64,000 nucleotides of DNA from NCBI RefSeq assembly GCF_023333585.1, contig NZ_JAIQZN010000008.1, positions 1-64,000 of the forward strand, given 5' to 3'. Under the pieces are notes generated by a model. It was not told the origin of the DNA. It did not search any database and saw only the letters and a list, made by a program, of their open reading frames with translations. Positions 1 through 64,000 of the stretch are shown piece after piece; position 1 is the stretch's first letter; every line of letters starts with the position of its first letter. Position numbers and translations under genes: made by a program. The stretch comes from Argonema antarcticum A004/B2. GTDB taxonomy: Bacteria > Cyanobacteriota > Cyanobacteriia > Cyanobacteriales > Aerosakkonemataceae.

Positions 1-1321
1 TTCCTATTGCTGTATTTGCACTGGGATTAGCTAAGGTGAGGGTGAGGTTTTCGTTCCCTTCTACTAAACTGTCTTCGCTGATGGGAACCACAACTGTTTT
101 TGTGGTTTCGTTGGCGGCAAAGATAATATTTTGAGTGGTGGCGGTAAAATCTGTGCCGCCTGTTGCTGTACCGTTACTGAGTTGTACATCTATATTAGAT
201 GTGCCTGTGGTGACGCCAGTTCGGTTTAAAGTTACCGCGACTCCTACAACTGTGCCATCTTCATTGACTTGATAACTTGCTTGGGAAAATTGAATGCTGC
301 TGTCGTTGTCGATGATGTCTAATGTGGCGGTGTTTTGAGTACCAATAATTGTATTAGCACTAGCATTTGCTAAGGTGAGGGTAAGATTTTCGTTCCCTTC
401 TACTAAAATATCTTCTGTGATGGGAACAACAACGGTTTTGCTGGTTTCGTTGGCGGCGAAGATAATATTTTGAGTGGTGTTGGTGAAATCTGTGCCGCCT
501 GTTGCTGTACCGTTACTGAGTTGTACATCTATATTAGATGTGCCTGTGGTGACGCCAGTTCGGTTTAAAGTTATGGCGATACCAACAATTGTGCCATCTT
601 CATTGACTTGATAGTTTGCTTGGGAGAATTGGATGCTGCTGTCGTTGTCGATGATTTCTAATGTGGCAGTATTTTGCGTTCCTATTGCTGTATTTGCACT
701 GGGATTAGCTAAGGTGAGGGTGAGATTTTCGTTCCCTTCTACTAAACTGTCTTCGGTGATGGGAACAACAACGGTTTTGCTAGTTTCGTTGGCGGCAAAG
801 ATAATCGGAATAGTACTGTTGTTGAAATCTGTGCCGCCTGTTGCTGTACCGTTAGCAAGTTGTACATCTATATTAGATGTGCCTGTGGTGACTCCGGTTC
901 GGTTTAAAGTTATGGCGATACCAACAATTGTGCCATCTTCATTGACTTGATAGTTTGCTTGGGAGAATTGGATGCTGCTGTCGTTGTCGATGATTTCTAA
1001 TGTGGCAGTATTTTGCGTTCCTATTGCTGTATTTGCACTGGGATTAGCTAAGGTGAGGGTGAGGTTTTCGTTCCCTTCTACTAAACTGTCTTCGCTGATG
1101 GGAACCACAACTGTTTTTGTGGTTTCGTTGGCGGCAAAGTTGATGGTTTGTGTGGTGGCGGTGAAATCTGTGCCGCCTGTTGCTGTGCCATTAGCAAGTT
1201 GTACATCTATATCAGATGTGCCTGTGGTGACTCCGGTTCGGTTTAAAGTTATGGCGACACCAACTACTGTGCCATCTTCCGATACTTGATAGTTTGCTTG
1301 GGAGAATTGGATGCTGCTGTC
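1..1321 (-). repeat. Tandem 339-bp Calx-beta-encoding repeats (at least 3 full copies plus a partial one)
   Basis: The same codon landmark (the end of the IIDND motif) occurs at 304, 643, 982 and 1321, an exact 339-bp (113-residue) period. Units are nearly identical at the DNA level over long stretches. The repeats continue past the window start, so the copy number is unknown. The high DNA identity indicates recent duplication or gene conversion. Confidence 0.92.
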
Positions 1322-4300
1322 GTTGTCGATGATTGTCAGACTGGCGTTGTTATTTGTGGCGCTGACGGTGTAGTTTGTGCCGTTGGTGAGGGTGAGATCC
1401 ACCGTTTCCCCAGGGTCGATTAGATTATCATCAACGGGAACGACATTAATAGTGGCGGTATCTTTTCCGGCTGAAATAACAATACTGCCGATCGCAATCG
1501 TATCAACATTCGTACCGGCTGTAAAACTATAGTCGGCGGGATTGTTGGCTGTACCGGAGGGAGTGAAGTTGATGGTTAAACCGCCAGTTGGCGCTGGGGT
1601 ACTCAGTTTAACATTTAATGTGCCATTTGTAACACCCTCTTCGTTCGGATTTGTGCCGGGAGTAATGGAAACTTCTGGCGCTTGTACTACGCCGCTGATA
1701 TCGAAATTGAAGGGATTTTCGTCGGCGTCGTTGTTGCCAAAGGATATAGTTCCGTTGAAGGTGCCTGCATTGGCGGCGTCGAGTTGAACTTCAAAGGTGG
1801 TAGAGTTACCGGCGGCAATTGTGGTGCTGCCGAAGGGACTCGCTAAGCTGAAACCAGTACCTATTGGGGAAATGGAATTGAGGGTTAAATCGTTAAAACC
1901 TGTGTTTTTGATGGTGAAGGTTTTGGTAATTGCAGTACCCAGAGGAGTGGTGCCGAAATTGACGCTACCTGTGTTGTCGGGAATATTGGTAGCAGTTTCT
2001 AAAACTTGGATTTCTGGGATGTTGTTGTTAGCACCAAGGGTTGTTGCTTGTTTGCGGAAGTCGCTGGCGTCGTTGTTGGTGTCTGTAGCGTTGGGAACTC
2101 TCGCTACTGCTTGATCTCCGATCGCACTCGCAGCACCGTTAGGTGCGCCGCCACCACCCAACTGCACTTGGTCAATAACAGCACCAGTGTGATCTTTCAG
2201 CACGATCGAGATGTTGTTACTCATCTGACCGCCACTGGCGACATTTCCCAACACAAAGTAGTCACCAGCTTTGGTGCTGGTAAAGCTACCGCCGCCTGCA
2301 CTGATATAATTTTGTACCTGAAAGGCTCTAGTGACAACGTTGTTGCTGAGGTCGCCGATGACATCGCTGCCGTCAAGAAGTTCGATTTTCCAATTAGTTA
2401 GGTTTAAACCATCTTTGGCGATGTAGAGTTCTACCCATTCGTCTACTCCCTGACTGATTGTGCCTGCGCCGGAAGTACCGTTGAAGTTGTTGGTACTCCA
2501 GTCTTGTTGCGGATCGGTGACGACTTCGTTAACCAGTACTGAACCTGCTGGCGCGGGGATTCCGGTGACGTTAATCGCGATCGCATCATTATCCGTCTTA
2601 CTCCCACCACTCCCAGTATTCCCTTGGTCATCTACGGAGATATTAATACTGTCAGTACCGTTAAAGTTGGTATTACCTTTATACGTGAGATTGCTTAAAG
2701 CAGTATTGATATCAGCAAGCTTGCCACTAAACGTTATGGTGGGGTCGGTTGTGCCGTCGCCTGTGGTAAAGGTGAGTCCGGTTGTCGAACTTAAAGTCAG
2801 GACTCCGCTAGTCGCAGATACAGTAACTTTTACAGCACCAGTACCCGCATCCACATCGGCAATGCTAATACCCCCAATGACTAAATTCGTGTCTTGATTG
2901 ACGGTTTGACTGCTGGGAACAGTTAGATCTGGCGCATCGTTGACGGGGTTGACGGTGATAGTGAAGGTTTGCGCGGCGCTGGTGTTGACGTTCGGTGCGA
3001 TGTTGCTGCCGTTGTCGGTGAGTACCACAGAGACGGTAGCTGTACCGCTGCTGTTCGGTGCGGTTTCAAAGGTGAGTTTGCCAGTAGTCGGGTCAATAGC
3101 CGGTGCGGATGTAAAGGTCAAACCGCCAGTTGTCCCGGTGATGGTGGGAGTAAACGTTAGAATTTGGCTGGTTTCGTCGATCGCGGTAGCTGGGCCGGGG
3201 AGAATATTGGTTGCCCAGGTTGCGATCGCTTGTACACCTGCATCCTCATTTACCGCCACATCGCTGCCTTTGGTGAACTGCGGCGCGTCGTTGATGGGGT
3301 TGACGGTGATAGTGAAGGTTTGCGCGGCGCTGGTGTTGACGTTCGGTGCGATGTTGCTGCCGTTGTCGGTGAGTACCACCTGGACGGTAGCTGTACCGTT
3401 GCTGTTCGGTGCGGTTTCAAAGGTGAGTTTGCCAGTAGTGGGGTCAATAGCCGGTGCGGATGTAAAGGTCAAACCGCCAGTTGTCCCAGTGATGGTGGGA
3501 GTAAACGTTAGAATTTGGCTGGTTTCGTCTGTTGCCGTCGCTGGGCCGGGGAGAATATTGGTGGCCCAGGTTGCGATCGCTTGTACACCTGCATCCTCAT
3601 TTACCGCCACATCGCTGCCTTTCGTGAACTGCGGCGCGTCGTTGATGGGGTTGATAGTGATGCTGGCAGTCGTAGTGGTGCTGCTGAAAGCGGTTTGTCC
3701 GCCATTGACGGAGGCGTTCACCCCTGTTTGGCCGTTTTTGAGGCCGTTGGTGGTATCCCAAGCGCGGAAAGTGATGCCGGGATTGACTGTGCCGTTGTAG
3801 TCGGTGTTGGGAAGGAAGCGAATTCTGGTATCTGTCTGAAGTGCGATGCGTTTGAAGTCGAAGTTACCCGATGCAGAACTGGTATTATCGCCGAAGAATA
3901 AGAAGTTTGGCTGTTCGTAGGGATCGTAGGGTAAACCTGCACCAGCGGAGTCGAAGGCCCGATAGTCGCGCAATGCACCGCTGAGAATTGGCGTGCCATT
4001 GGATTTGAGGGTGTAATTATTGTTTAAAACTGAGAGTTCGTAGCGAGTCAGGGAAGTGGTTGACTGAAAAGCGCGTTCTGTGGTGCTGTGAGTGAAAAGA
4101 GTTCTAGTGGGGTTGGGAACGGGCGTTACATTCGGGCCATCATTCTTGATCCATATTTCGTCCGGCCAAAAGCTAAGTTCGATCGCTTTAGTGTTATCGC
4201 TGCTAACTGCGATCAAGCTCAAACCAGAACGGTCTATCAGTCCGTCGCTGTTATCATCGCTGGAGTGATATTCGCTGTTGAGTTTGCCATCGAAACGAAC

Positions 4301-6349
4301 GGTAAAGCCTTTAGTGCGATCGAGAATGGGAAAAGCTGCATTGACTAAAGTTGGCGAAAAGGCTTGGTAATTGCTGTAGCCAGCAGCCGATGAAAAATTA
4401 GTTACCAAGTTGGTCAAGTTACCACTAGCAGTTTGAGTGCCAAAAGGAGGAGAAGTGCCAAATTGGAACCAGCCTTGGCTATTGGGTGTACCAGTGACAA
4501 AGCCGCTGTAGAGTGATGTCCAACCCAAGATTGTGGCGCTGCTATCGGAAACCGCGCCGAAGGGTGTCCAAGTTGTGCCATCTGTGGAGAATTGCCAAGC
4601 GCCGTTGGTGTTATCCACTCCGGTGACGGCAATTCCCAACGGGTCGCTGTTATCGTCGGTGGCTAAACCAGCAATTAGGTCGGAAACCAGCATTCCGGTG
4701 TTGCTGGCAAGAGTTTCGTCTTCGTTAATAGTTGGTAGAGTTGACGTTCCCGCAGTTAAAACTGGCGCTTTATTGACATCGACTTCATAAGCACCGATGT
4801 CAGCAATTGCGGTGCCGTTTATATCCCCGTCGCTGGGCCGAGGCATTCCCCTTTGGTCGGTGGTGGGTGCATCGGCGGCGTTAGCTGCATCGATGGCCTT
4901 ACTGCCAGTAACTAAAGCGTGAGTTTTAGTCGGGCCGCCGTTAATAGCTAGGGTGGTATTAATTACGCTGGCGGCAGCTACACCTGTAATATCGCTGCCA
5001 AACCCGGTACTGCTGCCAACAGCCCCAATTATGTTGGCATTATTGCTGGTAAAGGTTCCCGAAACATCGGCGTTGCTAATGCTAGCAGTATTTCCAATCG
5101 CGATCGAGTTTTTGACGGTAGTGCTGCCAAGCTGATTGTAAATCCCACCGCCAGTATTGTTAGTAGTGTTAAAAGCGATCGTGCTATTAGTGATATTCAA
5201 AGTGCCGCTAGCACGGTTACGAATACCACCACCACCATCACCTCCCGATGTGTTACCGCTAACGGTGCTGTTAGTCAGGTTGAGCGTGCCTCCCTGATTT
5301 TCAATACCGCCGCCGCCTTCACTGCCACTACCAGAAGCTTTGTTGCCGCTGATAGTGGAGTTGGAAATGGTCATCGTGCCATTGAAGTTTACAATGCCAC
5401 CCCCATCGTCATAAGCATTGTTGCCAGAAATGGTGCTGTTTTGAATAGTTACCGTGCCGCCGTCGTTGAGAAAGGCAGCAGCATCACCTCCGAAGCTAGC
5501 GCTGACCTTGGTGATTCTTGCATTCGTGAGAGTTACATCATTGAGTGTGAGGTTGCCTCCAGTATTAACCCTCAATATCCGATAGTCGGAATTATTGCCA
5601 TTGATGACCGAATTGTTGCCGTTGATGATAATTGGAGTGATAATTACTGGCAAACCCGTGTTTCCCCAATCGCCATCTATATGTTGGGCGGATGTCAGGG
5701 TGTAAGTGCCGCCCAATAAGTTAATGGTGTCAGTACCAGGGTTAGTAACTTCATCATTGGCATTGGTAATCGCATTAATCAGCCCGGTAGCATCACCAGC
5801 ATTGACATCGAAAGTGGCTAAAATTCCTTGATAGGATGCGATCGCACTCGCCACAAACGCCAATGGTGCTTTAATCTTTCCGGTGGTAACTTGCAAATTC
5901 CAGTCACCGCCCAGTGCTGCGTTACCCGTTAAGTTATGGGAAGCCGCAATATCTGCACCCGTCAACTCGCTTAATCGTTGCACGAAGGCGATCCCCTCTT
6001 CTCCTGCTGCCACGTCGCAACCATAAAGAAGGATATCGGCATCATCTGTTAAGGAATTCCGCCACTGCTGCAACTGAGAACCGTATGTGTGGAGATTGCC
6101 CGAATTGAGGGTGCTGCTACCCAGTTGCAAGCTACCGGGACTGCCGTGCGAGACGATATGAATCGTATTTATTTCATTGCGAGAAGTTATATATTGAGTA
6201 ATTTGATTGACTTCATCCCCCGTAGGGTAGATAATAATTACATCAGTTCCAGGTTTAACCCCAGCAACAAGACTCTGGTAGTCAGGAACTGTGGAGTCAA
6301 TGAAAACAATGGCATTTGGCTGGGTGCTGGCATTAATGTTGTTTGACAT
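1..6349 (-). CDS. Giant multidomain surface/adhesin-like protein (DUF4347 + Calx-beta), 3' end outside window
   Basis: The frame is open from an ATG at 6349 (RBS AAAGG seven bases upstream) to the window edge, about 2116 residues, with no stop, so the C-terminus is missing. Reading my own translation, the order is: DUF4347 (residues about 5-165, including IVSHGSPG and LLYGCDVAAG); a parallel beta-helix with STISGN-type repeats and GGGI turns (about 180-490); a cadherin-like repeat (about 520-600) that is interrupted by a roughly 220-residue lectin-like segment; two nearly identical 117-residue Ig/cadherin-like repeats; another cadherin-like unit; a lamin-tail-like domain (about 1265-1445); a choice-of-anchor D/ASPM-like domain; then Calx-beta repeats. 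DUF4347 proteins with such repeats are typically large exported cyanobacterial proteins, and a type I secretion signal would be expected at the missing C-terminus. The exact function (adhesion, gliding or cell contact) is inference. Confidence 0.9.
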   Translation of the reverse strand, partial: MSNNINASTQPNAIVFIDSTVPDYQSLVAGVKPGTDVIIIYPTGDEVNQITQYITSRNEINTIHIVSHGSPGSLQLGSSTLNSGNLHTYGSQLQQWRNSLTDDADILLYGCDVAAGEEGIAFVQRLSELTGADIAASHNLTGNAALGGDWNLQVTTGKIKAPLAFVASAIASYQGILATFDVNAGDATGLINAITNANDEVTNPGTDTINLLGGTYTLTSAQHIDGDWGNTGLPVIITPIIINGNNSVINGNNSDYRILRVNTGGNLTLNDVTLTNARITKVSASFGGDAAAFLNDGGTVTIQNSTISGNNAYDDGGGIVNFNGTMTISNSTISGNKASGSGSEGGGGIENQGGTLNLTNSTVSGNTSGGDGGGGIRNRASGTLNITNSTIAFNTTNNTGGGIYNQLGSTTVKNSIAIGNTASISNADVSGTFTSNNANIIGAVGSSTGFGSDITGVAAASVINTTLAINGGPTKTHALVTGSKAIDAANAADAPTTDQRGMPRPSDGDINGTAIADIGAYEVDVNKAPVLTAGTSTLPTINEDETLASNTGMLVSDLIAGLATDDNSDPLGIAVTGVDNTNGAWQFSTDGTTWTPFGAVSDSSATILGWTSLYSGFVTGTPNSQGWFQFGTSPPFGTQTASGNLTNLVTNFSSAAGYSNYQAFSPTLVNAAFPILDRTKGFTVRFDGKLNSEYHSSDDNSDGLIDRSGLSLIAVSSDNTKAIELSFWPDEIWIKNDGPNVTPVPNPTRTLFTHSTTERAFQSTTSLTRYELSVLNNNYTLKSNGTPILSGALRDYRAFDSAGAGLPYDPYEQPNFLFFGDNTSSASGNFDFKRIALQTDTRIRFLPNTDYNGTVNPGITFRAWDTTNGLKNGQTGVNASVNGGQTAFSSTTTTASITINPINDAPQFTKGSDVAVNEDAGVQAIATWATNILPGPATATDETSQILTFTPTITGTTGGLTFTSAPAIDPTTGKLTFETAPNSNGTATVQVVLTDNGSNIAPNVNTSAAQTFTITVNPINDAPQFTKGSDVAVNEDAGVQAIATWATNILPGPATAIDETSQILTFTPTITGTTGGLTFTSAPAIDPTTGKLTFETAPNSSGTATVSVVLTDNGSNIAPNVNTSAAQTFTITVNPVNDAPDLTVPSSQTVNQDTNLVIGGISIADVDAGTGAVKVTVSATSGVLTLSSTTGLTFTTGDGTTDPTITFSGKLADINTALSNLTYKGNTNFNGTDSINISVDDQGNTGSGGSKTDNDAIAINVTGIPAPAGSVLVNEVVTDPQQDWSTNNFNGTSGAGTISQGVDEWVELYIAKDGLNLTNWKIELLDGSDVIGDLSNNVVTRAFQVQNYISAGGGSFTSTKAGDYFVLGNVASGGQMSNNISIVLKDHTGAVIDQVQLGGGGAPNGAASAIGDQAVARVPNATDTNNDASDFRKQATTLGANNNIPEIQVLETATNIPDNTGSVNFGTTPLGTAITKTFTIKNTGFNDLTLNSISPIGTGFSLASPFGSTTIAAGNSTTFEVQLDAANAGTFNGTISFGNNDADENPFNFDISGVVQAPEVSITPGTNPNEEGVTNGTLNVKLSTPAPTGGLTINFTPSGTANNPADYSFTAGTNVDTIAIGSIVISAGKDTATINVVPVDDNLIDPGETVDLTLTNGTNYTVSATNNNASLTIIDNDSSIQFSQANYQVSEDGTVVGVAITLNRTGVTTGTSDIDVQLANGTATGGTDFTATTQTINFAANETTKTVVVPISEDSLVEGNENLTLTLANPSANTAIGTQNTATLEIIDNDSSIQFSQANYQVNEDGTIVGIAITLNRTGVTTGTSNIDVQLANGTATGGTDFNNSTIPIIFAANETSKTVVVPITEDSLVEGNENLTLTLANPSANTAIGTQNTATLEIIDNDSSIQFSQANYQVNEDGTIVGIAITLNRTGVTTGTSNIDVQLSNGTATGGTDFTNTTQNIIFAANETSKTVVVPITEDILVEGNENLTLTLANASANTIIGTQNTATLDIIDNDSSIQFSQASYQVNEDGTVVGVAVTLNRTGVTTGTSNIDVQLSNGTATGGTDFTATTQNIIFAANETTKTVVVPISEDSLVEGNENLTLTLANPSANTAIG
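2943..3644 (-). repeat. Two 351-bp near-identical copies of an Ig/cadherin-like repeat
   Basis: GACGGTGATAGTGAAGG occurs at 2951 and again at 3302, exactly 351 bp (117 residues) apart, and almost all of the intervening sequence is duplicated with only scattered substitutions. It encodes the NDAPQFTKGSDVAVNEDAG-type unit of the giant surface protein. Confidence 0.9.
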
Positions 6350-6554
6350 AGGGAAACCTTTTACCGAGTAATTCTCGGCTCAATAACAATGTATTTTCAT
6401 CAGTATGAAGACAGGATTTTCCGCAATCCCGATCCGAGATGCTGAAAAAATTTATCAAAACTTCAAATTAAAGAAAAGTCTAAGTAATTACACTATGTTC
6501 TTGACTTAAGTAATTACTAGGAGATGCACTGGCACATATCCAAGGTAGCACAGT

Positions 6555-8045
6555 TTAAGCAAACTTAAGGTTAGCAGCCTTCCGCAACCCTTCTACCTGG
6601 ACAGTAACTGACAACATTTGTGCTTCGTTGACATTAAATGTCACCCATATATCCAGTTCTCCTTTACGTCGCTTTGGCAGATCGGCAATACTAATTGTAC
6701 CAATCAAAGTGTTGTTTTCCACCAAGCGATCGCAACCTTGGTAAACATGAATATCCAGGGAAGCTTGATCGTCAGCAGTGGTGCCGAAAATCTGAATTTG
6801 TTGGCAAGGTGTTTTGCGATTAGCCGCTATCAACGGGTAGAATTCTTTGTCTTTGATTTCGACGCCGAGAGCGTGACTGGTGCGTGTGCGAATTTCGATG
6901 TCGCGACCAAAAACTTCCCGATTATCCAAGTAAGCTGCGTATATAGCTGCACCCTCTGCCACACACAACCAGGGGTTGGTATTATCATACACTTTTTGGG
7001 CAGTGATGAGGTCGCTTACTAAGGATTTTAGACGCGGGATTTTGCTGGAACCGCCGACGAGAATGACGCGATCGACTTGCGACGGCTGCATATTAGCTGT
7101 TATCCACAGTTTATCGATCGTGCGATCGATCTTATCTATGTAAGACTGAATGCAAGCCTCAAATTCCGAGCGCGTTACAGTTGTATCTATATGTTTTCCT
7201 GGAATAACATCAGTAACGGTAACATATTCTAGTTGGGTAGAACTTAAAGTGTGCTTTGCCTCTATAACTTGCTCCAATATTTTCTGTCTCGCCTTGCGTG
7301 CTTCCAAAGGAGATAAATTGTTGAGAGTCAGACCGGATTTTTTTAGCAAAAATTCCAACAAACATTCATCGAAATCCATACCGCCAAGTCTGTCGTCGCC
7401 ACCCGTAGCCAGCACTTCAAAAAGCAGCTTTGACTGGGACTGTTCCAACCGAAATAAAGTTAGGTCAAAAGTACCGCCACCAAGGTCAAATACCAGGATA
7501 TTTTCTGCAAACTCTTTTTCTGGACAAGCTTGCACCAGTTGCCAAGCGTAGGAAAGAGAAGCTGCAATTGGTTCTTGGATTAACCCGATACAGTTAATGT
7601 TAGCGATTTCGGCTGCTTTGCGGGTATTTTCGCATTGGTGAGCTTTAAAATAGTAGGGAACAGTGACAACTGTACCGCGACTTTGAAAAAGATTTACAGG
7701 ACATTTATCGGCCACATCTTTATATAAGCGCTCTAATATTTTGGCAGATAACTCAATCGGTGAAAATGCGCGATCGCCAATGATAATTTTTTGATCGGCG
7801 TCATCCATATAGCGTTTGATCCCAAATGCCATATTTTCTGGGTAAATCAGACCTCTCCTGAAGGCAACTTTCCCCACTAGAAGCTCGTTTGTTTTCGGAT
7901 CGACGTAAACAACGGATTGCAGGGTATCGTCGCCTGTGCGAGTTTGATAAATTCTTGGCCCTTTACCGTCCCAGCGTGCGATCGCACTAAAGGTAGTCCC
8001 TAAATCAATTCCCAGAACCGGATTCAAATCGTTATCAACAAACAT
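6555..8045 (-). CDS. Hsp70-family protein, short form without lid
   Basis: A 496-residue Hsp70-type ATPase. The phosphate-1 loop GIDLGTTFS is at residues 12-20, the phosphate-2 loop DLGGGTFD at 187-194, and the adenosine-binding GGSSKIPR follows. The nucleotide-binding domain (about 1-380) is followed by roughly 110 residues that fit only part of the beta-sandwich substrate domain. Canonical DnaK is about 610-640 residues, so the helical lid and the C-terminal tail are absent. It is the last gene of an apparent operon with the GrpE-like gene (46 bp upstream) and another Hsp70. It is the most divergent of the three paralogues here. A chaperone or regulatory ATPase role is inferred from the family; the clients are unknown. 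Confidence 0.9.
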   Translation of the reverse strand: MFVDNDLNPVLGIDLGTTFSAIARWDGKGPRIYQTRTGDDTLQSVVYVDPKTNELLVGKVAFRRGLIYPENMAFGIKRYMDDADQKIIIGDRAFSPIELSAKILERLYKDVADKCPVNLFQSRGTVVTVPYYFKAHQCENTRKAAEIANINCIGLIQEPIAASLSYAWQLVQACPEKEFAENILVFDLGGGTFDLTLFRLEQSQSKLLFEVLATGGDDRLGGMDFDECLLEFLLKKSGLTLNNLSPLEARKARQKILEQVIEAKHTLSSTQLEYVTVTDVIPGKHIDTTVTRSEFEACIQSYIDKIDRTIDKLWITANMQPSQVDRVILVGGSSKIPRLKSLVSDLITAQKVYDNTNPWLCVAEGAAIYAAYLDNREVFGRDIEIRTRTSHALGVEIKDKEFYPLIAANRKTPCQQIQIFGTTADDQASLDIHVYQGCDRLVENNTLIGTISIADLPKRRKGELDIWVTFNVNEAQMLSVTVQVEGLRKAANLKFA

Positions 8046-8091
8046 ATATCAATTTTGTATTTTGGATGAAAGGAATTTACATTTCCCCATT

Positions 8092-9207
8092 TTAATTCTT
8101 GACGACAACTACTTGAGCAGGACGCAGCACTCGCAGATCGGAACGATCTGGCGCTGAGTATTCGTATCCTTGACGAATGATTTCTTTTATGTATTCATTC
8201 GGCAATCGCTCGTCAGGCTGGACATCGAATGGTTCGTGAAGCGTGTAATCAATTGGCATTTTTATTTTAACTTGCATAGGATAAACTTGGACTTGTTCTA
8301 GCGCTTGGATGAGACTTACCCGCAAATTAATGTAAGTTTGGAACCAAATATCCAGTTTTATTGTTAAATTAGGATATTCATCTTTCAACTGATTAACCAG
8401 CGGTTGAGAATAGCGCTGTCCGTTTTCGATTCCATCAAGGATTGGCAGCACTTTCTTTTCTACAAAGTTTAGCCAGCGTTGGCGGCGTCTTTCTGCTAAT
8501 TCTCGCATTTCTGCAATGTACTTGTAACGTTGATTTCCAATCTCTTTGAGTTTTTTGTCAATAATTTGGCGTGCCGACTCCTCATTTGTTCCCTCTGCTG
8601 TAAAAATATCGCTCAATTCTTGTTCGCTTGCGCTTGGTAGCTGTCGCTTTGGCGTTTCAGTTTCGTTTAGTTCTCGTGCCGGTTCGAGAAGTCGCCCTAG
8701 CATTCTACTAATAATTTCTAAACCTTTATCTCTTTCTTGTAGTTTTTCCTGCACCGCCAGAGGTAATTCTTGTTTCACTTTCTGACATTCAGGAAATAGT
8801 TTGTTTTCGCTAAGTTGCAACGTAGTGGCGATCGCATCAAAGAGCATTTTACCACGATCGGCCCAATGTTGCGCTTGAGCGTAGTAGCTATTAAGTTGCT
8901 GCCGATCAGTTTGGCAATTTACTCGATCAGACTCGACTAATTGAGCAACTAAGTCTATTTGAGCCGCCGATTTTGTCGCAACGATGGGGGATGTGTGATT
9001 TTTTTCTCCTTCAATAACAGCGAGGCGATTTTCTATCTGCTGCAACGCTTGTAGCATTTTACTAGCTAGGTTTTCTAATTCGGAAACCCGGCGATCGACT
9101 GACTGCAACTGCCTGTTCAAAGCCAAATCGCGATCGCCAGATTTTTTTCTGGGGCTTCTGATGCTTTGATTTTTATTTATGATTCTTCTTACCTTTTTAC
9201 CACTCAT
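8092..9207 (-). CDS. Coiled-coil protein with GrpE-like C-terminus, partner of adjacent Hsp70s
   Basis: A 371-residue protein with a basic N-terminus, a predicted coiled coil at about residues 33-70 (RVSELENLASKMLQAL), a long charged helical middle, and a C-terminal segment of about 45 residues (DERLPNEYIKEII..GYEY...LRVLRPAQVVV). That segment resembles the end of GrpE, where a GY...RVLRPA.V.V pattern closes the beta domain. It starts 4 bp after the stop of one Hsp70 gene and lies 46 bp before another, so translational coupling and a nucleotide-exchange role for these Hsp70s are likely. It is much longer than GrpE (about 200-250 residues), and the middle part is unrecognised. The GrpE assignment rests on a short motif and on context. 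Confidence 0.65.
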   Translation of the reverse strand: MSGKKVRRIINKNQSIRSPRKKSGDRDLALNRQLQSVDRRVSELENLASKMLQALQQIENRLAVIEGEKNHTSPIVATKSAAQIDLVAQLVESDRVNCQTDRQQLNSYYAQAQHWADRGKMLFDAIATTLQLSENKLFPECQKVKQELPLAVQEKLQERDKGLEIISRMLGRLLEPARELNETETPKRQLPSASEQELSDIFTAEGTNEESARQIIDKKLKEIGNQRYKYIAEMRELAERRRQRWLNFVEKKVLPILDGIENGQRYSQPLVNQLKDEYPNLTIKLDIWFQTYINLRVSLIQALEQVQVYPMQVKIKMPIDYTLHEPFDVQPDERLPNEYIKEIIRQGYEYSAPDRSDLRVLRPAQVVVVKN

Positions 9208-9211
9208 TTTT

Positions 9212-10780
9212 TTATAACTTTTTTATTTTTAATTCACCTACAGAACTAGAACTGCTTGCTTTCACTTTCAGTAAATTCTGGCGATCGATTTCAAAAGTTA
9301 CTTTTATCCGTTCTTCTCCTCGCGGTTTGGGCGGAATTCCGCTTAGGAAAAATTCGCCAATACAATTTACGCTTTCGGTATCAACAAACTCTGCTAACCT
9401 ATCTGACTGATAAACAGAAATTCGTAATTCTGTCATGTCGTCTCGCGAGGTGGTAAACTCTTTGCTCGCTGCTATGGGTGTATTAGATGGAATTTCGCGC
9501 CCTTTTTCTATTAAGCAACTGAACTTACCTCCTTGGGTGGCAATACCCAGGAAATGGGTGACGATGTTTGCGATCGCGAGTACGGGTGGGGTCACTCCGG
9601 TTGTCCCTATATCGACATCTGACTGCACGTTCAACATAGCGGCAAATATGGCGGCACCACGCGCTACAACTGTGTCTGGATCGGTGTCAGAATATGGTGG
9701 TTTGCCAAACATTTCGGTCAGCATTTCTTGCGCCAGCGGGACTTTAGTAGACCCGCCTACTAAAATGATGCGAGAGATATTTTCTATAGTTAGTTTCGCA
9801 TTATCTAACGCTGTTTGTACGGCGTTTTTTGATGACAAAATGAGTTCGCGTATGGCGTCGTTGAATTCACTGCGTCCGATCTCGATATCCAGATTGTGAA
9901 CATGACCGGATTCATCTTTAATTAAGTTAGGAATGGCGATTTGGGCAGTTTTAGATTCTGTCAGTTCCCATTTAGCAGTCTCCGCCGCATCTCTAAGCTT
10001 TTGTTGTGCTTCGCGCAAAGCTTTTAGTGAAATTCCGAAATCTTTCTTGAGGTCGAGAATATCGATTTTTGATATTTCTTGGAATTTGTGGGCAGCAATT
10101 TCCATGATTTTGCGATCGAAGTCGTCTCCACCAAGTTTGGGAATGCCTTCTTTAGCTAAGATTTTGAACTCGGCGCGACGATCTTTAGTTGAATCTACCT
10201 GGAGAATGGAGACATCGAAAGTGCCGCCACCTAAGTCGTAAACTAAAATAGTTTGGTCGCGGTCTTTTTCTATAGCATAAGCGATCGCAGCTGCTACTGG
10301 TTCCTCTAATAAATAGAGAACATCCAAATTAGCCAATTTACCCGCTTCTAGGGTGGCAGTTTTCTGGGTGTCGTCGAAGTTAGCGGGAATACAGATAACT
10401 GCATAGCGGGGAGTGCCAAGCAAATCTACTGTCCCTGTCTGTTGGGCACCGTTAACCAATTTCGATAAAATCTCAGCAGTGACATCTGTAGGGGTGTAGA
10501 TTTTTCCCGGTAAACTTTTAAATTCTTTTTTCCAATTTCCTCCCATCTCGCGCTTGATGGAGGCAACGGTATTTTCTGGGTCGATTATTAAACGGTTGCG
10601 TGCTGCTTTTCCAACTAATATTTCACCATCAACACGCACGCTTAATACAGATGGAAGTGTTTTATTTCCGTCAATTGGGATAACGTCAGTTTGTCCTTTG
10701 ATAAAAACTGCGATCGCTGAGTTGGATGTTCCTAGATCGATTCCGACAATATAAGGGCTATGTTTGGGAATTATAGTCAT
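9212..10780 (-). CDS. Hsp70-family protein, short form without lid
   Basis: A 522-residue Hsp70 with GIDLGTSNS (residues 13-21), DLGGGTFD (182-189) and the GGSTKVP adenosine-binding motif. After the ATPase domain, the substrate-binding beta region is recognisable (a GIATQGGKFS..I.KG..IPSN stretch like the DnaK SBD start), but there is no alpha-helical lid. The first ATG (10780) is close to the heptamer array. It is the first gene of a tight Hsp70 / GrpE-like / Hsp70 unit, with 4 bp to the next gene. Likely a specialised chaperone system; substrates are unknown. Confidence 0.92.
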   Translation of the reverse strand: MTIIPKHSPYIVGIDLGTSNSAIAVFIKGQTDVIPIDGNKTLPSVLSVRVDGEILVGKAARNRLIIDPENTVASIKREMGGNWKKEFKSLPGKIYTPTDVTAEILSKLVNGAQQTGTVDLLGTPRYAVICIPANFDDTQKTATLEAGKLANLDVLYLLEEPVAAAIAYAIEKDRDQTILVYDLGGGTFDVSILQVDSTKDRRAEFKILAKEGIPKLGGDDFDRKIMEIAAHKFQEISKIDILDLKKDFGISLKALREAQQKLRDAAETAKWELTESKTAQIAIPNLIKDESGHVHNLDIEIGRSEFNDAIRELILSSKNAVQTALDNAKLTIENISRIILVGGSTKVPLAQEMLTEMFGKPPYSDTDPDTVVARGAAIFAAMLNVQSDVDIGTTGVTPPVLAIANIVTHFLGIATQGGKFSCLIEKGREIPSNTPIAASKEFTTSRDDMTELRISVYQSDRLAEFVDTESVNCIGEFFLSGIPPKPRGEERIKVTFEIDRQNLLKVKASSSSSVGELKIKKL

Positions 10781-10811
10781 TTTTTAAATGGGAAAATGGA
10801 GAGTGGGGGAG

Positions 10812-11004
10812 TGGGGATTGGGGATTGGGGATTGGGGATTGGGGATTGGGGATTGGGGATTGGGGATTGACAACTGACAACTGACAACTGACCACTGACA
10901 ACTGACAACTGACCACTGACAACTGACAACTGACAACTGACCACTGACAACTGACAACTGACAACTGACAACTGACCACTGACAACTGACAACTGACAAC
11001 TGAC
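10812..11004. repeat. Heptanucleotide STRR arrays (GGGGATT x ~8, then ACAACTG/ACCACTG x ~19)
   Basis: About 57 bp of GGGGATT repeats are directly followed by about 136 bp of ACAACTG with ACCACTG variants. The array fills the whole gap between two Hsp70 genes. A 7-bp period has no stop in several frames, which generates spurious ORFs (SVVSCQL-like heptads); these are not genes. Confidence 0.95.
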
Positions 11005-11006
11005 CA

Positions 11007-12536
11007 TTATCTATTCATAATTCTCGCCACTTTCGTGTAAGCTTCGCCGTTTTCGACTAAAGAATCCACGGCAGTTAAGTCTACAACGCCTTGATTTTTT
11101 CTGGCTTTCTCTATAATAGATAAGCTTTGCGATATGGCTGGCAACTGCACTGCTGTAAAGTGAATGATGCCATCAGCATCAAGATCGAAAATAGCGGCGA
11201 CAGGTACAATTTCAGAATGCGGCGGTGATACAGGCAGGGAAAGCAAACCCAGGCATTCGTTGAATTTGGGGTCGTTGTTTTCGCCGCGAAATACGGGTAT
11301 GTCTATCTCGTTTTGGAGGGCGCGATTTGTGTAACCGATAATACCGCGTCGGCAGGGATAGGCGGTTTGACGGGGAATAATTGGCTTGAAAACTAGCTCA
11401 TCCTGCTTATTGAGCATGGATACGCCCAGTGAATGTGCGGTTACATCTAGCACATCGAGGGGAACTAGATCTGGTAAGGAAAGGTTAGCGGCTGCGATCG
11501 CAGCACCGTGTGCAACTACTTCGTCTACGCGATCGCTAGTGTAAGGTTCTTTGATTTCTTTAGCAACAATTTCCCGGACGGCGCGATTTTTGGTAGAACC
11601 ACCTACGAGAATCACGCGATCGATATCTTGCGGTTTCAAAAGGGCGTCTTGCAAAACCGACTTCATGCAATCAACTGTGCGTCGCAATAGCGGCGCAATT
11701 AAATTGTTGTACTCAGATACAGAAATTTCCAGTTCTAGGGGATAACCCAAACAGTCAGGAATGGCGATCGTGGCCCGATCGCTGATTGAAAGTTCAATTT
11801 TGGCATTTTCTGCGGCTTCTTTGAGGCGTTGTCGTGCGATCGTTCCTTCTCGACTAGGATCGTTTTGTAAGTCAATGCCTGTCTGTTCTTGAAATGTTTG
11901 ACTTGCCCAATTTACGATCGCTCGATCGAAGTCGTCGCCACCCAAGTGACTGTCTCCGCCTACCGCTTTCACCTCGAAGCGATTGCCTTGCACAAGCAAA
12001 ATTGAGACATCAAATGTACCGCCACCAAGATCGTATACCATGATAGTCTGGTCTTTGTTTTTGTCAAGACCGTAGGCGATCGCAGCTGCGGTGGGTTCGG
12101 GAATCAGACGAAGTACGTTCAGTCCCGCCTCTTCACCAGCACGTTTGGTATCTTCCCGTTGCGCCTCAGTAAAATAGGCGGGAACCGTAATCACGGCGTC
12201 GCGGATATCTTCACCAAGTGCTTTGCGCGTACCTTCCACAAGGATCTTCAGCACCATGCTACTGATATCTAAGGGAGACAGGAATTTGCCGCCGATGCGA
12301 TAGAATTTGTTGCGGTCTCCCATGAAACGCTTTGCCGATGCGATCGTGTTTTCCGGGTCTAGCAACAACCTCGATTTTGCCGCTTGACCTACCAACACAC
12401 TGCCATCGTCGCGCCAGGAAACCACAGAAGGCATGGTAGAACGACCGTCAATAGCTATAGTTTCTACAACTCCTCGGCGAAAGATAGACACAACTGAATT
12501 CGTCGTTCCTAAGTCGATGCCAACAGCGTATGTCAT
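11007..12536 (-). CDS. Hsp70/DnaK-like protein, short form
   Basis: Hsp70 ATPase with GIDLGTTNS (residues 6-14 from the chosen ATG), VPAYFTEAQR, EPTAAA.AYG, DLGGGTFD (169-176), HLGGDDFD and GGSTK. This is the paralogue closest to DnaK, but it is only about 509 residues, again lacking the lid. I chose the ATG at 12536, which places the P-loop at the usual distance; an upstream in-frame start at 12554 is possible. It is separated from the downstream Hsp70-GrpE-like operon by the heptamer array, so cotranscription is uncertain. Confidence 0.93.
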   Translation of the reverse strand: MTYAVGIDLGTTNSVVSIFRRGVVETIAIDGRSTMPSVVSWRDDGSVLVGQAAKSRLLLDPENTIASAKRFMGDRNKFYRIGGKFLSPLDISSMVLKILVEGTRKALGEDIRDAVITVPAYFTEAQREDTKRAGEEAGLNVLRLIPEPTAAAIAYGLDKNKDQTIMVYDLGGGTFDVSILLVQGNRFEVKAVGGDSHLGGDDFDRAIVNWASQTFQEQTGIDLQNDPSREGTIARQRLKEAAENAKIELSISDRATIAIPDCLGYPLELEISVSEYNNLIAPLLRRTVDCMKSVLQDALLKPQDIDRVILVGGSTKNRAVREIVAKEIKEPYTSDRVDEVVAHGAAIAAANLSLPDLVPLDVLDVTAHSLGVSMLNKQDELVFKPIIPRQTAYPCRRGIIGYTNRALQNEIDIPVFRGENNDPKFNECLGLLSLPVSPPHSEIVPVAAIFDLDADGIIHFTAVQLPAISQSLSIIEKARKNQGVVDLTAVDSLVENGEAYTKVARIMNR

Positions 12537-12627
12537 AAGTATTGCCAATAACAATAAACTCTAAACCCAGTGGTTGTTGCAAAGTAAATAATACCAGAAA
12601 ACTGGCGAACAATTACCTTTTTCCCAA

Positions 12628-13014
12628 TTACCCATCACCGATTAATAATGACACATGGGCGCTAACAACGCGCCAACCTTTTTCGGTTCGCATCCAGGTT
12701 TGACTTTGGCGTCCGATCCTATCTGAGGATGGTGGGCGCTTAAATTCTGTATTTACTGTGGCAAAATCTCGTCCGTAAGTGGTGATGACTGTGTTTATCA
12801 GTACCCTTTCTAAATTAGCAGCCGATCGGTTGCTGCGAAAAGTCGCGATCGCATCATAACCGTACAGATTTTCTCCCACGCCAAAGCGTACTGTCTGCGG
12901 ACTTTGCCAAAATAGTTCGTCTAGTACGGCGATGTCATTGTCAATCAAAGCTTTTTCGTAACGCTGAAATGCTGCTGTCACTTCAGCTACCACATCGGGA
13001 ATGTTGATATCCAT
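12628..13014 (-). CDS. AtzH/HpxZ-like (DUF3225), SnoaL-fold protein
   Basis: A 128-residue single-domain protein with the NTF2/SnoaL pattern: an N-terminal helix ([16 protein letters not shown]), [17 protein letters not shown], then [14 protein letters not shown] and [18 protein letters not shown]. Proteins of this family (HpxZ, AtzH) sit next to amidases or ureide- and triazine-degrading hydrolases. Here an amidohydrolase and a cysteine hydrolase lie 2-4 kb away, with two unrelated genes between. A role in amide/ureide metabolism is inferred from family and context only. Confidence 0.75.
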
Positions 13015-13098
13015 AGTTCTGGAAAATAAATATTAGCAATTTCTAGCAACCGCCCGTGTTAGGACAACTCCAACTTTTACCTCTGGTCTTTCCATCCC

Positions 13099-13182
13099 CC
13101 TCTTCCCTCTTCCCTCTTCCCTCTTCCCTCTTCCCTCTTCCCTCTTCCCTAGCCCCTAGCCCCTAGCCCCTAGCCCCTAGCC
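13099..13182. repeat. Heptanucleotide STRR arrays (CTTCCCT and AGCCCCT)
   Basis: About seven copies of CTTCCCT are followed by about five copies of AGCCCCT, ending close to a short GGTAGGCATTGCCCACCC sequence. They lie in the intergenic gap between the DUF3225 gene and the small acidic gene. The composition is typical of cyanobacterial STRRs; no coding function. Confidence 0.93.
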
Positions 13183-13212
13183 ATAAGGTAGGCATTGCCC
13201 ACCCTACGAGTT

Positions 13213-13434
13213 TTATTCTGGATACAGACGATATGAGGCTGTTGGCAAATCAGTTGTATTATCCCCTTTTTCCATCTCCTCGTCAAACTCTTCGATCAAT
13301 TTTTCGCACTTTTCCAACAATTCTTTCTCCTCTTCTGGTGTAAATCCTTCTTCAGCAGCTGTGCGAATTGGGCTTTTCTCATTTTCTTCTAAGGTTAGTG
13401 GCGATTTTTCTGGGTTGTTTTTTTCAGAAGTCAT
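13213..13434 (-). CDS. Small acidic hypothetical protein
   Basis: A protein of about 73 residues, very rich in Glu and Lys (EGFTPEEEKELLEKCEKLIEEFDEEME), predicted mostly helical, with no recognised domain. I chose the ATG at 13434 because AAGGA lies 9 bases upstream; an in-frame ATG seven codons earlier lacks this. It lies 51 bp after the stop-proximal side of the TPR-dioxygenase gene, same strand, and may be cotranscribed with it. Confidence 0.6.
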   Translation of the reverse strand: MTSEKNNPEKSPLTLEENEKSPIRTAAEEGFTPEEEKELLEKCEKLIEEFDEEMEKGDNTTDLPTASYRLYPE

Positions 13435-13485
13435 AGGTAAAGTTCCTTGGTGCAATAAGTAGGTATGGCTCGATGTCAGATCGGT

Positions 13486-15264
13486 TTAGCGCGGTATGAC
13501 GTTGAAGGAAATACAAATGCGATCGCTATTTCCAGTAAAGGGAATGGTTGAATGCCAGAAGTAGGATGGGAAGAGTACCAGCAACCCTTCTTCTGGTTTA
13601 ATTGTATATTTTTCTATTTCTTCCGTTTCCACTACCTTGGGGAATAGATTGCCGAAATTCAAATATCCTTCCCCATTATTGTTCTGCTTCACAGTATCTG
13701 GAATTTGGATATAATAAACGCCACTGACAAAACTTTCCGGGTGAATATGAGAGGTTTGAAATCCTTCTGACTCAAGTACAACAGCCCAACCGCTGAGTTT
13801 CCATGCTGATGGCGGTTCAGAGAAAAAGTCATTTTTGGCATTAACTGCACAACTGTTTAAATAATCCCTTATGTGGATATTTACCATATCGCATAAGGTC
13901 GTAATTACAGGTGCATTATCGGTAAATATCTCGTAAGTCTGACGCCCTTTGTTTATGGGTTTGCCAATCCGATCTTTTAGTAAAGTCGGATGATTATAAA
14001 TATACTTTTTTAGGTCAGCATTGTAAGCAGTTATATTATCCCATTGTGCCACTTTAGTAAATGGGTATTTGGCCAGCAGCGCTGAGTAATCAAAAATATC
14101 CGCAGCCTCATCGATTTTTTCCACTTCTTGAAGTGCTAAACCAAGATGGGCATAAACTTTAACATTTTTTTGGTCACTTTCGCGGGCTAGTTGAAAGTGT
14201 GCGATCGCTCCCTCTAAATCACCCGTTTCTCGCAAAGCAATTCCCATATTAACACCAAAATCTACCGCATCTCCATCTAACTTGAATTTGTTTTGATAAA
14301 GTTTGATTGCTTCGTTCCACTGAGATTTATTAGCGAATATTTGGCCTAAACGAGACATTGCTTTGAGCGATTTAGGCTCTAGTTTTAAAGCTAGATTGTA
14401 ACATTCTACCGCCTCCTCATTGTGCCCTTGTTGACTCAAAATAATACCGAGATTAATATGAGGATCGGGGTTCTCAGGTGCTAATTTAGCAACTTCGCGA
14501 TAACAGGCAACCGCAACATCAATTCTACCCTGTTCGTAGAAGACTGCACCAATATTGGCAAGAGCTTCTGTAGAGTAAGGATCGATTTCCAAAGCTTGCT
14601 GATAGGCTGACTGTGCCGATCTAAGATCGCCTTTCCGGTAATATAGCATACCCAGAGATGTCAGTGCTTCAAAGAAATCCGGCACAATCGATAGACCTTT
14701 TTGATAAGAAGCGATCGCATCATCCAGCAAACCAATTTCCTTTAACAAATGACCGAGCGCTACATGAGCGCGTGGATGCCGGGGATTCGCCGTTACTGCT
14801 AGTTTGAAGGATGCGATCGCATCTTCTACCAGGTCTTCTTCTGTTAGTAAAATACCCAAATTAAAGTGTGTATCTGCAAAGTTAGGATTAATTTCTAAAG
14901 CATTTTTATAACATTTAATAGCTTCCTCTGTGCGCCTTGCCGATATGTAGACGCTGCCCAAATTATTCAAATAGCCAGCATTGTTGGGTTCAACACTTAC
15001 AGCCGCAGAAATTAGAGGAATTGCGCCTTTTAGATCCCCATTTTGCGCCTTAAGTAGACCCAAACCATTTAATGCCTTGGGATTTTTAGGTTCCGACTGA
15101 AGTATTTGTTCGTAAACAATTTGTGCTTGCGCCAACTGTCCGCTTTTGTGAAGTGACAGCGCATCAGAAAGGGCATCCGATCGCAAATTATTGTTTTGCC
15201 TAAAAACACTTTGACTATTTTTACCTTTATTTTTTGCCGCTTTTCGTCTTTGTTCTCTATTCAT
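13486..15264 (-). CDS. TPR protein with C-terminal 2OG-Fe(II) oxygenase domain
   Basis: 592 residues. Residues about 30-400 are a run of roughly 10-11 TPR motifs (GxxxxxxGxxxxAIxxYxxALxxxPxxxxA). Residues about 430-592 match the TPR-linked putative 2OG-Fe(II) oxygenase family (2OG-FeII_Oxy_5-like): the proximal iron ligands are in HIHPESFVSGVYY, the distal histidine in FPSYFWHSTIPF, and the 2-oxoglutarate-binding arginine in SDRICISFNV. The third ligand is probably the Glu of HPES rather than the usual HxD. The likely role is hydroxylation of a protein or small molecule, with the TPR part as substrate adaptor. The substrate is unknown. Confidence 0.85.
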   Translation of the reverse strand: MNREQRRKAAKNKGKNSQSVFRQNNNLRSDALSDALSLHKSGQLAQAQIVYEQILQSEPKNPKALNGLGLLKAQNGDLKGAIPLISAAVSVEPNNAGYLNNLGSVYISARRTEEAIKCYKNALEINPNFADTHFNLGILLTEEDLVEDAIASFKLAVTANPRHPRAHVALGHLLKEIGLLDDAIASYQKGLSIVPDFFEALTSLGMLYYRKGDLRSAQSAYQQALEIDPYSTEALANIGAVFYEQGRIDVAVACYREVAKLAPENPDPHINLGIILSQQGHNEEAVECYNLALKLEPKSLKAMSRLGQIFANKSQWNEAIKLYQNKFKLDGDAVDFGVNMGIALRETGDLEGAIAHFQLARESDQKNVKVYAHLGLALQEVEKIDEAADIFDYSALLAKYPFTKVAQWDNITAYNADLKKYIYNHPTLLKDRIGKPINKGRQTYEIFTDNAPVITTLCDMVNIHIRDYLNSCAVNAKNDFFSEPPSAWKLSGWAVVLESEGFQTSHIHPESFVSGVYYIQIPDTVKQNNNGEGYLNFGNLFPKVVETEEIEKYTIKPEEGLLVLFPSYFWHSTIPFTGNSDRICISFNVIPR

Positions 15265-15315
15265 ATTCGATCCTTGTTTTCTCGTGACCGGACTTAGGCT
15301 GGGAATGCTCTGTAA

Positions 15316-15347
15316 GAGGATCTGCCTCTAGTCTGAGGTAGATCCTC
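15316..15347 (-). terminator. Hairpin between amidohydrolase and TPR genes
   Basis: A 13-bp stem (GAGGATCTGCCTC with GAGGTAGATCCTC, one G-T pair) around a 6-nt loop, just downstream of the amidohydrolase stop. There is no clear U-tract on the minus strand, so termination is only possible, not shown. Confidence 0.4.
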
Positions 15348-15354
15348 ATTTTAA

Positions 15355-16779
15355 CTAAGAATAACCTTGGGCCGATCGCGCTTGCAATCCCATCACAGTG
15401 CGATAACGATCTTCTACTTCGCCCAGTGTTTTAGACTGGCGATTATTAGCCCACTGACTGCGATCGAACAATTCCTTTCTTAAGTTATCTACATCGATAG
15501 TTGTCACTTGCCCATTTGCAACAACTCTTTTGCCATTTACCCAAACACTATCAACCGCCTGAGTGGGACGACCCAATATTAGCAAACCAATCGGGTCGGT
15601 GCGCGGCAACAGCGACAAACTCTTAAGATCGTAAAGTACCATATCGGCCTTTTTACCCACAGTCAGCGAACCAAGTTCATCCGCCACATTCAATCCTTTA
15701 GCACCGCCCAAAGATGCCATTTCCACCGATTGACGCGGCCCGATCCAGTGGTGATAATCTAAATCCGTGACGTTGTGCAAAATCGAACCAATCTTGATAG
15801 CTTCCAGCAAATCTTGCGAATCGTTACTAGCAGAACCATCGCAACCAAAAGACACATTGACTCCCGCTTGCAGATATTTCAAAATAGGAGCAATGCCGCT
15901 ACCCAAACGCAGGTTACTGAGAGGATTATGTACAACGGTGGATTGAGTTTCTACCAAAATAGCAATATCTGCATCGGTCAAATGCACGCAGTGGGCTAAA
16001 GAAGTGCGGGGACTAAGATAACCGATACGCTGGAGATGTTCAACTGCGCTACATCCGTATTTTTCTTGAGCCAGCAACACTTGGGCTTTGGTTTCCAGCA
16101 AGTGAGAATGACGACAGAGATTGTAGCGATCGCTCAATTCTGTAACGCCTTCAAACAAAGCATCAGAACACAGTTGAATTCCCGTCGGCGCAACCAAAAT
16201 ATACACGCCTTCTTCTGGTTTGTGAAACTTATTTACAGCCTCTTCTATTAATTGCAGAGTGGCGTTTGTCGAGCGAATATAAGCTTCGTGTTCCTGTTTT
16301 GTATCGCCGCTGGGAATGCCAGATGTGAGAGATTCATCCTGAATCAGAGGGGCGATAAAAGCGCGGATACCGACTTCTTTGTAAGCGCGAACAGCAGTAG
16401 CAATAGTTTCGATTTCTTTACCCGGAATCAAAACCAAGTGATCGACAACACTTGTGCCTCCAGACAGCAAAGTTTCTACAGCCGTACCTAAAGCAGTCAG
16501 ATAAATTTGTTCCAGTTCCAGAGGTACAAAGTCGTAGAGTTCCGCCAGCCACAATTCTAGCGGAACCGGGGGAATCACGCCGCGCTGCCACATCTCCGAC
16601 GAGTGGGTGTGCCCGTTGACGAAACCGGGGAGGAGGAGTTTGTTGTTACAATCGACAGGAATGCCGATCGCATTGAGATTGGGGTCAATAGCGGCAATGC
16701 GATCGCCTACTACTTGCACATCAACGGTTGCGTAACCGCGATCGACCGGAATTAGAGCTTGCTGGAGGGTAAAAGTCAC
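15355..16779 (-). CDS. Metal-dependent amidohydrolase (TrzN/AtzA/guanine deaminase-like subgroup)
   Basis: 474 residues. Metal ligands are visible in order: HTH in LPGFVNGHTHSSEMW (about 50-62), RHSHLLETKAQ, SLAHCVHL and GCDGSASND, the pattern of the SsnA/TrzN/chlorohydrolase group of cyclic deaminases and amidohydrolases. The C-terminus carries the usual GSLTVGKKADMVLYD composite-domain strand. It is divergently transcribed from a cysteine hydrolase and a cupin gene. Together these suggest deamination or hydrolysis of an N-heterocycle or ureide; the real substrate cannot be read from sequence. Confidence 0.88.
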   Translation of the reverse strand: MTFTLQQALIPVDRGYATVDVQVVGDRIAAIDPNLNAIGIPVDCNNKLLLPGFVNGHTHSSEMWQRGVIPPVPLELWLAELYDFVPLELEQIYLTALGTAVETLLSGGTSVVDHLVLIPGKEIETIATAVRAYKEVGIRAFIAPLIQDESLTSGIPSGDTKQEHEAYIRSTNATLQLIEEAVNKFHKPEEGVYILVAPTGIQLCSDALFEGVTELSDRYNLCRHSHLLETKAQVLLAQEKYGCSAVEHLQRIGYLSPRTSLAHCVHLTDADIAILVETQSTVVHNPLSNLRLGSGIAPILKYLQAGVNVSFGCDGSASNDSQDLLEAIKIGSILHNVTDLDYHHWIGPRQSVEMASLGGAKGLNVADELGSLTVGKKADMVLYDLKSLSLLPRTDPIGLLILGRPTQAVDSVWVNGKRVVANGQVTTIDVDNLRKELFDRSQWANNRQSKTLGEVEDRYRTVMGLQARSAQGYS

Positions 16780-16911
16780 CGAATTCCCCTGTAAATTAAG
16801 AATTTAGAAAGTTTTCCGAGTTTGGGACAAAAAAGTAGTATTAAACATATTAAGTCTAATTCCATTTTGAACTACAACAGAACTGTAACTCAAAACTCAA
16901 AATTCAAAACT

Positions 16912-17715
16912 ATGATGAAACCCCTACGTACCTTGGGCATACCCCCAAATGCTTGGGCAGTTGATGCGGAAGTAGCAGATATCACCCGACCGCCCCTCGA
17001 ACCTCAATCCATAATACTACCAACAGAAACCAAAAAGCTACGTCTGGATTTGGCAAAAGCAGCCATATTAGTAATTGATATGCAAAATGACTTCTGTCAT
17101 CCAGATGGTTGGCTAGCGCATATTGGCATAGACGTGACACCGGCACAGACTCCCATCAATCCCCTCAACACACTACTACCAGAATTGCGAAAAGCCAATG
17201 TGACTGTAATTTGGCTTAACTGGGGAAACCGTCCCGATTTACTGAATATCAGCGCTGGATTGCGCCACGTTTACAATCCTACAGGCTCGAGCGTTGGTTT
17301 GGGCGATCCTTTGCCTGCCAATGGTGCCAAAGTCCTGATGGCGGGAAGTTGGGCGGCGGCAGTAGTAGATGAATTAGAACAAAAACCTGAAGATATCCGT
17401 GTTAATAAATACAGAATGAGCGGTTTTTGGGATACTACTTTAGATAGCATCCTGCGAAACCTGGGAAAAACTACTCTATTCTTTGGAGGAGTGAATGCCG
17501 ATCAGTGCGTAATGGCTACATTGCAAGATGCTAACTTCCTGGGTTATGACTGTATTTTAGTCAAAGATTGCACCGCCACTACTTCCCCAGAGTATTGCTG
17601 GCAAGCCACCCTTTATAACGTTAAGCAATGTTTTGGTTTTGTTACAGATTCGCAAGCTATCTTAAAGGCAATTACTCATTCGATTTTAGATTTTGGATTG
17701 AACCCACAGCAGTAA
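16912..17715 (+). CDS. Isochorismatase-like cysteine hydrolase
   Basis: About 268 residues from the ATG at 16912. The start is chosen here because the preceding in-frame codons are low-complexity CAAAA-rich repeat sequence. AILVIDMQNDFCHPDGW carries the catalytic Asp, and GGVNADQCVMATLQDA carries the nucleophilic Cys; the catalytic Lys is expected between them. The length and an extended N-terminus fit the RutB/biuret-hydrolase-like group more than small nicotinamidases. Divergent from the amidohydrolase and upstream of a cupin gene, which fits an amide- or ureide-cleaving step. Confidence 0.85.
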   Translation: MMKPLRTLGIPPNAWAVDAEVADITRPPLEPQSIILPTETKKLRLDLAKAAILVIDMQNDFCHPDGWLAHIGIDVTPAQTPINPLNTLLPELRKANVTVIWLNWGNRPDLLNISAGLRHVYNPTGSSVGLGDPLPANGAKVLMAGSWAAAVVDELEQKPEDIRVNKYRMSGFWDTTLDSILRNLGKTTLFFGGVNADQCVMATLQDANFLGYDCILVKDCTATTSPEYCWQATLYNVKQCFGFVTDSQAILKAITHSILDFGLNPQQ

Positions 17716-17731
17716 AAACAAATAATCATAT

Positions 17732-17886
17732 CATGTCCTTACACATCGGTCACCTCAAAAACTCGTGTGATTATTCTTATCTGCGTTTATCTGCGTTTAT
17801 CTGTCTACCCTACGGTCAGGCGAAGCGCCTACATCTGCGGTAAAAATTTAACCAACGATGACAACAGACAATTTGACGATATCACT
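17732..17886. repeat. Dispersed repeat family, copy A
   Basis: Begins ATCATGTCCTTACACATCGG, contains TCTGCGTTTATCTGCGTTTA, and ends AACAGACAATTTGACGATAT. An extra segment of about 25 bp (CTACGGTCAGGCGAAGCGCC) interrupts the core relative to the copies at 20648 and 36159. Confidence 0.85.
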
Positions 17887-17912
17887 ACCAAATAACAAAG
17901 GAAAAAGGAAAA

Positions 17913-18365
17913 ATGATTAATCGCTGCATGATTCCGATCGCCAAGTCTCCCAGAGATTATCAAGCTTTTCGCATCAGTCCCCAGGACAGCAATCGGTTAG
18001 CGATCGTATTCGATCCCACAAGTGCTAACGTATCGTTAACTTTGTGCGTCGAAATTTTTGATGCTGGGGGTAAAACTCCTCCCAATCGTCATAATCTGGC
18101 CGTAGAATTGTTTTTTATCCTCAAAGGAGAAGGACTGGCAACCTGCGATGGCAAAACAGTTTCTATTGGTGCCGGAGACAGCATATTAGTACCGCCAACA
18201 GGAACTCACGAACTTAAAAATACAGGTTCAGGGCGCTTGTACGCCCTGTGTTTTATGGTTCCCAACGAAGACTTTGTAGAACTGATTCGCAGCGGCACAC
18301 CCGTAGAATTGGATGAAGAAGATTTAAGCGTTCTCGGTCGTAAAGATGCGCTGGTTCCATGCTGA
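17913..18365 (+). CDS. Cupin-domain protein
   Basis: 150 residues with one cupin barrel: motif 1 is represented by PPNRHNLAVELFFILKGEG and motif 2 by PPTGTHELKNTG. One His and one Glu of motif 1 and one His of motif 2 are present, so metal binding is plausible. It follows the cysteine hydrolase on the same strand, with the repeat copy in the 197-bp gap. It may act in the same small-molecule pathway; the function is otherwise unknown. Confidence 0.8.
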   Translation: MINRCMIPIAKSPRDYQAFRISPQDSNRLAIVFDPTSANVSLTLCVEIFDAGGKTPPNRHNLAVELFFILKGEGLATCDGKTVSIGAGDSILVPPTGTHELKNTGSGRLYALCFMVPNEDFVELIRSGTPVELDEEDLSVLGRKDALVPC

Positions 18366-18403
18366 AAAAAGCCAGAAGCTGTTGTGCATTTAAATCCCAT
18401 ATC

Positions 18404-18467
18404 GTAGGGTGCGTCAGATATTCAAGTTTTTCCTATAATGTTAAGCTGTCTGTCTGACGCACCCTAC
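18404..18467. repeat. 64-bp MITE-like element with 15-bp perfect terminal inverted repeats
   Basis: GTAGGGTGCGTCAGA (18404-18418) is exactly inverted as TCTGACGCACCCTAC (18453-18467) around an AT-rich 34-bp centre, between the convergent cupin and gap genes. It could also fold as a bidirectional terminator. Confidence 0.75.
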
Positions 18468-18537
18468 TCAAAACGAACGCTAACGCTGCGAAAACCGCGC
18501 CCCAAATAGTCTATTAAAATACAATATAACAGTCTAC

Positions 18538-18570
18538 AGAAACCCGGTTTCTTGGAGAAACCGGGTTTCT
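18538..18570. terminator. Nested palindrome (AGAAACCCGGTTTCT family), copy 1, downstream of gap
   Basis: AGAAACCCGGTTTCT and its inverse are separated by TGG, giving a 15-bp perfect stem; each arm is itself almost palindromic. It lies 6 bp beyond the gap stop. The same element recurs at 27534 and 45736, each time just after a stop codon, so it probably acts as a 3'-end hairpin. Confidence 0.7.
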
Positions 18571-18576
18571 AAGGTT

Positions 18577-19578
18577 CTAGATGTAGATTGTCAAATCTAC
18601 CAGGCGGTTGGAATAACCCCACTCGTTGTCGTAATAAGCGAGAACTTTGACAAAATTGCCATCAAGTACGCTAGTCGATCGCAAATTCACAATTGCGGAG
18701 TGAGGATCGCCTACGCAGTCGGTAGAAACCAAAGGCAAATCGCTCACTTTGAGAATTGCTTTCATCGAATTGGTGGCATACTTGCGGAAGGCGTCGTTAA
18801 CTTCCTCTGCCGTTACCGATTTTCGCAATAACGCATTCAAGTCGGTAACAGAACCTGTGGGGGTAGGTACGCGCAAGGCGATACCATCGAGACGCCCTTT
18901 GAGTTCCGGTAAAACCAACCCAACTGCTGTAGCTGCACCCGTTGTAGTTGGTACAATGTTCTGAGCGGCAGCGCGTCCGCGTGCCCACTCTTCGGGATGT
19001 CCCATATCTACCAAACGCTGGTCGGCGGTGTAGGCGTGTATTGTAGTCATCCAACCTTTATCGATGCCAAATTCATCGTTGAGGATTTTGGCTAGAGGCG
19101 ATAAGCAATTGGTGGTACAGGAAGCCGCTGAGATGACATCATCGCGCTCTTTATTGTATTTTTCGTGATTGACGCCAAATACGAAGGTGGGGACTGCTTC
19201 GCCCTTAGCAGGCGCACTGATAATCACTTTTTTGGCACCAGCTTGCACGTGCAAACCAGCTTTGTCGGCGCTGCGAAAGACGCCGGTAGACTCAATTACG
19301 ACATCAATTCCCATGTCTTTCCAGGGCAGGGCGGCGGGGTCTCTTTCTGCCAAAAGAGGGATTTCGCGATCGCCAATTTTAAGACCTTTTTCGCCGGGAG
19401 TTACTTCCTCGCCGGGGAAACGACCGTAGATCGAGTCATACTGCAATAGGTATGCTGCTAAGTCGGGTTTTAATGCCACATCGTTGAGGGCGACGACTTC
19501 CACATCCGGGTTTTGATGCGCTATCCGCATAAAAGCCCGTCCAATTCGTCCAAACCCGTTAATTGCTACTCGTTTCAT
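18577..19578 (-). CDS. gap: Glyceraldehyde-3-phosphate dehydrogenase
   Basis: About 333 residues, converting glyceraldehyde-3-phosphate to 1,3-bisphosphoglycerate. The N-terminal Rossmann motif is VAINGFGRIGRAFMR, the catalytic Cys is in ISAASCTTNCLSP, and the C-terminus has YDNEWGYSNRLVDL. The start at 19578 is preferred because GGGGTG lies upstream; a GTG three codons earlier would give MKDMKR. The ALNDVALKPDLAAYLLQYDS stretch looks like the NAD-type glycolytic cyanobacterial enzyme (Gap1-like) rather than the photosynthetic Gap2 (NDTSD..TNAHLL), but this is a judgement by eye. Divergent from modA across a 237-bp promoter region. Confidence 0.95.
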   Translation of the reverse strand: MKRVAINGFGRIGRAFMRIAHQNPDVEVVALNDVALKPDLAAYLLQYDSIYGRFPGEEVTPGEKGLKIGDREIPLLAERDPAALPWKDMGIDVVIESTGVFRSADKAGLHVQAGAKKVIISAPAKGEAVPTFVFGVNHEKYNKERDDVISAASCTTNCLSPLAKILNDEFGIDKGWMTTIHAYTADQRLVDMGHPEEWARGRAAAQNIVPTTTGAATAVGLVLPELKGRLDGIALRVPTPTGSVTDLNALLRKSVTAEEVNDAFRKYATNSMKAILKVSDLPLVSTDCVGDPHSAIVNLRSTSVLDGNFVKVLAYYDNEWGYSNRLVDLTIYI

Positions 19579-19815
19579 GTCTTTCACCCCATCGAAATAT
19601 CTAAATATGCTGAGTTATGCCAGTTTCTTAGTATCGGGGGATAATAAGCTCAAGTTCTTGAGTCGCCCCAAAGTCTTGACGCATTCTCAAGCAAACCAGT
19701 GTTAAGAATACTTGGCTATTGGGAGAAAGTAGAAATGCTTTATAAAAGTTTTAGACATTTGGGGCGATCGTAACTTGGTTTTGCATTTAACGCATAGCGC
19801 GATCGCATCAAACAA

Positions 19816-20619
19816 ATGAAAAGAAGACAGATCGTTACCTTTATCGCCGGAATAGCTGCTGTAGCGTTGTTAACAGTCGGCTTCGGTTATGTAAAAACGG
19901 GATATTTTGCGATCGCGCAGGGGCGAACGTCGCTGACGGTATCCGCCGCCATTAGTCTCACCGAATCTTTGCAAGAAATTAAGCAAATTTATACGCGCAG
20001 CAAGCCGAATATCGCCGTTACGTATAACTTTGGCGCTTCCGGTGCCCTCCAGCAACAGATCGAACAAGGGGCCCCCGTTGATGTGTTTTTCTCAGCAGCA
20101 GCCAAACAAATGGATGCTTTGCAGGAAAAGGGATTGCTGATTACAGAAACTCGCAAAACTCTGCTGAATAACCGCATTGTCTTAATTACACCTAAAAATG
20201 CGCCTGCACTGACGAGTTTCAGAGATTTAAGCAGTTCGCAGGTAAAGCGAATTGCGATTGGTGAACCCAGGAGTGTACCGGCTGGACAATATGCACAAGA
20301 AGTGCTACAAAATCTGGGTATTTTCGAGCAAATCAAACCGAAAATTGTTTACGCCAACAACGTGCGTCAGGTGCTTACCTACGTGGAAACTGGAAATGTG
20401 GATGCTGGGATTGTTTACATAACTGATGCCAAGCAATCTAATGGAGTTAAACAGGGGCCGATCGCACCCGAAAATTTACATTCTCCTATTGTATATCCAG
20501 TAGCAGTGCTGAAAAACAGCAAAAATATCCCTATTGCCACAGATTTTGTGCAATTTCTGTCTAGCCATCCCGCCAAAGCCGTATTTCAAAAGTATGGTTT
20601 TACAATGGCTAATAGCTAA
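19816..20619 (+). CDS. modA: Molybdate ABC transporter periplasmic binding protein
   Basis: 267 residues. An N-terminal signal peptide (MKRRQIVTFIAGIAAVALL) is followed by the ModA fold: LTVSAAISLTESLQEI, YNFGASGALQQQIEQGAPVD, FSAAAKQMD, and YVETGNVDAGIVYITDA. It captures molybdate or tungstate in the periplasm for the downstream ModBC transporter. The gap to modBC holds a dispersed repeat. Confidence 0.95.
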   Translation: MKRRQIVTFIAGIAAVALLTVGFGYVKTGYFAIAQGRTSLTVSAAISLTESLQEIKQIYTRSKPNIAVTYNFGASGALQQQIEQGAPVDVFFSAAAKQMDALQEKGLLITETRKTLLNNRIVLITPKNAPALTSFRDLSSSQVKRIAIGEPRSVPAGQYAQEVLQNLGIFEQIKPKIVYANNVRQVLTYVETGNVDAGIVYITDAKQSNGVKQGPIAPENLHSPIVYPVAVLKNSKNIPIATDFVQFLSSHPAKAVFQKYGFTMANS

Positions 20620-20647
20620 TAACGTAAGTTGCTAGTTATTAGGTTAT

Positions 20648-20764
20648 GGGTTACCTAAAAAATTCTTGTGATTATTCTTATCTGTGTTCATCTGTGTTCA
20701 TCTGTCTTCATCTGTGGTAAAATTATAACCAACGGTGACAACAGATAATTTGACAATATCACTC
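20648..20764. repeat. Dispersed repeat family, copy B (inside the mod operon)
   Basis: Shares ATTCTTATCTGTGTTCATC and TCTGTGGTAAAA, then the AACGGTGACAACAGATAATTT tail, with copies at 17732 and 36159. It fills the modA-modBC gap. Confidence 0.85.
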
Positions 20765-20793
20765 TTATTCAAATCTGCAATTTTAAATTTTAA

Positions 20794-22605
20794 ATGATTA
20801 ATGACTTATCCCCATTATGGATATCCCTAAAAACCGCTTTCATAGCGACCATCGTTACCTTATTTATAGGAATTGCGGCAGCAAGGTGGATGCTGGGATA
20901 TAGCGGCAAAGGCAAAGGATTAATAGAAGGAATTCTTATTTCTCCTCTCGTTTTACCACCGACAGTAGTCGGTCTTTTGTTGTTATTGTTGTTTGGTAAA
21001 AACGGCCCGATCGGACAAATATTATTGTCATTGGGAATAACAATTATTTTCTCATGGCCTGCTACAGTTATCGCAGCAACAGTAGTAGCTTTCCCGCTGA
21101 TGTACAAAACAGCATTGGGAGCATTTGAACAAATCGATCCTAATCTTATTAGTGCTGCCAGAACGCTTGGAGCTTCCGAATGGAGAGTATTTTGGCGGAT
21201 TACTTTACCTTTGGCATTACCAGGAATTGTAGCGGGAACAATTCTCACTTTTACCCGTGCGTTGGGTGAATTTGGTGCAACTTTGATGCTTGCTGGCAAT
21301 ATTCCAGCACAGACGCAAACTATCCCATTAGCTATCTATTTTGCAGTAGAAGCGGGGGATATGAATCTAGCCCTAATTTGGGTTTTGGTTATTTTATCTA
21401 TTTGTTTATCAGTTCTCACGGCTGTTAATTATTGGTTGGAGAATCGGAAATCTGGAATAGGCAAAAAGAAAAATTATCAATACCAAATTCTCCAAAGCCA
21501 ATTCCATCAGCACAATTCACAACTATTTGTGAATATCGAAAAGCAACTTTCTGACTTTTCCCTATCAGTCGCATTCAACCTAGCTGGAGAAACTTTGGGC
21601 GTGTTGGGTGCTTCCGGTGCTGGCAAAAGCATGATGCTTCGGTGTATTGCTGGTTTGTCAACTCCTACGCGGGGACAAATTATTCTGAATGGGCGGGTTT
21701 TGTTTGACTCGACAAGAGAAATTAACTTACCCAGTCATCAGCGCCGGGTTGGGTTTCTCTTTCAGAATTACGCTTTATTTCCTCACATGACGGTCGCTGA
21801 AAATATCGCTTTTGGTTTGCCAAAGTTATCCAAGTTAGAAATAACTCAGCGAGTAAGACAACAACTAACTTTGGTGCAATTGCAGGAATTGGAAAACCGC
21901 TATCCTCACGAACTTTCTGGTGGACAGCAGCAGCGAGTGGCTTTGGCGAGGGCTTTGGCTATTAAACCCGAAATTTTGCTGTTAGATGAGCCTTTTTCTG
22001 CCCTCGATACTTACTTACGCAGTCAGTTGGAAAAACAGTTAATTGAGACGCTTTCTGATTATCGAGGCGTGACGTTATTTGTTACTCACAATTTGGAAGA
22101 AGCTTATCGAATTTGTCAAAATTTGTTGGTACTTTCGGAAGGTAAAGCGGCTGCTTATGGTGGGAAGGAAGAGATTTTTGAGCATCCTCGCACTTTCACT
22201 GTAGCGCAATTGACTGGATGCAAGAATTTCTCTCGCGCAGATGTCTGCCAAATCCATTTTGATAAGGAGGGAATAAGAGAGGTTGAAGCTTTAGATTGGG
22301 GTTGTACTTTGCGGGTAATTGAGCCAATTCCTCAGACGTTGGCGTATGTGGGAATTCGCGCTCATCATTTCACTTTTCCAGAAGATGATAATAAAGAGAA
22401 TACGTTTTTGTGTTGGGTGGTGCAGACAAGCGAAACTCCTCACCGAATGACTCTTTATTTGAAGCTGCACGCGCCGCCAGTAAATGCTAAGGATTATCAT
22501 TTGCAAGCGGAAGTTTTTAAAGAAAAGTGGGCTGTTCTTAAAGATACACCTTTGCCTTGGTATATCGGTTTAGATCCGCTGCGGTTGTTTTTGATGGAGG
22601 GGTGA
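20794..22605 (+). CDS. modBC: Fused molybdate ABC transporter permease-ATPase
   Basis: 603 residues joining both inner-membrane subunits. Residues about 1-215 are the ModB permease (about five membrane segments; EAA loop EQIDPNLISAARTLGAS at 112-128). Residues about 245-450 are the ModC ATPase, with Walker A GASGAGKS at 272-279, signature LSGGQQQRVALARAL, and Walker B LLLDEPFSALD. The last about 150 residues are a C-terminal regulatory region with weak similarity to a TOBE/MOP domain. Such ModBC fusions are known in cyanobacteria. No molybdenum-cofactor riboswitch was recognised upstream of modA. Confidence 0.95.
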   Translation: MINDLSPLWISLKTAFIATIVTLFIGIAAARWMLGYSGKGKGLIEGILISPLVLPPTVVGLLLLLLFGKNGPIGQILLSLGITIIFSWPATVIAATVVAFPLMYKTALGAFEQIDPNLISAARTLGASEWRVFWRITLPLALPGIVAGTILTFTRALGEFGATLMLAGNIPAQTQTIPLAIYFAVEAGDMNLALIWVLVILSICLSVLTAVNYWLENRKSGIGKKKNYQYQILQSQFHQHNSQLFVNIEKQLSDFSLSVAFNLAGETLGVLGASGAGKSMMLRCIAGLSTPTRGQIILNGRVLFDSTREINLPSHQRRVGFLFQNYALFPHMTVAENIAFGLPKLSKLEITQRVRQQLTLVQLQELENRYPHELSGGQQQRVALARALAIKPEILLLDEPFSALDTYLRSQLEKQLIETLSDYRGVTLFVTHNLEEAYRICQNLLVLSEGKAAAYGGKEEIFEHPRTFTVAQLTGCKNFSRADVCQIHFDKEGIREVEALDWGCTLRVIEPIPQTLAYVGIRAHHFTFPEDDNKENTFLCWVVQTSETPHRMTLYLKLHAPPVNAKDYHLQAEVFKEKWAVLKDTPLPWYIGLDPLRLFLMEG

Positions 22606-22710
22606 AGGGTGCGATCCCCTGTCAAAATAATCAAGCCATAAGCTATTAGCTTAAAGACGATACGTTGAACTATCAGCTACGCGATATACCTACGGCACGC
22701 TACGCGAAAG

Positions 22711-22956
22711 CTATGGCAATTCTTTGATGTCTAGAACATCGACGATTCTCAGCCTATGCCCAACTCGATAAATAACAATTAACTTTCCTACAGTAAAAGA
22801 TTCTAGTTTTTCTGGAGCGCCAGTGATAAAATCTTCCTGGTCAACCGCTAACCTGTTCAATCGCTCCTGTATCTGTCGCGCTGTCGCGCTGTCATTTGGC
22901 TCCAATTCTTGCAGCTTTTGTCTTGCTTCTAAGGATTTCCAAATTTCATAGGGCAT
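22711..22956 (-). CDS. RelE/ParE-like toxin, putative
   Basis: About 81 residues. A helical N-terminal half (ARQKLQELEPNDSATARQIQERLNRL) precedes strands with FTVGKLIVIYRVGHRLRIVDVLDI, the usual hairpin of the RelE/ParE fold. The ATG at 22956 has AAAGGTG about 8-9 bases upstream; an earlier GTG is also possible. The next upstream gene (23075-23338), 119 bp away on the same strand, could be its partner but does not look like a known antitoxin. Confidence 0.55.
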   Translation of the reverse strand: MPYEIWKSLEARQKLQELEPNDSATARQIQERLNRLAVDQEDFITGAPEKLESFTVGKLIVIYRVGHRLRIVDVLDIKELP

Positions 22957-23074
22957 CTTTTCTGTCACCTTTAGTGGTAAAGTGCAGGATAGAACAAATG
23001 AGCGTTCTATCCTGGGAAAAAAGCATCGATGACCCTAAATTATAAGCGGTGTTAGTCATGAGTCAGCGCGATAA

Positions 23075-23338
23075 CTACGAAGTTTTGCCTGTTTGTCCGT
23101 GTTCCCAACGGGTAGATTCACCGCGTGCATTCGACTCTAAACCTCTACGAATACCTTCCTGCACCTCTAGGGGAAGATCCCCAAACCTTATGGATCGCCT
23201 TGTACCTTCAGGGTCAGCTATATCGTAAGAATCGATGAGATAATCTGGATTCAGTCGCTCAAGTTCGACTTTGGCTTCCTCGGCGATCGCCCATCGCATC
23301 TCTTCGTCACTCAACTTATTCGATGTTGTTGGTTCCAT
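23075..23338 (-). CDS. Hypothetical protein, 87 residues
   Basis: A charged protein, no recognised family. An N-terminal helix (DEEMRWAIAEEAKVELERL) is followed by IDSYDIADPEGTRRSIRFGDLPLEVQEGIRRGLES. It precedes the RelE-like gene and could be an atypical antitoxin; no DNA-binding motif is visible. Confidence 0.5.
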   Translation of the reverse strand: MEPTTSNKLSDEEMRWAIAEEAKVELERLNPDYLIDSYDIADPEGTRRSIRFGDLPLEVQEGIRRGLESNARGESTRWEHGQTGKTS

Positions 23339-23516
23339 TGATTTTATCTGTTAACAGCTTTTGCTCACACAATTATAAAATCCGCTTCGGGAACTAGCAG
23401 CGTCTCCAATCTTGCGCCTAAAGTTCAAACTCCCTCTTGTGGTGCTGATGTAAAATCTTCTCGTCGGGAAAAAATGGCTTTGCAGTTGGTAACCTATCAG
23501 CTTGGAGCCTATATCG

Positions 23517-23926
23517 ATGAGTATCAGAACAATTTGGGTGTTGCTGAAAACAACATTTTCTCAGTGGAGACAGGATCGAGCTTCGCTGATGGCTGCTGCA
23601 CTTGCATATTATACCGTGTTTTCTCTGGCACCGCTGTTGGTGATTGCTCTAGCTCTAGCAGGTGCAATCTTCGGCGAAAAGGCGGCAAAAGGAGAACTGG
23701 TAACCCAAATCCAAAGTTTAATTGGCAAAGATGCTGCCGAACTCATCCAGGCAGCCATTGAAAACGCCAGTTACCTAGATCCCAGTCAAGGCATTATCCC
23801 ACCCTTCTTAATATCGGCTTTCTGATTTTGGGCGCAGAATTTAACGAAGTTTACCAGAAAAGCAACGCTAAAGAAGTTATTGCTACCGATCGCGCCATAC
23901 CTGTGCCTAAAAACTGTCTAGGGTAA
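23517..23926 (+). pseudogene. BrkB/YihY-family membrane protein, disrupted
   Basis: From the ATG at 23517 the frame encodes a BrkB N-terminus (TIWVLLKTTFSQW, LMAAALAYYTVFSLAPLLVIAL, a first membrane segment) but stops at about 23825. In the +1-shifted frame, PTLLNIGFLILGAEFNEVYQK continues and ends at 23926. Compared with the family (about 290-310 residues), there is a frameshift near 23797-23804 and the whole middle is missing: the second membrane helix runs straight into the C-terminal GAEFxxVY motif. This is a gene remnant. Confidence 0.75.
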
Positions 23927-23953
23927 CTAAGAGCGTTCGCCCTCTGCCTACGG

Positions 23954-23997
23954 GTAGATGAAGCCATCGGGAACTTTAGCCAGATGGCTTCATCTAC
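23954..23997. terminator. Hairpin in the 354-bp gap after the BrkB remnant
   Basis: GTAGATGAAGCCATC and its exact inverse form a 15-bp stem around a 14-nt loop. The rest of the gap 23927-24284 is AT-rich with no recognisable gene. Confidence 0.5.
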
Positions 23998-24284
23998 ACT
24001 TCACACATAATGACTCATCTGAATGGAACTAATTACGCAATTACTTGCCCAATTAGTGTGTCGGGAATCACAAAATATAGGTAATCTGAACTGATGTTGC
24101 GTTTACTTAACTTAAATAGAGTTAATACTAACGGTAGTGTAAATTCCATTCATGATTTTTTGTAATGAAATGCAATGTTTTTATTGCAAATACTACAAGT
24201 TAAGCAGACTTGTAAATTTTGCTGCATACTTTAAAAAAGGTAGGCCAGTTTTGGCATGAAAATACTTTTAAAAGGAATCCTCTT

Positions 24285-24563
24285 ATGAAAACCCTAAATC
24301 CTCCTGTTTCAGCGTGCAAGTATTGTAAATATTACAAACCTATTGGCCGCCGGGGCGGGTCTTGCGAAATGCTGGGCGTATCAGTGCAAGGTGCGTGGAA
24401 GGGTTGCCATATAGGAACGCCACTATTTACGGCCCAGTCGGAAAGTTGCGAAACTGCACAAGAGAACTGTAATCCAATACACAAAACCTCTCAAAAAGAA
24501 GCCCAGGAATTTTCGGAATTACAAAAAAAAAGCTTTAATACTGCCGATTTAATCGTTTCCTGA
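24285..24563 (+). CDS. Small cysteine-rich conserved cyanobacterial protein
   Basis: About 92 residues from the ATG at 24285 (AAGGA 8 bases upstream). The core is SACKYCKYYKPIGRRGGSC, then LGVSVQGAWKGCHIGTPLF: a CxxC...C...C arrangement suited to a metal or redox site. I recognise the pattern as a conserved cyanobacterial family of unknown function. The upstream in-frame codons from 24219 are probably untranslated. Confidence 0.75.
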   Translation: MKTLNPPVSACKYCKYYKPIGRRGGSCEMLGVSVQGAWKGCHIGTPLFTAQSESCETAQENCNPIHKTSQKEAQEFSELQKKSFNTADLIVS

Positions 24564-24583
24564 ATTAATCAAATCGCGATCGC

Positions 24584-24620
24584 ACTCAACCGCCCTTGCT
24601 TGCGGTTGAGTTTTTGTTTA
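24584..24620 (+). terminator. Rho-independent terminator
   Basis: ACTCAACCGC / GCGGTTGAGT, a 10-bp perfect stem with an 8-nt loop followed by TTTTTGTTT, downstream of the cysteine-rich gene. Confidence 0.85.
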
Positions 24621-24742
24621 GTAGCACCTATAGCCAAAAGGTTCATTGCGTAGTCTAACCAACTGACAGCGATGAGCTAATTTCGTTAATGTGATAACTG
24701 AAACAGCGATTCACTGAAATAGGTAGATCGACAGGAGTCTAG

Positions 24743-27517
24743 ATGCAAACGCCAACACCAATTAAACAAACCACCGATCCCGCCCATGACGTACTGCGTT
24801 ACGAGCATCAACCCCTCGATGCCATCTTTGCACCAAAAAACGTTGCCGTCATAGGCGCAACCGAAAAAGCAGGCAGCGTCGGACGCACCATCCTGTGGAA
24901 CCTAATTACCAGTCCCTTTGGCGGCACCGTTTTTCCCGTCAACCCCAAACGCCCCAGCGTACTCGGTATTAAAGCTTATCCCAACATCGCCGCAGTACCG
25001 GAAAAGGTCGATCTCGTTGTTGTGGTAACACCCGCCTCAACAGTACCGGGGGTAATCAGCGAATGCGTTGATGTGGGGGTAAAAGGAGCAATTATTATAT
25101 CTGCTGGCTTTAAAGAAGCTGGCGTTTCCGGTATCGAATTAGAGCGACAAGTCCTAGAACAAGCGCGTCGCGGCGGGATGCGAATTATTGGCCCTAACTG
25201 CCTCGGCCTCATGAGTCCGATATCGGGACTAAACGCCACTTTTGCCAGCGCGATGGCTCGTCCCGGCAATGTCGGTTTTATCAGTCAAAGCGGCGCACTC
25301 TGCACCGCTATCCTCGATTGGAGTTTCCGCGAAAACGTTGGTTTCAGTGCGTTTGTTTCGATCGGTTCGATGCTCGATGTGGGCTGGGGGGACTTAATTT
25401 ATTACTTAGGCGACGACCCCCGCACGGAAAGTATCGTTATGTATATGGAATCGATCGGCGATGCGAAATCATTCCTCTCCGCCGCACGAGAAGTCGCCCT
25501 CAGCAAACCGATTATCGTCATTAAGGTGGGACAAACCGAGGCGGCTGCAAAAGCGGCGGCTTCTCACACCGGGTCGCTAACTGGCAGCGATGAGGTATTG
25601 AATGCCGCTTTCCGACGCACGGGTGTATTGCGCGTCAATACTATCGATGACTTGTTTAACATGGCGGAGGTGCTGGCAAAGCAACCGCGTCCAAAAGGAA
25701 AGCGTCTTACCATTCTCACCAATGCCGGTGGCCCAGGGGTACTTGCTACCGATGCACTAATTACCGAGGGTGGCGAACTGGCGGAATTGTCCAAAGACAC
25801 AGAGGAAAAGCTAAAGGAAATTTTGCCAGCAGCGGCTAGTACGCACAATCCGATCGACATTTTAGGAGATGCGGAGCCGGAACGATATGCCAAATCCCTA
25901 GAAATTATTGCCAAAGATCCCAACAGCGATGGTTTGCTCGTTATCCTAACTCCTCAAGCGATGAGCAATCCAACTCAGACAGCAGAACAACTTGTCAAGA
26001 CTTTGCACTCAGAAAAGTTGCAGTCAACATCTTTACACCGCAAGCCAATTTTGGCTAGCTGGATGGGTGGTGGTGAAGTTGCAGCGGGAGAGGAAATTCT
26101 TAACCGCGCTAGTATCTTTACTTTCCCTTATCCAGATGCTGCTGCCCACGTATTTAACTTGATGTGGCGCTACAGCTACAACCTGCGCGGTATTTACGAA
26201 ACTCCAGTATTGCCGGAGGATTGCGGGGAACAGAAGTGCGATCGCGTTTTGGCAGAAACAATTATCAGAACCGCACGCCAAGCTGGTCGCACAATTCTAA
26301 CAGAATATGAATCTAAACAACTCCTCAGCGCTTACGGTATTCCCACAGTAGACACCCGCATCGCCACCACTCCAGAAGAAGCAGTAGAGTTAGCAGAAAA
26401 AATTGGCTATCCAGTTGTTTTGAAATTGTATTCGGAAACTATTACCCATAAAACAGATGTGGGTGGTGTGCGGCTGTTAATACAAGATGCCATCGCGGTC
26501 AGAGGTGCTTACAACGGTATCAAAAATTCCGTTACTCAGAAAGTTGGTGCCGAACATTTCTTAGGCGTCACAGTTCAGCCAATGCTCAAAATTGAAGGCT
26601 ACGAATTGATCCTGGGTAGCAGTGCCGATCCGCAATTTGGCCCAGTGCTGTTATTCGGTACTGGCGGACAATTGGTGGAAGTTTTCAAAGATCGAGCCTT
26701 AGCGCTACCGCCCCTTAACAGCACTTTAGCGCGGCGGATGATGGAACAAACCAAAATTTACACTGCCCTCAAAGGTGTGCGCGGACGAGATCCAGTCGAT
26801 ATCGCCGCATTGGAACAGCTGTTAGTGCAATTTAGCCAGTTAGTTGTCGAACAACCGTGGATAAAGGAAATTGATATTAACCCTCTACTCGCTTCACCGC
26901 AGAGATTAATTGCACTGGATGCGCGGGTGGTATTGCACGAACCGGATACCAGCGAAGACAATTTATCTAAACCTGCCATTCGTCCTTATCCGAGTCAATA
27001 TATCGCACCTTTTACGATGAAAGATGGGATGTTGGTCACAATTCGTCCCATTCGTCCAGAAGATGAACCGCTAGCGGTCAAATTCCATCAAATGCTTTCA
27101 GAGGAAAGCGTTTATCTGCGCTATGCACATTTGGTGAAACTGAGTCAGCGGATCGCCCACGATCGGTTGTCCCGTTTGTGCTTTATCGATTACGATCGCG
27201 AAATGGCGCTGGTTGCAGAACACATCAATCCTGAAACTGGTTTGCACCAAATTATTGGTATAGGCAGGTTAAGCAAGTTGCACGGCACCAATGAAGCTGA
27301 ATTCTCTATGCTGATCGCCGATCGCTTCCAACGTCAAGGTTTGGGTACGGAGTTGCTGCGGCGGTTGGTGCAAATTGCTGGCGATGAAAAATTGGATCGC
27401 ATTACTGCGGATATCTTGACAGATAATATGGCGATGCAGCGCATTAGCGAGAAGTTGGGTTTCCGGTGCGATCGCATTATGGGCGAACCAATGGTGAAAG
27501 CAACTTTTGACTTGTAA
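24743..27517 (+). CDS. ADP-forming acyl/acetate-CoA ligase fused to GNAT acetyltransferase
   Basis: 924 residues. Order: CoA-binding Rossmann domain (about 25-125, [17 protein letters not shown]); succinyl-CoA-ligase-like domains (about 150-460, with [12 protein letters not shown] and [11 protein letters not shown], which holds the phosphohistidine-type loop); ATP-grasp domain (about 500-720, [21 protein letters not shown]); C-terminal GNAT domain (about 755-924, [16 protein letters not shown] acetyl-CoA loop). This is the Pat/Pka-type architecture of protein lysine acetyltransferases or of bifunctional acetyl-CoA synthetases. An AGGAG RBS precedes the ATG at 24743. Confidence 0.95.
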
Positions 27518-27533
27518 AAAGTTGGGTTTACAT

Positions 27534-27568
27534 CAGAAACCTGGTTTCTTGAAGAAACCGGGTTTCTG
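27534..27568. terminator. AGAAACCCGGTTTCT-family palindrome, copy 2
   Basis: CAGAAACCTGGTTTCTT faces AAGAAACCGGGTTTCTG around a short loop, 17 bp after the ligase stop. One mismatch distinguishes it from copies at 18538 and 45736. Confidence 0.7.
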
Positions 27569-27657
27569 GGGTCTAATAGCGATCGCTTCGCACTTTTCAA
27601 CAACATTATTTTTGTGAGAAAATCTGGGTATTCGTATAGATGTATAGCATGACGGGG

Positions 27658-27710
27658 TGACAACAAACTGTAAAACCCTTACTGCGTGCGGGTTTTACAG
27701 TTTGTTGTCA
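27658..27710. repeat. Long perfect inverted repeat (21-bp arms)
   Basis: TGACAACAAACTGTAAAACCC (27658-27678) is exactly inverted at 27690-27710 around an 11-nt loop. It sits between the ligase gene and the transposase remnant: either a strong bidirectional 3' hairpin or the terminal structure of the inserted element. Confidence 0.8.
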
Positions 27711-27759
27711 AACAAAAATAGGTCTGCTATTCTCAAGAAGACCTACCCAATTGAAAAAA

Positions 27760-28596
27760 ATGAATTTACTACTCACATTCTACACCCAATACCTAGAAAC
27801 GCAACTAAAAAGAGCCGAGTTTTTAATTTTATCTATGTTGGTTGTCATGTGACAACAGCATCGAAGCGTAAAATTAGAAGAATTGGCTGGTCAATTTCCC
27901 CAGAAAATTCTATTTGAAAGTCGGCGAAAGAAGCTGCAAAGATTTCTCTCGCTACCACACCTAACAGGAGAAAAAATTTGGTGGCCACTATTCAGTTATT
28001 GGTTGACCAATAATTTTGAACCAACCTCAGTATTATACATCGCGATTGACCGCACTCAATGGGGTTTAATTAATTTAATAGTCGTCAGTTTAATTTATGA
28101 AAAAAGAGCCATGACCATCTATTTTGTAGTTCTCCCTAAATTAGGTAATACAAATAGCTCAAAACAAATAGCAGTACTCTCTAAAGTATTGCCGTTATTA
28201 AAGAATTATCAAAAAGTGGTATTAGGGGATAGAGAATTTTGTTCTGTAGACCTAGCTGAATGGTTGAGAAGTCAAGCCGAGACCTATTTTTGCCTACGCT
28301 TACGACGAAATGAATATATTAAAATCGCCTCTCTGGGATGGGTACAATTAGAGGATTTAGGTGTAATTCCAGGGATTTCAATTTACTTTGGAGGCGTTAA
28401 ATTAACCGATCGCATTGGATGCGATCGCACTCCTGGGTTAAAAGAGCATATTTTGATTTTACTGCTGCCAAGAGCGATCGCACCCGACCCAAGGCCCGAT
28501 CGTCGGCGATCGAGCCGCTGGGTTTTCAGACTGAGCGTCCTGTTGTATAATCCACAATGCGGACACGCGGGGGGTGTAACTTGGGAGCAGCTATGA
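27760..28596 (+). pseudogene. IS4-like transposase remnant
   Basis: The frame starting at the ATG at 27760 (MNLLLTFYTQYLETQLKRAE) meets an in-frame TGA at 27850-27852, then continues as KLEELAGQFPQKILFESRR, DRTQWGLINL (DDE Asp), LPKLGNTNSSKQ and LGDREFCSVDLAEWL (second Asp). After about 28400 the similarity ends in HIP1-rich unrelated sequence, so the part expected to hold the catalytic Glu is lost. Non-functional; it separates the ligase from the psbB region. Confidence 0.8.
28523..28551 (+). promoter_or_regulatory. Putative sigma70-type promoter upstream of the gene at 28686
   Basis: TTTTCA (28523-28528), a 17-bp spacer and TATAAT (28546-28551). It lies about 135 bp before the GTG of the conserved gene that precedes psbB. 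Prediction by eye only. Confidence 0.5.
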
Positions 28597-28685
28597 GGAC
28601 GTCAAAACCACAAAAACTACCAAGGCGGCTCAATTGTTACCCAAACAGGTCATAATTTGACAAACACAGTTGCAAAAAGAAGCCT

Positions 28686-29021
28686 GTGAAATATTTTTTT
28701 CTTTCTGATGGATGGTCTTTTGGCAGAGTATGGGCGTCTGATGGCCTATGGAACGAAACGGCTTGGCGACGCCAACCGAGTATTGAGCGAATGAGTATTT
28801 GCCTAGTAGAAAACAATGAAAAGTTATGGCTCTATCGGGTGGAAGACGCTATCCTAACCGTAGAAGTTAAGCCACTAGCGACTGCCGAAGTAGGCCCAGC
28901 CGCCCAAGCGATCGGTCAAGTAGTTCTAAAGCGGCTCATCACAGCCGAACAAGTGCTGGAAAGAATGGCAGCGGGTCAGGCTATGTGCCAACTGAATAAT
29001 ATCGAAGCTATAGTTTTTTGA
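28686..29021 (+). CDS. Conserved cyanobacterial hypothetical protein upstream of psbB
   Basis: 111 residues from a GTG start: KYFFLSDGWSFGRVWASDGLWNE, RMSICLVENNEKLWLYRVEDAI, then IGQVVLKRLITAEQVLERM. The pattern is familiar from cyanobacterial genomes, but no function is assigned that I know of. It is soluble, with no membrane segment. Its position before psbB and a promoter candidate 135 bp upstream suggest separate transcription. Confidence 0.75.
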   Translation: MKYFFLSDGWSFGRVWASDGLWNETAWRRQPSIERMSICLVENNEKLWLYRVEDAILTVEVKPLATAEVGPAAQAIGQVVLKRLITAEQVLERMAAGQAMCQLNNIEAIVF

Positions 29022-29379
29022 CACTCGCCGGAATTGAATTCGGGCGATTCTTGGTTAATGGACGTACCTGAAAAAGAAAAGCGGGGGCTTTGGCCCGGCA
29101 GCGCCGTTCCCTGACATCCGCCAGCAACCTCGATCGTAAAGTGCAACAAGACAGTTGAACCGAATCGCTGGGATGAATTTGCCAGTTTAACCTGCTTGCA
29201 ATGGGCAGCGACAAGGTTTACACTTCTTTAAACGCTCTCATTTTCCTAAAGGCATTGTTAAACTGCTCAAGTGTCTTAAATATTGGACATTAAGCGGACA
29301 GCCTCAGGATTTAGAACCTTAAGAAACGGCATAAAAGTTCGCTGAATTATACATCACTTATCGAGGAGGATCGTAGTCA
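29022..29379 (+). promoter_or_regulatory. psbB: psbB upstream region (358 bp)
   Basis: Non-coding leader ending in the strong ribosome-binding site GAGGAGG just before ATG 29380. Several TTGxxx/TAxxxT-like boxes are present, none convincing by eye. Confidence 0.6.
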
Positions 29380-30912
29380 ATGGGACTACCCTGGTACCGA
29401 GTACACACAGTCGTTCTGAACGATCCGGGGCGATTGATTTCTGTACACCTAATGCACACTGCCCTCGTAGCAGGGTGGGCCGGTTCTATGGCCCTGTACG
29501 AACTAGCCATTTTTGACTCCAGCGATCCAGTCCTGAACCCCATGTGGCGTCAGGGGATGTTTGTGATGCCATTCATGGCACGCTTAGGCGTCACCCAATC
29601 CTGGGGTGGTTGGAGCATCACTGGCGAAGCGGCAAACAATCCCGGCGTCTGGAGCTTTGAAGGCGTTGCAGCCACTCACATTATCCTTGCCGGTCTGCTG
29701 TTCCTAGCAGCAGTTTGGCACTGGGTTTACTGGGATTTGGAACTCTTCAGAGACCCCCGCACTGGCGAACCAGCTCTCGACTTGCCAAAAATGTTTGGCA
29801 TTCATTTGTTCTTGTCCGGTCTTCTTTGCTTTGGCTTCGGTGCCTTTCACCTATCGGGACTTTTTGGCCCAGGTATGTGGGTCTCCGACCCTTACGGTTT
29901 AACTGGCCACCTCCAAGCCGTGGCCCCAGCGTGGGGGCCGGAAGGTTTTAACCCCTACAACCCAGGTGGCATTGTGGCTCACCACATTGCTGCGGGTGTT
30001 GTCGGTATTATTGCCGGTTTGTTCCATTTAACTGTTAGACCTCCAGAGCGGCTTTATAGAGGGCTGCGGATGGGGAACATCGAAACAGTACTTTCTAGCA
30101 GTATTGCCGCTGTATTCTTCGCTGCCTTCGTCGTCGCCGGTACTATGTGGTACGGCACTGCCGCCACGCCGATCGAACTGTTTGGCCCGACCCGCTACCA
30201 GTGGGATAAAGGCTACTTCAAACAAGAGATCCAAGCGCGGGTGCAAGCAAGTTTGGCAGAAGGTGCCAGCCTGTCAGAAGCTTACTCTGCTATTCCTGAA
30301 AAGCTGGCTTTCTATGACTACATTGGCAACAGCCCTGCCAAAGGCGGTCTGTTCCGCGTCGGTCCGATGAACAAGGGAGATGGCATTGCCCAAACATGGC
30401 TGGGCCATCCAGTATTCAAAGATGCTGAAGGGCGGGAATTGACAGTCCGTCGGATGCCCAACTTCTTTGAAACCTTCCCAGTGATCTTGACCGACAGCGA
30501 TGGGGTAATTCGTGCTGACATCCCATTCCGTCGCGCTGAATCTAAGTACAGCTTTGAGCAAGTTGGCCTCAGCGTAACCCTCTACGGTGGCGAATTGAAT
30601 GGTCAAACCTTTAATGACCCATCCAGGGTGAAGCAGTTTGCTCGTAAGGCCCAACTCGGTGAGCCGTTTGAGTTCGATCGGGAAACCCTCAACTCTGACG
30701 GGGTGTTCCGCACCAGTACCCGTGGTTGGTTTACCTTCGGACACGCTGTATTTGCACTACTGTTCTTCTTCGGTCACATCTGGCATGGGTCTCGTACCCT
30801 CTTCCGTGATGTGTTTGCAGGTGTAGATCCTGAACTTTCGGAAGAGCAAGTCGAATGGGGCTTCTTCCAGAAAGTGGGTGACAAGAGTACCCGCAGAACG
30901 GAACCTGTGTAA
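29380..30912 (+). CDS. psbB: Photosystem II CP47 chlorophyll-binding protein
   Basis: 510 residues, the normal length. It starts [18 protein letters not shown] and has the expected six membrane helices, His-rich chlorophyll-binding segments ([34 protein letters not shown]) and the long lumenal loop between helices V and VI. It is the inner antenna of photosystem II in the thylakoid membrane. Followed 160 bp later by psbT, the usual cyanobacterial neighbour. Confidence 0.99.
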
Positions 30913-30959
30913 ACCAACTAAATGATTGGGGACTTGGAGAGTTCTGAGTTAAGAATTTT

Positions 30960-30992
30960 GAGTTTTGAGTTAAATTTTATAATTCAAAACTC
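30960..30992. repeat. AT-rich hairpin between psbB and psbT
   Basis: GAGTTTTGA and TCAAAACTC, a 9-bp perfect stem in a TTTTGAGT-rich repeat of the kind also seen at 16890-16911. Might attenuate transcription between psbB and psbT. Confidence 0.4.
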
Positions 30993-31072
30993 ATTCCTCA
31001 TTCCTCAAAACTATTTCTAGCCCCAATCCTTTGGTAGACTAATAAGCGACTGAATAGTCAGGAAGTTTTGAT

Positions 31073-31171
31073 ATGGAAAGCATTGCTTACATTTTGATTT
31101 TCACTCTGGCGGTGGGCGTCCTCTTCTTTGCGATCGCATTCCGCGAACCTCCTCGCATTGAGAAGAAGTAG
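31073..31171 (+). CDS. psbT: Photosystem II reaction-centre protein T
   Basis: A 32-residue single-span membrane protein, [20 protein letters not shown] followed by [12 protein letters not shown]. This is the standard PsbT sequence, located at the PSII dimer interface. It is too short for ordinary ORF cut-offs. A GGAAG-like RBS precedes it. Confidence 0.98.
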
Positions 31172-31234
31172 TCAGCCTCAAGCATCTTCCCAGCTCTAAA
31201 AGCAACTGTTTAACAACAGAAGCCGCTGCTACTC

Positions 31235-31261
31235 ATCTGGCGATATCGCCATCAGCCAGAT
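31235..31261 (+). terminator. Hairpin region after psbT
   Basis: ATCTGGC..GCCAGAT encloses the 14-bp palindrome TGGCGATATCGCCA; an outer CCAGCT/AGCTGG pair (about 31190 and 31273) is followed by CTTTCGCTTTTTT. Consistent with a psbT 3' terminator. Confidence 0.5.
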
Positions 31262-31347
31262 CTAAAGTAACAGCTGGCTTTCGCTTTTTTAACTTGCTGG
31301 AGCATCTGCCCTAGCATAACGGTCAACAAATTAAAGGAGTTGACAAA

Positions 31348-31905
31348 ATGCGCTGTCCTTTCTGCCACTACCCAGATAATCGCGTCCTTGAGTCCCGCTC
31401 CGCAGAAGCAGGACAAAGTATCCGGCGACGAAGAGAATGTTTGAGGTGCAAACGTCGCTTCACGACTTACGAGCAAATAGAATTTGTTCCCATTACCGCG
31501 ATTAAGCGGGACGGTCGCAAGGAATCTTTTGACCGTTCTAAATTGCTGCGCGGTATCGTTCGTGCTTGCCAAAAAACGGGTATTCCCCAAACCCAACTCG
31601 AAGCTCTCGTTGATGAGGTTGAATCAGAACTCCAGCAGCGAGAGGTGCGAGAGGTCACAAGCAGTGAAATTGGCGAGATGGTTCTCGGTAAACTCCAATT
31701 TCTCAGCGAAGTCGCTTATGTACGCTTTGCTTCTGTCTACCGCCAATTCCAAAGCATTAAAGATTTTGTGGATACTTTAAACCATTTAAGTACAAGCAGT
31801 TCAACGGCTTCTGTAGTCAACACACCCGATCTGGGTTCACGATCATCGCACTTATCTGAGGCTTTGTCACCAGAAGACTCTGTTTCTTTTGTGAGGTCTT
31901 TGTGA
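31348..31905 (+). CDS. nrdR: Transcriptional repressor NrdR
   Basis: 185 residues. N-terminal zinc ribbon ([20 protein letters not shown] with a second CxxC in CLRCKRRF), then an ATP-cone domain (about 48-138, [17 protein letters not shown]). It represses ribonucleotide reductase genes in response to dNTP/ATP. The C-terminal about 35 residues (Ser-rich) extend beyond the usual length. The psbB-psbT-nrdR-rpsA order is common in cyanobacteria. No NrdR box was found in this window. Confidence 0.97.
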
Positions 31906-32250
31906 CATTTAGAACTTTGACTTGGAAATACCCTTGCCAAAATCGCTCCAGTATGCTAAAGAGATGTTAAGCGATCTATTAAGGTACAGGAATCCAAACG
32001 CGATCGCTTCCCTTGTTGGCGATCATCACAAAACCCGGCCAGCCGCTCCCAGCTAACAACACAAGTAGAAACTATATCCACAGGATGTACTTAAGTTAAA
32101 ATAATTAATCTAGACTCTCAATCGCCCAGCTGTCCAACGGCTGGCGATACGGTTTGCAGACTTGTAGGTGTAGGCTGCACATTACCAAAGTGCGTATACA
32201 TCAACAGGAGGAGCAACTTTTACAAACATAATTAGCAGGAAACGATTCGC
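31906..32250 (+). promoter_or_regulatory. rpsA: 345-bp leader of rpsA
   Basis: A long gap with no gene. CAGGAGGAGC at about 32204-32213 and AGGAAA at about 32236-32241, roughly 9 bases before the ATG at 32251, are the purine-rich sites near the start. S1 is often autoregulated through its leader, but no defined structure was recognised. Confidence 0.4.
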
Positions 32251-33405
32251 ATGGTCAATCTGAAAACAACAGCTACAGCAGAAATTGGTTTCACTCACGA
32301 AGATTTTGCCGCTTTACTCGATAAGTATGATTATCACTTTAATCCCGGTGATATTGTAGCTGGTACGGTATTCAGTATAGAGCCGAGGGGCGCTCTGATT
32401 GACATTGGTGCTAAAACAGCGGCATACATCCCAATTCAGGAAATGTCAATTAACCGGGTTGACGCTCCCGAAGAGGTGCTGCAATCAAACGAGACTCGTG
32501 AATTTTTCATCCTCACAGATGAAAATGAAGATGGACAACTGACGCTTTCCATCCGACGGATTGAGTATATGCGGGCTTGGGAGCGAGTCCGCCAGCTACA
32601 AGCAGAAGATGCTACAGTGCGATCGGGCGTATTTGCCACCAATCGCGGCGGCGCTTTAGTAAGAATTGAAGGCTTACGCGGCTTTATTCCCGGTTCTCAC
32701 ATCAGCACCCGCAAACCTAAAGAAGAATTAGTGGGAGAGGAACTACCCCTGAAGTTCCTGGAAGTAGACGAAGACCGCAACCGTTTGGTGCTGAGCCACC
32801 GACGAGCGCTGGTAGAACGCAAGATGAACCGACTAGAAGTCGGCGAAGTGGTAATTGGTTCGGTACGGGGAATCAAACCCTATGGTGCCTTCATCGATAT
32901 TGGAGGCGTCAGCGGTTTGCTGCACATTTCTGAGATTTCCCACGAGCATATCGATACACCCCATAGTGTGTTCAATGTCAATGATGAAATCAAGGTTATG
33001 ATCATTGACTTAGACGCTGAAAGAGGTCGAATTTCACTTTCAACCAAGCAGCTAGAACCCGATCCGGGTGACATGATCAGGAACCGCGATCGCGTCTACG
33101 ATATGGCCGAAGAAATGGCGGTTAAGTATCGCGAACAATTGAAAGCCAAACAGCAAGGTAACGCTCCGGCGCGGATGGAAATTCCAGTTGCCGAACCAGT
33201 TGCCGAATCAGCTGCTGAATCAGTTACCGAATCAGTGGCCCAACCAGTTGCCGAATCAGTGGCCCAACCAGTTGCCGAACCCATCGCTCAACCAGTTGCT
33301 GAACCAGTTGATGAACCAATCGCCGAACCAATCGCCGAACCAGTTGCCGAACCAGTTGCCGAACTAATCGATGAAGAAGAAATCGTACCCGCGACTGAAG
33401 AGTAA
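32251..33405 (+). CDS. rpsA: 30S ribosomal protein S1
   Basis: 384 residues with three S1/OB domains (about 31-105, 120-190 and 205-275: GDIVAGTVFSIEPRGALIDIG; AFIDIGGVSGLLHISEIS), the short three-domain S1 form found in cyanobacteria. It binds mRNA and aids translation initiation. The last about 75 residues are a degenerate PVAEPVAE-type tail encoded by near-repeated GAACCAGTTGCC units, of unknown use. Confidence 0.97.
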   Translation: MVNLKTTATAEIGFTHEDFAALLDKYDYHFNPGDIVAGTVFSIEPRGALIDIGAKTAAYIPIQEMSINRVDAPEEVLQSNETREFFILTDENEDGQLTLSIRRIEYMRAWERVRQLQAEDATVRSGVFATNRGGALVRIEGLRGFIPGSHISTRKPKEELVGEELPLKFLEVDEDRNRLVLSHRRALVERKMNRLEVGEVVIGSVRGIKPYGAFIDIGGVSGLLHISEISHEHIDTPHSVFNVNDEIKVMIIDLDAERGRISLSTKQLEPDPGDMIRNRDRVYDMAEEMAVKYREQLKAKQQGNAPARMEIPVAEPVAESAAESVTESVAQPVAESVAQPVAEPIAQPVAEPVDEPIAEPIAEPVAEPVAELIDEEEIVPATEE

Positions 33406-33424
33406 CTATTCACTTAGTTGATAG

Positions 33425-33452
33425 AAAAAAGAGGGATGCTCCCTCTTTTTTT
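33425..33452 (+). terminator. Rho-independent terminator of rpsA
   Basis: AAAAAAGAGGGA / TCCCTCTTTTTT, a 12-bp stem with a TGC loop and a U-rich tail, 20 bp after the rpsA stop. Confidence 0.92.
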
Positions 33453-33483
33453 GTTTGCGTGTAATTAAGAGGAGTTAAAACTT

Positions 33484-34221
33484 TTGGTAACTATCCGTTG
33501 TCGGGAAGTAACTTTCCCAAATATCCAGGCAGTAATTTTTGACAAAGATGGCACACTAGAGAATTCGGAAGAGTATTTGCGAAACCTGGGACAAAAAAGA
33601 GTCCGCACGATCGATGCCCAAATTCCAGGAGTAGGCGATCCCTTGTTGATGGCTTTTGGTATTGATGGGGATAAGCTAGATCCCACAGGGTTAATGGCTG
33701 TTGGCAGTCGCCGTGATTCGGAAATTGCTGCCGCCGCTTATATTGCCGAAACTGGACGCGGGTGGTTGGAGTCGTTAGCTCTAGCTCGTCGCGCCTTTGA
33801 AGAAGCCGACCAAGTATTGAAAAATGCTACTCCTTCCCCTCTATTTGTCGGCAGTCTGGAAGTATTGCAATTTCTATCAGCAGCAGGATTGAAATTGGGG
33901 ATTCTGTCAGCTGCTAACACATCACAAGTGCAGAAATTTGTCAAGCGTCATCAACTAAATGATTATATTCAGTTAGAAATGGGAGTGGATGAAGGGCCAA
34001 GCAAACCAGACCCGGCTTTATTTTGGCAAGCTTGTCAGAGATTGGGAGTAGAACCGAGTGCTACTTTGATGGTGGGAGATTCTGCTGGTGATATTGAGAT
34101 GGCGCGTCGTGCTGGTGCGGCTGGTTGTATTGGTATTTGCTGGGGAAAACCAGAGGCGGTGCATTTGGAAGCAGCAGATGTTGCGATCGGACAATTAGAC
34201 GAAATGCAAATTATCGCCTAA
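33484..34221 (+). CDS. HAD-superfamily phosphatase
   Basis: 245 residues from a TTG start at 33484, supported by GAGGAG about 10 bases upstream; no better ATG precedes the first motif. HAD motifs: I, VIFDKDGT; II, LGILSAAN; III, the Lys of GPSKPDPALF; IV, VGDSAGDIEMA. This is the phosphoglycolate-phosphatase-like subfamily with a helical cap. Substrate unknown. Confidence 0.9.
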   Translation: MVTIRCREVTFPNIQAVIFDKDGTLENSEEYLRNLGQKRVRTIDAQIPGVGDPLLMAFGIDGDKLDPTGLMAVGSRRDSEIAAAAYIAETGRGWLESLALARRAFEEADQVLKNATPSPLFVGSLEVLQFLSAAGLKLGILSAANTSQVQKFVKRHQLNDYIQLEMGVDEGPSKPDPALFWQACQRLGVEPSATLMVGDSAGDIEMARRAGAAGCIGICWGKPEAVHLEAADVAIGQLDEMQIIA

Positions 34222-34287
34222 TTTGAGATAAGTAGGTGGGCATAATTACTGGAGTTTAGACGAACAAAACTCAAAAGTCTGGAAAGT

Positions 34288-35637
34288 TTATTGAGAATAT
34301 TTAGCAAAATCAAGCGCTTCTGCTGCTGTAGAGATTCTGCCTTCGATGCGTGCGAGCTGAATGGCGGTGAGGAGTTGGCCGATCTGTGGGCTAGACGGTA
34401 TGTTAAGGGCTTCCATCAAGTCTTTGCCATTTACGAGAGGTGTGGGGTGGGCAACTTGGTCTGAGGGGGTAAGATAGCGATCGCACAACGTTGCAATTCC
34501 ATCCACTTTAGTCCCAGCAGCAACAGCTACCAATACTAATGCGGGGAAGACTACTCCAACTTCCCGAAACATAAAGTACTGTTCTCGTACAGACATGGAA
34601 GTCTTACGCAATTGAGGTAAAAATTTGAGGATTGCAGTCACAGCGCGAATTTCAGGAACGCTGTACTTCATCTCTTTGAGAAAATCTTCAACTGAGCAAT
34701 TTTCTACCCGAATGTCAGCGCGAGTGTAATTCAAGCTGACTTTTAACTCATCAATTCCCGAAAGCCAAGTTTCTGGAATTAGCAAACTGGCAAGTTTAGC
34801 GATCGCAATCCAAGTCCGTTTTGAGTCTGCCGCTAACCCCGGAACCGCAGAAGACAATTCTACCCCAAGTTGCGGCCAAGTTTGGGCCAGTATTGCGCTA
34901 GTGCGATCGATTTCCGCTACTAGGGCCAAATTTGCTGCTGTTACATCGTCGTGCAAAACCGATCGCAGTATACCATCTGACCAAGCGGCGTTTAACCAGG
35001 GAGTGCCTTGAGGACTGCTGAGGAGATAGCCTAATTCTACCCGCACTCGTTCTGCGGCGATTTGAGCGAGTAAAGGTGCTAATTGGCTAATAGTCGATCG
35101 AGTTTCCTCCTCAATAACAAAACCCAATTGACCAGCTTGACGATAAGCTCGTAATAGGCGCAAGGGGTCGTCTTCGAGATTTGCAGACGATACCATACGG
35201 ATGATGCCCTGCTGTAGGTCAGAAGTGCCTTGTAGGGGATCTATGAATTCGCCTGTACGGGGATTGTAGGCGATCGCATTCACAGTAAAATCCCGCCGAT
35301 GCAAATCTGTTTCCAAGCTATCGCCTTCCTGTTCGGCAAAATCAGCAGTTGCATTTTTGAATACCACTCTGGCAATCTTTCGTTGAGGATCGAGTACAAC
35401 AAACCCAGCTTTGTAGTGATATGCGATCGTACTAGCTGTCTCCACTGCACCAATTGGCACCACAAAATCCAAATCCAGATACTCCCGCCGTCTTAAGAGT
35501 AGAGCATCTCGCACCGCACCACCTACCATATAAGCAGGCACGGGCAGCAATTCCAAGTCAAACGGCCAACTTTCGGGAGATAAGATAGAATCTTTCTTAT
35601 TTTCTTCCTTCGCGTCCTTTGTGTCTTCGTGGTTCAT
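34288..35637 (-). CDS. cca: CCA-adding/tRNA nucleotidyltransferase-type enzyme
   Basis: 449 residues. The class II head domain is clear: YMVGGAVRDALLLRRREYLD with the DLDF catalytic Asp pair, LHRRDFTVNAIAY, then ANLEDDPLRLLRAYRQAGQ (nucleotide-recognising motif). Helical neck and body follow. In several cyanobacteria, CCA synthesis is split between separate CC- and A-adding enzymes, so this may be only one activity. Confidence 0.92.
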   Translation of the reverse strand: MNHEDTKDAKEENKKDSILSPESWPFDLELLPVPAYMVGGAVRDALLLRRREYLDLDFVVPIGAVETASTIAYHYKAGFVVLDPQRKIARVVFKNATADFAEQEGDSLETDLHRRDFTVNAIAYNPRTGEFIDPLQGTSDLQQGIIRMVSSANLEDDPLRLLRAYRQAGQLGFVIEEETRSTISQLAPLLAQIAAERVRVELGYLLSSPQGTPWLNAAWSDGILRSVLHDDVTAANLALVAEIDRTSAILAQTWPQLGVELSSAVPGLAADSKRTWIAIAKLASLLIPETWLSGIDELKVSLNYTRADIRVENCSVEDFLKEMKYSVPEIRAVTAILKFLPQLRKTSMSVREQYFMFREVGVVFPALVLVAVAAGTKVDGIATLCDRYLTPSDQVAHPTPLVNGKDLMEALNIPSSPQIGQLLTAIQLARIEGRISTAAEALDFAKYSQ

Positions 35638-35737
35638 TCAATTTTTTTACCAACTTGCAACAAAAATCAACCAAGCGACCAACAAATTGCTCTCTTCCCT
35701 AAGCTAGATTAACAGAAAAGCCTGTGGAGAAAAAGCT

Positions 35738-35986
35738 ATGTGTATTTGCATTAACTGCCATTATGTAGACCGCTGCACCACCTACAATGCGGTAGAAACT
35801 CAGCATCAGGTGCCTCACCTGACGGAAACGCCCGATTTTGAAGCTAACGAACCGAGCATTAACGTCAACATTCGTACCCGTGAAGATTATATTGAGATGG
35901 AGTGGGATGTTGTCGGCTGTAATAGCTTTAAGCAAGAGACGGGCAAGTGGGTGAGATTGCGTCCAGGTGAGTTGGTGCCAACTTGA
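35738..35986 (+). CDS. ycf34: Ycf34 family iron-sulfur protein
   Basis: 82 residues beginning MCICINCHYVDRCTTYNAVE. The conserved CxCxxC...C cysteines and the C-terminal EMEWDVVGCNSFKQETGKW are diagnostic of Ycf34, found in cyanobacteria and red algal plastids and linked to photosynthetic electron transport through an Fe-S cluster. Confidence 0.95.
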   Translation: MCICINCHYVDRCTTYNAVETQHQVPHLTETPDFEANEPSINVNIRTREDYIEMEWDVVGCNSFKQETGKWVRLRPGELVPT

Positions 35987-36007
35987 GAAAGGTGCCGACA
36001 AAATTGA

Positions 36008-36030
36008 GGGGCACGTTCTGAACGTGCCCC
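36008..36030. terminator. Perfect hairpin downstream of ycf34
   Basis: GGGGCACGTT / AACGTGCCCC, a 10-bp GC-rich stem with a CTG loop, 21 bp past the ycf34 stop; no U-tract follows. Confidence 0.5.
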
Positions 36031-36158
36031 AACAGGATTAAGCGGAAATTGTAAAAAACTTAACTGTAGATACACCTGCGATCGCAACCACTACTTTACA
36101 CACAAAAATAGTGCTTTAAACTAGCAAACTTGACTATAATTTTAAATTACCTGGTTAG

Positions 36159-36291
36159 ATCGTGTCCTTAAACATCGTTCATCTAAAAAATGCGTGTTCT
36201 TATTCTTATCTGTGTTCATCTGTGTTCATCTGTCTTCATCTGTGGTAAAAATTTAACCAACGATGACAACAGACAATTTGACGATATCACT
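36159..36291. repeat. Dispersed repeat family, copy C
   Basis: ATCGTGTCCTTAAACATCG start, ATCTGTGTTC x2-3 decamer core, ending ACAGACAATTTGACGATATC. The most complete copy without an insertion, upstream of tsaB. Confidence 0.88.
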
Positions 36292-36341
36292 CATAACCTA
36301 AAAGAATTAAGTAATAATTAGGAGATAAAAACTATTATTTG

Positions 36342-37016
36342 ATGGGTAAACTGATGCCAAACTTGTTAGATCCGGGGAAATATGGCCTTGCTCTACACAC
36401 TACCACCCCAGAATTAGGTATAGCCCTCAGTAATTTTACAAATGACTCCCGCTGCCAAACCTGGGACTTGGGGCACGATATATCGACCCATTTGCACCAG
36501 TACTTAGCCGAGTTTATCAAGCCTCAGACTTGGGCGGACTTGGCGTTTATTGCCGTAGCCAAAGGCCCTGGCGGCTTCACGGGTACTCGCATCGGTGTCG
36601 TAACTGCCCGTACCCTAGCCCAACAGCTGGATATTCCCTTGTTTGCTGTATCCACATTAGCAGCGGTTTGTCAAGAGGAGTTGGCAAAAAATTCTGGAGA
36701 GGCGATCGCAATTCAATTACCTGCCCATCGCGGCGAAATATTCGTCGCTATCTATGAAGTATCGCCAACTGGTTCCGGTTTAACCCAGCTATTGCCAGAC
36801 ACAGTAATAAAACCGGAAAAATGGCAACAAACTCTGGAAAATTGGCCTAATTCCTATCATTTAATCCAAGCATCAGATAAATTGGGTGCATCAGTTTCCA
36901 GCGTGTTAGAACTCGCCTATTTGGACTGGCAAAATGGATTGCGCCCCCATTGGTCAGAAGCGCTACCTTTTTACGGTCAACACCCAATAGAGGACAAAAA
37001 TGTTGCAGCCCTTTAG
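36342..37016 (+). CDS. tsaB: tRNA threonylcarbamoyladenosine biosynthesis protein TsaB
   Basis: About 224 residues. ASKHA-fold protein with LALHTTTPELGIAL, IAVAKGPGGFTGTRIGVVTARTLAQ, then STLAAVCQEE, as in TsaB. It is the partner of TsaD for the t6A37 modification of ANN-decoding tRNAs. The start may be the ATG at 36342 or a TTG one codon earlier. Confidence 0.94.
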   Translation: MGKLMPNLLDPGKYGLALHTTTPELGIALSNFTNDSRCQTWDLGHDISTHLHQYLAEFIKPQTWADLAFIAVAKGPGGFTGTRIGVVTARTLAQQLDIPLFAVSTLAAVCQEELAKNSGEAIAIQLPAHRGEIFVAIYEVSPTGSGLTQLLPDTVIKPEKWQQTLENWPNSYHLIQASDKLGASVSSVLELAYLDWQNGLRPHWSEALPFYGQHPIEDKNVAAL

Positions 37017-37172
37017 AACACAGCCAATCTGGATAACACAAAGGGTAGGCTGACACTTCACCCATAAAATGGCAGTTAGGTGGAAGCATAAAATGGCAAA
37101 AAAATGCCTTTTTCATAAGATTTTAGCAGACTAAGTACGAAAGAACCGTTCCTAGCCCCCAATCTCTTCTTT

Positions 37173-37207
37173 ACTTTTGACTTTTGACTTTTGACTTTTG
37201 ACTTTTC
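37173..37207. repeat. STRR, ACTTTTG heptamer (about 5 copies)
   Basis: A 7-bp tandem array ending 15 bp before the ATG at 37222. Confidence 0.9.
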
Positions 37208-37221
37208 TTGCCCCTAGCTAT

Positions 37222-37821
37222 ATGTCATACAGCCAATTCACAACACTGGCAGCAGCACTGAATTCTTTCTCTCTCACTGTGAGGGAACAAAGATTCTTTC
37301 CGATGTTAGAGCCTCTCACTGCGTCTGAAGTTTTCCGCAGTTATCTGGATGAGACACTTCCTCTCGCGGCATCAGGTAGTGAAAAGGTTCGTTCGGAAGG
37401 CATTATTTATCCAGTTTTGATCGAAGTCAGGCGCATACTGAACCGACAAATAGCCGTGTTTTCTGGTGAGGAATTTTCCGTAGATGAAACCGTTGGACTC
37501 AACGGCATTGTGGATTTTCTGATTAGCCGATCGCCCATTATCAGCACTATTATGGCTCCGGCGGCGGTGATTGTGGAAGCTAAAAAAGCCGATATCAAGT
37601 CAGGCTACGGACAATGTGTGGCTGAAATGGTGGCTGCCCAACGCTTTAATCAGGCAAAAGCGCAACCCCTCCAGGCGATTTACGGCTGTGTTAGCAATGG
37701 CACTCAATGGCGCTTTATCGAGCTGGTTGACACTACCGTTACCATTGACCTTACCGATTACTCTCTCCCTCCTGTGGAGCCGATTTTGGCTTTTTTGGTT
37801 TGGATGCTCCAACAGCAGTGA
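37222..37821 (+). CDS. PD-(D/E)XK nuclease-like protein
   Basis: About 199 residues from the ATG at 37222; the in-frame TTG at 37198 lies in the heptamer array and is rejected. GIVDFLISRSP then VIVEAKKADIKSGYGQCVAEM matches the D...ExK core of restriction-endonuclease-like folds, similar to type I R-subunit N-terminal domains. There is no methylase or helicase neighbour, so this is probably a stand-alone family of unknown function. Confidence 0.7.
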   Translation: MSYSQFTTLAAALNSFSLTVREQRFFPMLEPLTASEVFRSYLDETLPLAASGSEKVRSEGIIYPVLIEVRRILNRQIAVFSGEEFSVDETVGLNGIVDFLISRSPIISTIMAPAAVIVEAKKADIKSGYGQCVAEMVAAQRFNQAKAQPLQAIYGCVSNGTQWRFIELVDTTVTIDLTDYSLPPVEPILAFLVWMLQQQ

Positions 37822-37943
37822 ATCATGTCCGGTTACATCGGCATTGTCATAGGAATCATTGGTTGAATTTTACCGCAGATGAAGACAGATGAACGCAGAT
37901 ATGAAAAGCGATTTTTTAGCGTTCCGATGCTACCGGACATGAT
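37822..37943. repeat. MITE-like copy D of the dispersed repeat with 20-bp TIRs
   Basis: ATCATGTCCGGTTACATCGG at 37822-37841 is inverted with two mismatches at 37924-37943. The centre holds GCAGATGAAGACAGATGAAC, the reverse of the decamer core of the other copies. Confidence 0.85.
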
Positions 37944-38113
37944 ACAGGGATTGCCGCTGTTATGAGGTACAGAAGTAAGGGCGTTCGCGAAGCGTGCCGG
38001 AGGCATTAGCATTCCGGCAAATAACTTATTGGTTATATGCAGAGGTTAATTACCGGAACGCGAATGCCCCTACACCCTACTTAAAATGTACTCTATTACA
38101 GCGGGATGCTATA

Positions 38114-39901
38114 TCAAACCACAGTAAAATTGGCTGCTGTCAGGGCAGCATTATGAAAGATAGTAATCGTGTTTTCTGCGCTAACCGTTACTACAGAGAA
38201 AAAGCCGCCTCCATCACTTGTACCGCTGCTAGTAATTGCCCCGAAAACACCAGCACCGCTAGTAAAACCAAGTCCAGCGGCTACTTGTACGATGTCATCA
38301 GCTACCCTAAAATCGCCAAAGCGATCTCTGCCAGCATCAAAGATAAATCGATCCCGACCATCACCGCCAAAAAGGTCGTCATCGCCGGGGCCACCTATGA
38401 GCAGATCGTCGCCAGAACCACCTGTTAGCTGATCGTTGTTTCGATCGCCAAAAAGAATATCATTGCCATCTTCCCCAGACAGGATGTCATTATTAGCACC
38501 ACCCCTGAGTAAATCGTTTCCCGCATTTCCCAGTAGGTAGTCGTTACCAGCATTACCGTTGATGACATCAGATACAACCGTGCCAAAGATAGTATCATCA
38601 CCGGAAGTTGATAAAGGTGGCGTTGAACCTTGCGGTTGCAAGTTAGGAATTCGGTAGCCAATATCTGCTAAAAGTGCCAAATCCATCCGTGTCGGCGAAA
38701 TCCGAGTATTGGGGTAAGTTGGGTCCATAAGCACTGGCTGACCATCGCTTAAAACACCATTTCTTATATGACCTAAGTCCTCTTCTAGAGGAATAGGCTG
38801 GCCTCCATTCACAGCCCTGGCATTAAGGCCATTAAACGAAGATCCGGCACCTAATGTTTGAAAAATGGTTGAGGGGCCAATTCCCAAAATATGTCCGATT
38901 TCGTGCAAAACAACGCTGAAAAAATCAGTACTTCCGCCGGGAATATCGTTAGATGTATTGGGTGTGGGATCGAAGAACCAATTTGTTGTTGAATTAAATG
39001 AGAGAGTACCAACAAAAGGCTGAAATTTTGAGCCAGTCAGCCTATTATTGTAGATACTTCCATCTGCATCGTAACCATCGACTACTGATGCTGCTAGAGC
39101 GTCAGTAGCATCACCAAATGGAGTAGGAGCAGCTCCAAGGTAAATTCGCAAATCGTCAATATCAGAAGTTAAAGTAACTTCCTGAAATCCTCCCGTTTGA
39201 GGGTTTGCTATACTAAACTGAGTCCCTCCTGGGACATTTTTAAACTCGTTTTGGATGTAAGATTCCCAGACTCCAGCTGCTGCTTCTAAAACCGCTCTTC
39301 GTGTCGGGTCAGTCAAGAATCTGTTGGTATCAAAACTGTAGTCAAACTCGATATTGAAACTATTAATTGGTACACCAGGTCGGTCTTCTTCCTGACCGTA
39401 GACAATAAAGTGTTCAAATGCAGAAATTTGTCCTCCCGCTACAGCCCCTGCAATATCTGGATTTTGGCTCAGATAAAGGCTGGTATTGAACAGGGGACTG
39501 GGGTCGCGTCCTTCTCTGGCTCCATACTCAAGGAAATGGTCGTAGCTACTGCGAAATGTGCCATTGGTTACAGCTGATGCAATATCTGGATATCGGCTGA
39601 GATAATAACTGCTGCTAAAGAGAGGAATGGGGTCGCGTCCTTCTCTGGCACCATACTGTATGAAATGGTCGTAGGCGCTGCGAAAGATGCCATTGGTTAC
39701 AGCGCCTGCTACATCGGGATACTGGTTTAGGTAATAGTTGCTATTGAATACCTGACTGCTAGCACGGTTTTCTCTAGCACCGGACTGTATGAAATGGTCA
39801 TACCCAGTTGAGATTTCTCCTTTGAGAATTGCGCCGTAAACGTCGAGGTTATTAAGACGATAGAAGTTTTCGTCGAAAAAGGTGTTGATAGGAAGGGTCA
39901 T
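38114..39901 (-). CDS. Secreted RTX-type metalloprotease-like protein
   Basis: 595 residues. Residues 8-175 hold four repeats of the type YYLxQYPDVAxAV...DHFxxYGAREGR. A zincin domain (about 180-425) contains HEIGHILGIG with H333, E334 and H337, but residue 343, where metzincins have the third His/Asp ligand, is Pro. Residues about 430-545 are RTX nonapeptides (GGAGDD-like calcium-binding repeats), and the C-terminus lacks cysteines, fitting type I secretion with no signal peptide. A role as a protease is inferred; the missing ligand leaves activity open. Confidence 0.85.
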   Translation of the reverse strand: MTLPINTFFDENFYRLNNLDVYGAILKGEISTGYDHFIQSGARENRASSQVFNSNYYLNQYPDVAGAVTNGIFRSAYDHFIQYGAREGRDPIPLFSSSYYLSRYPDIASAVTNGTFRSSYDHFLEYGAREGRDPSPLFNTSLYLSQNPDIAGAVAGGQISAFEHFIVYGQEEDRPGVPINSFNIEFDYSFDTNRFLTDPTRRAVLEAAAGVWESYIQNEFKNVPGGTQFSIANPQTGGFQEVTLTSDIDDLRIYLGAAPTPFGDATDALAASVVDGYDADGSIYNNRLTGSKFQPFVGTLSFNSTTNWFFDPTPNTSNDIPGGSTDFFSVVLHEIGHILGIGPSTIFQTLGAGSSFNGLNARAVNGGQPIPLEEDLGHIRNGVLSDGQPVLMDPTYPNTRISPTRMDLALLADIGYRIPNLQPQGSTPPLSTSGDDTIFGTVVSDVINGNAGNDYLLGNAGNDLLRGGANNDILSGEDGNDILFGDRNNDQLTGGSGDDLLIGGPGDDDLFGGDGRDRFIFDAGRDRFGDFRVADDIVQVAAGLGFTSGAGVFGAITSSGTSDGGGFFSVVTVSAENTITIFHNAALTAANFTVV

Positions 39902-39920
39902 AAAGGGGGGCGAGTGTTGA

Positions 39921-39950
39921 GGGGCTAGGGGCTAGGGGCTAGGGGCTAGG
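39921..39950. repeat. STRR, GGGGCTA heptamer (about 4 copies)
   Basis: Short array between the RTX gene start and the lnt stop. Confidence 0.88.
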
Positions 39951-39976
39951 GAAGGAGGGAAGAGGGGAAGCAATTA

Positions 39977-41536
39977 TCAATTATTATTCATCTTTTGAAG
40001 ATGATATTCTACTGCCGGAGTGAGAGCGGCGAGTAGTAACAAAAGCGGTGTTAACCAATCTCCCCAACGGACATATAAAGTCTGACTCTGCTGACGATAA
40101 ATTGTTGCCGCGTGTAGCTCATAAGTGTTAATTCTGGATAACCATTGGGTTTGGCCGTGAGGATCGATAATGGCAGAATAGCCTGTATTTGTAGCTCTTA
40201 CGGCCCAACGTCCGGTTTCGATCGCTCTCATGATATCCTGGGCGTGATGCTGGGCAGCCATAGATGGTCTGTAATGGGCGTCGTTAGAAGCGCTGAGGAT
40301 AAATTCGCCGCCATTGGCCGCTTGACGCCGGAAAAGCTTAGAAAAGGCTGAATCGTAGCATATCCCGACAATAGCGCGACCAAAGGGTGTATCGAATACT
40401 TGATTGAGCTTACCGTGAACTAGGTTCGCGTCTAAAGGGGAAAGCTTTTCAATCAGGCTTCCCAAAAATTCCTCAAAGGGAATGTACTCGCCTAACGGCA
40501 CTAACTTTACCTTATTGTAGCGGCTGAAAATCTTGCCGTCGCCAGTGATGGTAAATAAGCTATTTGTAAGATTGCGACCTTGCTGTCCAAAACCTCCTAC
40601 CCAGGCAATTACGCCTTTTTCCATAACTGCTGAGTAGAAGGAATGAGGAATCTGATTTGGATCTGTCCAGACAAAAGGCAAAGCCGTTTCTGGTATTAAA
40701 ACTGCATCAACTCCTTGGTCGGCTAAGGTGCGATAACCTGTGGTATAGCCTTCAATTGCACGATACCATCCGGCTGAATTAAATTTGATTTTGTTGGGAA
40801 TATTGCCCTGAATTATGCCGACTTTTAATGCTGTTTCTGGTGGCTGATTCAAAGGACGGTTATACAGTGCAAAGCCTATAAGGTGTAAACCTGCTAAGAC
40901 GCTAATTACGATAATTAATTTAGATAAAATTACTCGATCTAAATTATGTTTCTCTTTGCCAATGCCCAATTCAGCAATTAGTCCGTTGACGGCTACAATT
41001 GCTGCTGTGATGGTGTTGGGGCCGGAGATTTGACCGAGGTGCAAAATGGCGAGGTTGTGGGGACTTTGGGTGTAAGAAATAGATGTCCACCACAAAGAAC
41101 CGGAACTGCAAAGAGTTTCTAAACCGCACCACAAAGCTGTGCCAATCAAGATGCGAAATAAACTATTTTTTATGGGAGATTTGGGATTTTCTATTAAATG
41201 AAAAATACCTCTACTAGCAATTGCCCAAAAAACGACTACTGCGGCACCACAAAGGGAAATAAATGTCCAGCATAAGATGGTAATTAGTAAACTTTGCAGC
41301 CAGGGTACTCCCAGCCAATCCATCGGGTGAATGCCTGTTATCCAAAATGTGGCTGTGCTGTAATAACCACTTCCCCAGAGTAAAGGAAAAAGAAAGAATT
41401 TTGATTTTTTTCTTTCATACTTAACAAGTACAATCCAAAGGGGAATTAAGGCAATCCATGCTAGAAGCCAAGCACTTACTGGTGCTGTTGTCAATCCCAT
41501 CAAGATGCCACTAATCAGGGCAATTATTAAGCGCAA
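39977..41536 (-). CDS. lnt: Apolipoprotein N-acyltransferase
   Basis: 519 residues. An N-terminal multi-spanning region (about 1-215, six or so membrane segments) and a nitrilase-like periplasmic domain with the Glu-Lys-Cys catalytic triad: Glu in VLIPETALPF, Lys in NKVKLVPLGEYIPF, Cys in VGICYDSAFSKL. A final membrane helix precedes the C-terminus. Adds the N-acyl chain to lipoproteins at the inner membrane. Confidence 0.95.
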   Translation of the reverse strand: MRLIIALISGILMGLTTAPVSAWLLAWIALIPLWIVLVKYERKKSKFFLFPLLWGSGYYSTATFWITGIHPMDWLGVPWLQSLLITILCWTFISLCGAAVVVFWAIASRGIFHLIENPKSPIKNSLFRILIGTALWCGLETLCSSGSLWWTSISYTQSPHNLAILHLGQISGPNTITAAIVAVNGLIAELGIGKEKHNLDRVILSKLIIVISVLAGLHLIGFALYNRPLNQPPETALKVGIIQGNIPNKIKFNSAGWYRAIEGYTTGYRTLADQGVDAVLIPETALPFVWTDPNQIPHSFYSAVMEKGVIAWVGGFGQQGRNLTNSLFTITGDGKIFSRYNKVKLVPLGEYIPFEEFLGSLIEKLSPLDANLVHGKLNQVFDTPFGRAIVGICYDSAFSKLFRRQAANGGEFILSASNDAHYRPSMAAQHHAQDIMRAIETGRWAVRATNTGYSAIIDPHGQTQWLSRINTYELHAATIYRQQSQTLYVRWGDWLTPLLLLLAALTPAVEYHLQKMNNN

Positions 41537-41584
41537 TTCCGGTTCTCCCGTAGTTGATGCGATCGGTAGAAATTGTCTGTTTTT

Positions 41585-41687
41585 ATCGTTGGTTAAATTT
41601 TTACCACAGATGAAGACGGATGAACACAGATGAACACAGATAAGAATAAGAACACGAATTTTTTAGGCTAGTGATGCTACTTATGAA
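41585..41687. repeat. Dispersed repeat family, copy E (inverted)
   Basis: TTTTTACCACAGATGAAGAC then ATGAACACAGATGAACACAG, the reverse complement of the core at 20648 and 36159, between lnt and gyrA. Confidence 0.88.
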
Positions 41688-41696
41688 GGGCTAATT

Positions 41697-41738
41697 GGTA
41701 AGTTGTTGCGCTTTAGCGCTAAAGCGCAACAACTTACC
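41697..41738. terminator. 42-bp perfect palindrome downstream of gyrA
   Basis: A perfectly self-complementary 42-bp sequence centred on AGCGCT at 41717/41718, extending to GGTAAGTTG and CAACTTACC. It lies 3 bp past the gyrA stop. It could be a strong 3' hairpin or cruciform. Confidence 0.75.
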
Positions 41739-41740
41739 CA

Positions 41741-44347
41741 TTACTCTGCCTCTTCTTCTTCGCCGTTGGTGGGAGGAACTAGGGCGACGGCTGCGATCGC
41801 ATCATCTTCATCCAAACGCTGCACGCGCACTCCCGTAGCCATGCGCGATTGCGGTGAAATCGCATTCACAGCTTGACGGATGATAATGCCTCGGCTGGTG
41901 ACGATCATAAATTCATCATCCTGATTGACGATGTGTAGTGCAGCCAGTCGATCGGAGGTTTTGCGGAACTTGGTAGCGAGTAAACCCATACCCGCCCGAT
42001 TTTGGAGGCGGAACTGAGTCACTGGCACCCGCTTGCCGTATCCTCCTGTGGTAATTACCAGCGCCCAAGGGCCATTCATTTCCGGTTTGAGATTGGAGAT
42101 TTCAGATTCAACTTTGTCTTCTTCATTTTGCAATTCCAAATCTTCAATCTGCAATTCCTCACCGGCATCTGGAGCAGAATCTGGATTGTCTTCTATGTTG
42201 GCAATCACCGATCCCGGCAAAACGTCCATGCTAATGAGTTGATCGCCTTCTCTGAGAGACATCGATCTGACGCCTCGTGTGGCTCTACCCAAAGAACGCA
42301 ATTGATCGTGGTTGGCTCTAAAGTGTATTGCCATACCATGACGCGACCCAATGATAATGCTATCTTCTGCACGAGCGCGTCGCACCCATCGCAGTTGATC
42401 TCCTTCTTCCAGGGAAATGGCGATTAATCCATTGGCTCTAATATTACTAAAAGCTGCCAGTTCTGTCTTTTTGATATAACCGCCGCTGGTTAGCATTACT
42501 AGGTATTCATCGCTGGTAAATTCTGCGACTGGTACGATCGAGGTGATTTTCTCATCTCGCGGAATTGGTAGCATTTGGACGATCGGTACGCCGCGTGCGG
42601 TGCGAGATGCAGTGGGAATTTGATAGGCTCTCAGGCAGTAGACGACGCCGCGATCGCTAAAAAACAGCACGCTGTCGTGATCGCAACAAGTTAAAAAGTG
42701 TTTTACGCCGTCATCTTCTTTCATGCGGTTAGCCGATTTGCCGCGAGTTCCCCGACTTTGGGCTTCAAAGGTGTTGATCGGCATCCGCTTAATGTAACCC
42801 TGTTCGGTTAGCAAAATCAGCGCTTTTTCGTTGGCGATCAAATCGGTGTCTTCGATTTCACCTTCTGCGAGTTCGATCGCTGTCCGCCTGGGGGTGGCAA
42901 AGGTGGTTTTTAGCTGAATCGCTTCGGTTTCAATGATTTCCAGAATCCGCTCGCGCCGCGCCAAAATGTCTTTTAAATCGACAATTTGCACTTGTAATGC
43001 GTCGTGTTCCTGCCGGATTTTCTCTGCTTCTAAAGCTGTCAATCGCCGCAATTGCATTTGCAGAATTGCATCTGCTTGCGCCTCGGAAAGTCCATAGGTT
43101 TCGATCATTTCCAGACGGGCTGTGGGGGCGTCAGCCGCGTGGCGGATCAGTTCGATGATGCGATCGAGGTTTGATAGGGCAATCAGTAACCCTTGCAGCA
43201 GGTGGTCTCTCTCTTCTGCTTTCCGCAGTTCGTGCTGAGTGCGACGGGTGACGCATTCTATGCGGAAATCCAGGAAGACGCTGAGGAATTTCTTGAGACT
43301 CAGCAATTGGGGCTCGCTATTGACTAGGGCGAGCATATTTGCCCCAAAGTTTGCCTGCAAGGGCGTTTGTTTGTAGAGGTTGTTGAGAACGACGCGGGGA
43401 TAAGCATCTCGCTTGAGTTCGATGACGATTCGCATTCCGTCGCGATCGCTCTCATCCCGGATATCGGCAATTCCTTCTAACCGCTTGTCGTTGACCATTT
43501 CGGCGATTTTTTCAATCAAAGCGGCCTTATTGGTTTGGTAAGGCAACTCGGTAATAATAATCGCTTCCCGATCTGGACGGCCTCGATGCTCGATCGTTTC
43601 AATTCTGGCTACACCCCTCATGGTGATGGAACCGCGTCCGGTGGTGTAGGCTTCTTTGATTCCCGATGTTCCCAATATTTGCCCGCCTGTGGGAAAGTCA
43701 GGGCCTGGTATATACCGCATCAATTGGATATCGGTAAGCTCTGGGTCGTGGATCAGCGCCACCAAGCCGTCAATCAGTTCGCCCAGATTGTGGGGCGGGA
43801 TGTTGGTTGCCATGCCTACGGCAATACCGGATGAGCCGTTGAGCAATAGCTGGGGAACTCTTGCTGGTAATACTAGGGGTTCTTGCTGGGAACCGTCGAA
43901 GTTATCGCCAAAATCAACAGTTTCTGCCTCGATATCCCGCAGCATCGCTTCGCTGGTGAGGGATTGCAGGCGGCATTCGGTGTAACGCATTGCCGCTGGT
44001 GGGTCGTTGTCAACGGAACCGAAGTTACCGTGGCCGTTGATCAGGGGCGATCGCATGGAAAAATCCTGCGCCATCCGCACCAAGGCGTCGTACACTGCTG
44101 TGTCACCGTGGGGGTGATATTTACCCAACACTTCTCCTACGACACGGGCGCATTTCCTAAAAGGGCGATCGGGCATCAGTCCCAATTCGTGCATCGCATA
44201 AAGAATGCGACGATGCACAGGTTTCAGACCATCCCTGGCATCTGGGAGTGCCCGACCTACAATTACGCTCATCGCGTATTCTAGGTAAGACCGGGACATT
44301 TCGTCCCCTAAATCCGTGGGGATAATCCGCTCCTGGGAAGTCGTCAT
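41741..44347 (-). CDS. gyrA: DNA gyrase subunit A
   Basis: 868 residues. [39 protein letters not shown] (quinolone-resistance region), [10 protein letters not shown] with the active-site Tyr, and a C-terminal beta-pinwheel with a GyrA-box-like SRGTRGK. It introduces negative supercoils with GyrB. The C-terminal domain carries an acidic insertion of about 35 residues (encoded about 42075-42185), described in the findings. Presence of the GyrA box favours gyrase over ParC. Confidence 0.96.
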
Positions 44348-44523
44348 ACAGTGAAAAACTCCAAAAATGAGAGATTTAAGTCGCTATAATGCAAATAACT
44401 GAGAAATTAGCGACCCTGACTTTAAAGTATTGTCAAATATCATTAAAATTCTATCACATTTTGTCGTTCTTGGCTTTTTCAAGCACTAACGTGAAAATAA
44501 CACTGTCCATATCGTAGAAGGGG

Positions 44524-44717
44524 TTTATCCAACCTCTCTCCAAACAGAGCCTGAAAATGATAAATGCAGACTGTAATGGTGCAGTCAACATCTTAAGAAA
44601 AGTAGCGGCGATTTTGGGGCTATACCTCGAAAAAGTCAGTAGCGGCGTATTGATATCGCCCTTAAGAATCCAACTCTGGATTAATTAAGAATCCCCCGCA
44701 TTTCATGCGTGGGAAGT
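44524..44717 (+). pseudogene. IS200/IS605-family TnpB C-terminal remnant with right-end hairpin
   Basis: KMINADCNGAVNILRKVA is the TnpB C-terminal motif with the last catalytic Asp; the frame ends at TAA 44686-44688. The next bases, ATCCCCCGCATTTCATGCGTGGG, resemble the subterminal hairpin of IS605-type elements. Nothing else of the element is preserved in the 413-bp gap. Confidence 0.75.
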
Positions 44718-44760
44718 ATCAAAAACCTCACTCTCCCATCGGCAGTCTATACTTGCTGCT

Positions 44761-45729
44761 ATGGTGGAAAAAATCCCCAATGCCCAAGTTTTTGTCTACC
44801 CGGTTCGGACTATGCTACCCGTAATTTACTCTGACGAGTTCCTGCTGCACGATACTGGCTCATATCACCCAGAACGTCCACAACGCTTAACTGCAATTGT
44901 AAACGCTTTGCAGGCGGCACACTATGCTGACAAGTTGGAGTGGCAGGTGCCGACGCCGGTAGAGGAAAGATCTGTGATGCCTATGCTGGAAAAGGTTCAC
45001 TCGCGATCGCATATTGAGAGAGTGCAGCGCATAGCGGAAAATGGCGGCGGACTTCTGGATGGGGATACGCCGATTTCTAAGAGTAGTTACGATATCGCAT
45101 TGCTGGCGGTGAGTGCTTGGTTGGATGGGGTCGATCGCGTTCTAGCTACCTCAAACCCAGCTTTTGTGCTGGCACGTCCGCCGGGACATCACGCCGAACG
45201 CGATCGCGGCATGGGGTTTTGTTTATTTTCCAATGCTGCGATCGCAGCTTACTACGCTTTGTCACAACCGGGAATTAAGCGCGTTGCCATCCTAGATTGG
45301 GATGTGCATCATGGTAATGGCACGCAAAATATTGTAGAAAATCATCCACGAATAGCATATTGTTCTTTGCATCAGTCACCTTGCTATCCAGGAACGGGAT
45401 ATGCTGACGAAAGGGGAGAGTACAAAAACGTACTGAATATTCCGATGATACCGGGTAGCGCTGTGGCTGAGTATCGCATGGAGTTTGAATCGCAAGTGAT
45501 GCCGTTTTTATCGAGATTTAAACCAGATTTTTTGATTGTCAGCGCTGGATACGATGCAAATGCTGCCGATCCGTTAGCGAGTATTGAATTGCTACCGCAA
45601 GATTTTGGCTTGTTTACGGATTATTGTTTGCAATTAACTCGGAAAATTTTGTTTGGTTTGGAAGGCGGTTACGATTTGACTGCGCTGGCACAGTCGGTTG
45701 TAGCGACGATCGAACGGTGTTTAATTTAA
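44761..45729 (+). CDS. Histone deacetylase-like amidohydrolase (acetoin-utilization/APAH family)
   Basis: 322 residues, zinc-dependent deacetylase fold. RPPGHHAERDRGMGFCLFSN holds the His-His active site; WDVHHGNGTQ gives the zinc Asp/His; SAGYDANAADPL and FGLEGGYDL (with the Tyr-like region) follow. The true start could be the ATG at 44809 (MLPVIYSDEF), since homologues usually begin there. Substrates may be acetyl-polyamines or proteins. Confidence 0.9.
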   Translation: MVEKIPNAQVFVYPVRTMLPVIYSDEFLLHDTGSYHPERPQRLTAIVNALQAAHYADKLEWQVPTPVEERSVMPMLEKVHSRSHIERVQRIAENGGGLLDGDTPISKSSYDIALLAVSAWLDGVDRVLATSNPAFVLARPPGHHAERDRGMGFCLFSNAAIAAYYALSQPGIKRVAILDWDVHHGNGTQNIVENHPRIAYCSLHQSPCYPGTGYADERGEYKNVLNIPMIPGSAVAEYRMEFESQVMPFLSRFKPDFLIVSAGYDANAADPLASIELLPQDFGLFTDYCLQLTRKILFGLEGGYDLTALAQSVVATIERCLI

Positions 45730-45735
45730 AAATAA

Positions 45736-45768
45736 AGAAACCCGGTTTCTTCGAGAAACCGGGTTTCT
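45736..45768. terminator. AGAAACCCGGTTTCT-family palindrome, copy 3
   Basis: Exact 15-bp arms around TCG, 7 bp after the deacetylase stop. A degenerate single arm, AGAAACCAAGTTTCT, follows at 45853. Confidence 0.75.
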
Positions 45769-45900
45769 GCAACCTTGTTCTCGTGACCAGGTTGAACCCG
45801 ATCGCGAATTCCCGGAGGTTCTACCTCCCAGCCGTGCAAGATCTCAAGCTAAAGAAACCAAGTTTCTACAAGCCATAACTTCTTACTAAGGTAAAAAATA

Positions 45901-47322
45901 ATGATTCAAGTTGCTATCTTCGTTTGTGTCGGCTGGCTTTTATCAGTTTGTCTCCACGAATTCGGTCATGCGATCGTTGCTTATTGGGGTGGCGATACTT
46001 CTGTGAAAGATAAAGGTTATCTCACTTTAAACCCGATCAAATATACCGATTTTAATTTAAGTTTGTTTCTGCCGTTGATTTTTCTGCTTTTAGGTGGAAT
46101 TCCCCTACCGGGTGCGGCAGTTTATATCGACCAGCGAAGACTACGCAGTCGTTGGTGGAAAAGTGCGGTTTCAGCAGCTGGCCCGATCGCAAGTATTCTA
46201 GTCGCGGTTTTACTGACAGTAATTTTTCGGTTTGGTTCGCCATTGCCATTAGGTGAATATAGATGGATATGGCCAGCTTTAGCATTTCTAACTTATCTAG
46301 AAATATATGTAGTTATACTCAATTTGTTGCCGATTCCAGGACTTGATGGTTATGGCATTATTGACCCTTGGTTGCCTGCTGAAATTCAAGAGCGATCGCG
46401 AAAATTCGGTCAATATGGAATTTGGGTTTTGTTCGCACTGCTTTGGTTCGTAGAACCGTTCAATAACCTGTTGGGAGGTTCAGCTTTTTCCATCAGTCAA
46501 ATGGTTGGGATTCCATCGCGAATGGTGGGAGTAGGATATTTTTTATTCAACGAATGGGCAAAAGTTTTGCTAGTAGTAGCAATTGCGATCGCTTTCGTGG
46601 TTCGCCAGGTTACTCAAAAGCCGCACGATCGTCAGTACGAGCGAGGAAATAATAACATAAAACGGCGCAAATATGAAGATGCGATCGCAGCTTTTGACCA
46701 AGCTATTCGAGTCAAGTCGGATTTCCATGAAGCTTGGTATATGCGCGGTTATGCACTACTTCAATTACAGCGAGATGAAGATGCGATCGCAGCTTACGAT
46801 AAAGCCATTGAAATCAAATCTGACTATTGGGAAGCTTGGCACGATCGAGGTATTGTGCTAGAAGTTTTGCAACGATATGAAGATGCGATCGCATCCTATC
46901 AAAAAGCGGTAGAAATAAAACCAGACTACCATCTAGCTTGGTACAAAATTGGCAAAATACTTAGTAACTTGCAGCGTTATCAGGAAGCAATTGCTGCCTA
47001 CGATAAGGCCATTGAAATTCAGCCTAATGACGCGATGATTTGGACGGAAAAAGGGGTAGATTTAGGCTATGAAAAGGAATATGATGCGGCAATTGCTGCG
47101 TGCGATCGGGCAATTAAAATCAATCCGAGATATTTTTTAGCTTGGTATAACAAAGCTGGTTGTTATGCGGAACAAAAAAATGTAGATTTGGCGATAGAAA
47201 GTTTGCGGCAAGCTGTTAAAATTGACCGCGTTAAAGTTAAGGAATATGCGGATAAAGATACGAGTTTTGATTTTATTCGCAATCATCCAGATTTTAGAGA
47301 GTTGATAGGTAAGTGGAAATAG
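45901..47322 (+). CDS. M50 site-2-protease-like membrane protein with TPR tail
   Basis: 473 residues. HEFGH at 19-23 is the zinc motif, and NLLPIPGLDGYG (about 141-152) supplies the third ligand Asp, as in site-2 proteases. About five membrane segments lie in 1-235, followed by about six TPRs (240-470, YEDAIAAFDQAI pattern). The TPR part is cytosolic and may bring substrates or partners. It ends 40 bp before the HEPN-NACHT start on the same strand, so the two could be cotranscribed. Confidence 0.9.
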   Translation: MIQVAIFVCVGWLLSVCLHEFGHAIVAYWGGDTSVKDKGYLTLNPIKYTDFNLSLFLPLIFLLLGGIPLPGAAVYIDQRRLRSRWWKSAVSAAGPIASILVAVLLTVIFRFGSPLPLGEYRWIWPALAFLTYLEIYVVILNLLPIPGLDGYGIIDPWLPAEIQERSRKFGQYGIWVLFALLWFVEPFNNLLGGSAFSISQMVGIPSRMVGVGYFLFNEWAKVLLVVAIAIAFVVRQVTQKPHDRQYERGNNNIKRRKYEDAIAAFDQAIRVKSDFHEAWYMRGYALLQLQRDEDAIAAYDKAIEIKSDYWEAWHDRGIVLEVLQRYEDAIASYQKAVEIKPDYHLAWYKIGKILSNLQRYQEAIAAYDKAIEIQPNDAMIWTEKGVDLGYEKEYDAAIAACDRAIKINPRYFLAWYNKAGCYAEQKNVDLAIESLRQAVKIDRVKVKEYADKDTSFDFIRNHPDFRELIGKWK

Positions 47323-47362
47323 GATTAGGGATAAAACTTTTTGATTGGGGAGATTTAGAGAG

Positions 47363-49009
47363 ATGAATCAGGGCGATCGCAAAACCAATAAAGAGCTAGT
47401 GGACAAAGCACTAGAAGATATTTTAGTACCGGGTATCAAGCCGTTTATCCAGCGTCAGATGAAGAAAATTTATGGCAAAAACTGGTTGCAGGATGCGCGG
47501 CTTGGTTTACAGGATTATCACTTTGAGGGAGATGACCTAAAATGGAAAGACCCCCAAGTTGTGCTGAAACTAATCATCGATAAATGGAATGATGCTTTTC
47601 GTGATGCGCCCCAACTTGGTTATTCTCAGCGCAGTCTAGTTAGTGAATTGCTGGAAGTCCGCAACGCAGTCAAGCATAACGATTTACAGAAATTTGATAA
47701 TGACTATACTTACCGCGCACTTGATAGTATGGGGCGATTGCTGACTGCTGCGGATGCTAAGAAAGCAGCACAGGAAATAGAACAGCGAAAGGAAGAATTT
47801 AGGCGAAAAACTTGGGTAGATAATCAAGTTGAAGAAAAGCCAAAACAGGTAATTAGCAATCAATCAGCAGTTGCAGAGTCAGCGAAGGTAAATCATCAGT
47901 TTCAAGCGTTGATAGATGAGAAAACAGATGGTTTTGTTGGGCGTGAATTTGTATTTAAGGCAATCGAAAATTTTCTCGTAAGTCAGCCCAACGGTTACTT
48001 TATTATAGAAGCAGATCCCGGTATGGGAAAAACTGCTATTTTAGCTGAATATGTCCGGCGGACGGGGTGTGTAGTTCATTTCATTATTCGTTCTCAAGCT
48101 ATCAACCGCGCCGATCAATTTCTAGAAAGTATTTGCGCTCAACTTATTTCGCGCTATAATTTAGGTTATCCCTCCTTAACATCTGAAGCTACGCGAGACG
48201 GCAAGTTTTTTGCTAAATTGCTCGAAGAAATTAGTGCAAAACTTAAACCAGGTGAACGGCTGGTAATTGCGATCGATGCACTGGATGAAGTAAATCAAAC
48301 CGACCACTCTGGCGGAAATATCCTTTATTTACCTGTAGCTTTACCCAAGGGAGTTTATTTTGTTTTAACACAAAGAGCGATCGCTCTACCTTTAACAGTT
48401 AACACGCCTCCCCATCGGTTTAAGTTGATGCAGTATCAAGCCGAAAGTTTGCAAGATATCCAAACATATATTAGGCGAGAAATTGAGAAATCGCCGCAGC
48501 TTAAGGCGTGGATTGATGGACAAAGGTTGACGGGAGAAGATTTTGTTACTTTGCTTGCTGAGAAAAGCGAGAACAATTTCATGTATTTGAAGTATGTTTT
48601 GGAGGAAATTGAGCGGGGATTTTATCGAGATTTGAGTATTGATAATTTGCCGCAAGGTTTACAGGCTTATTATGAGGATCATTGGCGGCGAATGGGGATG
48701 ATTGCTAAACCTTTGCCACGTCCTAAAATTAAAATTGTGTATGTTTTGGCGGAAGCGCGTAAGCCTGTTTCTCGGCAGTTAATTTGCGATTTTACGGGTG
48801 AAGATGCGTTGACTGTTCAGGATGTGTTAGATGAGTGGGAGCAGTTTTTGCGATCGCAATCTATCGATGGACAGCGCCGTTATAGTATTTATCACGCCAG
48901 TTTTCAGGATTTTTTGCATCGCTTAGATATCGTGCAAGCAGCAGGGGTAACGCTGAAAGATATTAATGCCATGATTGCCGATAATTTATCAGAGGAGCTT
49001 GGTTTGTAA
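47363..49009 (+). CDS. HEPN-like (Swt1-type) NACHT/STAND ATPase
   Basis: 548 residues from the ATG at 47363 (GGGGAG and GAGAG upstream; the in-frame TTG at 47345 is less likely). Residues 1-150 resemble Swt1-type HEPN domains and contain R100-x4-H105 (EVRNAVKH), matching the RX4-6H RNase motif. Residues about 185-520 form a STAND/NACHT ATPase with Walker A DPGMGKT (218-224) and Walker B LVIAIDALDE (300-309). The stop TAA overlaps the next ATG as TAATG. In related cyanobacterial proteins this region is joined to WD40 repeats, so this is likely the front part of a split gene. A defence role is inferred from the architecture. Confidence 0.85.
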   Translation: MNQGDRKTNKELVDKALEDILVPGIKPFIQRQMKKIYGKNWLQDARLGLQDYHFEGDDLKWKDPQVVLKLIIDKWNDAFRDAPQLGYSQRSLVSELLEVRNAVKHNDLQKFDNDYTYRALDSMGRLLTAADAKKAAQEIEQRKEEFRRKTWVDNQVEEKPKQVISNQSAVAESAKVNHQFQALIDEKTDGFVGREFVFKAIENFLVSQPNGYFIIEADPGMGKTAILAEYVRRTGCVVHFIIRSQAINRADQFLESICAQLISRYNLGYPSLTSEATRDGKFFAKLLEEISAKLKPGERLVIAIDALDEVNQTDHSGGNILYLPVALPKGVYFVLTQRAIALPLTVNTPPHRFKLMQYQAESLQDIQTYIRREIEKSPQLKAWIDGQRLTGEDFVTLLAEKSENNFMYLKYVLEEIERGFYRDLSIDNLPQGLQAYYEDHWRRMGMIAKPLPRPKIKIVYVLAEARKPVSRQLICDFTGEDALTVQDVLDEWEQFLRSQSIDGQRRYSIYHASFQDFLHRLDIVQAAGVTLKDINAMIADNLSEELGL

Positions 49010-49335
49010 TGGGTGATTTAGGCGATCGTTTAGCAAAAATGTCACCGGAAAGGCGACACTATGCTTTGGAAACTTTACCGAGTCATTTAGCCGAAGCATC
49101 TCAGTCAGAACGATTTTATAAATTGCTGACTGATTTCGATTTTATCGAAGCTAAAATTTCTGCTTTGGGGGTGCAATCGCTAGTTGAAGATTACGATTTT
49201 GCTTTTAATCCTGATGTGTTGTTTTCCGAGGAAAAAGCAGAGAGTTTGAGATTAATCAAGGGGCGATTCGGCTATCGGCGCACATTTTGGAGAAGGATAA
49301 AACACAATTGGCTGGGCAATTGTTGGGGCGCTTGA
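49009..49335 (+). CDS. Linker segment of NACHT-WD40 protein (frameshifted ORF)
   Basis: 108 residues, starting at the ATG that overlaps the upstream stop. RLAKMSPERRHYALETLPSH and LTDFDFIEAKISALGVQSLV match the helical linker between NACHT and WD40 domains of related proteins. At GGGG (49260-49263) the expected continuation GAIRLSAHILEKDKTQLAGQ lies in the next frame, so the last about 24 residues here are out of frame. It is therefore part of the downstream gene, not an independent one. Confidence 0.6.
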   Translation: MGDLGDRLAKMSPERRHYALETLPSHLAEASQSERFYKLLTDFDFIEAKISALGVQSLVEDYDFAFNPDVLFSEEKAESLRLIKGRFGYRRTFWRRIKHNWLGNCWGA

Positions 49336-51515
49336 TGTCTTTTGATTTGCCAGAGATTAAGCTGTTGTTAGAAAAGGTGAAGTTGATAGTAAATGCACCT
49401 TGGTTGCGGCCATTGAAACCTAACTTAACACCTCCTGGTGGGCGTTTGTTACGGACTCTTATAGGTCATACAGGAGCTATATTAACTTTAGCAGTAACAC
49501 CAGATGGCAAGTGGATAATATCTGGTTCGTCTGATAAGACTATCAAAATCTGGAATTTAAAAACAGGAGCGGAAATTTTCACTCTTATAGGTCATACCGA
49601 TAAAGTAACATCTATCGCATTGACATCAGATGGTAAAAGGCTAATTTCTGGTTCAGATGATTGTACTATTAAAGTTTGGGATTTGGGAAACCAAAAGGAG
49701 CTTTTCACTCTTCAAGGCCACACTGAGTCAATCAATATTGTAACAGTTGCACCTAATGAAATATATTTTGTTTCAGGTTCAAAAGATAAAACTCTCAAAG
49801 TTTGGGCTTTGGAAACAGGAGAAGAACTTTGCACTCTGATAGGTCATACCGACTCCATATTAAGTGCAGCAGTATCACCAGATGGTAGTGAGGTGTGGAC
49901 TGGTTCAAAGGATCAAACTCTCAACGTCTGGATGTTGGGAACTGAAGAACCTTTAAGTTATTTTCGAGGAAGATCAGTACCTTACATATCATTCACTTCA
50001 GATGGTAAGCAAAGGATTGTACAAATTGGAGAGGCTCAAGGAGATATAAATTTCTATATATGGGATTTAGAGAAATCAGGTTCACCGAGAATATTATCCG
50101 AATTATGCTATGAAGAAGAACTGAATAATGTAATATTTACAACCAATCCTAAGCAGGTATTTCATAGTTCATTTAGCGACCAGTTTGGGGCAAATATAGT
50201 AGCCTGGTCTTGGGAAGAAGAAACAGAAGAAATACTTTTTTCTTTTACAACTCATACAAGCTATATAACATCTCTCGCCATATCGCCTGATAATAAATGG
50301 ATAATTTCTGGTTCAGTAGATAAGACTATCAAAGTCTGGAACCTGGAAATAAAAGAGGAAACTTTCACCCCTATGGAGCATGAATTTCCTTTAGAATATG
50401 TTGCTTTTACTCCCGATGGGAAGCGATTAATCTCTAGATCTCGAAGTGATGATACTTTACAAGTATGGAATTTGCAAACAGGTGAATCGTTTATAGAAGA
50501 AAGAGTATCTGCTCTCGCAGTAACCCTAGATAGTAAGTGGCTAATTTGTGCTTCTTTTTTCAATAGTATAATAGTCTGGGATCTGGAGACAGGTGAAGAA
50601 GCTTTCACCCTTCATGGCCATACAAATATGGTAAATTATTTGGCAGCAACACAGGATGGTAAGCGTTTAATTTCTGGTTCAGATGACAAAAGTATCAAAA
50701 TTTGGAATCTCGAAACAAGAGAAGAATTATTGATACTGACAGGACATACTGGCGGTATAGCGAAAGTTTATGTAACTTCTAATGGCAAGCATTTAATTTC
50801 TAGTTCATGGGACAAAACCATTAAAGTATGGAATTTAGAAACCGGACAAGAAATTTTCACATTTGGAGATCATACTTTTCGCCCAGAAATCGAAACTAAA
50901 AGAGATGTGATTACAGTTAGTTTTGCCGTGAATATTGATGCAGTTATCCCTAATGACAAACTGGTTATTTCTAGTTATAACTCTTTGGAGTCCCAAGAAG
51001 TAATAATCTGGAGTTTAGAAGACGGAAAAGAGCTTTTTACTTTTAATGGTAAGTTTTTAGCGGTAACGCCAGATAGTAAGCGAGTTATTTTCCGTTTAAA
51101 TCCTACTACTATACAAATTTATGATTTGCAACTGAAGAAAGAAATTTTTACTTTAGGAGGTCATACTGATTTTGTAAATAACGTAACGATTACCTCGGAT
51201 AGTCTATGGATGTTTTCTTGGTCAAAGGATAGCACGATCAAAGTTTGGAATCTGGATATTGGAACTGAAGAATTTACTCTTCATGGTCATACAGATTGTA
51301 TAAATTCTGTAGCGCTAACAGCAGATAACAAGAGGTTGATTTCTGCTTCATCTGACCACAGTCTGAAAGTTTGGGATTTAGCAACTCGAAAGGTAATCGG
51401 TACTTTTACTGGAGATAATGTGTTGACTTGCTGTGCTGTTGCACCCGATGGTGTAACGGTCGCAGCAGGCGAATCATCAGGAAGAGTTCATTTCCTGCGA
51501 TTAGAAGGTTGTTAG
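49287..51515 (+). CDS. WD40-repeat part of the split NACHT protein
   Basis: About 742 residues. From residue about 55 on there are roughly 14-15 WD40 units (GHTDxVxxxAxTxDGKxLISGSxDxTIKVWxLxTG), several degenerate, enough for two seven-bladed propellers. The listed start is a TTG inside the domain continuation; the natural protein frame begins upstream in 49009-49260. WD40 repeats would be the ligand-sensing part of a STAND protein. It is either a sequence error, a programmed frameshift or a real inactivation. Confidence 0.75.
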   Translation: MEKDKTQLAGQLLGRLMSFDLPEIKLLLEKVKLIVNAPWLRPLKPNLTPPGGRLLRTLIGHTGAILTLAVTPDGKWIISGSSDKTIKIWNLKTGAEIFTLIGHTDKVTSIALTSDGKRLISGSDDCTIKVWDLGNQKELFTLQGHTESINIVTVAPNEIYFVSGSKDKTLKVWALETGEELCTLIGHTDSILSAAVSPDGSEVWTGSKDQTLNVWMLGTEEPLSYFRGRSVPYISFTSDGKQRIVQIGEAQGDINFYIWDLEKSGSPRILSELCYEEELNNVIFTTNPKQVFHSSFSDQFGANIVAWSWEEETEEILFSFTTHTSYITSLAISPDNKWIISGSVDKTIKVWNLEIKEETFTPMEHEFPLEYVAFTPDGKRLISRSRSDDTLQVWNLQTGESFIEERVSALAVTLDSKWLICASFFNSIIVWDLETGEEAFTLHGHTNMVNYLAATQDGKRLISGSDDKSIKIWNLETREELLILTGHTGGIAKVYVTSNGKHLISSSWDKTIKVWNLETGQEIFTFGDHTFRPEIETKRDVITVSFAVNIDAVIPNDKLVISSYNSLESQEVIIWSLEDGKELFTFNGKFLAVTPDSKRVIFRLNPTTIQIYDLQLKKEIFTLGGHTDFVNNVTITSDSLWMFSWSKDSTIKVWNLDIGTEEFTLHGHTDCINSVALTADNKRLISASSDHSLKVWDLATRKVIGTFTGDNVLTCCAVAPDGVTVAAGESSGRVHFLRLEGC

Positions 51516-51577
51516 CAAGCAATCAGGAAATCTTGCAGGGGTTTTGAGGAGCGATCGCACTTTGGAGCTAAGTACAG

Positions 51578-52066
51578 ATGACAGAAAATCGTTTAGAATT
51601 GCTAGAGTGCTATTTATCTACACTTCTCGAAAAAGCCTCTGTTTCCCAACAGCGAAATGCTGCTATAGTCGCCAGTCGCTTTGCACTCGATCGCACTAGC
51701 TTAAGCGATCCAATTGTTGAACAAGCATTAAAAGCAATCGAACTTGGCAATTTCAGTGACGACTCTTTAAGGGAAAAAATTGAATCCTTGGTTAACCAAT
51801 TAGATGAAATTCAGTGGAATTTGCAAGATAAGATGGAGGAAGGTGAAACAGATATATCTACATATATAGCTGCTTTCCAACAAGCAAGATCGGCTAATTC
51901 TCTGTATTTTGCATTAGATGCAAATGCGCTAATTGCCGCAACCGAATCTATTTATGAGGCTGATGCAGCTACCGATGATTTAGCAACTTTGAAACAAATA
52001 ATTTTGGAATCATTTAAACATCAAAGTGGCTCTGGAGAAGCAATAATTGAAACTCAAATAGCTTAA
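51578..52066 (+). CDS. Hypothetical acidic helical protein, 162 residues
   Basis: No recognised family. MTENRLELLECYLSTLLEKA, helices through REKIESLVNQLDEIQWNLQD, and an acidic C-terminus. It starts 62 bp after the WD40 stop, same strand, and converges with the minus-strand small-gene operon (52178-53100). Confidence 0.6.
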   Translation: MTENRLELLECYLSTLLEKASVSQQRNAAIVASRFALDRTSLSDPIVEQALKAIELGNFSDDSLREKIESLVNQLDEIQWNLQDKMEEGETDISTYIAAFQQARSANSLYFALDANALIAATESIYEADAATDDLATLKQIILESFKHQSGSGEAIIETQIA

Positions 52067-52177
52067 TGTAAGGGAATATTTGGGGAGCGATCGCACTTCT
52101 TACCATACCATAAGTGCGATCCCTCTTTCCCAAACTACTTAAACTTCCTCCTTCTGTGCAGCCATAGCCCTTCTAGC

Positions 52178-52309
52178 TTCAGCCTTGCGTTGCCATTTTT
52201 CTGCCATTGCCGTTGCAAATTTACTCATTTCTCTTAGTTTCTGTTCACCCACTTTTGCGAGTTCTAGAATTTCCATCAATTCTTTTTCATTCGGTTCTTT
52301 TTGGTTCAT
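52178..52309 (-). CDS. Tiny paralogue 3 (truncated by frame change)
   Basis: About 43 residues: MNQKEPNEKELMEILELAK, then KVGEQKLREMSKFATAMAEK, then it diverges. In the other frame the paralogue-like tail (KWQRKAEARRAMAAQK) continues to 52135. A run of six T at 52195-52200 explains the shift, if the base count is right. Otherwise the product would be about 57 residues, like its neighbour at 52574. Confidence 0.5.
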
Positions 52310-52337
52310 TTTTATCCTTCTTCTGCGCGTTTTATAG

Positions 52338-52475
52338 CTATTCCCTCTTCATACCTTGGTATTTATCTGCCATTGCTGTTGCCATTTCGCTTATCTCTTT
52401 AAGTTGCTGTTCGCCAATTTTTGCTAATTCCAAAATCTCCACCAATTTATTTTCATCCAAAACTTTTTGTGTCAT
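52338..52475 (-). CDS. Tiny paralogue 2
   Basis: 45 residues: MTQKVLDENKLVEILELAK, then IGEQQLKEISEMATAMADKY. The ELAKxGEQxLxE core is shared with the ORFs at 52178 and 52574. Too short for ordinary cut-offs, but the paralogy argues for a real gene. Confidence 0.55.
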   Translation of the reverse strand: MTQKVLDENKLVEILELAKIGEQQLKEISEMATAMADKYQGMKRE

Positions 52476-52573
52476 AAACTTTTGGCATAGGCATAATTAT
52501 TAAATTATATCATTTTTCAAAAGGGCGATCGCAGCCTATAAAATTGAGGTGCGATCGACCTTTTACAAACTAA

Positions 52574-52753
52574 TCACACTTCCAACTTCTGTGCAGCAGC
52601 ATCCCGTTTAGCTTCCGCCCTCAGTCGCCACTTTTCTTCTACTTTTGCTGATTCCTGCATAAATTCTTTAAGTTTCTGTTCTCCAACTGTTACAATTTCT
52701 TGAATATGTTCTAGGATAGCCAGTTGTTTTTCCGTCAGTTCTGGTTGTTTCAT
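52574..52753 (-). CDS. Tiny paralogue 1, coupled to the 116-residue protein
   Basis: 59 residues: MKQPELTEKQLAILEHIQE, VTVGEQKLKEFMQ, then EKWRLRAEAKRDAAAQKLEV. The ATG overlaps the upstream TGA as ATGA, indicating translational coupling. Helical, charged, with no recognised family. Confidence 0.65.
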   Translation of the reverse strand: MKQPELTEKQLAILEHIQEIVTVGEQKLKEFMQESAKVEEKWRLRAEAKRDAAAQKLEV

Positions 52754-53100
52754 TGCAAGTTCTCCAAGCGAATTTTAACACTACTAACAAGTATTTTTGT
52801 TTCCAAAACTCGACCTAGCTTGTTGCCCAAATCTTCTCCTGCTTCCCGAATCTCCTCATCTGTAGAAGCCTCCTCAGCCAACAGATTGTCAACTATATCC
52901 CTAATCAGTCCTCTTTCGATGTCTACATAAAAAACAGCGTTATTCAAAAAAGCAAACATTTGAATCAGTGTGGAATTATCTGGGAAACGCTCCATGCTGA
53001 CTCTGGCTAAGTTAAGTCCCGCTCTTGCTTCCCGATCGATTATATCTAACTCTTGGTTTAACCGCTCAATCAGCGCGTTCAGTTCTGATGGAATAGTCAT
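52750..53100 (-). CDS. Helical protein, first gene of the tiny-gene operon
   Basis: 116 residues, no recognised family: MTIPSELNALIERLNQELDI, then NSTLIQMFAFLNNAVFYVDI, ending KIRLENLQ. Predicted almost all-helical. Starts 59 bp from the divergent kinase gene and overlaps the next gene by 4 bp. Partner of the tiny paralogues by context; function unknown. Confidence 0.65.
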   Translation of the reverse strand: MTIPSELNALIERLNQELDIIDREARAGLNLARVSMERFPDNSTLIQMFAFLNNAVFYVDIERGLIRDIVDNLLAEEASTDEEIREAGEDLGNKLGRVLETKILVSSVKIRLENLQ

Positions 53101-53159
53101 ATATAATTTATACTATGAGAACCTAACATTTGTCCACAAAAATTACATATATTTAACTT

Positions 53160-54506
53160 ATGGAACTTTACCTGGGCATCGATTTCGGCACATCTGGCGC
53201 ACGCGGCATAGTAATCAACTCAGAAGGAATTATCCAAGCTGAAACACAATATCCATTTCCTAGTTCAGCAAACTTAGCCAACCTTTGGCAGCAAGCTTTA
53301 TTCTCCCTCATCCAAGAGATTCGCGAACAAGTGCGATCGCAAATAAAAGCAATTTGCATTAACGGCACTTCCTCCACAGTGCTACTCTGTGATGATGCAG
53401 GAAACCCAATCGATGAACCGATTTTATATAACGATGCGCGAGGTATGGAAGTGCTGGATAAAGTCAGAGAAATTGCACCCCCAAACCATACGGTAATTAG
53501 CGCGACTTCTTCGCTTGCAAAACTGTTGTGGTGGAGTCAGCAACCTTTATTTGCAAATGCAAAATATTTTCTGCATCAAGCAGATTGGTTGGCATTTTTA
53601 TTACACGGACACCTGGGAATCAGCGACTATCACAATGCTTTAAAACTCGGTTACGATGTAGAGCAACTTTGCTATCCAGAATGGCTACAAAATCTAGAAA
53701 TATCGATTCAATTGCCCAAAGTTATTTCGCCCGGTACTCCTATCTCCGAAGTAACATCTGAAATAGCTAATCATCTCGGTTTAAGACGAGATTGCGTGGT
53801 GTGTGCGGGTACAACTGATAGTATTGCTGCCTTTCTCGCTAGTGGTGCGACATCTCCCGGTGAAGCTAGTACATCTTTGGGTTCTACTTTAGTCATCAAG
53901 CTGTTAAGTAAAACTCGCGTCGATGATGCACGATATGGAATTTACAGTCATAGATTACCAATAAACCTAACCCCTCCAACCCCCCTTCCCTGCGAGGGAA
54001 TGGGGGAGAATTACTCCCCTCTCCTGCAAGGAGAGGGGTTGGGGGAGAGGTCAGATTTATGGTTAGTTGGCGGTGCTTCTAATACTGGTGGTGCGGTGCT
54101 GCGAGAATTTTTTACTGATGAAGAATTAGCAAATCTCAGCACTCAGATAGCTCCAGAAAAAGAGAGTTTACTTGATTATTATCCATTATTGAAAACAGGC
54201 GATCGCTTCCCCATCAACGACCCCAATTTGCCGCCGCGACTGGAACCTCGCCCCGAAAACCCAGTCGAATTTCTGCATGGTTTGCTGGAAAGTATCGCCC
54301 GCATTGAAGCACGGGGTTATCAGTTATTGCAACAATTGGGTGCAACTCCCTTGACCCGCGTTTACACTGCTGGCGGTGGTGCGAAAAATCTCACTTGGAC
54401 AAAGATTCGCAGGCGTCATTTGAAAGTATGTATTTTAGAACCGACGCACAGAGAAGCGGCGTATGGTAGCGCCCTTTTAGCGATGCGGGGACTCCACGCA
54501 AATTAG
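53160..54506 (+). CDS. FGGY-family carbohydrate kinase with in-frame repeat insertion
   Basis: 448 residues. LGIDFGTSGARGIVINSEG (phosphate-1 loop), INGTSSTVLLCD, STSLGSTLVIK, and GGGAKNLTWTKIRR near the C-terminus are FGGY motifs; the family includes ribulokinases and xylulokinases of cyanobacteria. Residues about 268-298 are a GC-rich insertion (see the repeat at 53966) that keeps the frame. Substrate specificity cannot be assigned. Confidence 0.88.
   Translation: MELYLGIDFGTSGARGIVINSEGIIQAETQYPFPSSANLANLWQQALFSLIQEIREQVRSQIKAICINGTSSTVLLCDDAGNPIDEPILYNDARGMEVLDKVREIAPPNHTVISATSSLAKLLWWSQQPLFANAKYFLHQADWLAFLLHGHLGISDYHNALKLGYDVEQLCYPEWLQNLEISIQLPKVISPGTPISEVTSEIANHLGLRRDCVVCAGTTDSIAAFLASGATSPGEASTSLGSTLVIKLLSKTRVDDARYGIYSHRLPINLTPPTPLPCEGMGENYSPLLQGEGLGERSDLWLVGGASNTGGAVLREFFTDEELANLSTQIAPEKESLLDYYPLLKTGDRFPINDPNLPPRLEPRPENPVEFLHGLLESIARIEARGYQLLQQLGATPLTRVYTAGGGAKNLTWTKIRRRHLKVCILEPTHREAAYGSALLAMRGLHAN
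53966..54051. repeat. Double-hairpin repeat inserted in frame in the kinase gene
   Basis: CCTAACCCCTCCAACCCCCC, a hairpin around CCTTCCCTGCGAGGGAATGG, and a second hairpin CCCCTCTCCTGCAAGGAGAGG, a dispersed palindrome type common in cyanobacterial intergenic DNA. It encodes TPPTPLPCEGMGENYSPLLQ-like residues absent from ordinary homologues. Confidence 0.8.
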
Positions 54507-54511
54507 TTGGG

Positions 54512-56875
54512 TTACTGTATTCGTTGCAGTTTGACAATCTTGGGGTCGATGATTTTTCGCCCAACGCCGGGAAAATGAACGGCGACAGTCATTTTTTCTC
54601 CCGAACCCAAAATGTGGGTGATTTCGCCAATACCGAAAGATTTGTGAAGGATGCGATCGCCTACTTTCCAATTTTCTCCCTGACTTGCAGAAACGCCAAC
54701 ACTTTCATCTTGAGATTTCTGTCGCTGCGACTTTCCAGCTACACCCGCGCCACCGCTACGAATCGTCGCCCCTACCTTGCTACTCACTAAATCTTGAGGC
54801 AATTCTTCGAGAAACTGCGATTTAATAGCCGGTTCGCGAGAACCCCACAAACGTCGTTCCAGCGCATGAGAAAGATACAATCTCTCTTGGGCGCGAGTGA
54901 TGCCAACATAACACAAACGCCGCTCCTCTTCCAATGTAACTGGATCGGACAAACTGCGAATGTGAGGTAACAATCCCTGCTCCATCCCCACCAAAAATAC
55001 TACCGGAAACTCCAGTCCTTTGGCTGCGTGCAACGTCAGCAATGAAACTGCTTTTTGTCCTTCTTTCAAGTTATCCAAATCTGAAGATAAAGAAGCATTT
55101 GCCAAAAAAGTTCCCAAACTTGCTTCATCATTCTCTTCTTCAAATTGCACCACTGCGTTAAACAATTCAAATACGTTTTGCAGTCGATCCTGCGCTTCAT
55201 CAGTGCCTTGCTTTTTCAAATCATCAATATAACCAGCATCTTCCATCATTCCCTGAACAATTTTAGACGCCGGGAGCGGTTCGACTTGTTGCTGCCATTT
55301 ACCAATTAGCTGCACAAAGCTGTTAATTGATTTGGCTGCACGTCCTGCCAATGTATTTACTGATGTCTCATCGCTCAGTATTTCCCACAAGGGGACGCCC
55401 AATTGTTGAGCCGCATTGATCAGGGAATCTACCGTGGCTTTACCTATACCGCGTCGGGGAGTATTAATTACTCGCACCAAACTAACTGTATCGGATGGAT
55501 TGACAAGTAAGCGCAGATATGCAAGCGAATCTTTAATTTCTTTGCGATCGTAGAACTTTAAACCGCCAACCATTGTGTAGGGAATACCCCAGCGCAGCAA
55601 GGCGTCTTCAAACGGTCGAGATTGAGCATTTGTGCGGTAAAGAATCGCAAAACTACCCAAGTCAAATTCTTTTTCCTGGCGTTCCAGTTGGCGAAGTTGC
55701 TGCACTGTAAAATCAGCTTCATCGAGTTCGTTATCAGCACGATGGAGGTAAATCGGTTCTCCTTCTCCCCTTGTAGCACGCAGTATTTTATCAATGCGTT
55801 GGGTATTATGTTCAATTAGGTGATTTGCCGCTTGCAGAATGTTTTCTCTAGAACGATAATTTTCCTCAAGCTTCACCATCGTCCGGGTGTCCTCATCTGC
55901 CAAACCGTCGCCAAAGTCCTCCTGAAATTCTAGCAAAATCCTGTAATCTGCCATTCGGAAGGAATAAATTGCTTGGTCAACATCGCCAACCACAAATACA
56001 GAGCGATTTTGCCAATTATCAAATTTTTTTGGACTTTTGCCGTTAGTTGCTAAGAGCCGAATCAGGTCGTACTGAATACGGTTCGTATCCTGGTATTCAT
56101 CTACCAAAATATGTTGAAATCGCCGATGCCAATAGCCCAGAACAGATTCGTTTTGTTCAAAAAGTTGGACGGGAACTAAGATGAGGTCGTCGAAATCGAG
56201 GCCGTTATTTTCTGCGAGTTTATCCTGGTAAATGCTATAAACTTGTGCTATTACTTTACCGCGAAAGTTCGGCTGTTCTCGCTCAAACTCTTGGGGTGAT
56301 AAGCCTTGGTTTTTGGCGTTGCTGATGGCATAGCGGACGGAACTGGGGTCGAATTTTTTGTCGTCCAGGTTTAGCTGTTTGGTGACAATTTCTTTAATCA
56401 GGCTTTTGACATCGGATTCGTCAAAGATGGAAAAGTTGCGATTCCACTTGCGTCCTTTTTCGTCTTGGTATTTCTCGATATCATATCTGAGGATACGAGC
56501 GCAAAGGCTATGAAAAGTGCCTACCCACAAAGGTTTGATGCGAGTTTTGTAGACTTGCGATCGCAACCTCGTCTGTTCCTCACCTGAAAGTGACTCAAAC
56601 GACTTCCCTGTCTCCTTTTGCGCCATCTGAGCCGCAAAAAGCTTTTCGATCCGCTCCTTCATCTCCCGCGCCGCCTTATTGGTAAAAGTGACAGCTAGGA
56701 TATTTTCTGGATCGACTTTGTGCTTCAGAATAAGATTGGCGACTCGATAAGTCAGCGCCCGTGTTTTGCCAGAACCCGCCCCAGCAACAACAAGCAAAGG
56801 GCCGCAAAAATGTTCGACAGCGCGACGTTGGCTGGCGTTGAGGTGGCTGAGAAAGTCCGTGGTTGCTGTAGTCAT
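54512..56875 (-). CDS. pcrA: ATP-dependent DNA helicase PcrA/UvrD
   Basis: 787 residues, superfamily 1A helicase. Motifs: GAGSGKTRALTYR (I), TFTNKAAREMKERI (Ia), VDEYQDTN (II), VVGDVDQAIYSFR (III), EENYRS (IV), LTLHAAKGLEFPVVF (V) and YVGITRAQERLYL (VI). A short C-terminal PcrA-type domain (GDRILHKSFGIGEI) follows. Acts in nucleotide excision repair and replication conflict resolution. Confidence 0.97.
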   Translation of the reverse strand: MTTATTDFLSHLNASQRRAVEHFCGPLLVVAGAGSGKTRALTYRVANLILKHKVDPENILAVTFTNKAAREMKERIEKLFAAQMAQKETGKSFESLSGEEQTRLRSQVYKTRIKPLWVGTFHSLCARILRYDIEKYQDEKGRKWNRNFSIFDESDVKSLIKEIVTKQLNLDDKKFDPSSVRYAISNAKNQGLSPQEFEREQPNFRGKVIAQVYSIYQDKLAENNGLDFDDLILVPVQLFEQNESVLGYWHRRFQHILVDEYQDTNRIQYDLIRLLATNGKSPKKFDNWQNRSVFVVGDVDQAIYSFRMADYRILLEFQEDFGDGLADEDTRTMVKLEENYRSRENILQAANHLIEHNTQRIDKILRATRGEGEPIYLHRADNELDEADFTVQQLRQLERQEKEFDLGSFAILYRTNAQSRPFEDALLRWGIPYTMVGGLKFYDRKEIKDSLAYLRLLVNPSDTVSLVRVINTPRRGIGKATVDSLINAAQQLGVPLWEILSDETSVNTLAGRAAKSINSFVQLIGKWQQQVEPLPASKIVQGMMEDAGYIDDLKKQGTDEAQDRLQNVFELFNAVVQFEEENDEASLGTFLANASLSSDLDNLKEGQKAVSLLTLHAAKGLEFPVVFLVGMEQGLLPHIRSLSDPVTLEEERRLCYVGITRAQERLYLSHALERRLWGSREPAIKSQFLEELPQDLVSSKVGATIRSGGAGVAGKSQRQKSQDESVGVSASQGENWKVGDRILHKSFGIGEITHILGSGEKMTVAVHFPGVGRKIIDPKIVKLQRIQ

Positions 56876-56965
56876 GGTTTGGATCGGTTCTAGGCGAGTT
56901 GCCTTATTTTACTATCAAGCGATCGCATTCCTCATCCCCAAAATTCGCGATCGCATTGCTTTTAC

Positions 56966-57261
56966 TCAATCAGGATTGAAAACATCCTGCAAGTTACGAT
57001 AACCGCTAATAACTCGCAAAATTTCAATACCATCACCAACCATTTCATAAAAAATGATGTATCCCATTAATGACACACCACGTAAATTTGGAGCAAATTG
57101 TGAATACGATCGCCCAAGTATGGATACTCTGCGAGATGCTGACATTTTTTCCCAAATGCTTCCACAAAACGATCTCCTGCATCTACGCTTTGAGCCAAAA
57201 AGTAATCGGAAATTTCTGCTAAATCTCGACTCGCCTCGATTGTAATGAGCAAGCGCTTCAT
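56966..57261 (-). pseudogene. ParE-family toxin, frameshifted
   Basis: MKRLLITIEASRDLAEISDY, AGDRFVEAFGKKCQHL, then EYPYLG; after this the annotated frame ends in IYVVCH. In the other frame the expected RSYSQFAPNLRGVSLMGYII and MVGDGIEILRVISGYRNLQD run to a TGA at 56966. The shift falls at CGATCG 57107-57112. A complete ParE would be about 98 residues. Confidence 0.85.
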
Positions 57262-57548
57262 ACTATTACTTCTTTGGCTTTTTTCACTTTATCCCTAAGT
57301 TGAGCTAATACGTCTTCTGCATTTCGCACTTCACCACGTTGCGCCTGTTCTCGTGCTAGGTCAATTTTTTGGCGAGTTTCTTCGACCCACGCTAAATAGT
57401 TTGGGCTGTTGTTGCCATCGGATAGAGTAACATGATCGATTAATAACAGCAAGGCTGTGTTAAGAGCTTCTTCAAGGGAGGGATATTCCCCATGCTTTAC
57501 CAAAGCTTCAAGGACTTGGGTTTGCTCTTGACTCAAGGTGATTTGCAT
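57258..57548 (-). CDS. ParD-like antitoxin
   Basis: About 96 residues from the ATG at 57548, with AGAGG six bases upstream (an in-frame earlier start at 57569 lacks one). MQITLSQEQTQVLEALVKH, with helical N- and C-termini, resembles CopG/ParD-type antitoxins; the C-terminal part is Glu/Lys-rich. Its stop overlaps the toxin ATG by 4 bp. The intact antitoxin with a broken toxin is expected after loss of toxicity. Confidence 0.85.
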   Translation of the reverse strand: MQITLSQEQTQVLEALVKHGEYPSLEEALNTALLLLIDHVTLSDGNNSPNYLAWVEETRQKIDLAREQAQRGEVRNAEDVLAQLRDKVKKAKEVIV

Positions 57549-57844
57549 TGTTACCTCTGATGGGGGCAAGGTTTGGACAATACTTCTACTTTATCGCACT
57601 TCCCTATAAAAATTCGTTCACGAAGTGTGCGCCTAGAGCAATCGCTCTTGACTATAAGATATAGAAAAATACGATCGCATTCCTCATGCCCCAAAAAAAG
57701 CGATGTCTAGCGATCTACATTAATTGTGACAACTCCAGTCATATTCCCGACGAGTGGGAAACCGTTCGCCAATGCTGAGAGCGTCTGTCCACTGCTTTAC
57801 TGAGAATTTACTCTTTTAATTATCGGTAAATCTAGGTATTTTGG

Positions 57845-59647
57845 CTACTGCCAATAACCCACTGGTAGGCGAACAGTAAAAGTAGTCCCCAGTCCAACCT
57901 TACTCTCTATAAAAATCTCACCGCCCATCATCTGGCAGAAGTGGCGGCTAATTGCCAATCCCAGTCCCGTACCACCATATTTTTTAGTAGTCGAAGCATC
58001 CCCTTGTGTAAATGGTTGAAATAACTGCTGCTGTTGCTCGTAGGATATGCCAATACCTGTGTCTTGGACGCGAAAGCAAATGCACTCAGACAATTTTGGA
58101 TTTTGGATTTTGGTTTTTGGATTATAAAACAAGAAAGAAGAATTCTCTTTGTCGTCTTCTTTTGCATTCCCCATTGCAAAATTATTTGACTCGCGGGTAA
58201 TCGCCAGTGTCACTTTACCGTGTGTAGTAAACTTGGCAGCGTTGCTCAGCAGATTGAACAGTATCTGCTGCACTTTAGTTCGATCGGCATAAATGGTACC
58301 AAGCTGTTCGTCGCAATTCACCTCTAAAACGTTTACATTCTTATGCACCAATGGCTTCGCTATAGTGACAACGTTATTAATCAGTGTCGCGATATCAAAC
58401 GTCTCCGGGTAGAGAGTCATTTTACCCGCTTCAATCTTTGATAAGTCGAGGATGTCATTAATCAGTGCCAACAGATGTTTGCCAGAAGCGTTGATTGTCT
58501 GGAGGTCGTCGATAAATTCCTCCTCCCCTAAATTTAGATCTTGGGCGTCTTCTTGGAGAAGTTGACTCAAACCAATGATGGCATTTAACGGTGTACGCAG
58601 TTCGTGGCTCATATTTGCCACAAATTGGCTCTTAGCATTGCTAGAAGCTTCAGCCGATTCTTTGGCTTGTTCCAGTTCTTTGGTACGCTCCGATACTCGC
58701 TCGATGAGATGATTGAGAGATGTAGCTAATGACCCAATTTCATCTTCCGTTGTCACAGGAACCCGCAAATCGAAATTAGACTCCCTCGCTACTTGCTCGG
58801 CTACCTGAGTTAAACTTACGACAGGCTTAGCGATCGCACGACTTCTACGGACGGCCACAATTGAGGCGATCGTCACCGACAGCAACATACTCAAAATAAT
58901 AATTTGTTTCTCCAGTCCCTGTGCATCCTCCATCGCCACTTCCCCTTGCCGCTCCTGATTGTGAGCGGTTTGAAGGATGTTGGTCAATTCCCCACCCAGG
59001 CGTTCCAAGCTCGTCGCTTCCTTACCAACAACGATCGTTTGTAGCTGCTGCTGTGCTGACTTAAGCGCCTCCGGTCTCAATTGTAATAAATCGATTCGCT
59101 GCAAAATTGACTCAGTAGTTTGTGCGTAGGATTCTAAATTAGTCGCATAAGCTTGCAACAAAGTTTTGAGAGTAGTGGGATTTGCTGCTAACCACGCGGG
59201 TTTGCTTTCTATATATCGTTCAATCTCAAGGCGCAACTTCTTAGCCTTAGCAATACTGTCGTGAAAACGGGCTTTTTCTGTTTGCAGCCGTCCCGAATCT
59301 TCCATTACATAAGCTATCCGCGAAGCCTGCAATTGCGCCGTTACTACCGCCTCCTTGAAATCGCTCAAAAGTTGCGATTGCACGTGAGCATCAGCTAGTT
59401 GCTCTACTCCTTGTCCCTGGTAATAGTCCGCCATTACCAGTCCAGTACATGAGCCAAAAAAAGCAATCCCAATTGCCACGAAATACCCGTAACCAATTTT
59501 TTGACGGATGCGCCAGCCACCGACTTTCGATTTCCAACTTGAAGGAAATTCTAGAGTTGGTAACTCTATAGAGGGCTGAGAAATTAAATTTTTTTTACTA
59601 TCTGCACTGCCGTCAGAAGCGGTTAGCTCTTGAGGTTGCGCCAGCAT
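57845..59647 (-). CDS. Membrane sensor histidine kinase
   Basis: 600 residues. TM1 about 51-73, a periplasmic region of about 175 residues, TM2 about 249-266, HAMP about 267-320, coiled coil, HisKA with MSHELRTP (H348), HATPase with N box [15 protein letters not shown] and [10 protein letters not shown]. Residues about 489-519 are an insertion within the ATPase domain (see findings). No receiver domain is fused; the partner regulator is not in the window. Confidence 0.94.
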
Positions 59648-59951
59648 AAACTTATACCCTCCCCCTATCGGTGCGATGCGTCACCCTAGCCAATAAAATC
59701 ACATCAAGTGCTAATTAAAATCTAGCCCCAAGCCTTTCTTCTTCACAGCACCTAAAGGTTAATATTTTACGATCGGGCCTTGAATGTGAATCCCCCTACA
59801 GGGTGATTTGGGTAGTTATAGCCACACTCACATAGTTGCAACATACTTTAGGACAGTATTGAGCTATTTCCCCCAAGGAAGCCACTGTGTTTTTACAGCA
59901 CTCAGCACTTTGCTATACACTCAAACTTGCTCGTAAAGCCCACAGTGCTTC

Positions 59952-61928
59952 TTACTTCGGCTGTACCAACGGAATCTCGATCGCAAACTCTGTTCCCTGC
60001 CCAACAGCAGAAATACACTTCAATAAGCCCCCGTGCTGTTCGGTAACGATCTGGTGCGAAATCGACAGCCCTAAACCCGTTCCCTTACCAACAGGTTTCG
60101 TTGTAAAAAAAGGGTCAAAAATACGCGAAACCAACGATTCTGGTATGCCACAACCATTATCTGCAATCCGAATTGCAATACGCTCGCCCTTTATTTCAGT
60201 ACTAATCCGAAGCGTCGGCGATACGTAATTGGGAATAGGTAATTCAGACCCGTTTGCCTCCTCCTCTGACTCCCTACTCCTCTGCCTCTCTATCTCTTCC
60301 AAAGCATCAATAGCATTAGCAATAATATTCATAAACACCTGATTTATCTGTCCAGGATAACACTCCACAAGTGGCAGATTGCCATATTCTTCGATCACCT
60401 TAATCTCTCGACGATTTGGCTGTGCTTTTAGCCGATTGTTTAAAATCATTAAAGTATTATTGATGCCTTCATGAATATCGACCGGCTTCATTTTCGCCTG
60501 ATCTATACGAGAGAAATTACGCAGAGACCAAACAATATCGCGAATGCGCTCCGATCCTACTTTCATAGAACACATTAACTTAGGCAAATCTGTACTTAAA
60601 AAATCCAGGTCAATTTCCTCTATTGCCGATTGAATCTCAGGCTCCGGCTGGGGATAATGCTGCTGGTATAGTTGCAGCAGACTTAGCAAATCTTGGAAAT
60701 ATCGATCGGCATAAGTGAGATTGCCGTGAATGAAACTGACCGGGTTGTTAATCTCATGAGCAACACCAGCCACTAGCTGTCCCAAGCTAGACATCTTTTC
60801 ACTTTGAATCAGTTGGATTTGAGCTTGTTGTAGTTCGTGCAGCGTTTCCTCTAACTGGTGTGTTTGCTCTCTCAATTGTTCGGAAGTTGACTGCAACACT
60901 GCATTCGCTCTTTGCAGACGCTCTCGATCTTTTGCCCGTTCGATGCGAACTCCCAGAATACGACAGGCGGCTAGAAGTAAGTCCTGTTTGAGAGCGTCTT
61001 CAATTTGTTGGAAATTACGCGATTCCAAAGTCATTACACCTATCACCGTACCATCTGTGGCTGGAATCGGAAAAATACAAATCTGACCTATTCCCGGATG
61101 ACGCAATGCTGATACGGCATTGGGATGATTTGCATAATCTTTAATTAACGCCGGTTGACCAGTTTCCACCACTTGCCATAACACTCCTTGACCTTTGGGT
61201 ATGCCTCTTTGCAAAGCAGTCTCGATTTCAGCAACGGCAGTTTCACCATAAGTTGCCACAAATTCGGCAGAGATGTAGTTGGTGAGAGTAACAGCTTGAG
61301 ACGTTTCATCAATGCTGTTTATCACCTTGACATCCCCAAAGGCACAGTTTGTGGCACTAACAAGGTAACTGAGCGCAAACTCGGCAATTTCTCTTAAATC
61401 ACTGGAGCTTTGTAAACGCTCAGTTAAACCAAGCAAAAAGGAAAGCCGTTCCACTTCTGCATTCAAGTTTTGGTGACTTGTTACATCTACCAGCAACCCA
61501 TTCCAGAAAATATTTCCGTTCGCTTGTAAAGAAGGCTGAGCATCCCACTGAATCCATTTTATTTGTTTCGAGGGTAAGATGAACCGCCCTACCCACCTCC
61601 ACGATTGCAACATCCCGGCGGCTTCGGTGATAGAGTTGAAGAAGTCCTCCCGGTCATCTGGATGAATCATAGAAATGAGGGATTCAGTATCCATTTCCAT
61701 CTCTGGGGATTCCACTTCAAAAAATTCATGAAAAGTAGGACTCAGGAAGAGGAAACTCAGGGAACCGTCTTTACGAAGCAAGAATTGATAACTGAGTCCC
61801 GGTATGTTAGCTAACAGATGCCGAGATTTCTTCTGACTCTGCCACAAGGCGGCTTGTTTTGAAGATTTCTGTTCTTGTGATGTCTGATTGCACCCAGAAG
61901 TGGGAATTGTCAACTGTTGAGGGGTCAT
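59952..61928 (-). CDS. Soluble PAS-GAF sensor histidine kinase
   Basis: 658 residues, no membrane segment. PAS about 38-150, GAF about 175-330, coiled coil about 335-380, HisKA with GVAHEINNP (H391), HATPase about 495-655 with NIIANAID and GKGTGLGLSIS. The HEINNP motif is typical of the large cyanobacterial kinase group. The ligand of the GAF domain is unknown; it lacks the Cys pattern of a bilin-binding CBCR as far as I can see. Confidence 0.93.
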   Translation of the reverse strand: MTPQQLTIPTSGCNQTSQEQKSSKQAALWQSQKKSRHLLANIPGLSYQFLLRKDGSLSFLFLSPTFHEFFEVESPEMEMDTESLISMIHPDDREDFFNSITEAAGMLQSWRWVGRFILPSKQIKWIQWDAQPSLQANGNIFWNGLLVDVTSHQNLNAEVERLSFLLGLTERLQSSSDLREIAEFALSYLVSATNCAFGDVKVINSIDETSQAVTLTNYISAEFVATYGETAVAEIETALQRGIPKGQGVLWQVVETGQPALIKDYANHPNAVSALRHPGIGQICIFPIPATDGTVIGVMTLESRNFQQIEDALKQDLLLAACRILGVRIERAKDRERLQRANAVLQSTSEQLREQTHQLEETLHELQQAQIQLIQSEKMSSLGQLVAGVAHEINNPVSFIHGNLTYADRYFQDLLSLLQLYQQHYPQPEPEIQSAIEEIDLDFLSTDLPKLMCSMKVGSERIRDIVWSLRNFSRIDQAKMKPVDIHEGINNTLMILNNRLKAQPNRREIKVIEEYGNLPLVECYPGQINQVFMNIIANAIDALEEIERQRSRESEEEANGSELPIPNYVSPTLRISTEIKGERIAIRIADNGCGIPESLVSRIFDPFFTTKPVGKGTGLGLSISHQIVTEQHGGLLKCISAVGQGTEFAIEIPLVQPK

Positions 61929-62558
61929 TGATTTGCTTGGCTGTCTACGCTAAAAGGCTGTACTTTATCGAACAATGAATTCGTTTAATGGGAATTCACG
62001 AGCTTTAAAATACCTTGAAAATCAGTTTATAAAAGTCACTTAATTAAAGGCTGAACTAAAGTAAGGAGCATTTAGTTCAGATAAGTCATCTTAATTCTGG
62101 CTATGGCCATGATGTTTTAAACATCATAGCATTCCTTAAGAATCTTTTATAAAAACCGATATCTCTTCACAATTACTTTAGATTAATTTAAGAAGAAATA
62201 CCTAAAGACTATAATTTAAATATAGTATTTTTACTGAACTTTTGTTCTACCTATTGGTTGATTTATTAATCAGAAGTACTTACTCCTTTGGACGGTGTGC
62301 ATTGAACTATGAATTCGGTATTAATCTTAGCAATCCTCAATTCTTAATCTTGGCTAGAGGGAATTAGGCTGCACGCAAACTGCCAAGTTTTTAACCAAAT
62401 CTTAAACTGTATTCTAAGTTACTAAAGCCAATAAGATTGATTACCAGTATTCATAGTTACCTGCTATACAAGAAACTTTTTTACTTCCAAAGATAGATGT
62501 GACTCTACCAACTAAAAGGTAATACTCGAATCCAGCCAAATTAAATATAGAGATACTC
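61929..62558. other. 630-bp AT-rich region between divergent kinase and EAL gene
   Basis: No gene, RNA or repeat recognised. It probably contains the promoters of both flanking genes; AT-rich, low GC relative to the surroundings. Confidence 0.6.
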
Positions 62559-63677
62559 ATGAATAAAATTGATAAAGGTTTAGGATGCACTCGTTGCGAA
62601 ACTCTACCTACCAAAATTGAGGGCAAGGGAACACTGTACATCTGGTTTCCCGTAGTACATACGCTTAACAAGCTTATTTCAGCCTTGGGTAAAACTGAGC
62701 TTGATTACCAACTTCTTGAAGATGAACAATGTTTAAAAATTCTTCTCGAACCAAACAATCTTGAAGGTTTCATTACCATAATAACAGCCAGACTCACCAG
62801 TAAAGAGTTGAAAGAAACGCAAGTTTTGTGGATGGCTCTTGAGGCAGAACCGCTATTCCGGCATTTCTCTCGCGTCACCTCACTAAACAGCTTCATGAGC
62901 CTCAGCAAATGTGAGTGGTTGCTAGATATATTGGCACAAGAGCGTCTTACCTGTCATTTTCAGCCGATCGTATATGCGGAAGATACTTCCCGAATCTTTG
63001 GACAAGAGGCTTTGCTGCGCGGATTTGATGACCGGGGTAACTTGATTAGTCCTGGTCGTATCTTTACGAACGCTCAGGATGCAGGTATGGTATTTCAAGT
63101 AGATGCCTTGGCGCGGCAGATGGCAATCCGCGAGGCAAACAGACACGGTATTGAAGAGCGGATTTTTATCAATTTTTCTCCCACAGCAGTCTATGACCCA
63201 AATACCTGCCTACGCATGACGGTGCGTGCGATTGGTGAAGCCGGGATTCCTCACAGTAATGTGGTTTTTGAAGTTATGGAGTCTGAGCAGCCGCCAGATA
63301 TCAATCATCTGATCAAGATTATGAAATTTTACCAGGAAGCTGGGTTTCTCATTGCACTTGATGACTTTGGGACAGGTTATTCTAATTTGAATCTGATTCA
63401 CGAGCTACGTCCTGACTTTATTAAGTTGGATAGGCAGTTGATTCAGAATGTACATCAAGATCCGTACAAAGCGCTAATTACTGAAAAGTTATTGGAAATT
63501 GCTCATAAGTTGGATATTAAAACTATTGCTGAAGGTATTGAATCCCTAGAGGAACTCGAATGGGTGCGCTCACGAGGGGCAAACTTTGTACAAGGTTTTT
63601 TGATTGCTAAACCGATTACCCCACCAGTAAGAACTACTCCTTCCCTTGGGAGCGAAGCTATGTTTGTATCGGCATAG
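62559..63677 (+). CDS. EAL-domain cyclic-di-GMP phosphodiesterase
   Basis: 372 residues. The EAL domain (about 130-360) is complete by eye: QEALLRG (EAL motif), INFSPTAVYDP, FEVMESE, ALDDFGTGYSN, FIKLDRQLI, TIAEGIES, VQGFLIAKP, so hydrolysis of c-di-GMP is likely. The N-terminal about 125 residues (CTRCETLPTKIEG) form a conserved but unnamed domain with a CxxC pair. It may be part of a motility or adhesion switch with the nearby surface proteins. Confidence 0.92.
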   Translation: MNKIDKGLGCTRCETLPTKIEGKGTLYIWFPVVHTLNKLISALGKTELDYQLLEDEQCLKILLEPNNLEGFITIITARLTSKELKETQVLWMALEAEPLFRHFSRVTSLNSFMSLSKCEWLLDILAQERLTCHFQPIVYAEDTSRIFGQEALLRGFDDRGNLISPGRIFTNAQDAGMVFQVDALARQMAIREANRHGIEERIFINFSPTAVYDPNTCLRMTVRAIGEAGIPHSNVVFEVMESEQPPDINHLIKIMKFYQEAGFLIALDDFGTGYSNLNLIHELRPDFIKLDRQLIQNVHQDPYKALITEKLLEIAHKLDIKTIAEGIESLEELEWVRSRGANFVQGFLIAKPITPPVRTTPSLGSEAMFVSA

Positions 63678-64000
63678 GCGGGTCTTGCAATTCTCATCTA
63701 CGAATAATTGAATTCGTCTGGGAGAGGCACAAGGTACTATTCCTAGATGATATAGCTAGGGACTAGGGACTAGGGGAAGAAGGGGCTCTTCCTCAAGCGT
63801 TTCAGGAATTAAGAATGTCTTAACCACACTGGCGGTTGCTATATCTATGCACCAATAGACGCCTGTCATAAACCGAGTTATGCTCATCAAAGTGCGATCG
63901 CCACTTACTCTGCTCATTACGTGCCAAAGTTTACCAACCATTCCCGTATTTATATGTGAAAAATCTGGCGATCTGTATTATAATTAGCGATCGCACCTCT
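63678..64000. other. Terminal region with CTAGGGA-type STRR
   Basis: CTAGGGACTAGGGACTAGGG (about 63756-63776) is a short heptamer array. The rest of the segment holds only the doubtful ORF 63756-63941. Confidence 0.6.
63756..63941 (-). CDS. Doubtful ORF, 61 residues
   Basis: MVGKLWHVMSRVSGDRTLMS, then TRFMTGVYWCIDIATASVVK. No recognised family; its C-terminus reads into the STRR and it has no clear RBS. Could be a remnant or a spurious frame. Confidence 0.25.
   Translation of the reverse strand: MVGKLWHVMSRVSGDRTLMSITRFMTGVYWCIDIATASVVKTFLIPETLEEEPLLPLVPSP

What the first reader, a model, noticed from the sequence alone, without database searches (positions are those of the whole stretch)
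47363..51515. HEPN-NACHT-WD40 (NLR-like) locus split into three ORFs by two -1 frame changes
The N-terminal domain carries R100-x4-H105, the RNase motif of HEPN domains, fused to a STAND ATPase, with about 14-15 WD40 sensor repeats following. Together this is the layout of a candidate antiphage/abortive-infection switch. The frame changes at 49007-49011 (TAATG) and at the GGGG run 49260-49263; both are -1. Known: HEPN RNases and NACHT/STAND proteins act in immunity. Inference: this one does so and the HEPN is the effector. Whether the break is programmed, an error or decay is open.
Basis: partly seen in the sequence, partly recalled or inferred. Interest (0 to 1): 0.78.

Follow-up and report, generated by a model that had tools for sequence, protein, structure and literature searches.

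The report
Two-gene Apaf-1-like RNase immune switch
A cyanobacterium carries a bacterial cousin of the animal cell-death protein Apaf-1 as two neighbouring genes, one with an RNA-cutting domain plus the ATP switch and one with the propeller sensor; one of the two reported frame breaks is the normal boundary between these genes, and the other is a one-letter lesion found only in this copy.

Summary
The three ORFs and both -1 frame changes are real, but the breaks differ in kind. Break 1 (TAATG, 49007-49011) is an ordinary gene boundary: in 46 related pairs the ATPase gene (A) and the APAF1_C-WD40 gene (B) are separate, offset +1 (22), -1 (16) or 0 (8), mostly overlapping by a few bases. That excludes a conserved frameshift. 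Break 2 is peculiar to this copy: in 44 of 44 other pairs that could be checked, both halves of B share one frame; here one nucleotide is missing within 49250-49259, just upstream of the GGGG run. Gene A is HEPN(Swt1)-STAND-winged helix, with R100-x4-H105 kept in all five HEPN versions. The intact paralogue of gene B is predicted to match the whole C-terminal half of Apaf-1 (TM 0.83). The system is thus an Apaf-1 layout cut between winged helix and helical arm, with exchangeable N-terminal modules (HEPN, EAD4, EAD10, NNH5, HTH). Most likely it is an abortive-infection-type RNase switch whose sensor subunit is damaged here; a same-genus relative shows a more decayed version at the same site. 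RNase activity, A-B binding and phage defence are untested.

The parts
47363..49009 (+). Gene A: HEPN_Swt1 - STAND ATPase - winged helix, 548 aa, intact
   Evidence: ORF, Pfam, AlphaFold model and fold search
47417..47749 (+). HEPN_Swt1 domain (aa 19-129)
   Evidence: Pfam PF18731, E 8e-26
47660..47677 (+). R100-x4-H105, predicted RNase motif
   Evidence: Read from the sequence; the R-x4-H pattern is kept in all five HEPN-type relatives aligned
47894..48712 (+). STAND ATPase with lid (about aa 178-450)
   Evidence: Pfam NPHP3_N, AAA_16, AAA_lid_TANC1; P-loop and Walker B invariant in the alignment; model
48719..48922 (+). Winged helix (about aa 453-520), with an invariant His511
   Evidence: Secondary structure of the model, VIA match to Apaf-1 up to its residue 470, alignment
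48992..48997 (+). GAGGAG, possible ribosome-binding site for gene B, 11 nt before its ATG
   Evidence: Read from the sequence; not tested
49007..49011 (+). TAATG: stop of gene A overlapping start of gene B (break 1, a gene boundary)
   Evidence: 46 pairs with frame offsets +1, -1 and 0
49009..51515 (+). Gene B: APAF1_C helical arm + WD40 propellers, interrupted by one frame lesion (ORF2 + ORF3)
   Evidence: Both halves in one frame in 44 of 44 other pairs checked; model of the intact paralogue
49051..49197 (+). APAF1_C (Apaf-1 helical arm) match
   Evidence: PF17908
49250..49259 (+). Site of the frame lesion (break 2), one nucleotide short relative to all homologues
   Evidence: Alignment of the conserved LRLIQGAIRLSAHIL motif
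49333..49337 (+). TGATG: premature stop of ORF2 overlapping an ATG in the WD40 frame; possible re-start
   Evidence: Read from the sequence; may be chance
49287..51515 (+). ORF3: linker and WD40 repeats, open over 742 codons
   Evidence: ORF, Pfam WD40 E 9e-99, 11 stretches passing on their own

Best explanation
This is a two-gene, Apaf-1-like STAND switch. Gene A makes an effector-switch protein: a Swt1-family HEPN RNase, a STAND ATPase and a winged helix. Gene B makes the sensor half: an Apaf-1-type helical arm plus a 7- and an 8-bladed WD40 propeller. Gene B starts on the stop codon of gene A, so the two are probably made by coupled translation and assemble into one Apaf-1-like unit (inferred). 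When the propellers sense an invader or damage signal, the ATPases would exchange nucleotide and form a ring that brings HEPN domains together to cut RNA and arrest the cell (inferred from Apaf-1, MalT and HEPN biology). In this copy gene B carries a one-nucleotide lesion just after the helical arm, so the complete sensor is probably no longer made; this looks like recent decay or, less likely, an assembly error. Shown here: domain content, the gene boundary, the uniqueness of the lesion, cognate A-B inheritance, predicted folds. Inferred: complex formation, RNase activity, trigger and defence role.
For: Domains: HEPN_Swt1, STAND ATPase, APAF1_C, WD40. Gene boundary: 46 A-B pairs, offsets +1 (22), -1 (16), 0 (8), 29 overlapping; two annotated CDS on a complete Pseudanabaena plasmid. 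Lesion: same frame in 44 of 44 other pairs checked, one nucleotide short in a conserved motif. Decay at the site: same-genus genome G001 lacks A and keeps a truncated B between conserved flanks. Structure: A resembles Apaf-1 and MalT up to the end of the winged helix; intact paralogous B resembles arm plus both propellers of Apaf-1, TM 0.83. Pairing: distance correlation r 0.68 over 45 pairs; of 1536 within-genome re-pairings only the true one reaches it. Exchangeable N-terminal modules, typical of effector or adaptor positions. R-x4-H kept in all HEPN-type A proteins.
Against: No biochemical evidence for RNase activity, A-B binding or defence. The window locus lies beside housekeeping genes (gyrase subunit, histone-deacetylase-like gene, helicase), not in a defence island. 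Many sister A proteins carry HTH domains, so a regulatory role is possible for part of the family. No known PADLOC system matches beyond weak ATPase hits. The HEPN fold was not modelled and searched alone.
Confidence: 0.6

Rival explanations
1. The three ORFs are one protein made through two programmed -1 ribosomal frameshifts.
For: Both changes are -1 in the window; the second lies beside a short G run.
Against: At break 1 relatives show offsets +1, -1 and 0 and gaps of up to hundreds of bases. At break 2 no relative has a frame change, and the homologous frame is lost a few bases upstream of the G run. No conserved slippery site.
Confidence: 0.02
2. Break 2 is a sequencing or assembly error and gene B is intact in the living strain.
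For: ORF3 is otherwise open over 742 codons; the genome is a draft of 249 contigs; a single nucleotide is involved.
Against: The site is not a long homopolymer. The neighbouring 2.5 kb aligns to G001 at 92.6% with one gap. The same site is decaying in a same-genus genome, and other B genes of the family are interrupted.
Confidence: 0.3
3. The pair is a STAND transcription regulator or signalling switch of normal physiology, not a defence system.
For: MalT is the top VIA match for the ATPase of A; several sister A proteins carry HTH domains.
Against: This copy has an RNase-type HEPN, not an HTH. Sisters carry effector-associated domains, and one pair sits beside a caspase gene on a mobilizable plasmid. 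Patchy distribution: 24 of 292 genomes of the phylum at E 1e-40.
Confidence: 0.15
4. The lesion is tolerated: ORF3 is re-started at the TGATG overlap, so that this lineage makes a separate WD40-only protein from a three-gene operon.
For: The premature stop overlaps an ATG in the WD40 frame (49333-49337), and ORF3 has stayed open.
Against: No relative has this arrangement; no clear ribosome-binding site; an ATG at a stop is a modest coincidence. A recent lesion explains the open frame equally well.
Confidence: 0.1

Closest known systems
Apaf-1 / apoptosome
   Same: Order of ATPase, winged helix, helical arm, 7- and 8-bladed propellers; A and B models together cover it
   Different: Two genes instead of one, cut between winged helix and arm; HEPN instead of CARD; ATPase matches NPHP3_N/AAA_16 models rather than NB-ARC
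Swt1/Abi2-family HEPN fused to STAND ATPase (Anantharaman et al. 2013, PMC3710099)
   Same: HEPN_Swt1 in front of a STAND ATPase, R-x4-H kept
   Different: The known architectures listed there have TPR or S1 partners in the same chain; here the WD40 sensor is a separate gene
Cyanobacterial and algal NB-ARC/WH-like/APAF1_C/WD40 proteins and the stand-alone Ulva APAF1_C/WD40 protein (PMC8891106)
   Same: APAF1_C plus WD40 sensor half
   Different: Reported cyanobacterial forms are single chains; no partner ATPase was identified for the Ulva protein
TEP1 / NWD1 / NWD2 / NPHP3 (PMC13174449)
   Same: NPHP3-type ATPase, Apaf-1-like helical domain and, in several of them, WD40 repeats
   Different: Single chains with a TIR-like DUF4062 effector instead of HEPN
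Bacterial STAND/NACHT antiphage proteins (Avs, bNACHT)
   Same: STAND switch with an N-terminal effector and a C-terminal sensor; weak Avs1b HMM match and Avs3 structural match to the ATPase
   Different: Single chains with other sensors; no two-gene HEPN plus APAF1_C-WD40 arrangement (general knowledge)

Membership tests
HEPN superfamily, Swt1-like | Match to the HEPN_Swt1 profile above its cut-off | tested here: met
   91 bits against a cut-off of 27.5
HEPN superfamily, Swt1-like | R-x4-6-H motif | tested here: met
   R100-x4-H105, same pattern in all five HEPN-type relatives
HEPN superfamily, Swt1-like | HEPN fold | tested here: inconclusive
   The model shows a helical N-terminal domain, but the fold searches covered mainly aa 171-543
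HEPN superfamily, Swt1-like | RNase activity | not testable with these tools
   Needs an assay
STAND NTPase | P-loop ATPase, lid and winged helix as in Apaf-1/MalT | tested here: met
   Invariant P-loop and Walker B; MalT Z 17.9, 326 residues, 6.3 A; Apaf-1 Z 14.8, 323 residues, 7.2 A
Apaf-1-like | Helical arm plus 7- and 8-bladed propellers | tested here: met
   Model of the intact paralogue: TM 0.83 to apoptosome Apaf-1 over 817 columns; APAF1_C profile match in ORF2. In the window itself the gene is interrupted.
Apaf-1-like | One polypeptide with ATPase and sensor | tested here: not met
   Separate genes in 46 of 46 pairs
Apaf-1-like | CARD at the N-terminus and caspase activation | tested here: not met
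   HEPN_Swt1 occupies that place; caspase activation not tested
Programmed -1 frameshift gene | Frame offset and site conserved in homologues | tested here: not met
   Offsets +1, -1 and 0 at break 1; no break in homologues at break 2
Antiphage defence system | Protection against phage | not testable with these tools
   Needs an infection assay; no PADLOC system matched beyond weak ATPase hits

The most novel reading that the evidence does not exclude
Cyanobacteria use a split apoptosome: a family of two-gene Apaf-1-like switches in which the effector-ATPase and the propeller sensor are separate, co-inherited subunits, so that assembly of A with B in trans is itself a regulated step and effector modules (RNase, adaptors, DNA-binding domains) can be exchanged without touching the sensor.
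Probability: 0.35. Interest if true: 0.75.

Novelty: new variant of a known kind. Interest (0 to 1): 0.5.

Why it matters
Apaf-1-type switches are usually thought of as single chains in which the sensor folds back on the ATPase. A natural, conserved division at the joint between winged helix and helical arm makes it possible to test how the sensor restrains or licenses the switch by adding or withholding one subunit. It also bears on where animal, algal and plant APAF1_C-WD40 proteins came from, including the stand-alone algal form with no known partner.

Tried and rejected
Programmed frameshifting at either site: rejected by frame offsets and by homologues. Lesion at the GGGG run: rejected, the alignment places it a few bases upstream. 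Near-identical WD40 repeats as cause of the break: no tandem array found at DNA level. A conserved third gene downstream: the 162-aa gene at 51578 has a match in only 3 of the 30 genomes searched (own genome among the rows) and occurs at the same site without the complete pair, so it belongs to the site and not to the system; the 116-aa gene at 52750 belongs to an eight-member family in this genome. Sequence searches of solved structures gave no confident relative for A or for the arm. PADLOC gave only weak ATPase matches. The second prediction slot went to gene B, so the HEPN domain was not folded and searched alone. One Pfam call failed because a chosen stretch of L092 held stops. The first mirror-distance script printed its correlation and then stopped with an error; it was redone. 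Papers found (passages read) describe no two-gene Apaf-1-like arrangement with a HEPN, but only open-licence papers were searchable and I read passages, not whole papers.
Full report
Observation. The three ORFs, their coordinates and the two successive -1 frame changes are in the sequence as stated. Pfam assigns HEPN_Swt1 (E 8e-26) and a STAND-type P-loop ATPase (NPHP3_N, AAA_16, TANC1-like lid) to ORF1, APAF1_C (E 9e-10) to ORF2 and WD40 (E 9e-99) to ORF3. The window lies in a 7.7-Mb cyanobacterial draft genome of 249 contigs with 42 NACHT-profile matches in all.

Break 1 is a gene boundary. Relatives of the ATPase were gathered from 60 related genomes and 292 genomes of the phylum, named genomes, plasmids and longer stretches. 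In 46 distinct pairs, counting the window, the ATPase gene (A) ends and an APAF1_C-WD40 gene (B) begins at frame offset +1 (22), -1 (16) or 0 (8). Of these, 29 overlap (ATGA, TAATG or an 8-nt overlap), 9 are 0-30 nt apart and 8 are further apart, up to 714 nt in an intact pair. One row is a second fragment of a broken gene A and inflates the total and the last class by one. One frameshift product cannot have three different offsets, so these are two genes. The Pseudanabaena sp. ABRG5-3 plasmid, a complete record, carries them as two annotated CDS 41 nt apart near a caspase gene. Fused forms were not seen among the close ATPase relatives. Three of 32 APAF1_C matches in 60 genomes sit in frames longer than 1200 codons and are probably fused proteins of another branch.

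Break 2 is a lesion of this copy. In 44 of 44 other pairs that could be checked, the APAF1_C part and the first WD40 linker share a frame; the window is the only exception. The premature stop (TGA 49333-49335) overlaps an ATG in the WD40 frame, which might allow a WD40-only product; this may be chance. Decay is the likeliest cause. In a same-genus genome (G001) the flanks of this very site are 92.6% and 87.8% identical, but between them gene A is absent and B is a truncated remnant. A genome of another genus has neither. Other B genes of the family are interrupted too. An assembly error cannot be excluded, because ORF3 is otherwise open.

What the proteins look like. The model of gene A (pLDDT 80.5) has a helical N-terminal domain, an ATPase with lid and a winged helix. 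Foldseek's best match is Apaf-1 (1z6t, E 9.7e-7). VIA-align gives MalT (Z 17.9, 326 residues, 6.3 A), a STAND-TPR protein (Z 15.6, 292 residues, 6.2 A) and Apaf-1 (Z 14.8, 323 residues, 7.2 A); the last aligns model 174-548 with Apaf-1 111-470, that is, up to about the end of the winged helix (Apaf-1 domain limits from general knowledge). The intact B of the own-genome paralogue on contig C85 was modelled at pLDDT 92.5: nine helices followed by WD40 blades. Its match to Apaf-1 in the apoptosome covers the whole protein (5juy, TM 0.83 by query length, 817 columns, rmsd 4.6 A). The VIA rows show a 7-bladed propeller at 166-457 and a second one formed by about 151-155 plus 464-789. Together A and B rebuild Apaf-1, cut between winged helix and helical arm.

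A and B belong together. Distances among A proteins and among B proteins correlate (r 0.68 over 45 pairs; 2000 free shuffles reached at most 0.14). To separate this from shared species history, partners were re-paired only within genomes holding several pairs: of 1536 arrangements only the true one reached the observed value, the next best being 0.671. The margin is small, so this is support and not proof.

The N-terminus of A is exchangeable: HEPN_Swt1 in five (window, own paralogue, Planktothrix twice, G003), EAD4 in two, EAD10 in two, NNH5 in two, HTH_26 or LuxR-type HTH in several, and a glycine-rich hydrophobic segment of about 270 aa without a Pfam name in others. HEPN in L039 was seen by tblastn rather than Pfam. 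Such swapping is typical of effector or adaptor positions in STAND conflict systems (PMC7159879, PMC8195603). The R-x4-H pattern is kept in all five HEPN forms, consistent with an active RNase.

Mechanism. Best reading: B is the sensor arm and A the switch with its effector. Coupled translation keeps them in step. Ligand binding to B's propellers would release A for nucleotide exchange, ring formation and HEPN activation. In the window the sensor is damaged while A is intact; if that is real and A is expressed, A is unlikely to be constitutively lethal without B (inference). None of this has been tested biochemically.

Comparison with the literature. Swt1-family HEPN fused to STAND ATPases is known (PMC3710099, Table 1). 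[quoted passage not shown] Human TEP1, NWD1, NWD2 and NPHP3 share the ATPase neighbourhood, the helical domain and in part WD40 (PMC13174449). I found no description of the conserved two-gene form, within a library limited to open-licence papers. I rate it a new variant of a known kind.

Noticed in passing
L092 (G001:C66), between the flanks of the window locus: In this same-genus genome, the site holds a truncated B remnant followed by an open stretch with a HAE...PxxC pattern that looks like a nucleotide/nucleic-acid deaminase; gene A is missing.
   Followed up: partly
L091 (Pseudanabaena plasmid ABRG53a): An A-B pair with a ParA/CbiA-like domain plus EAD10 in front of the ATPase lies near a caspase gene on a mobilizable plasmid, close to transposases.
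   Followed up: partly
L045 (G000:C124) and similar loci in other genomes: In a sister branch a second, shorter STAND ATPase gene without N-terminal module (about 370-420 aa) follows one to three kilobases after the first, suggesting an A-B-A' arrangement.
   Followed up: no
L044, L045, L046, L048, L050: Gene B is interrupted or shortened in several other copies, including two in single-contig genomes; in L048 and L050 gene A is broken too. High turnover may be a habit of this family.
   Followed up: partly
L039, L043, L046: In three HEPN-type relatives the B frame is open for about 100 nt or more upstream into gene A, so the start of B is uncertain and may overlap A widely.
   Followed up: no
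window 49333-49337: The stop created by the lesion overlaps an ATG of the WD40 frame (TGATG), like a second gene boundary.
   Followed up: partly
window 52750-53100 (-): A 116-aa protein without Pfam match belongs to a family of eight in this genome; a 56% identical copy also lies downstream of another A-B pair (contig C100), in the same orientation.
   Followed up: partly
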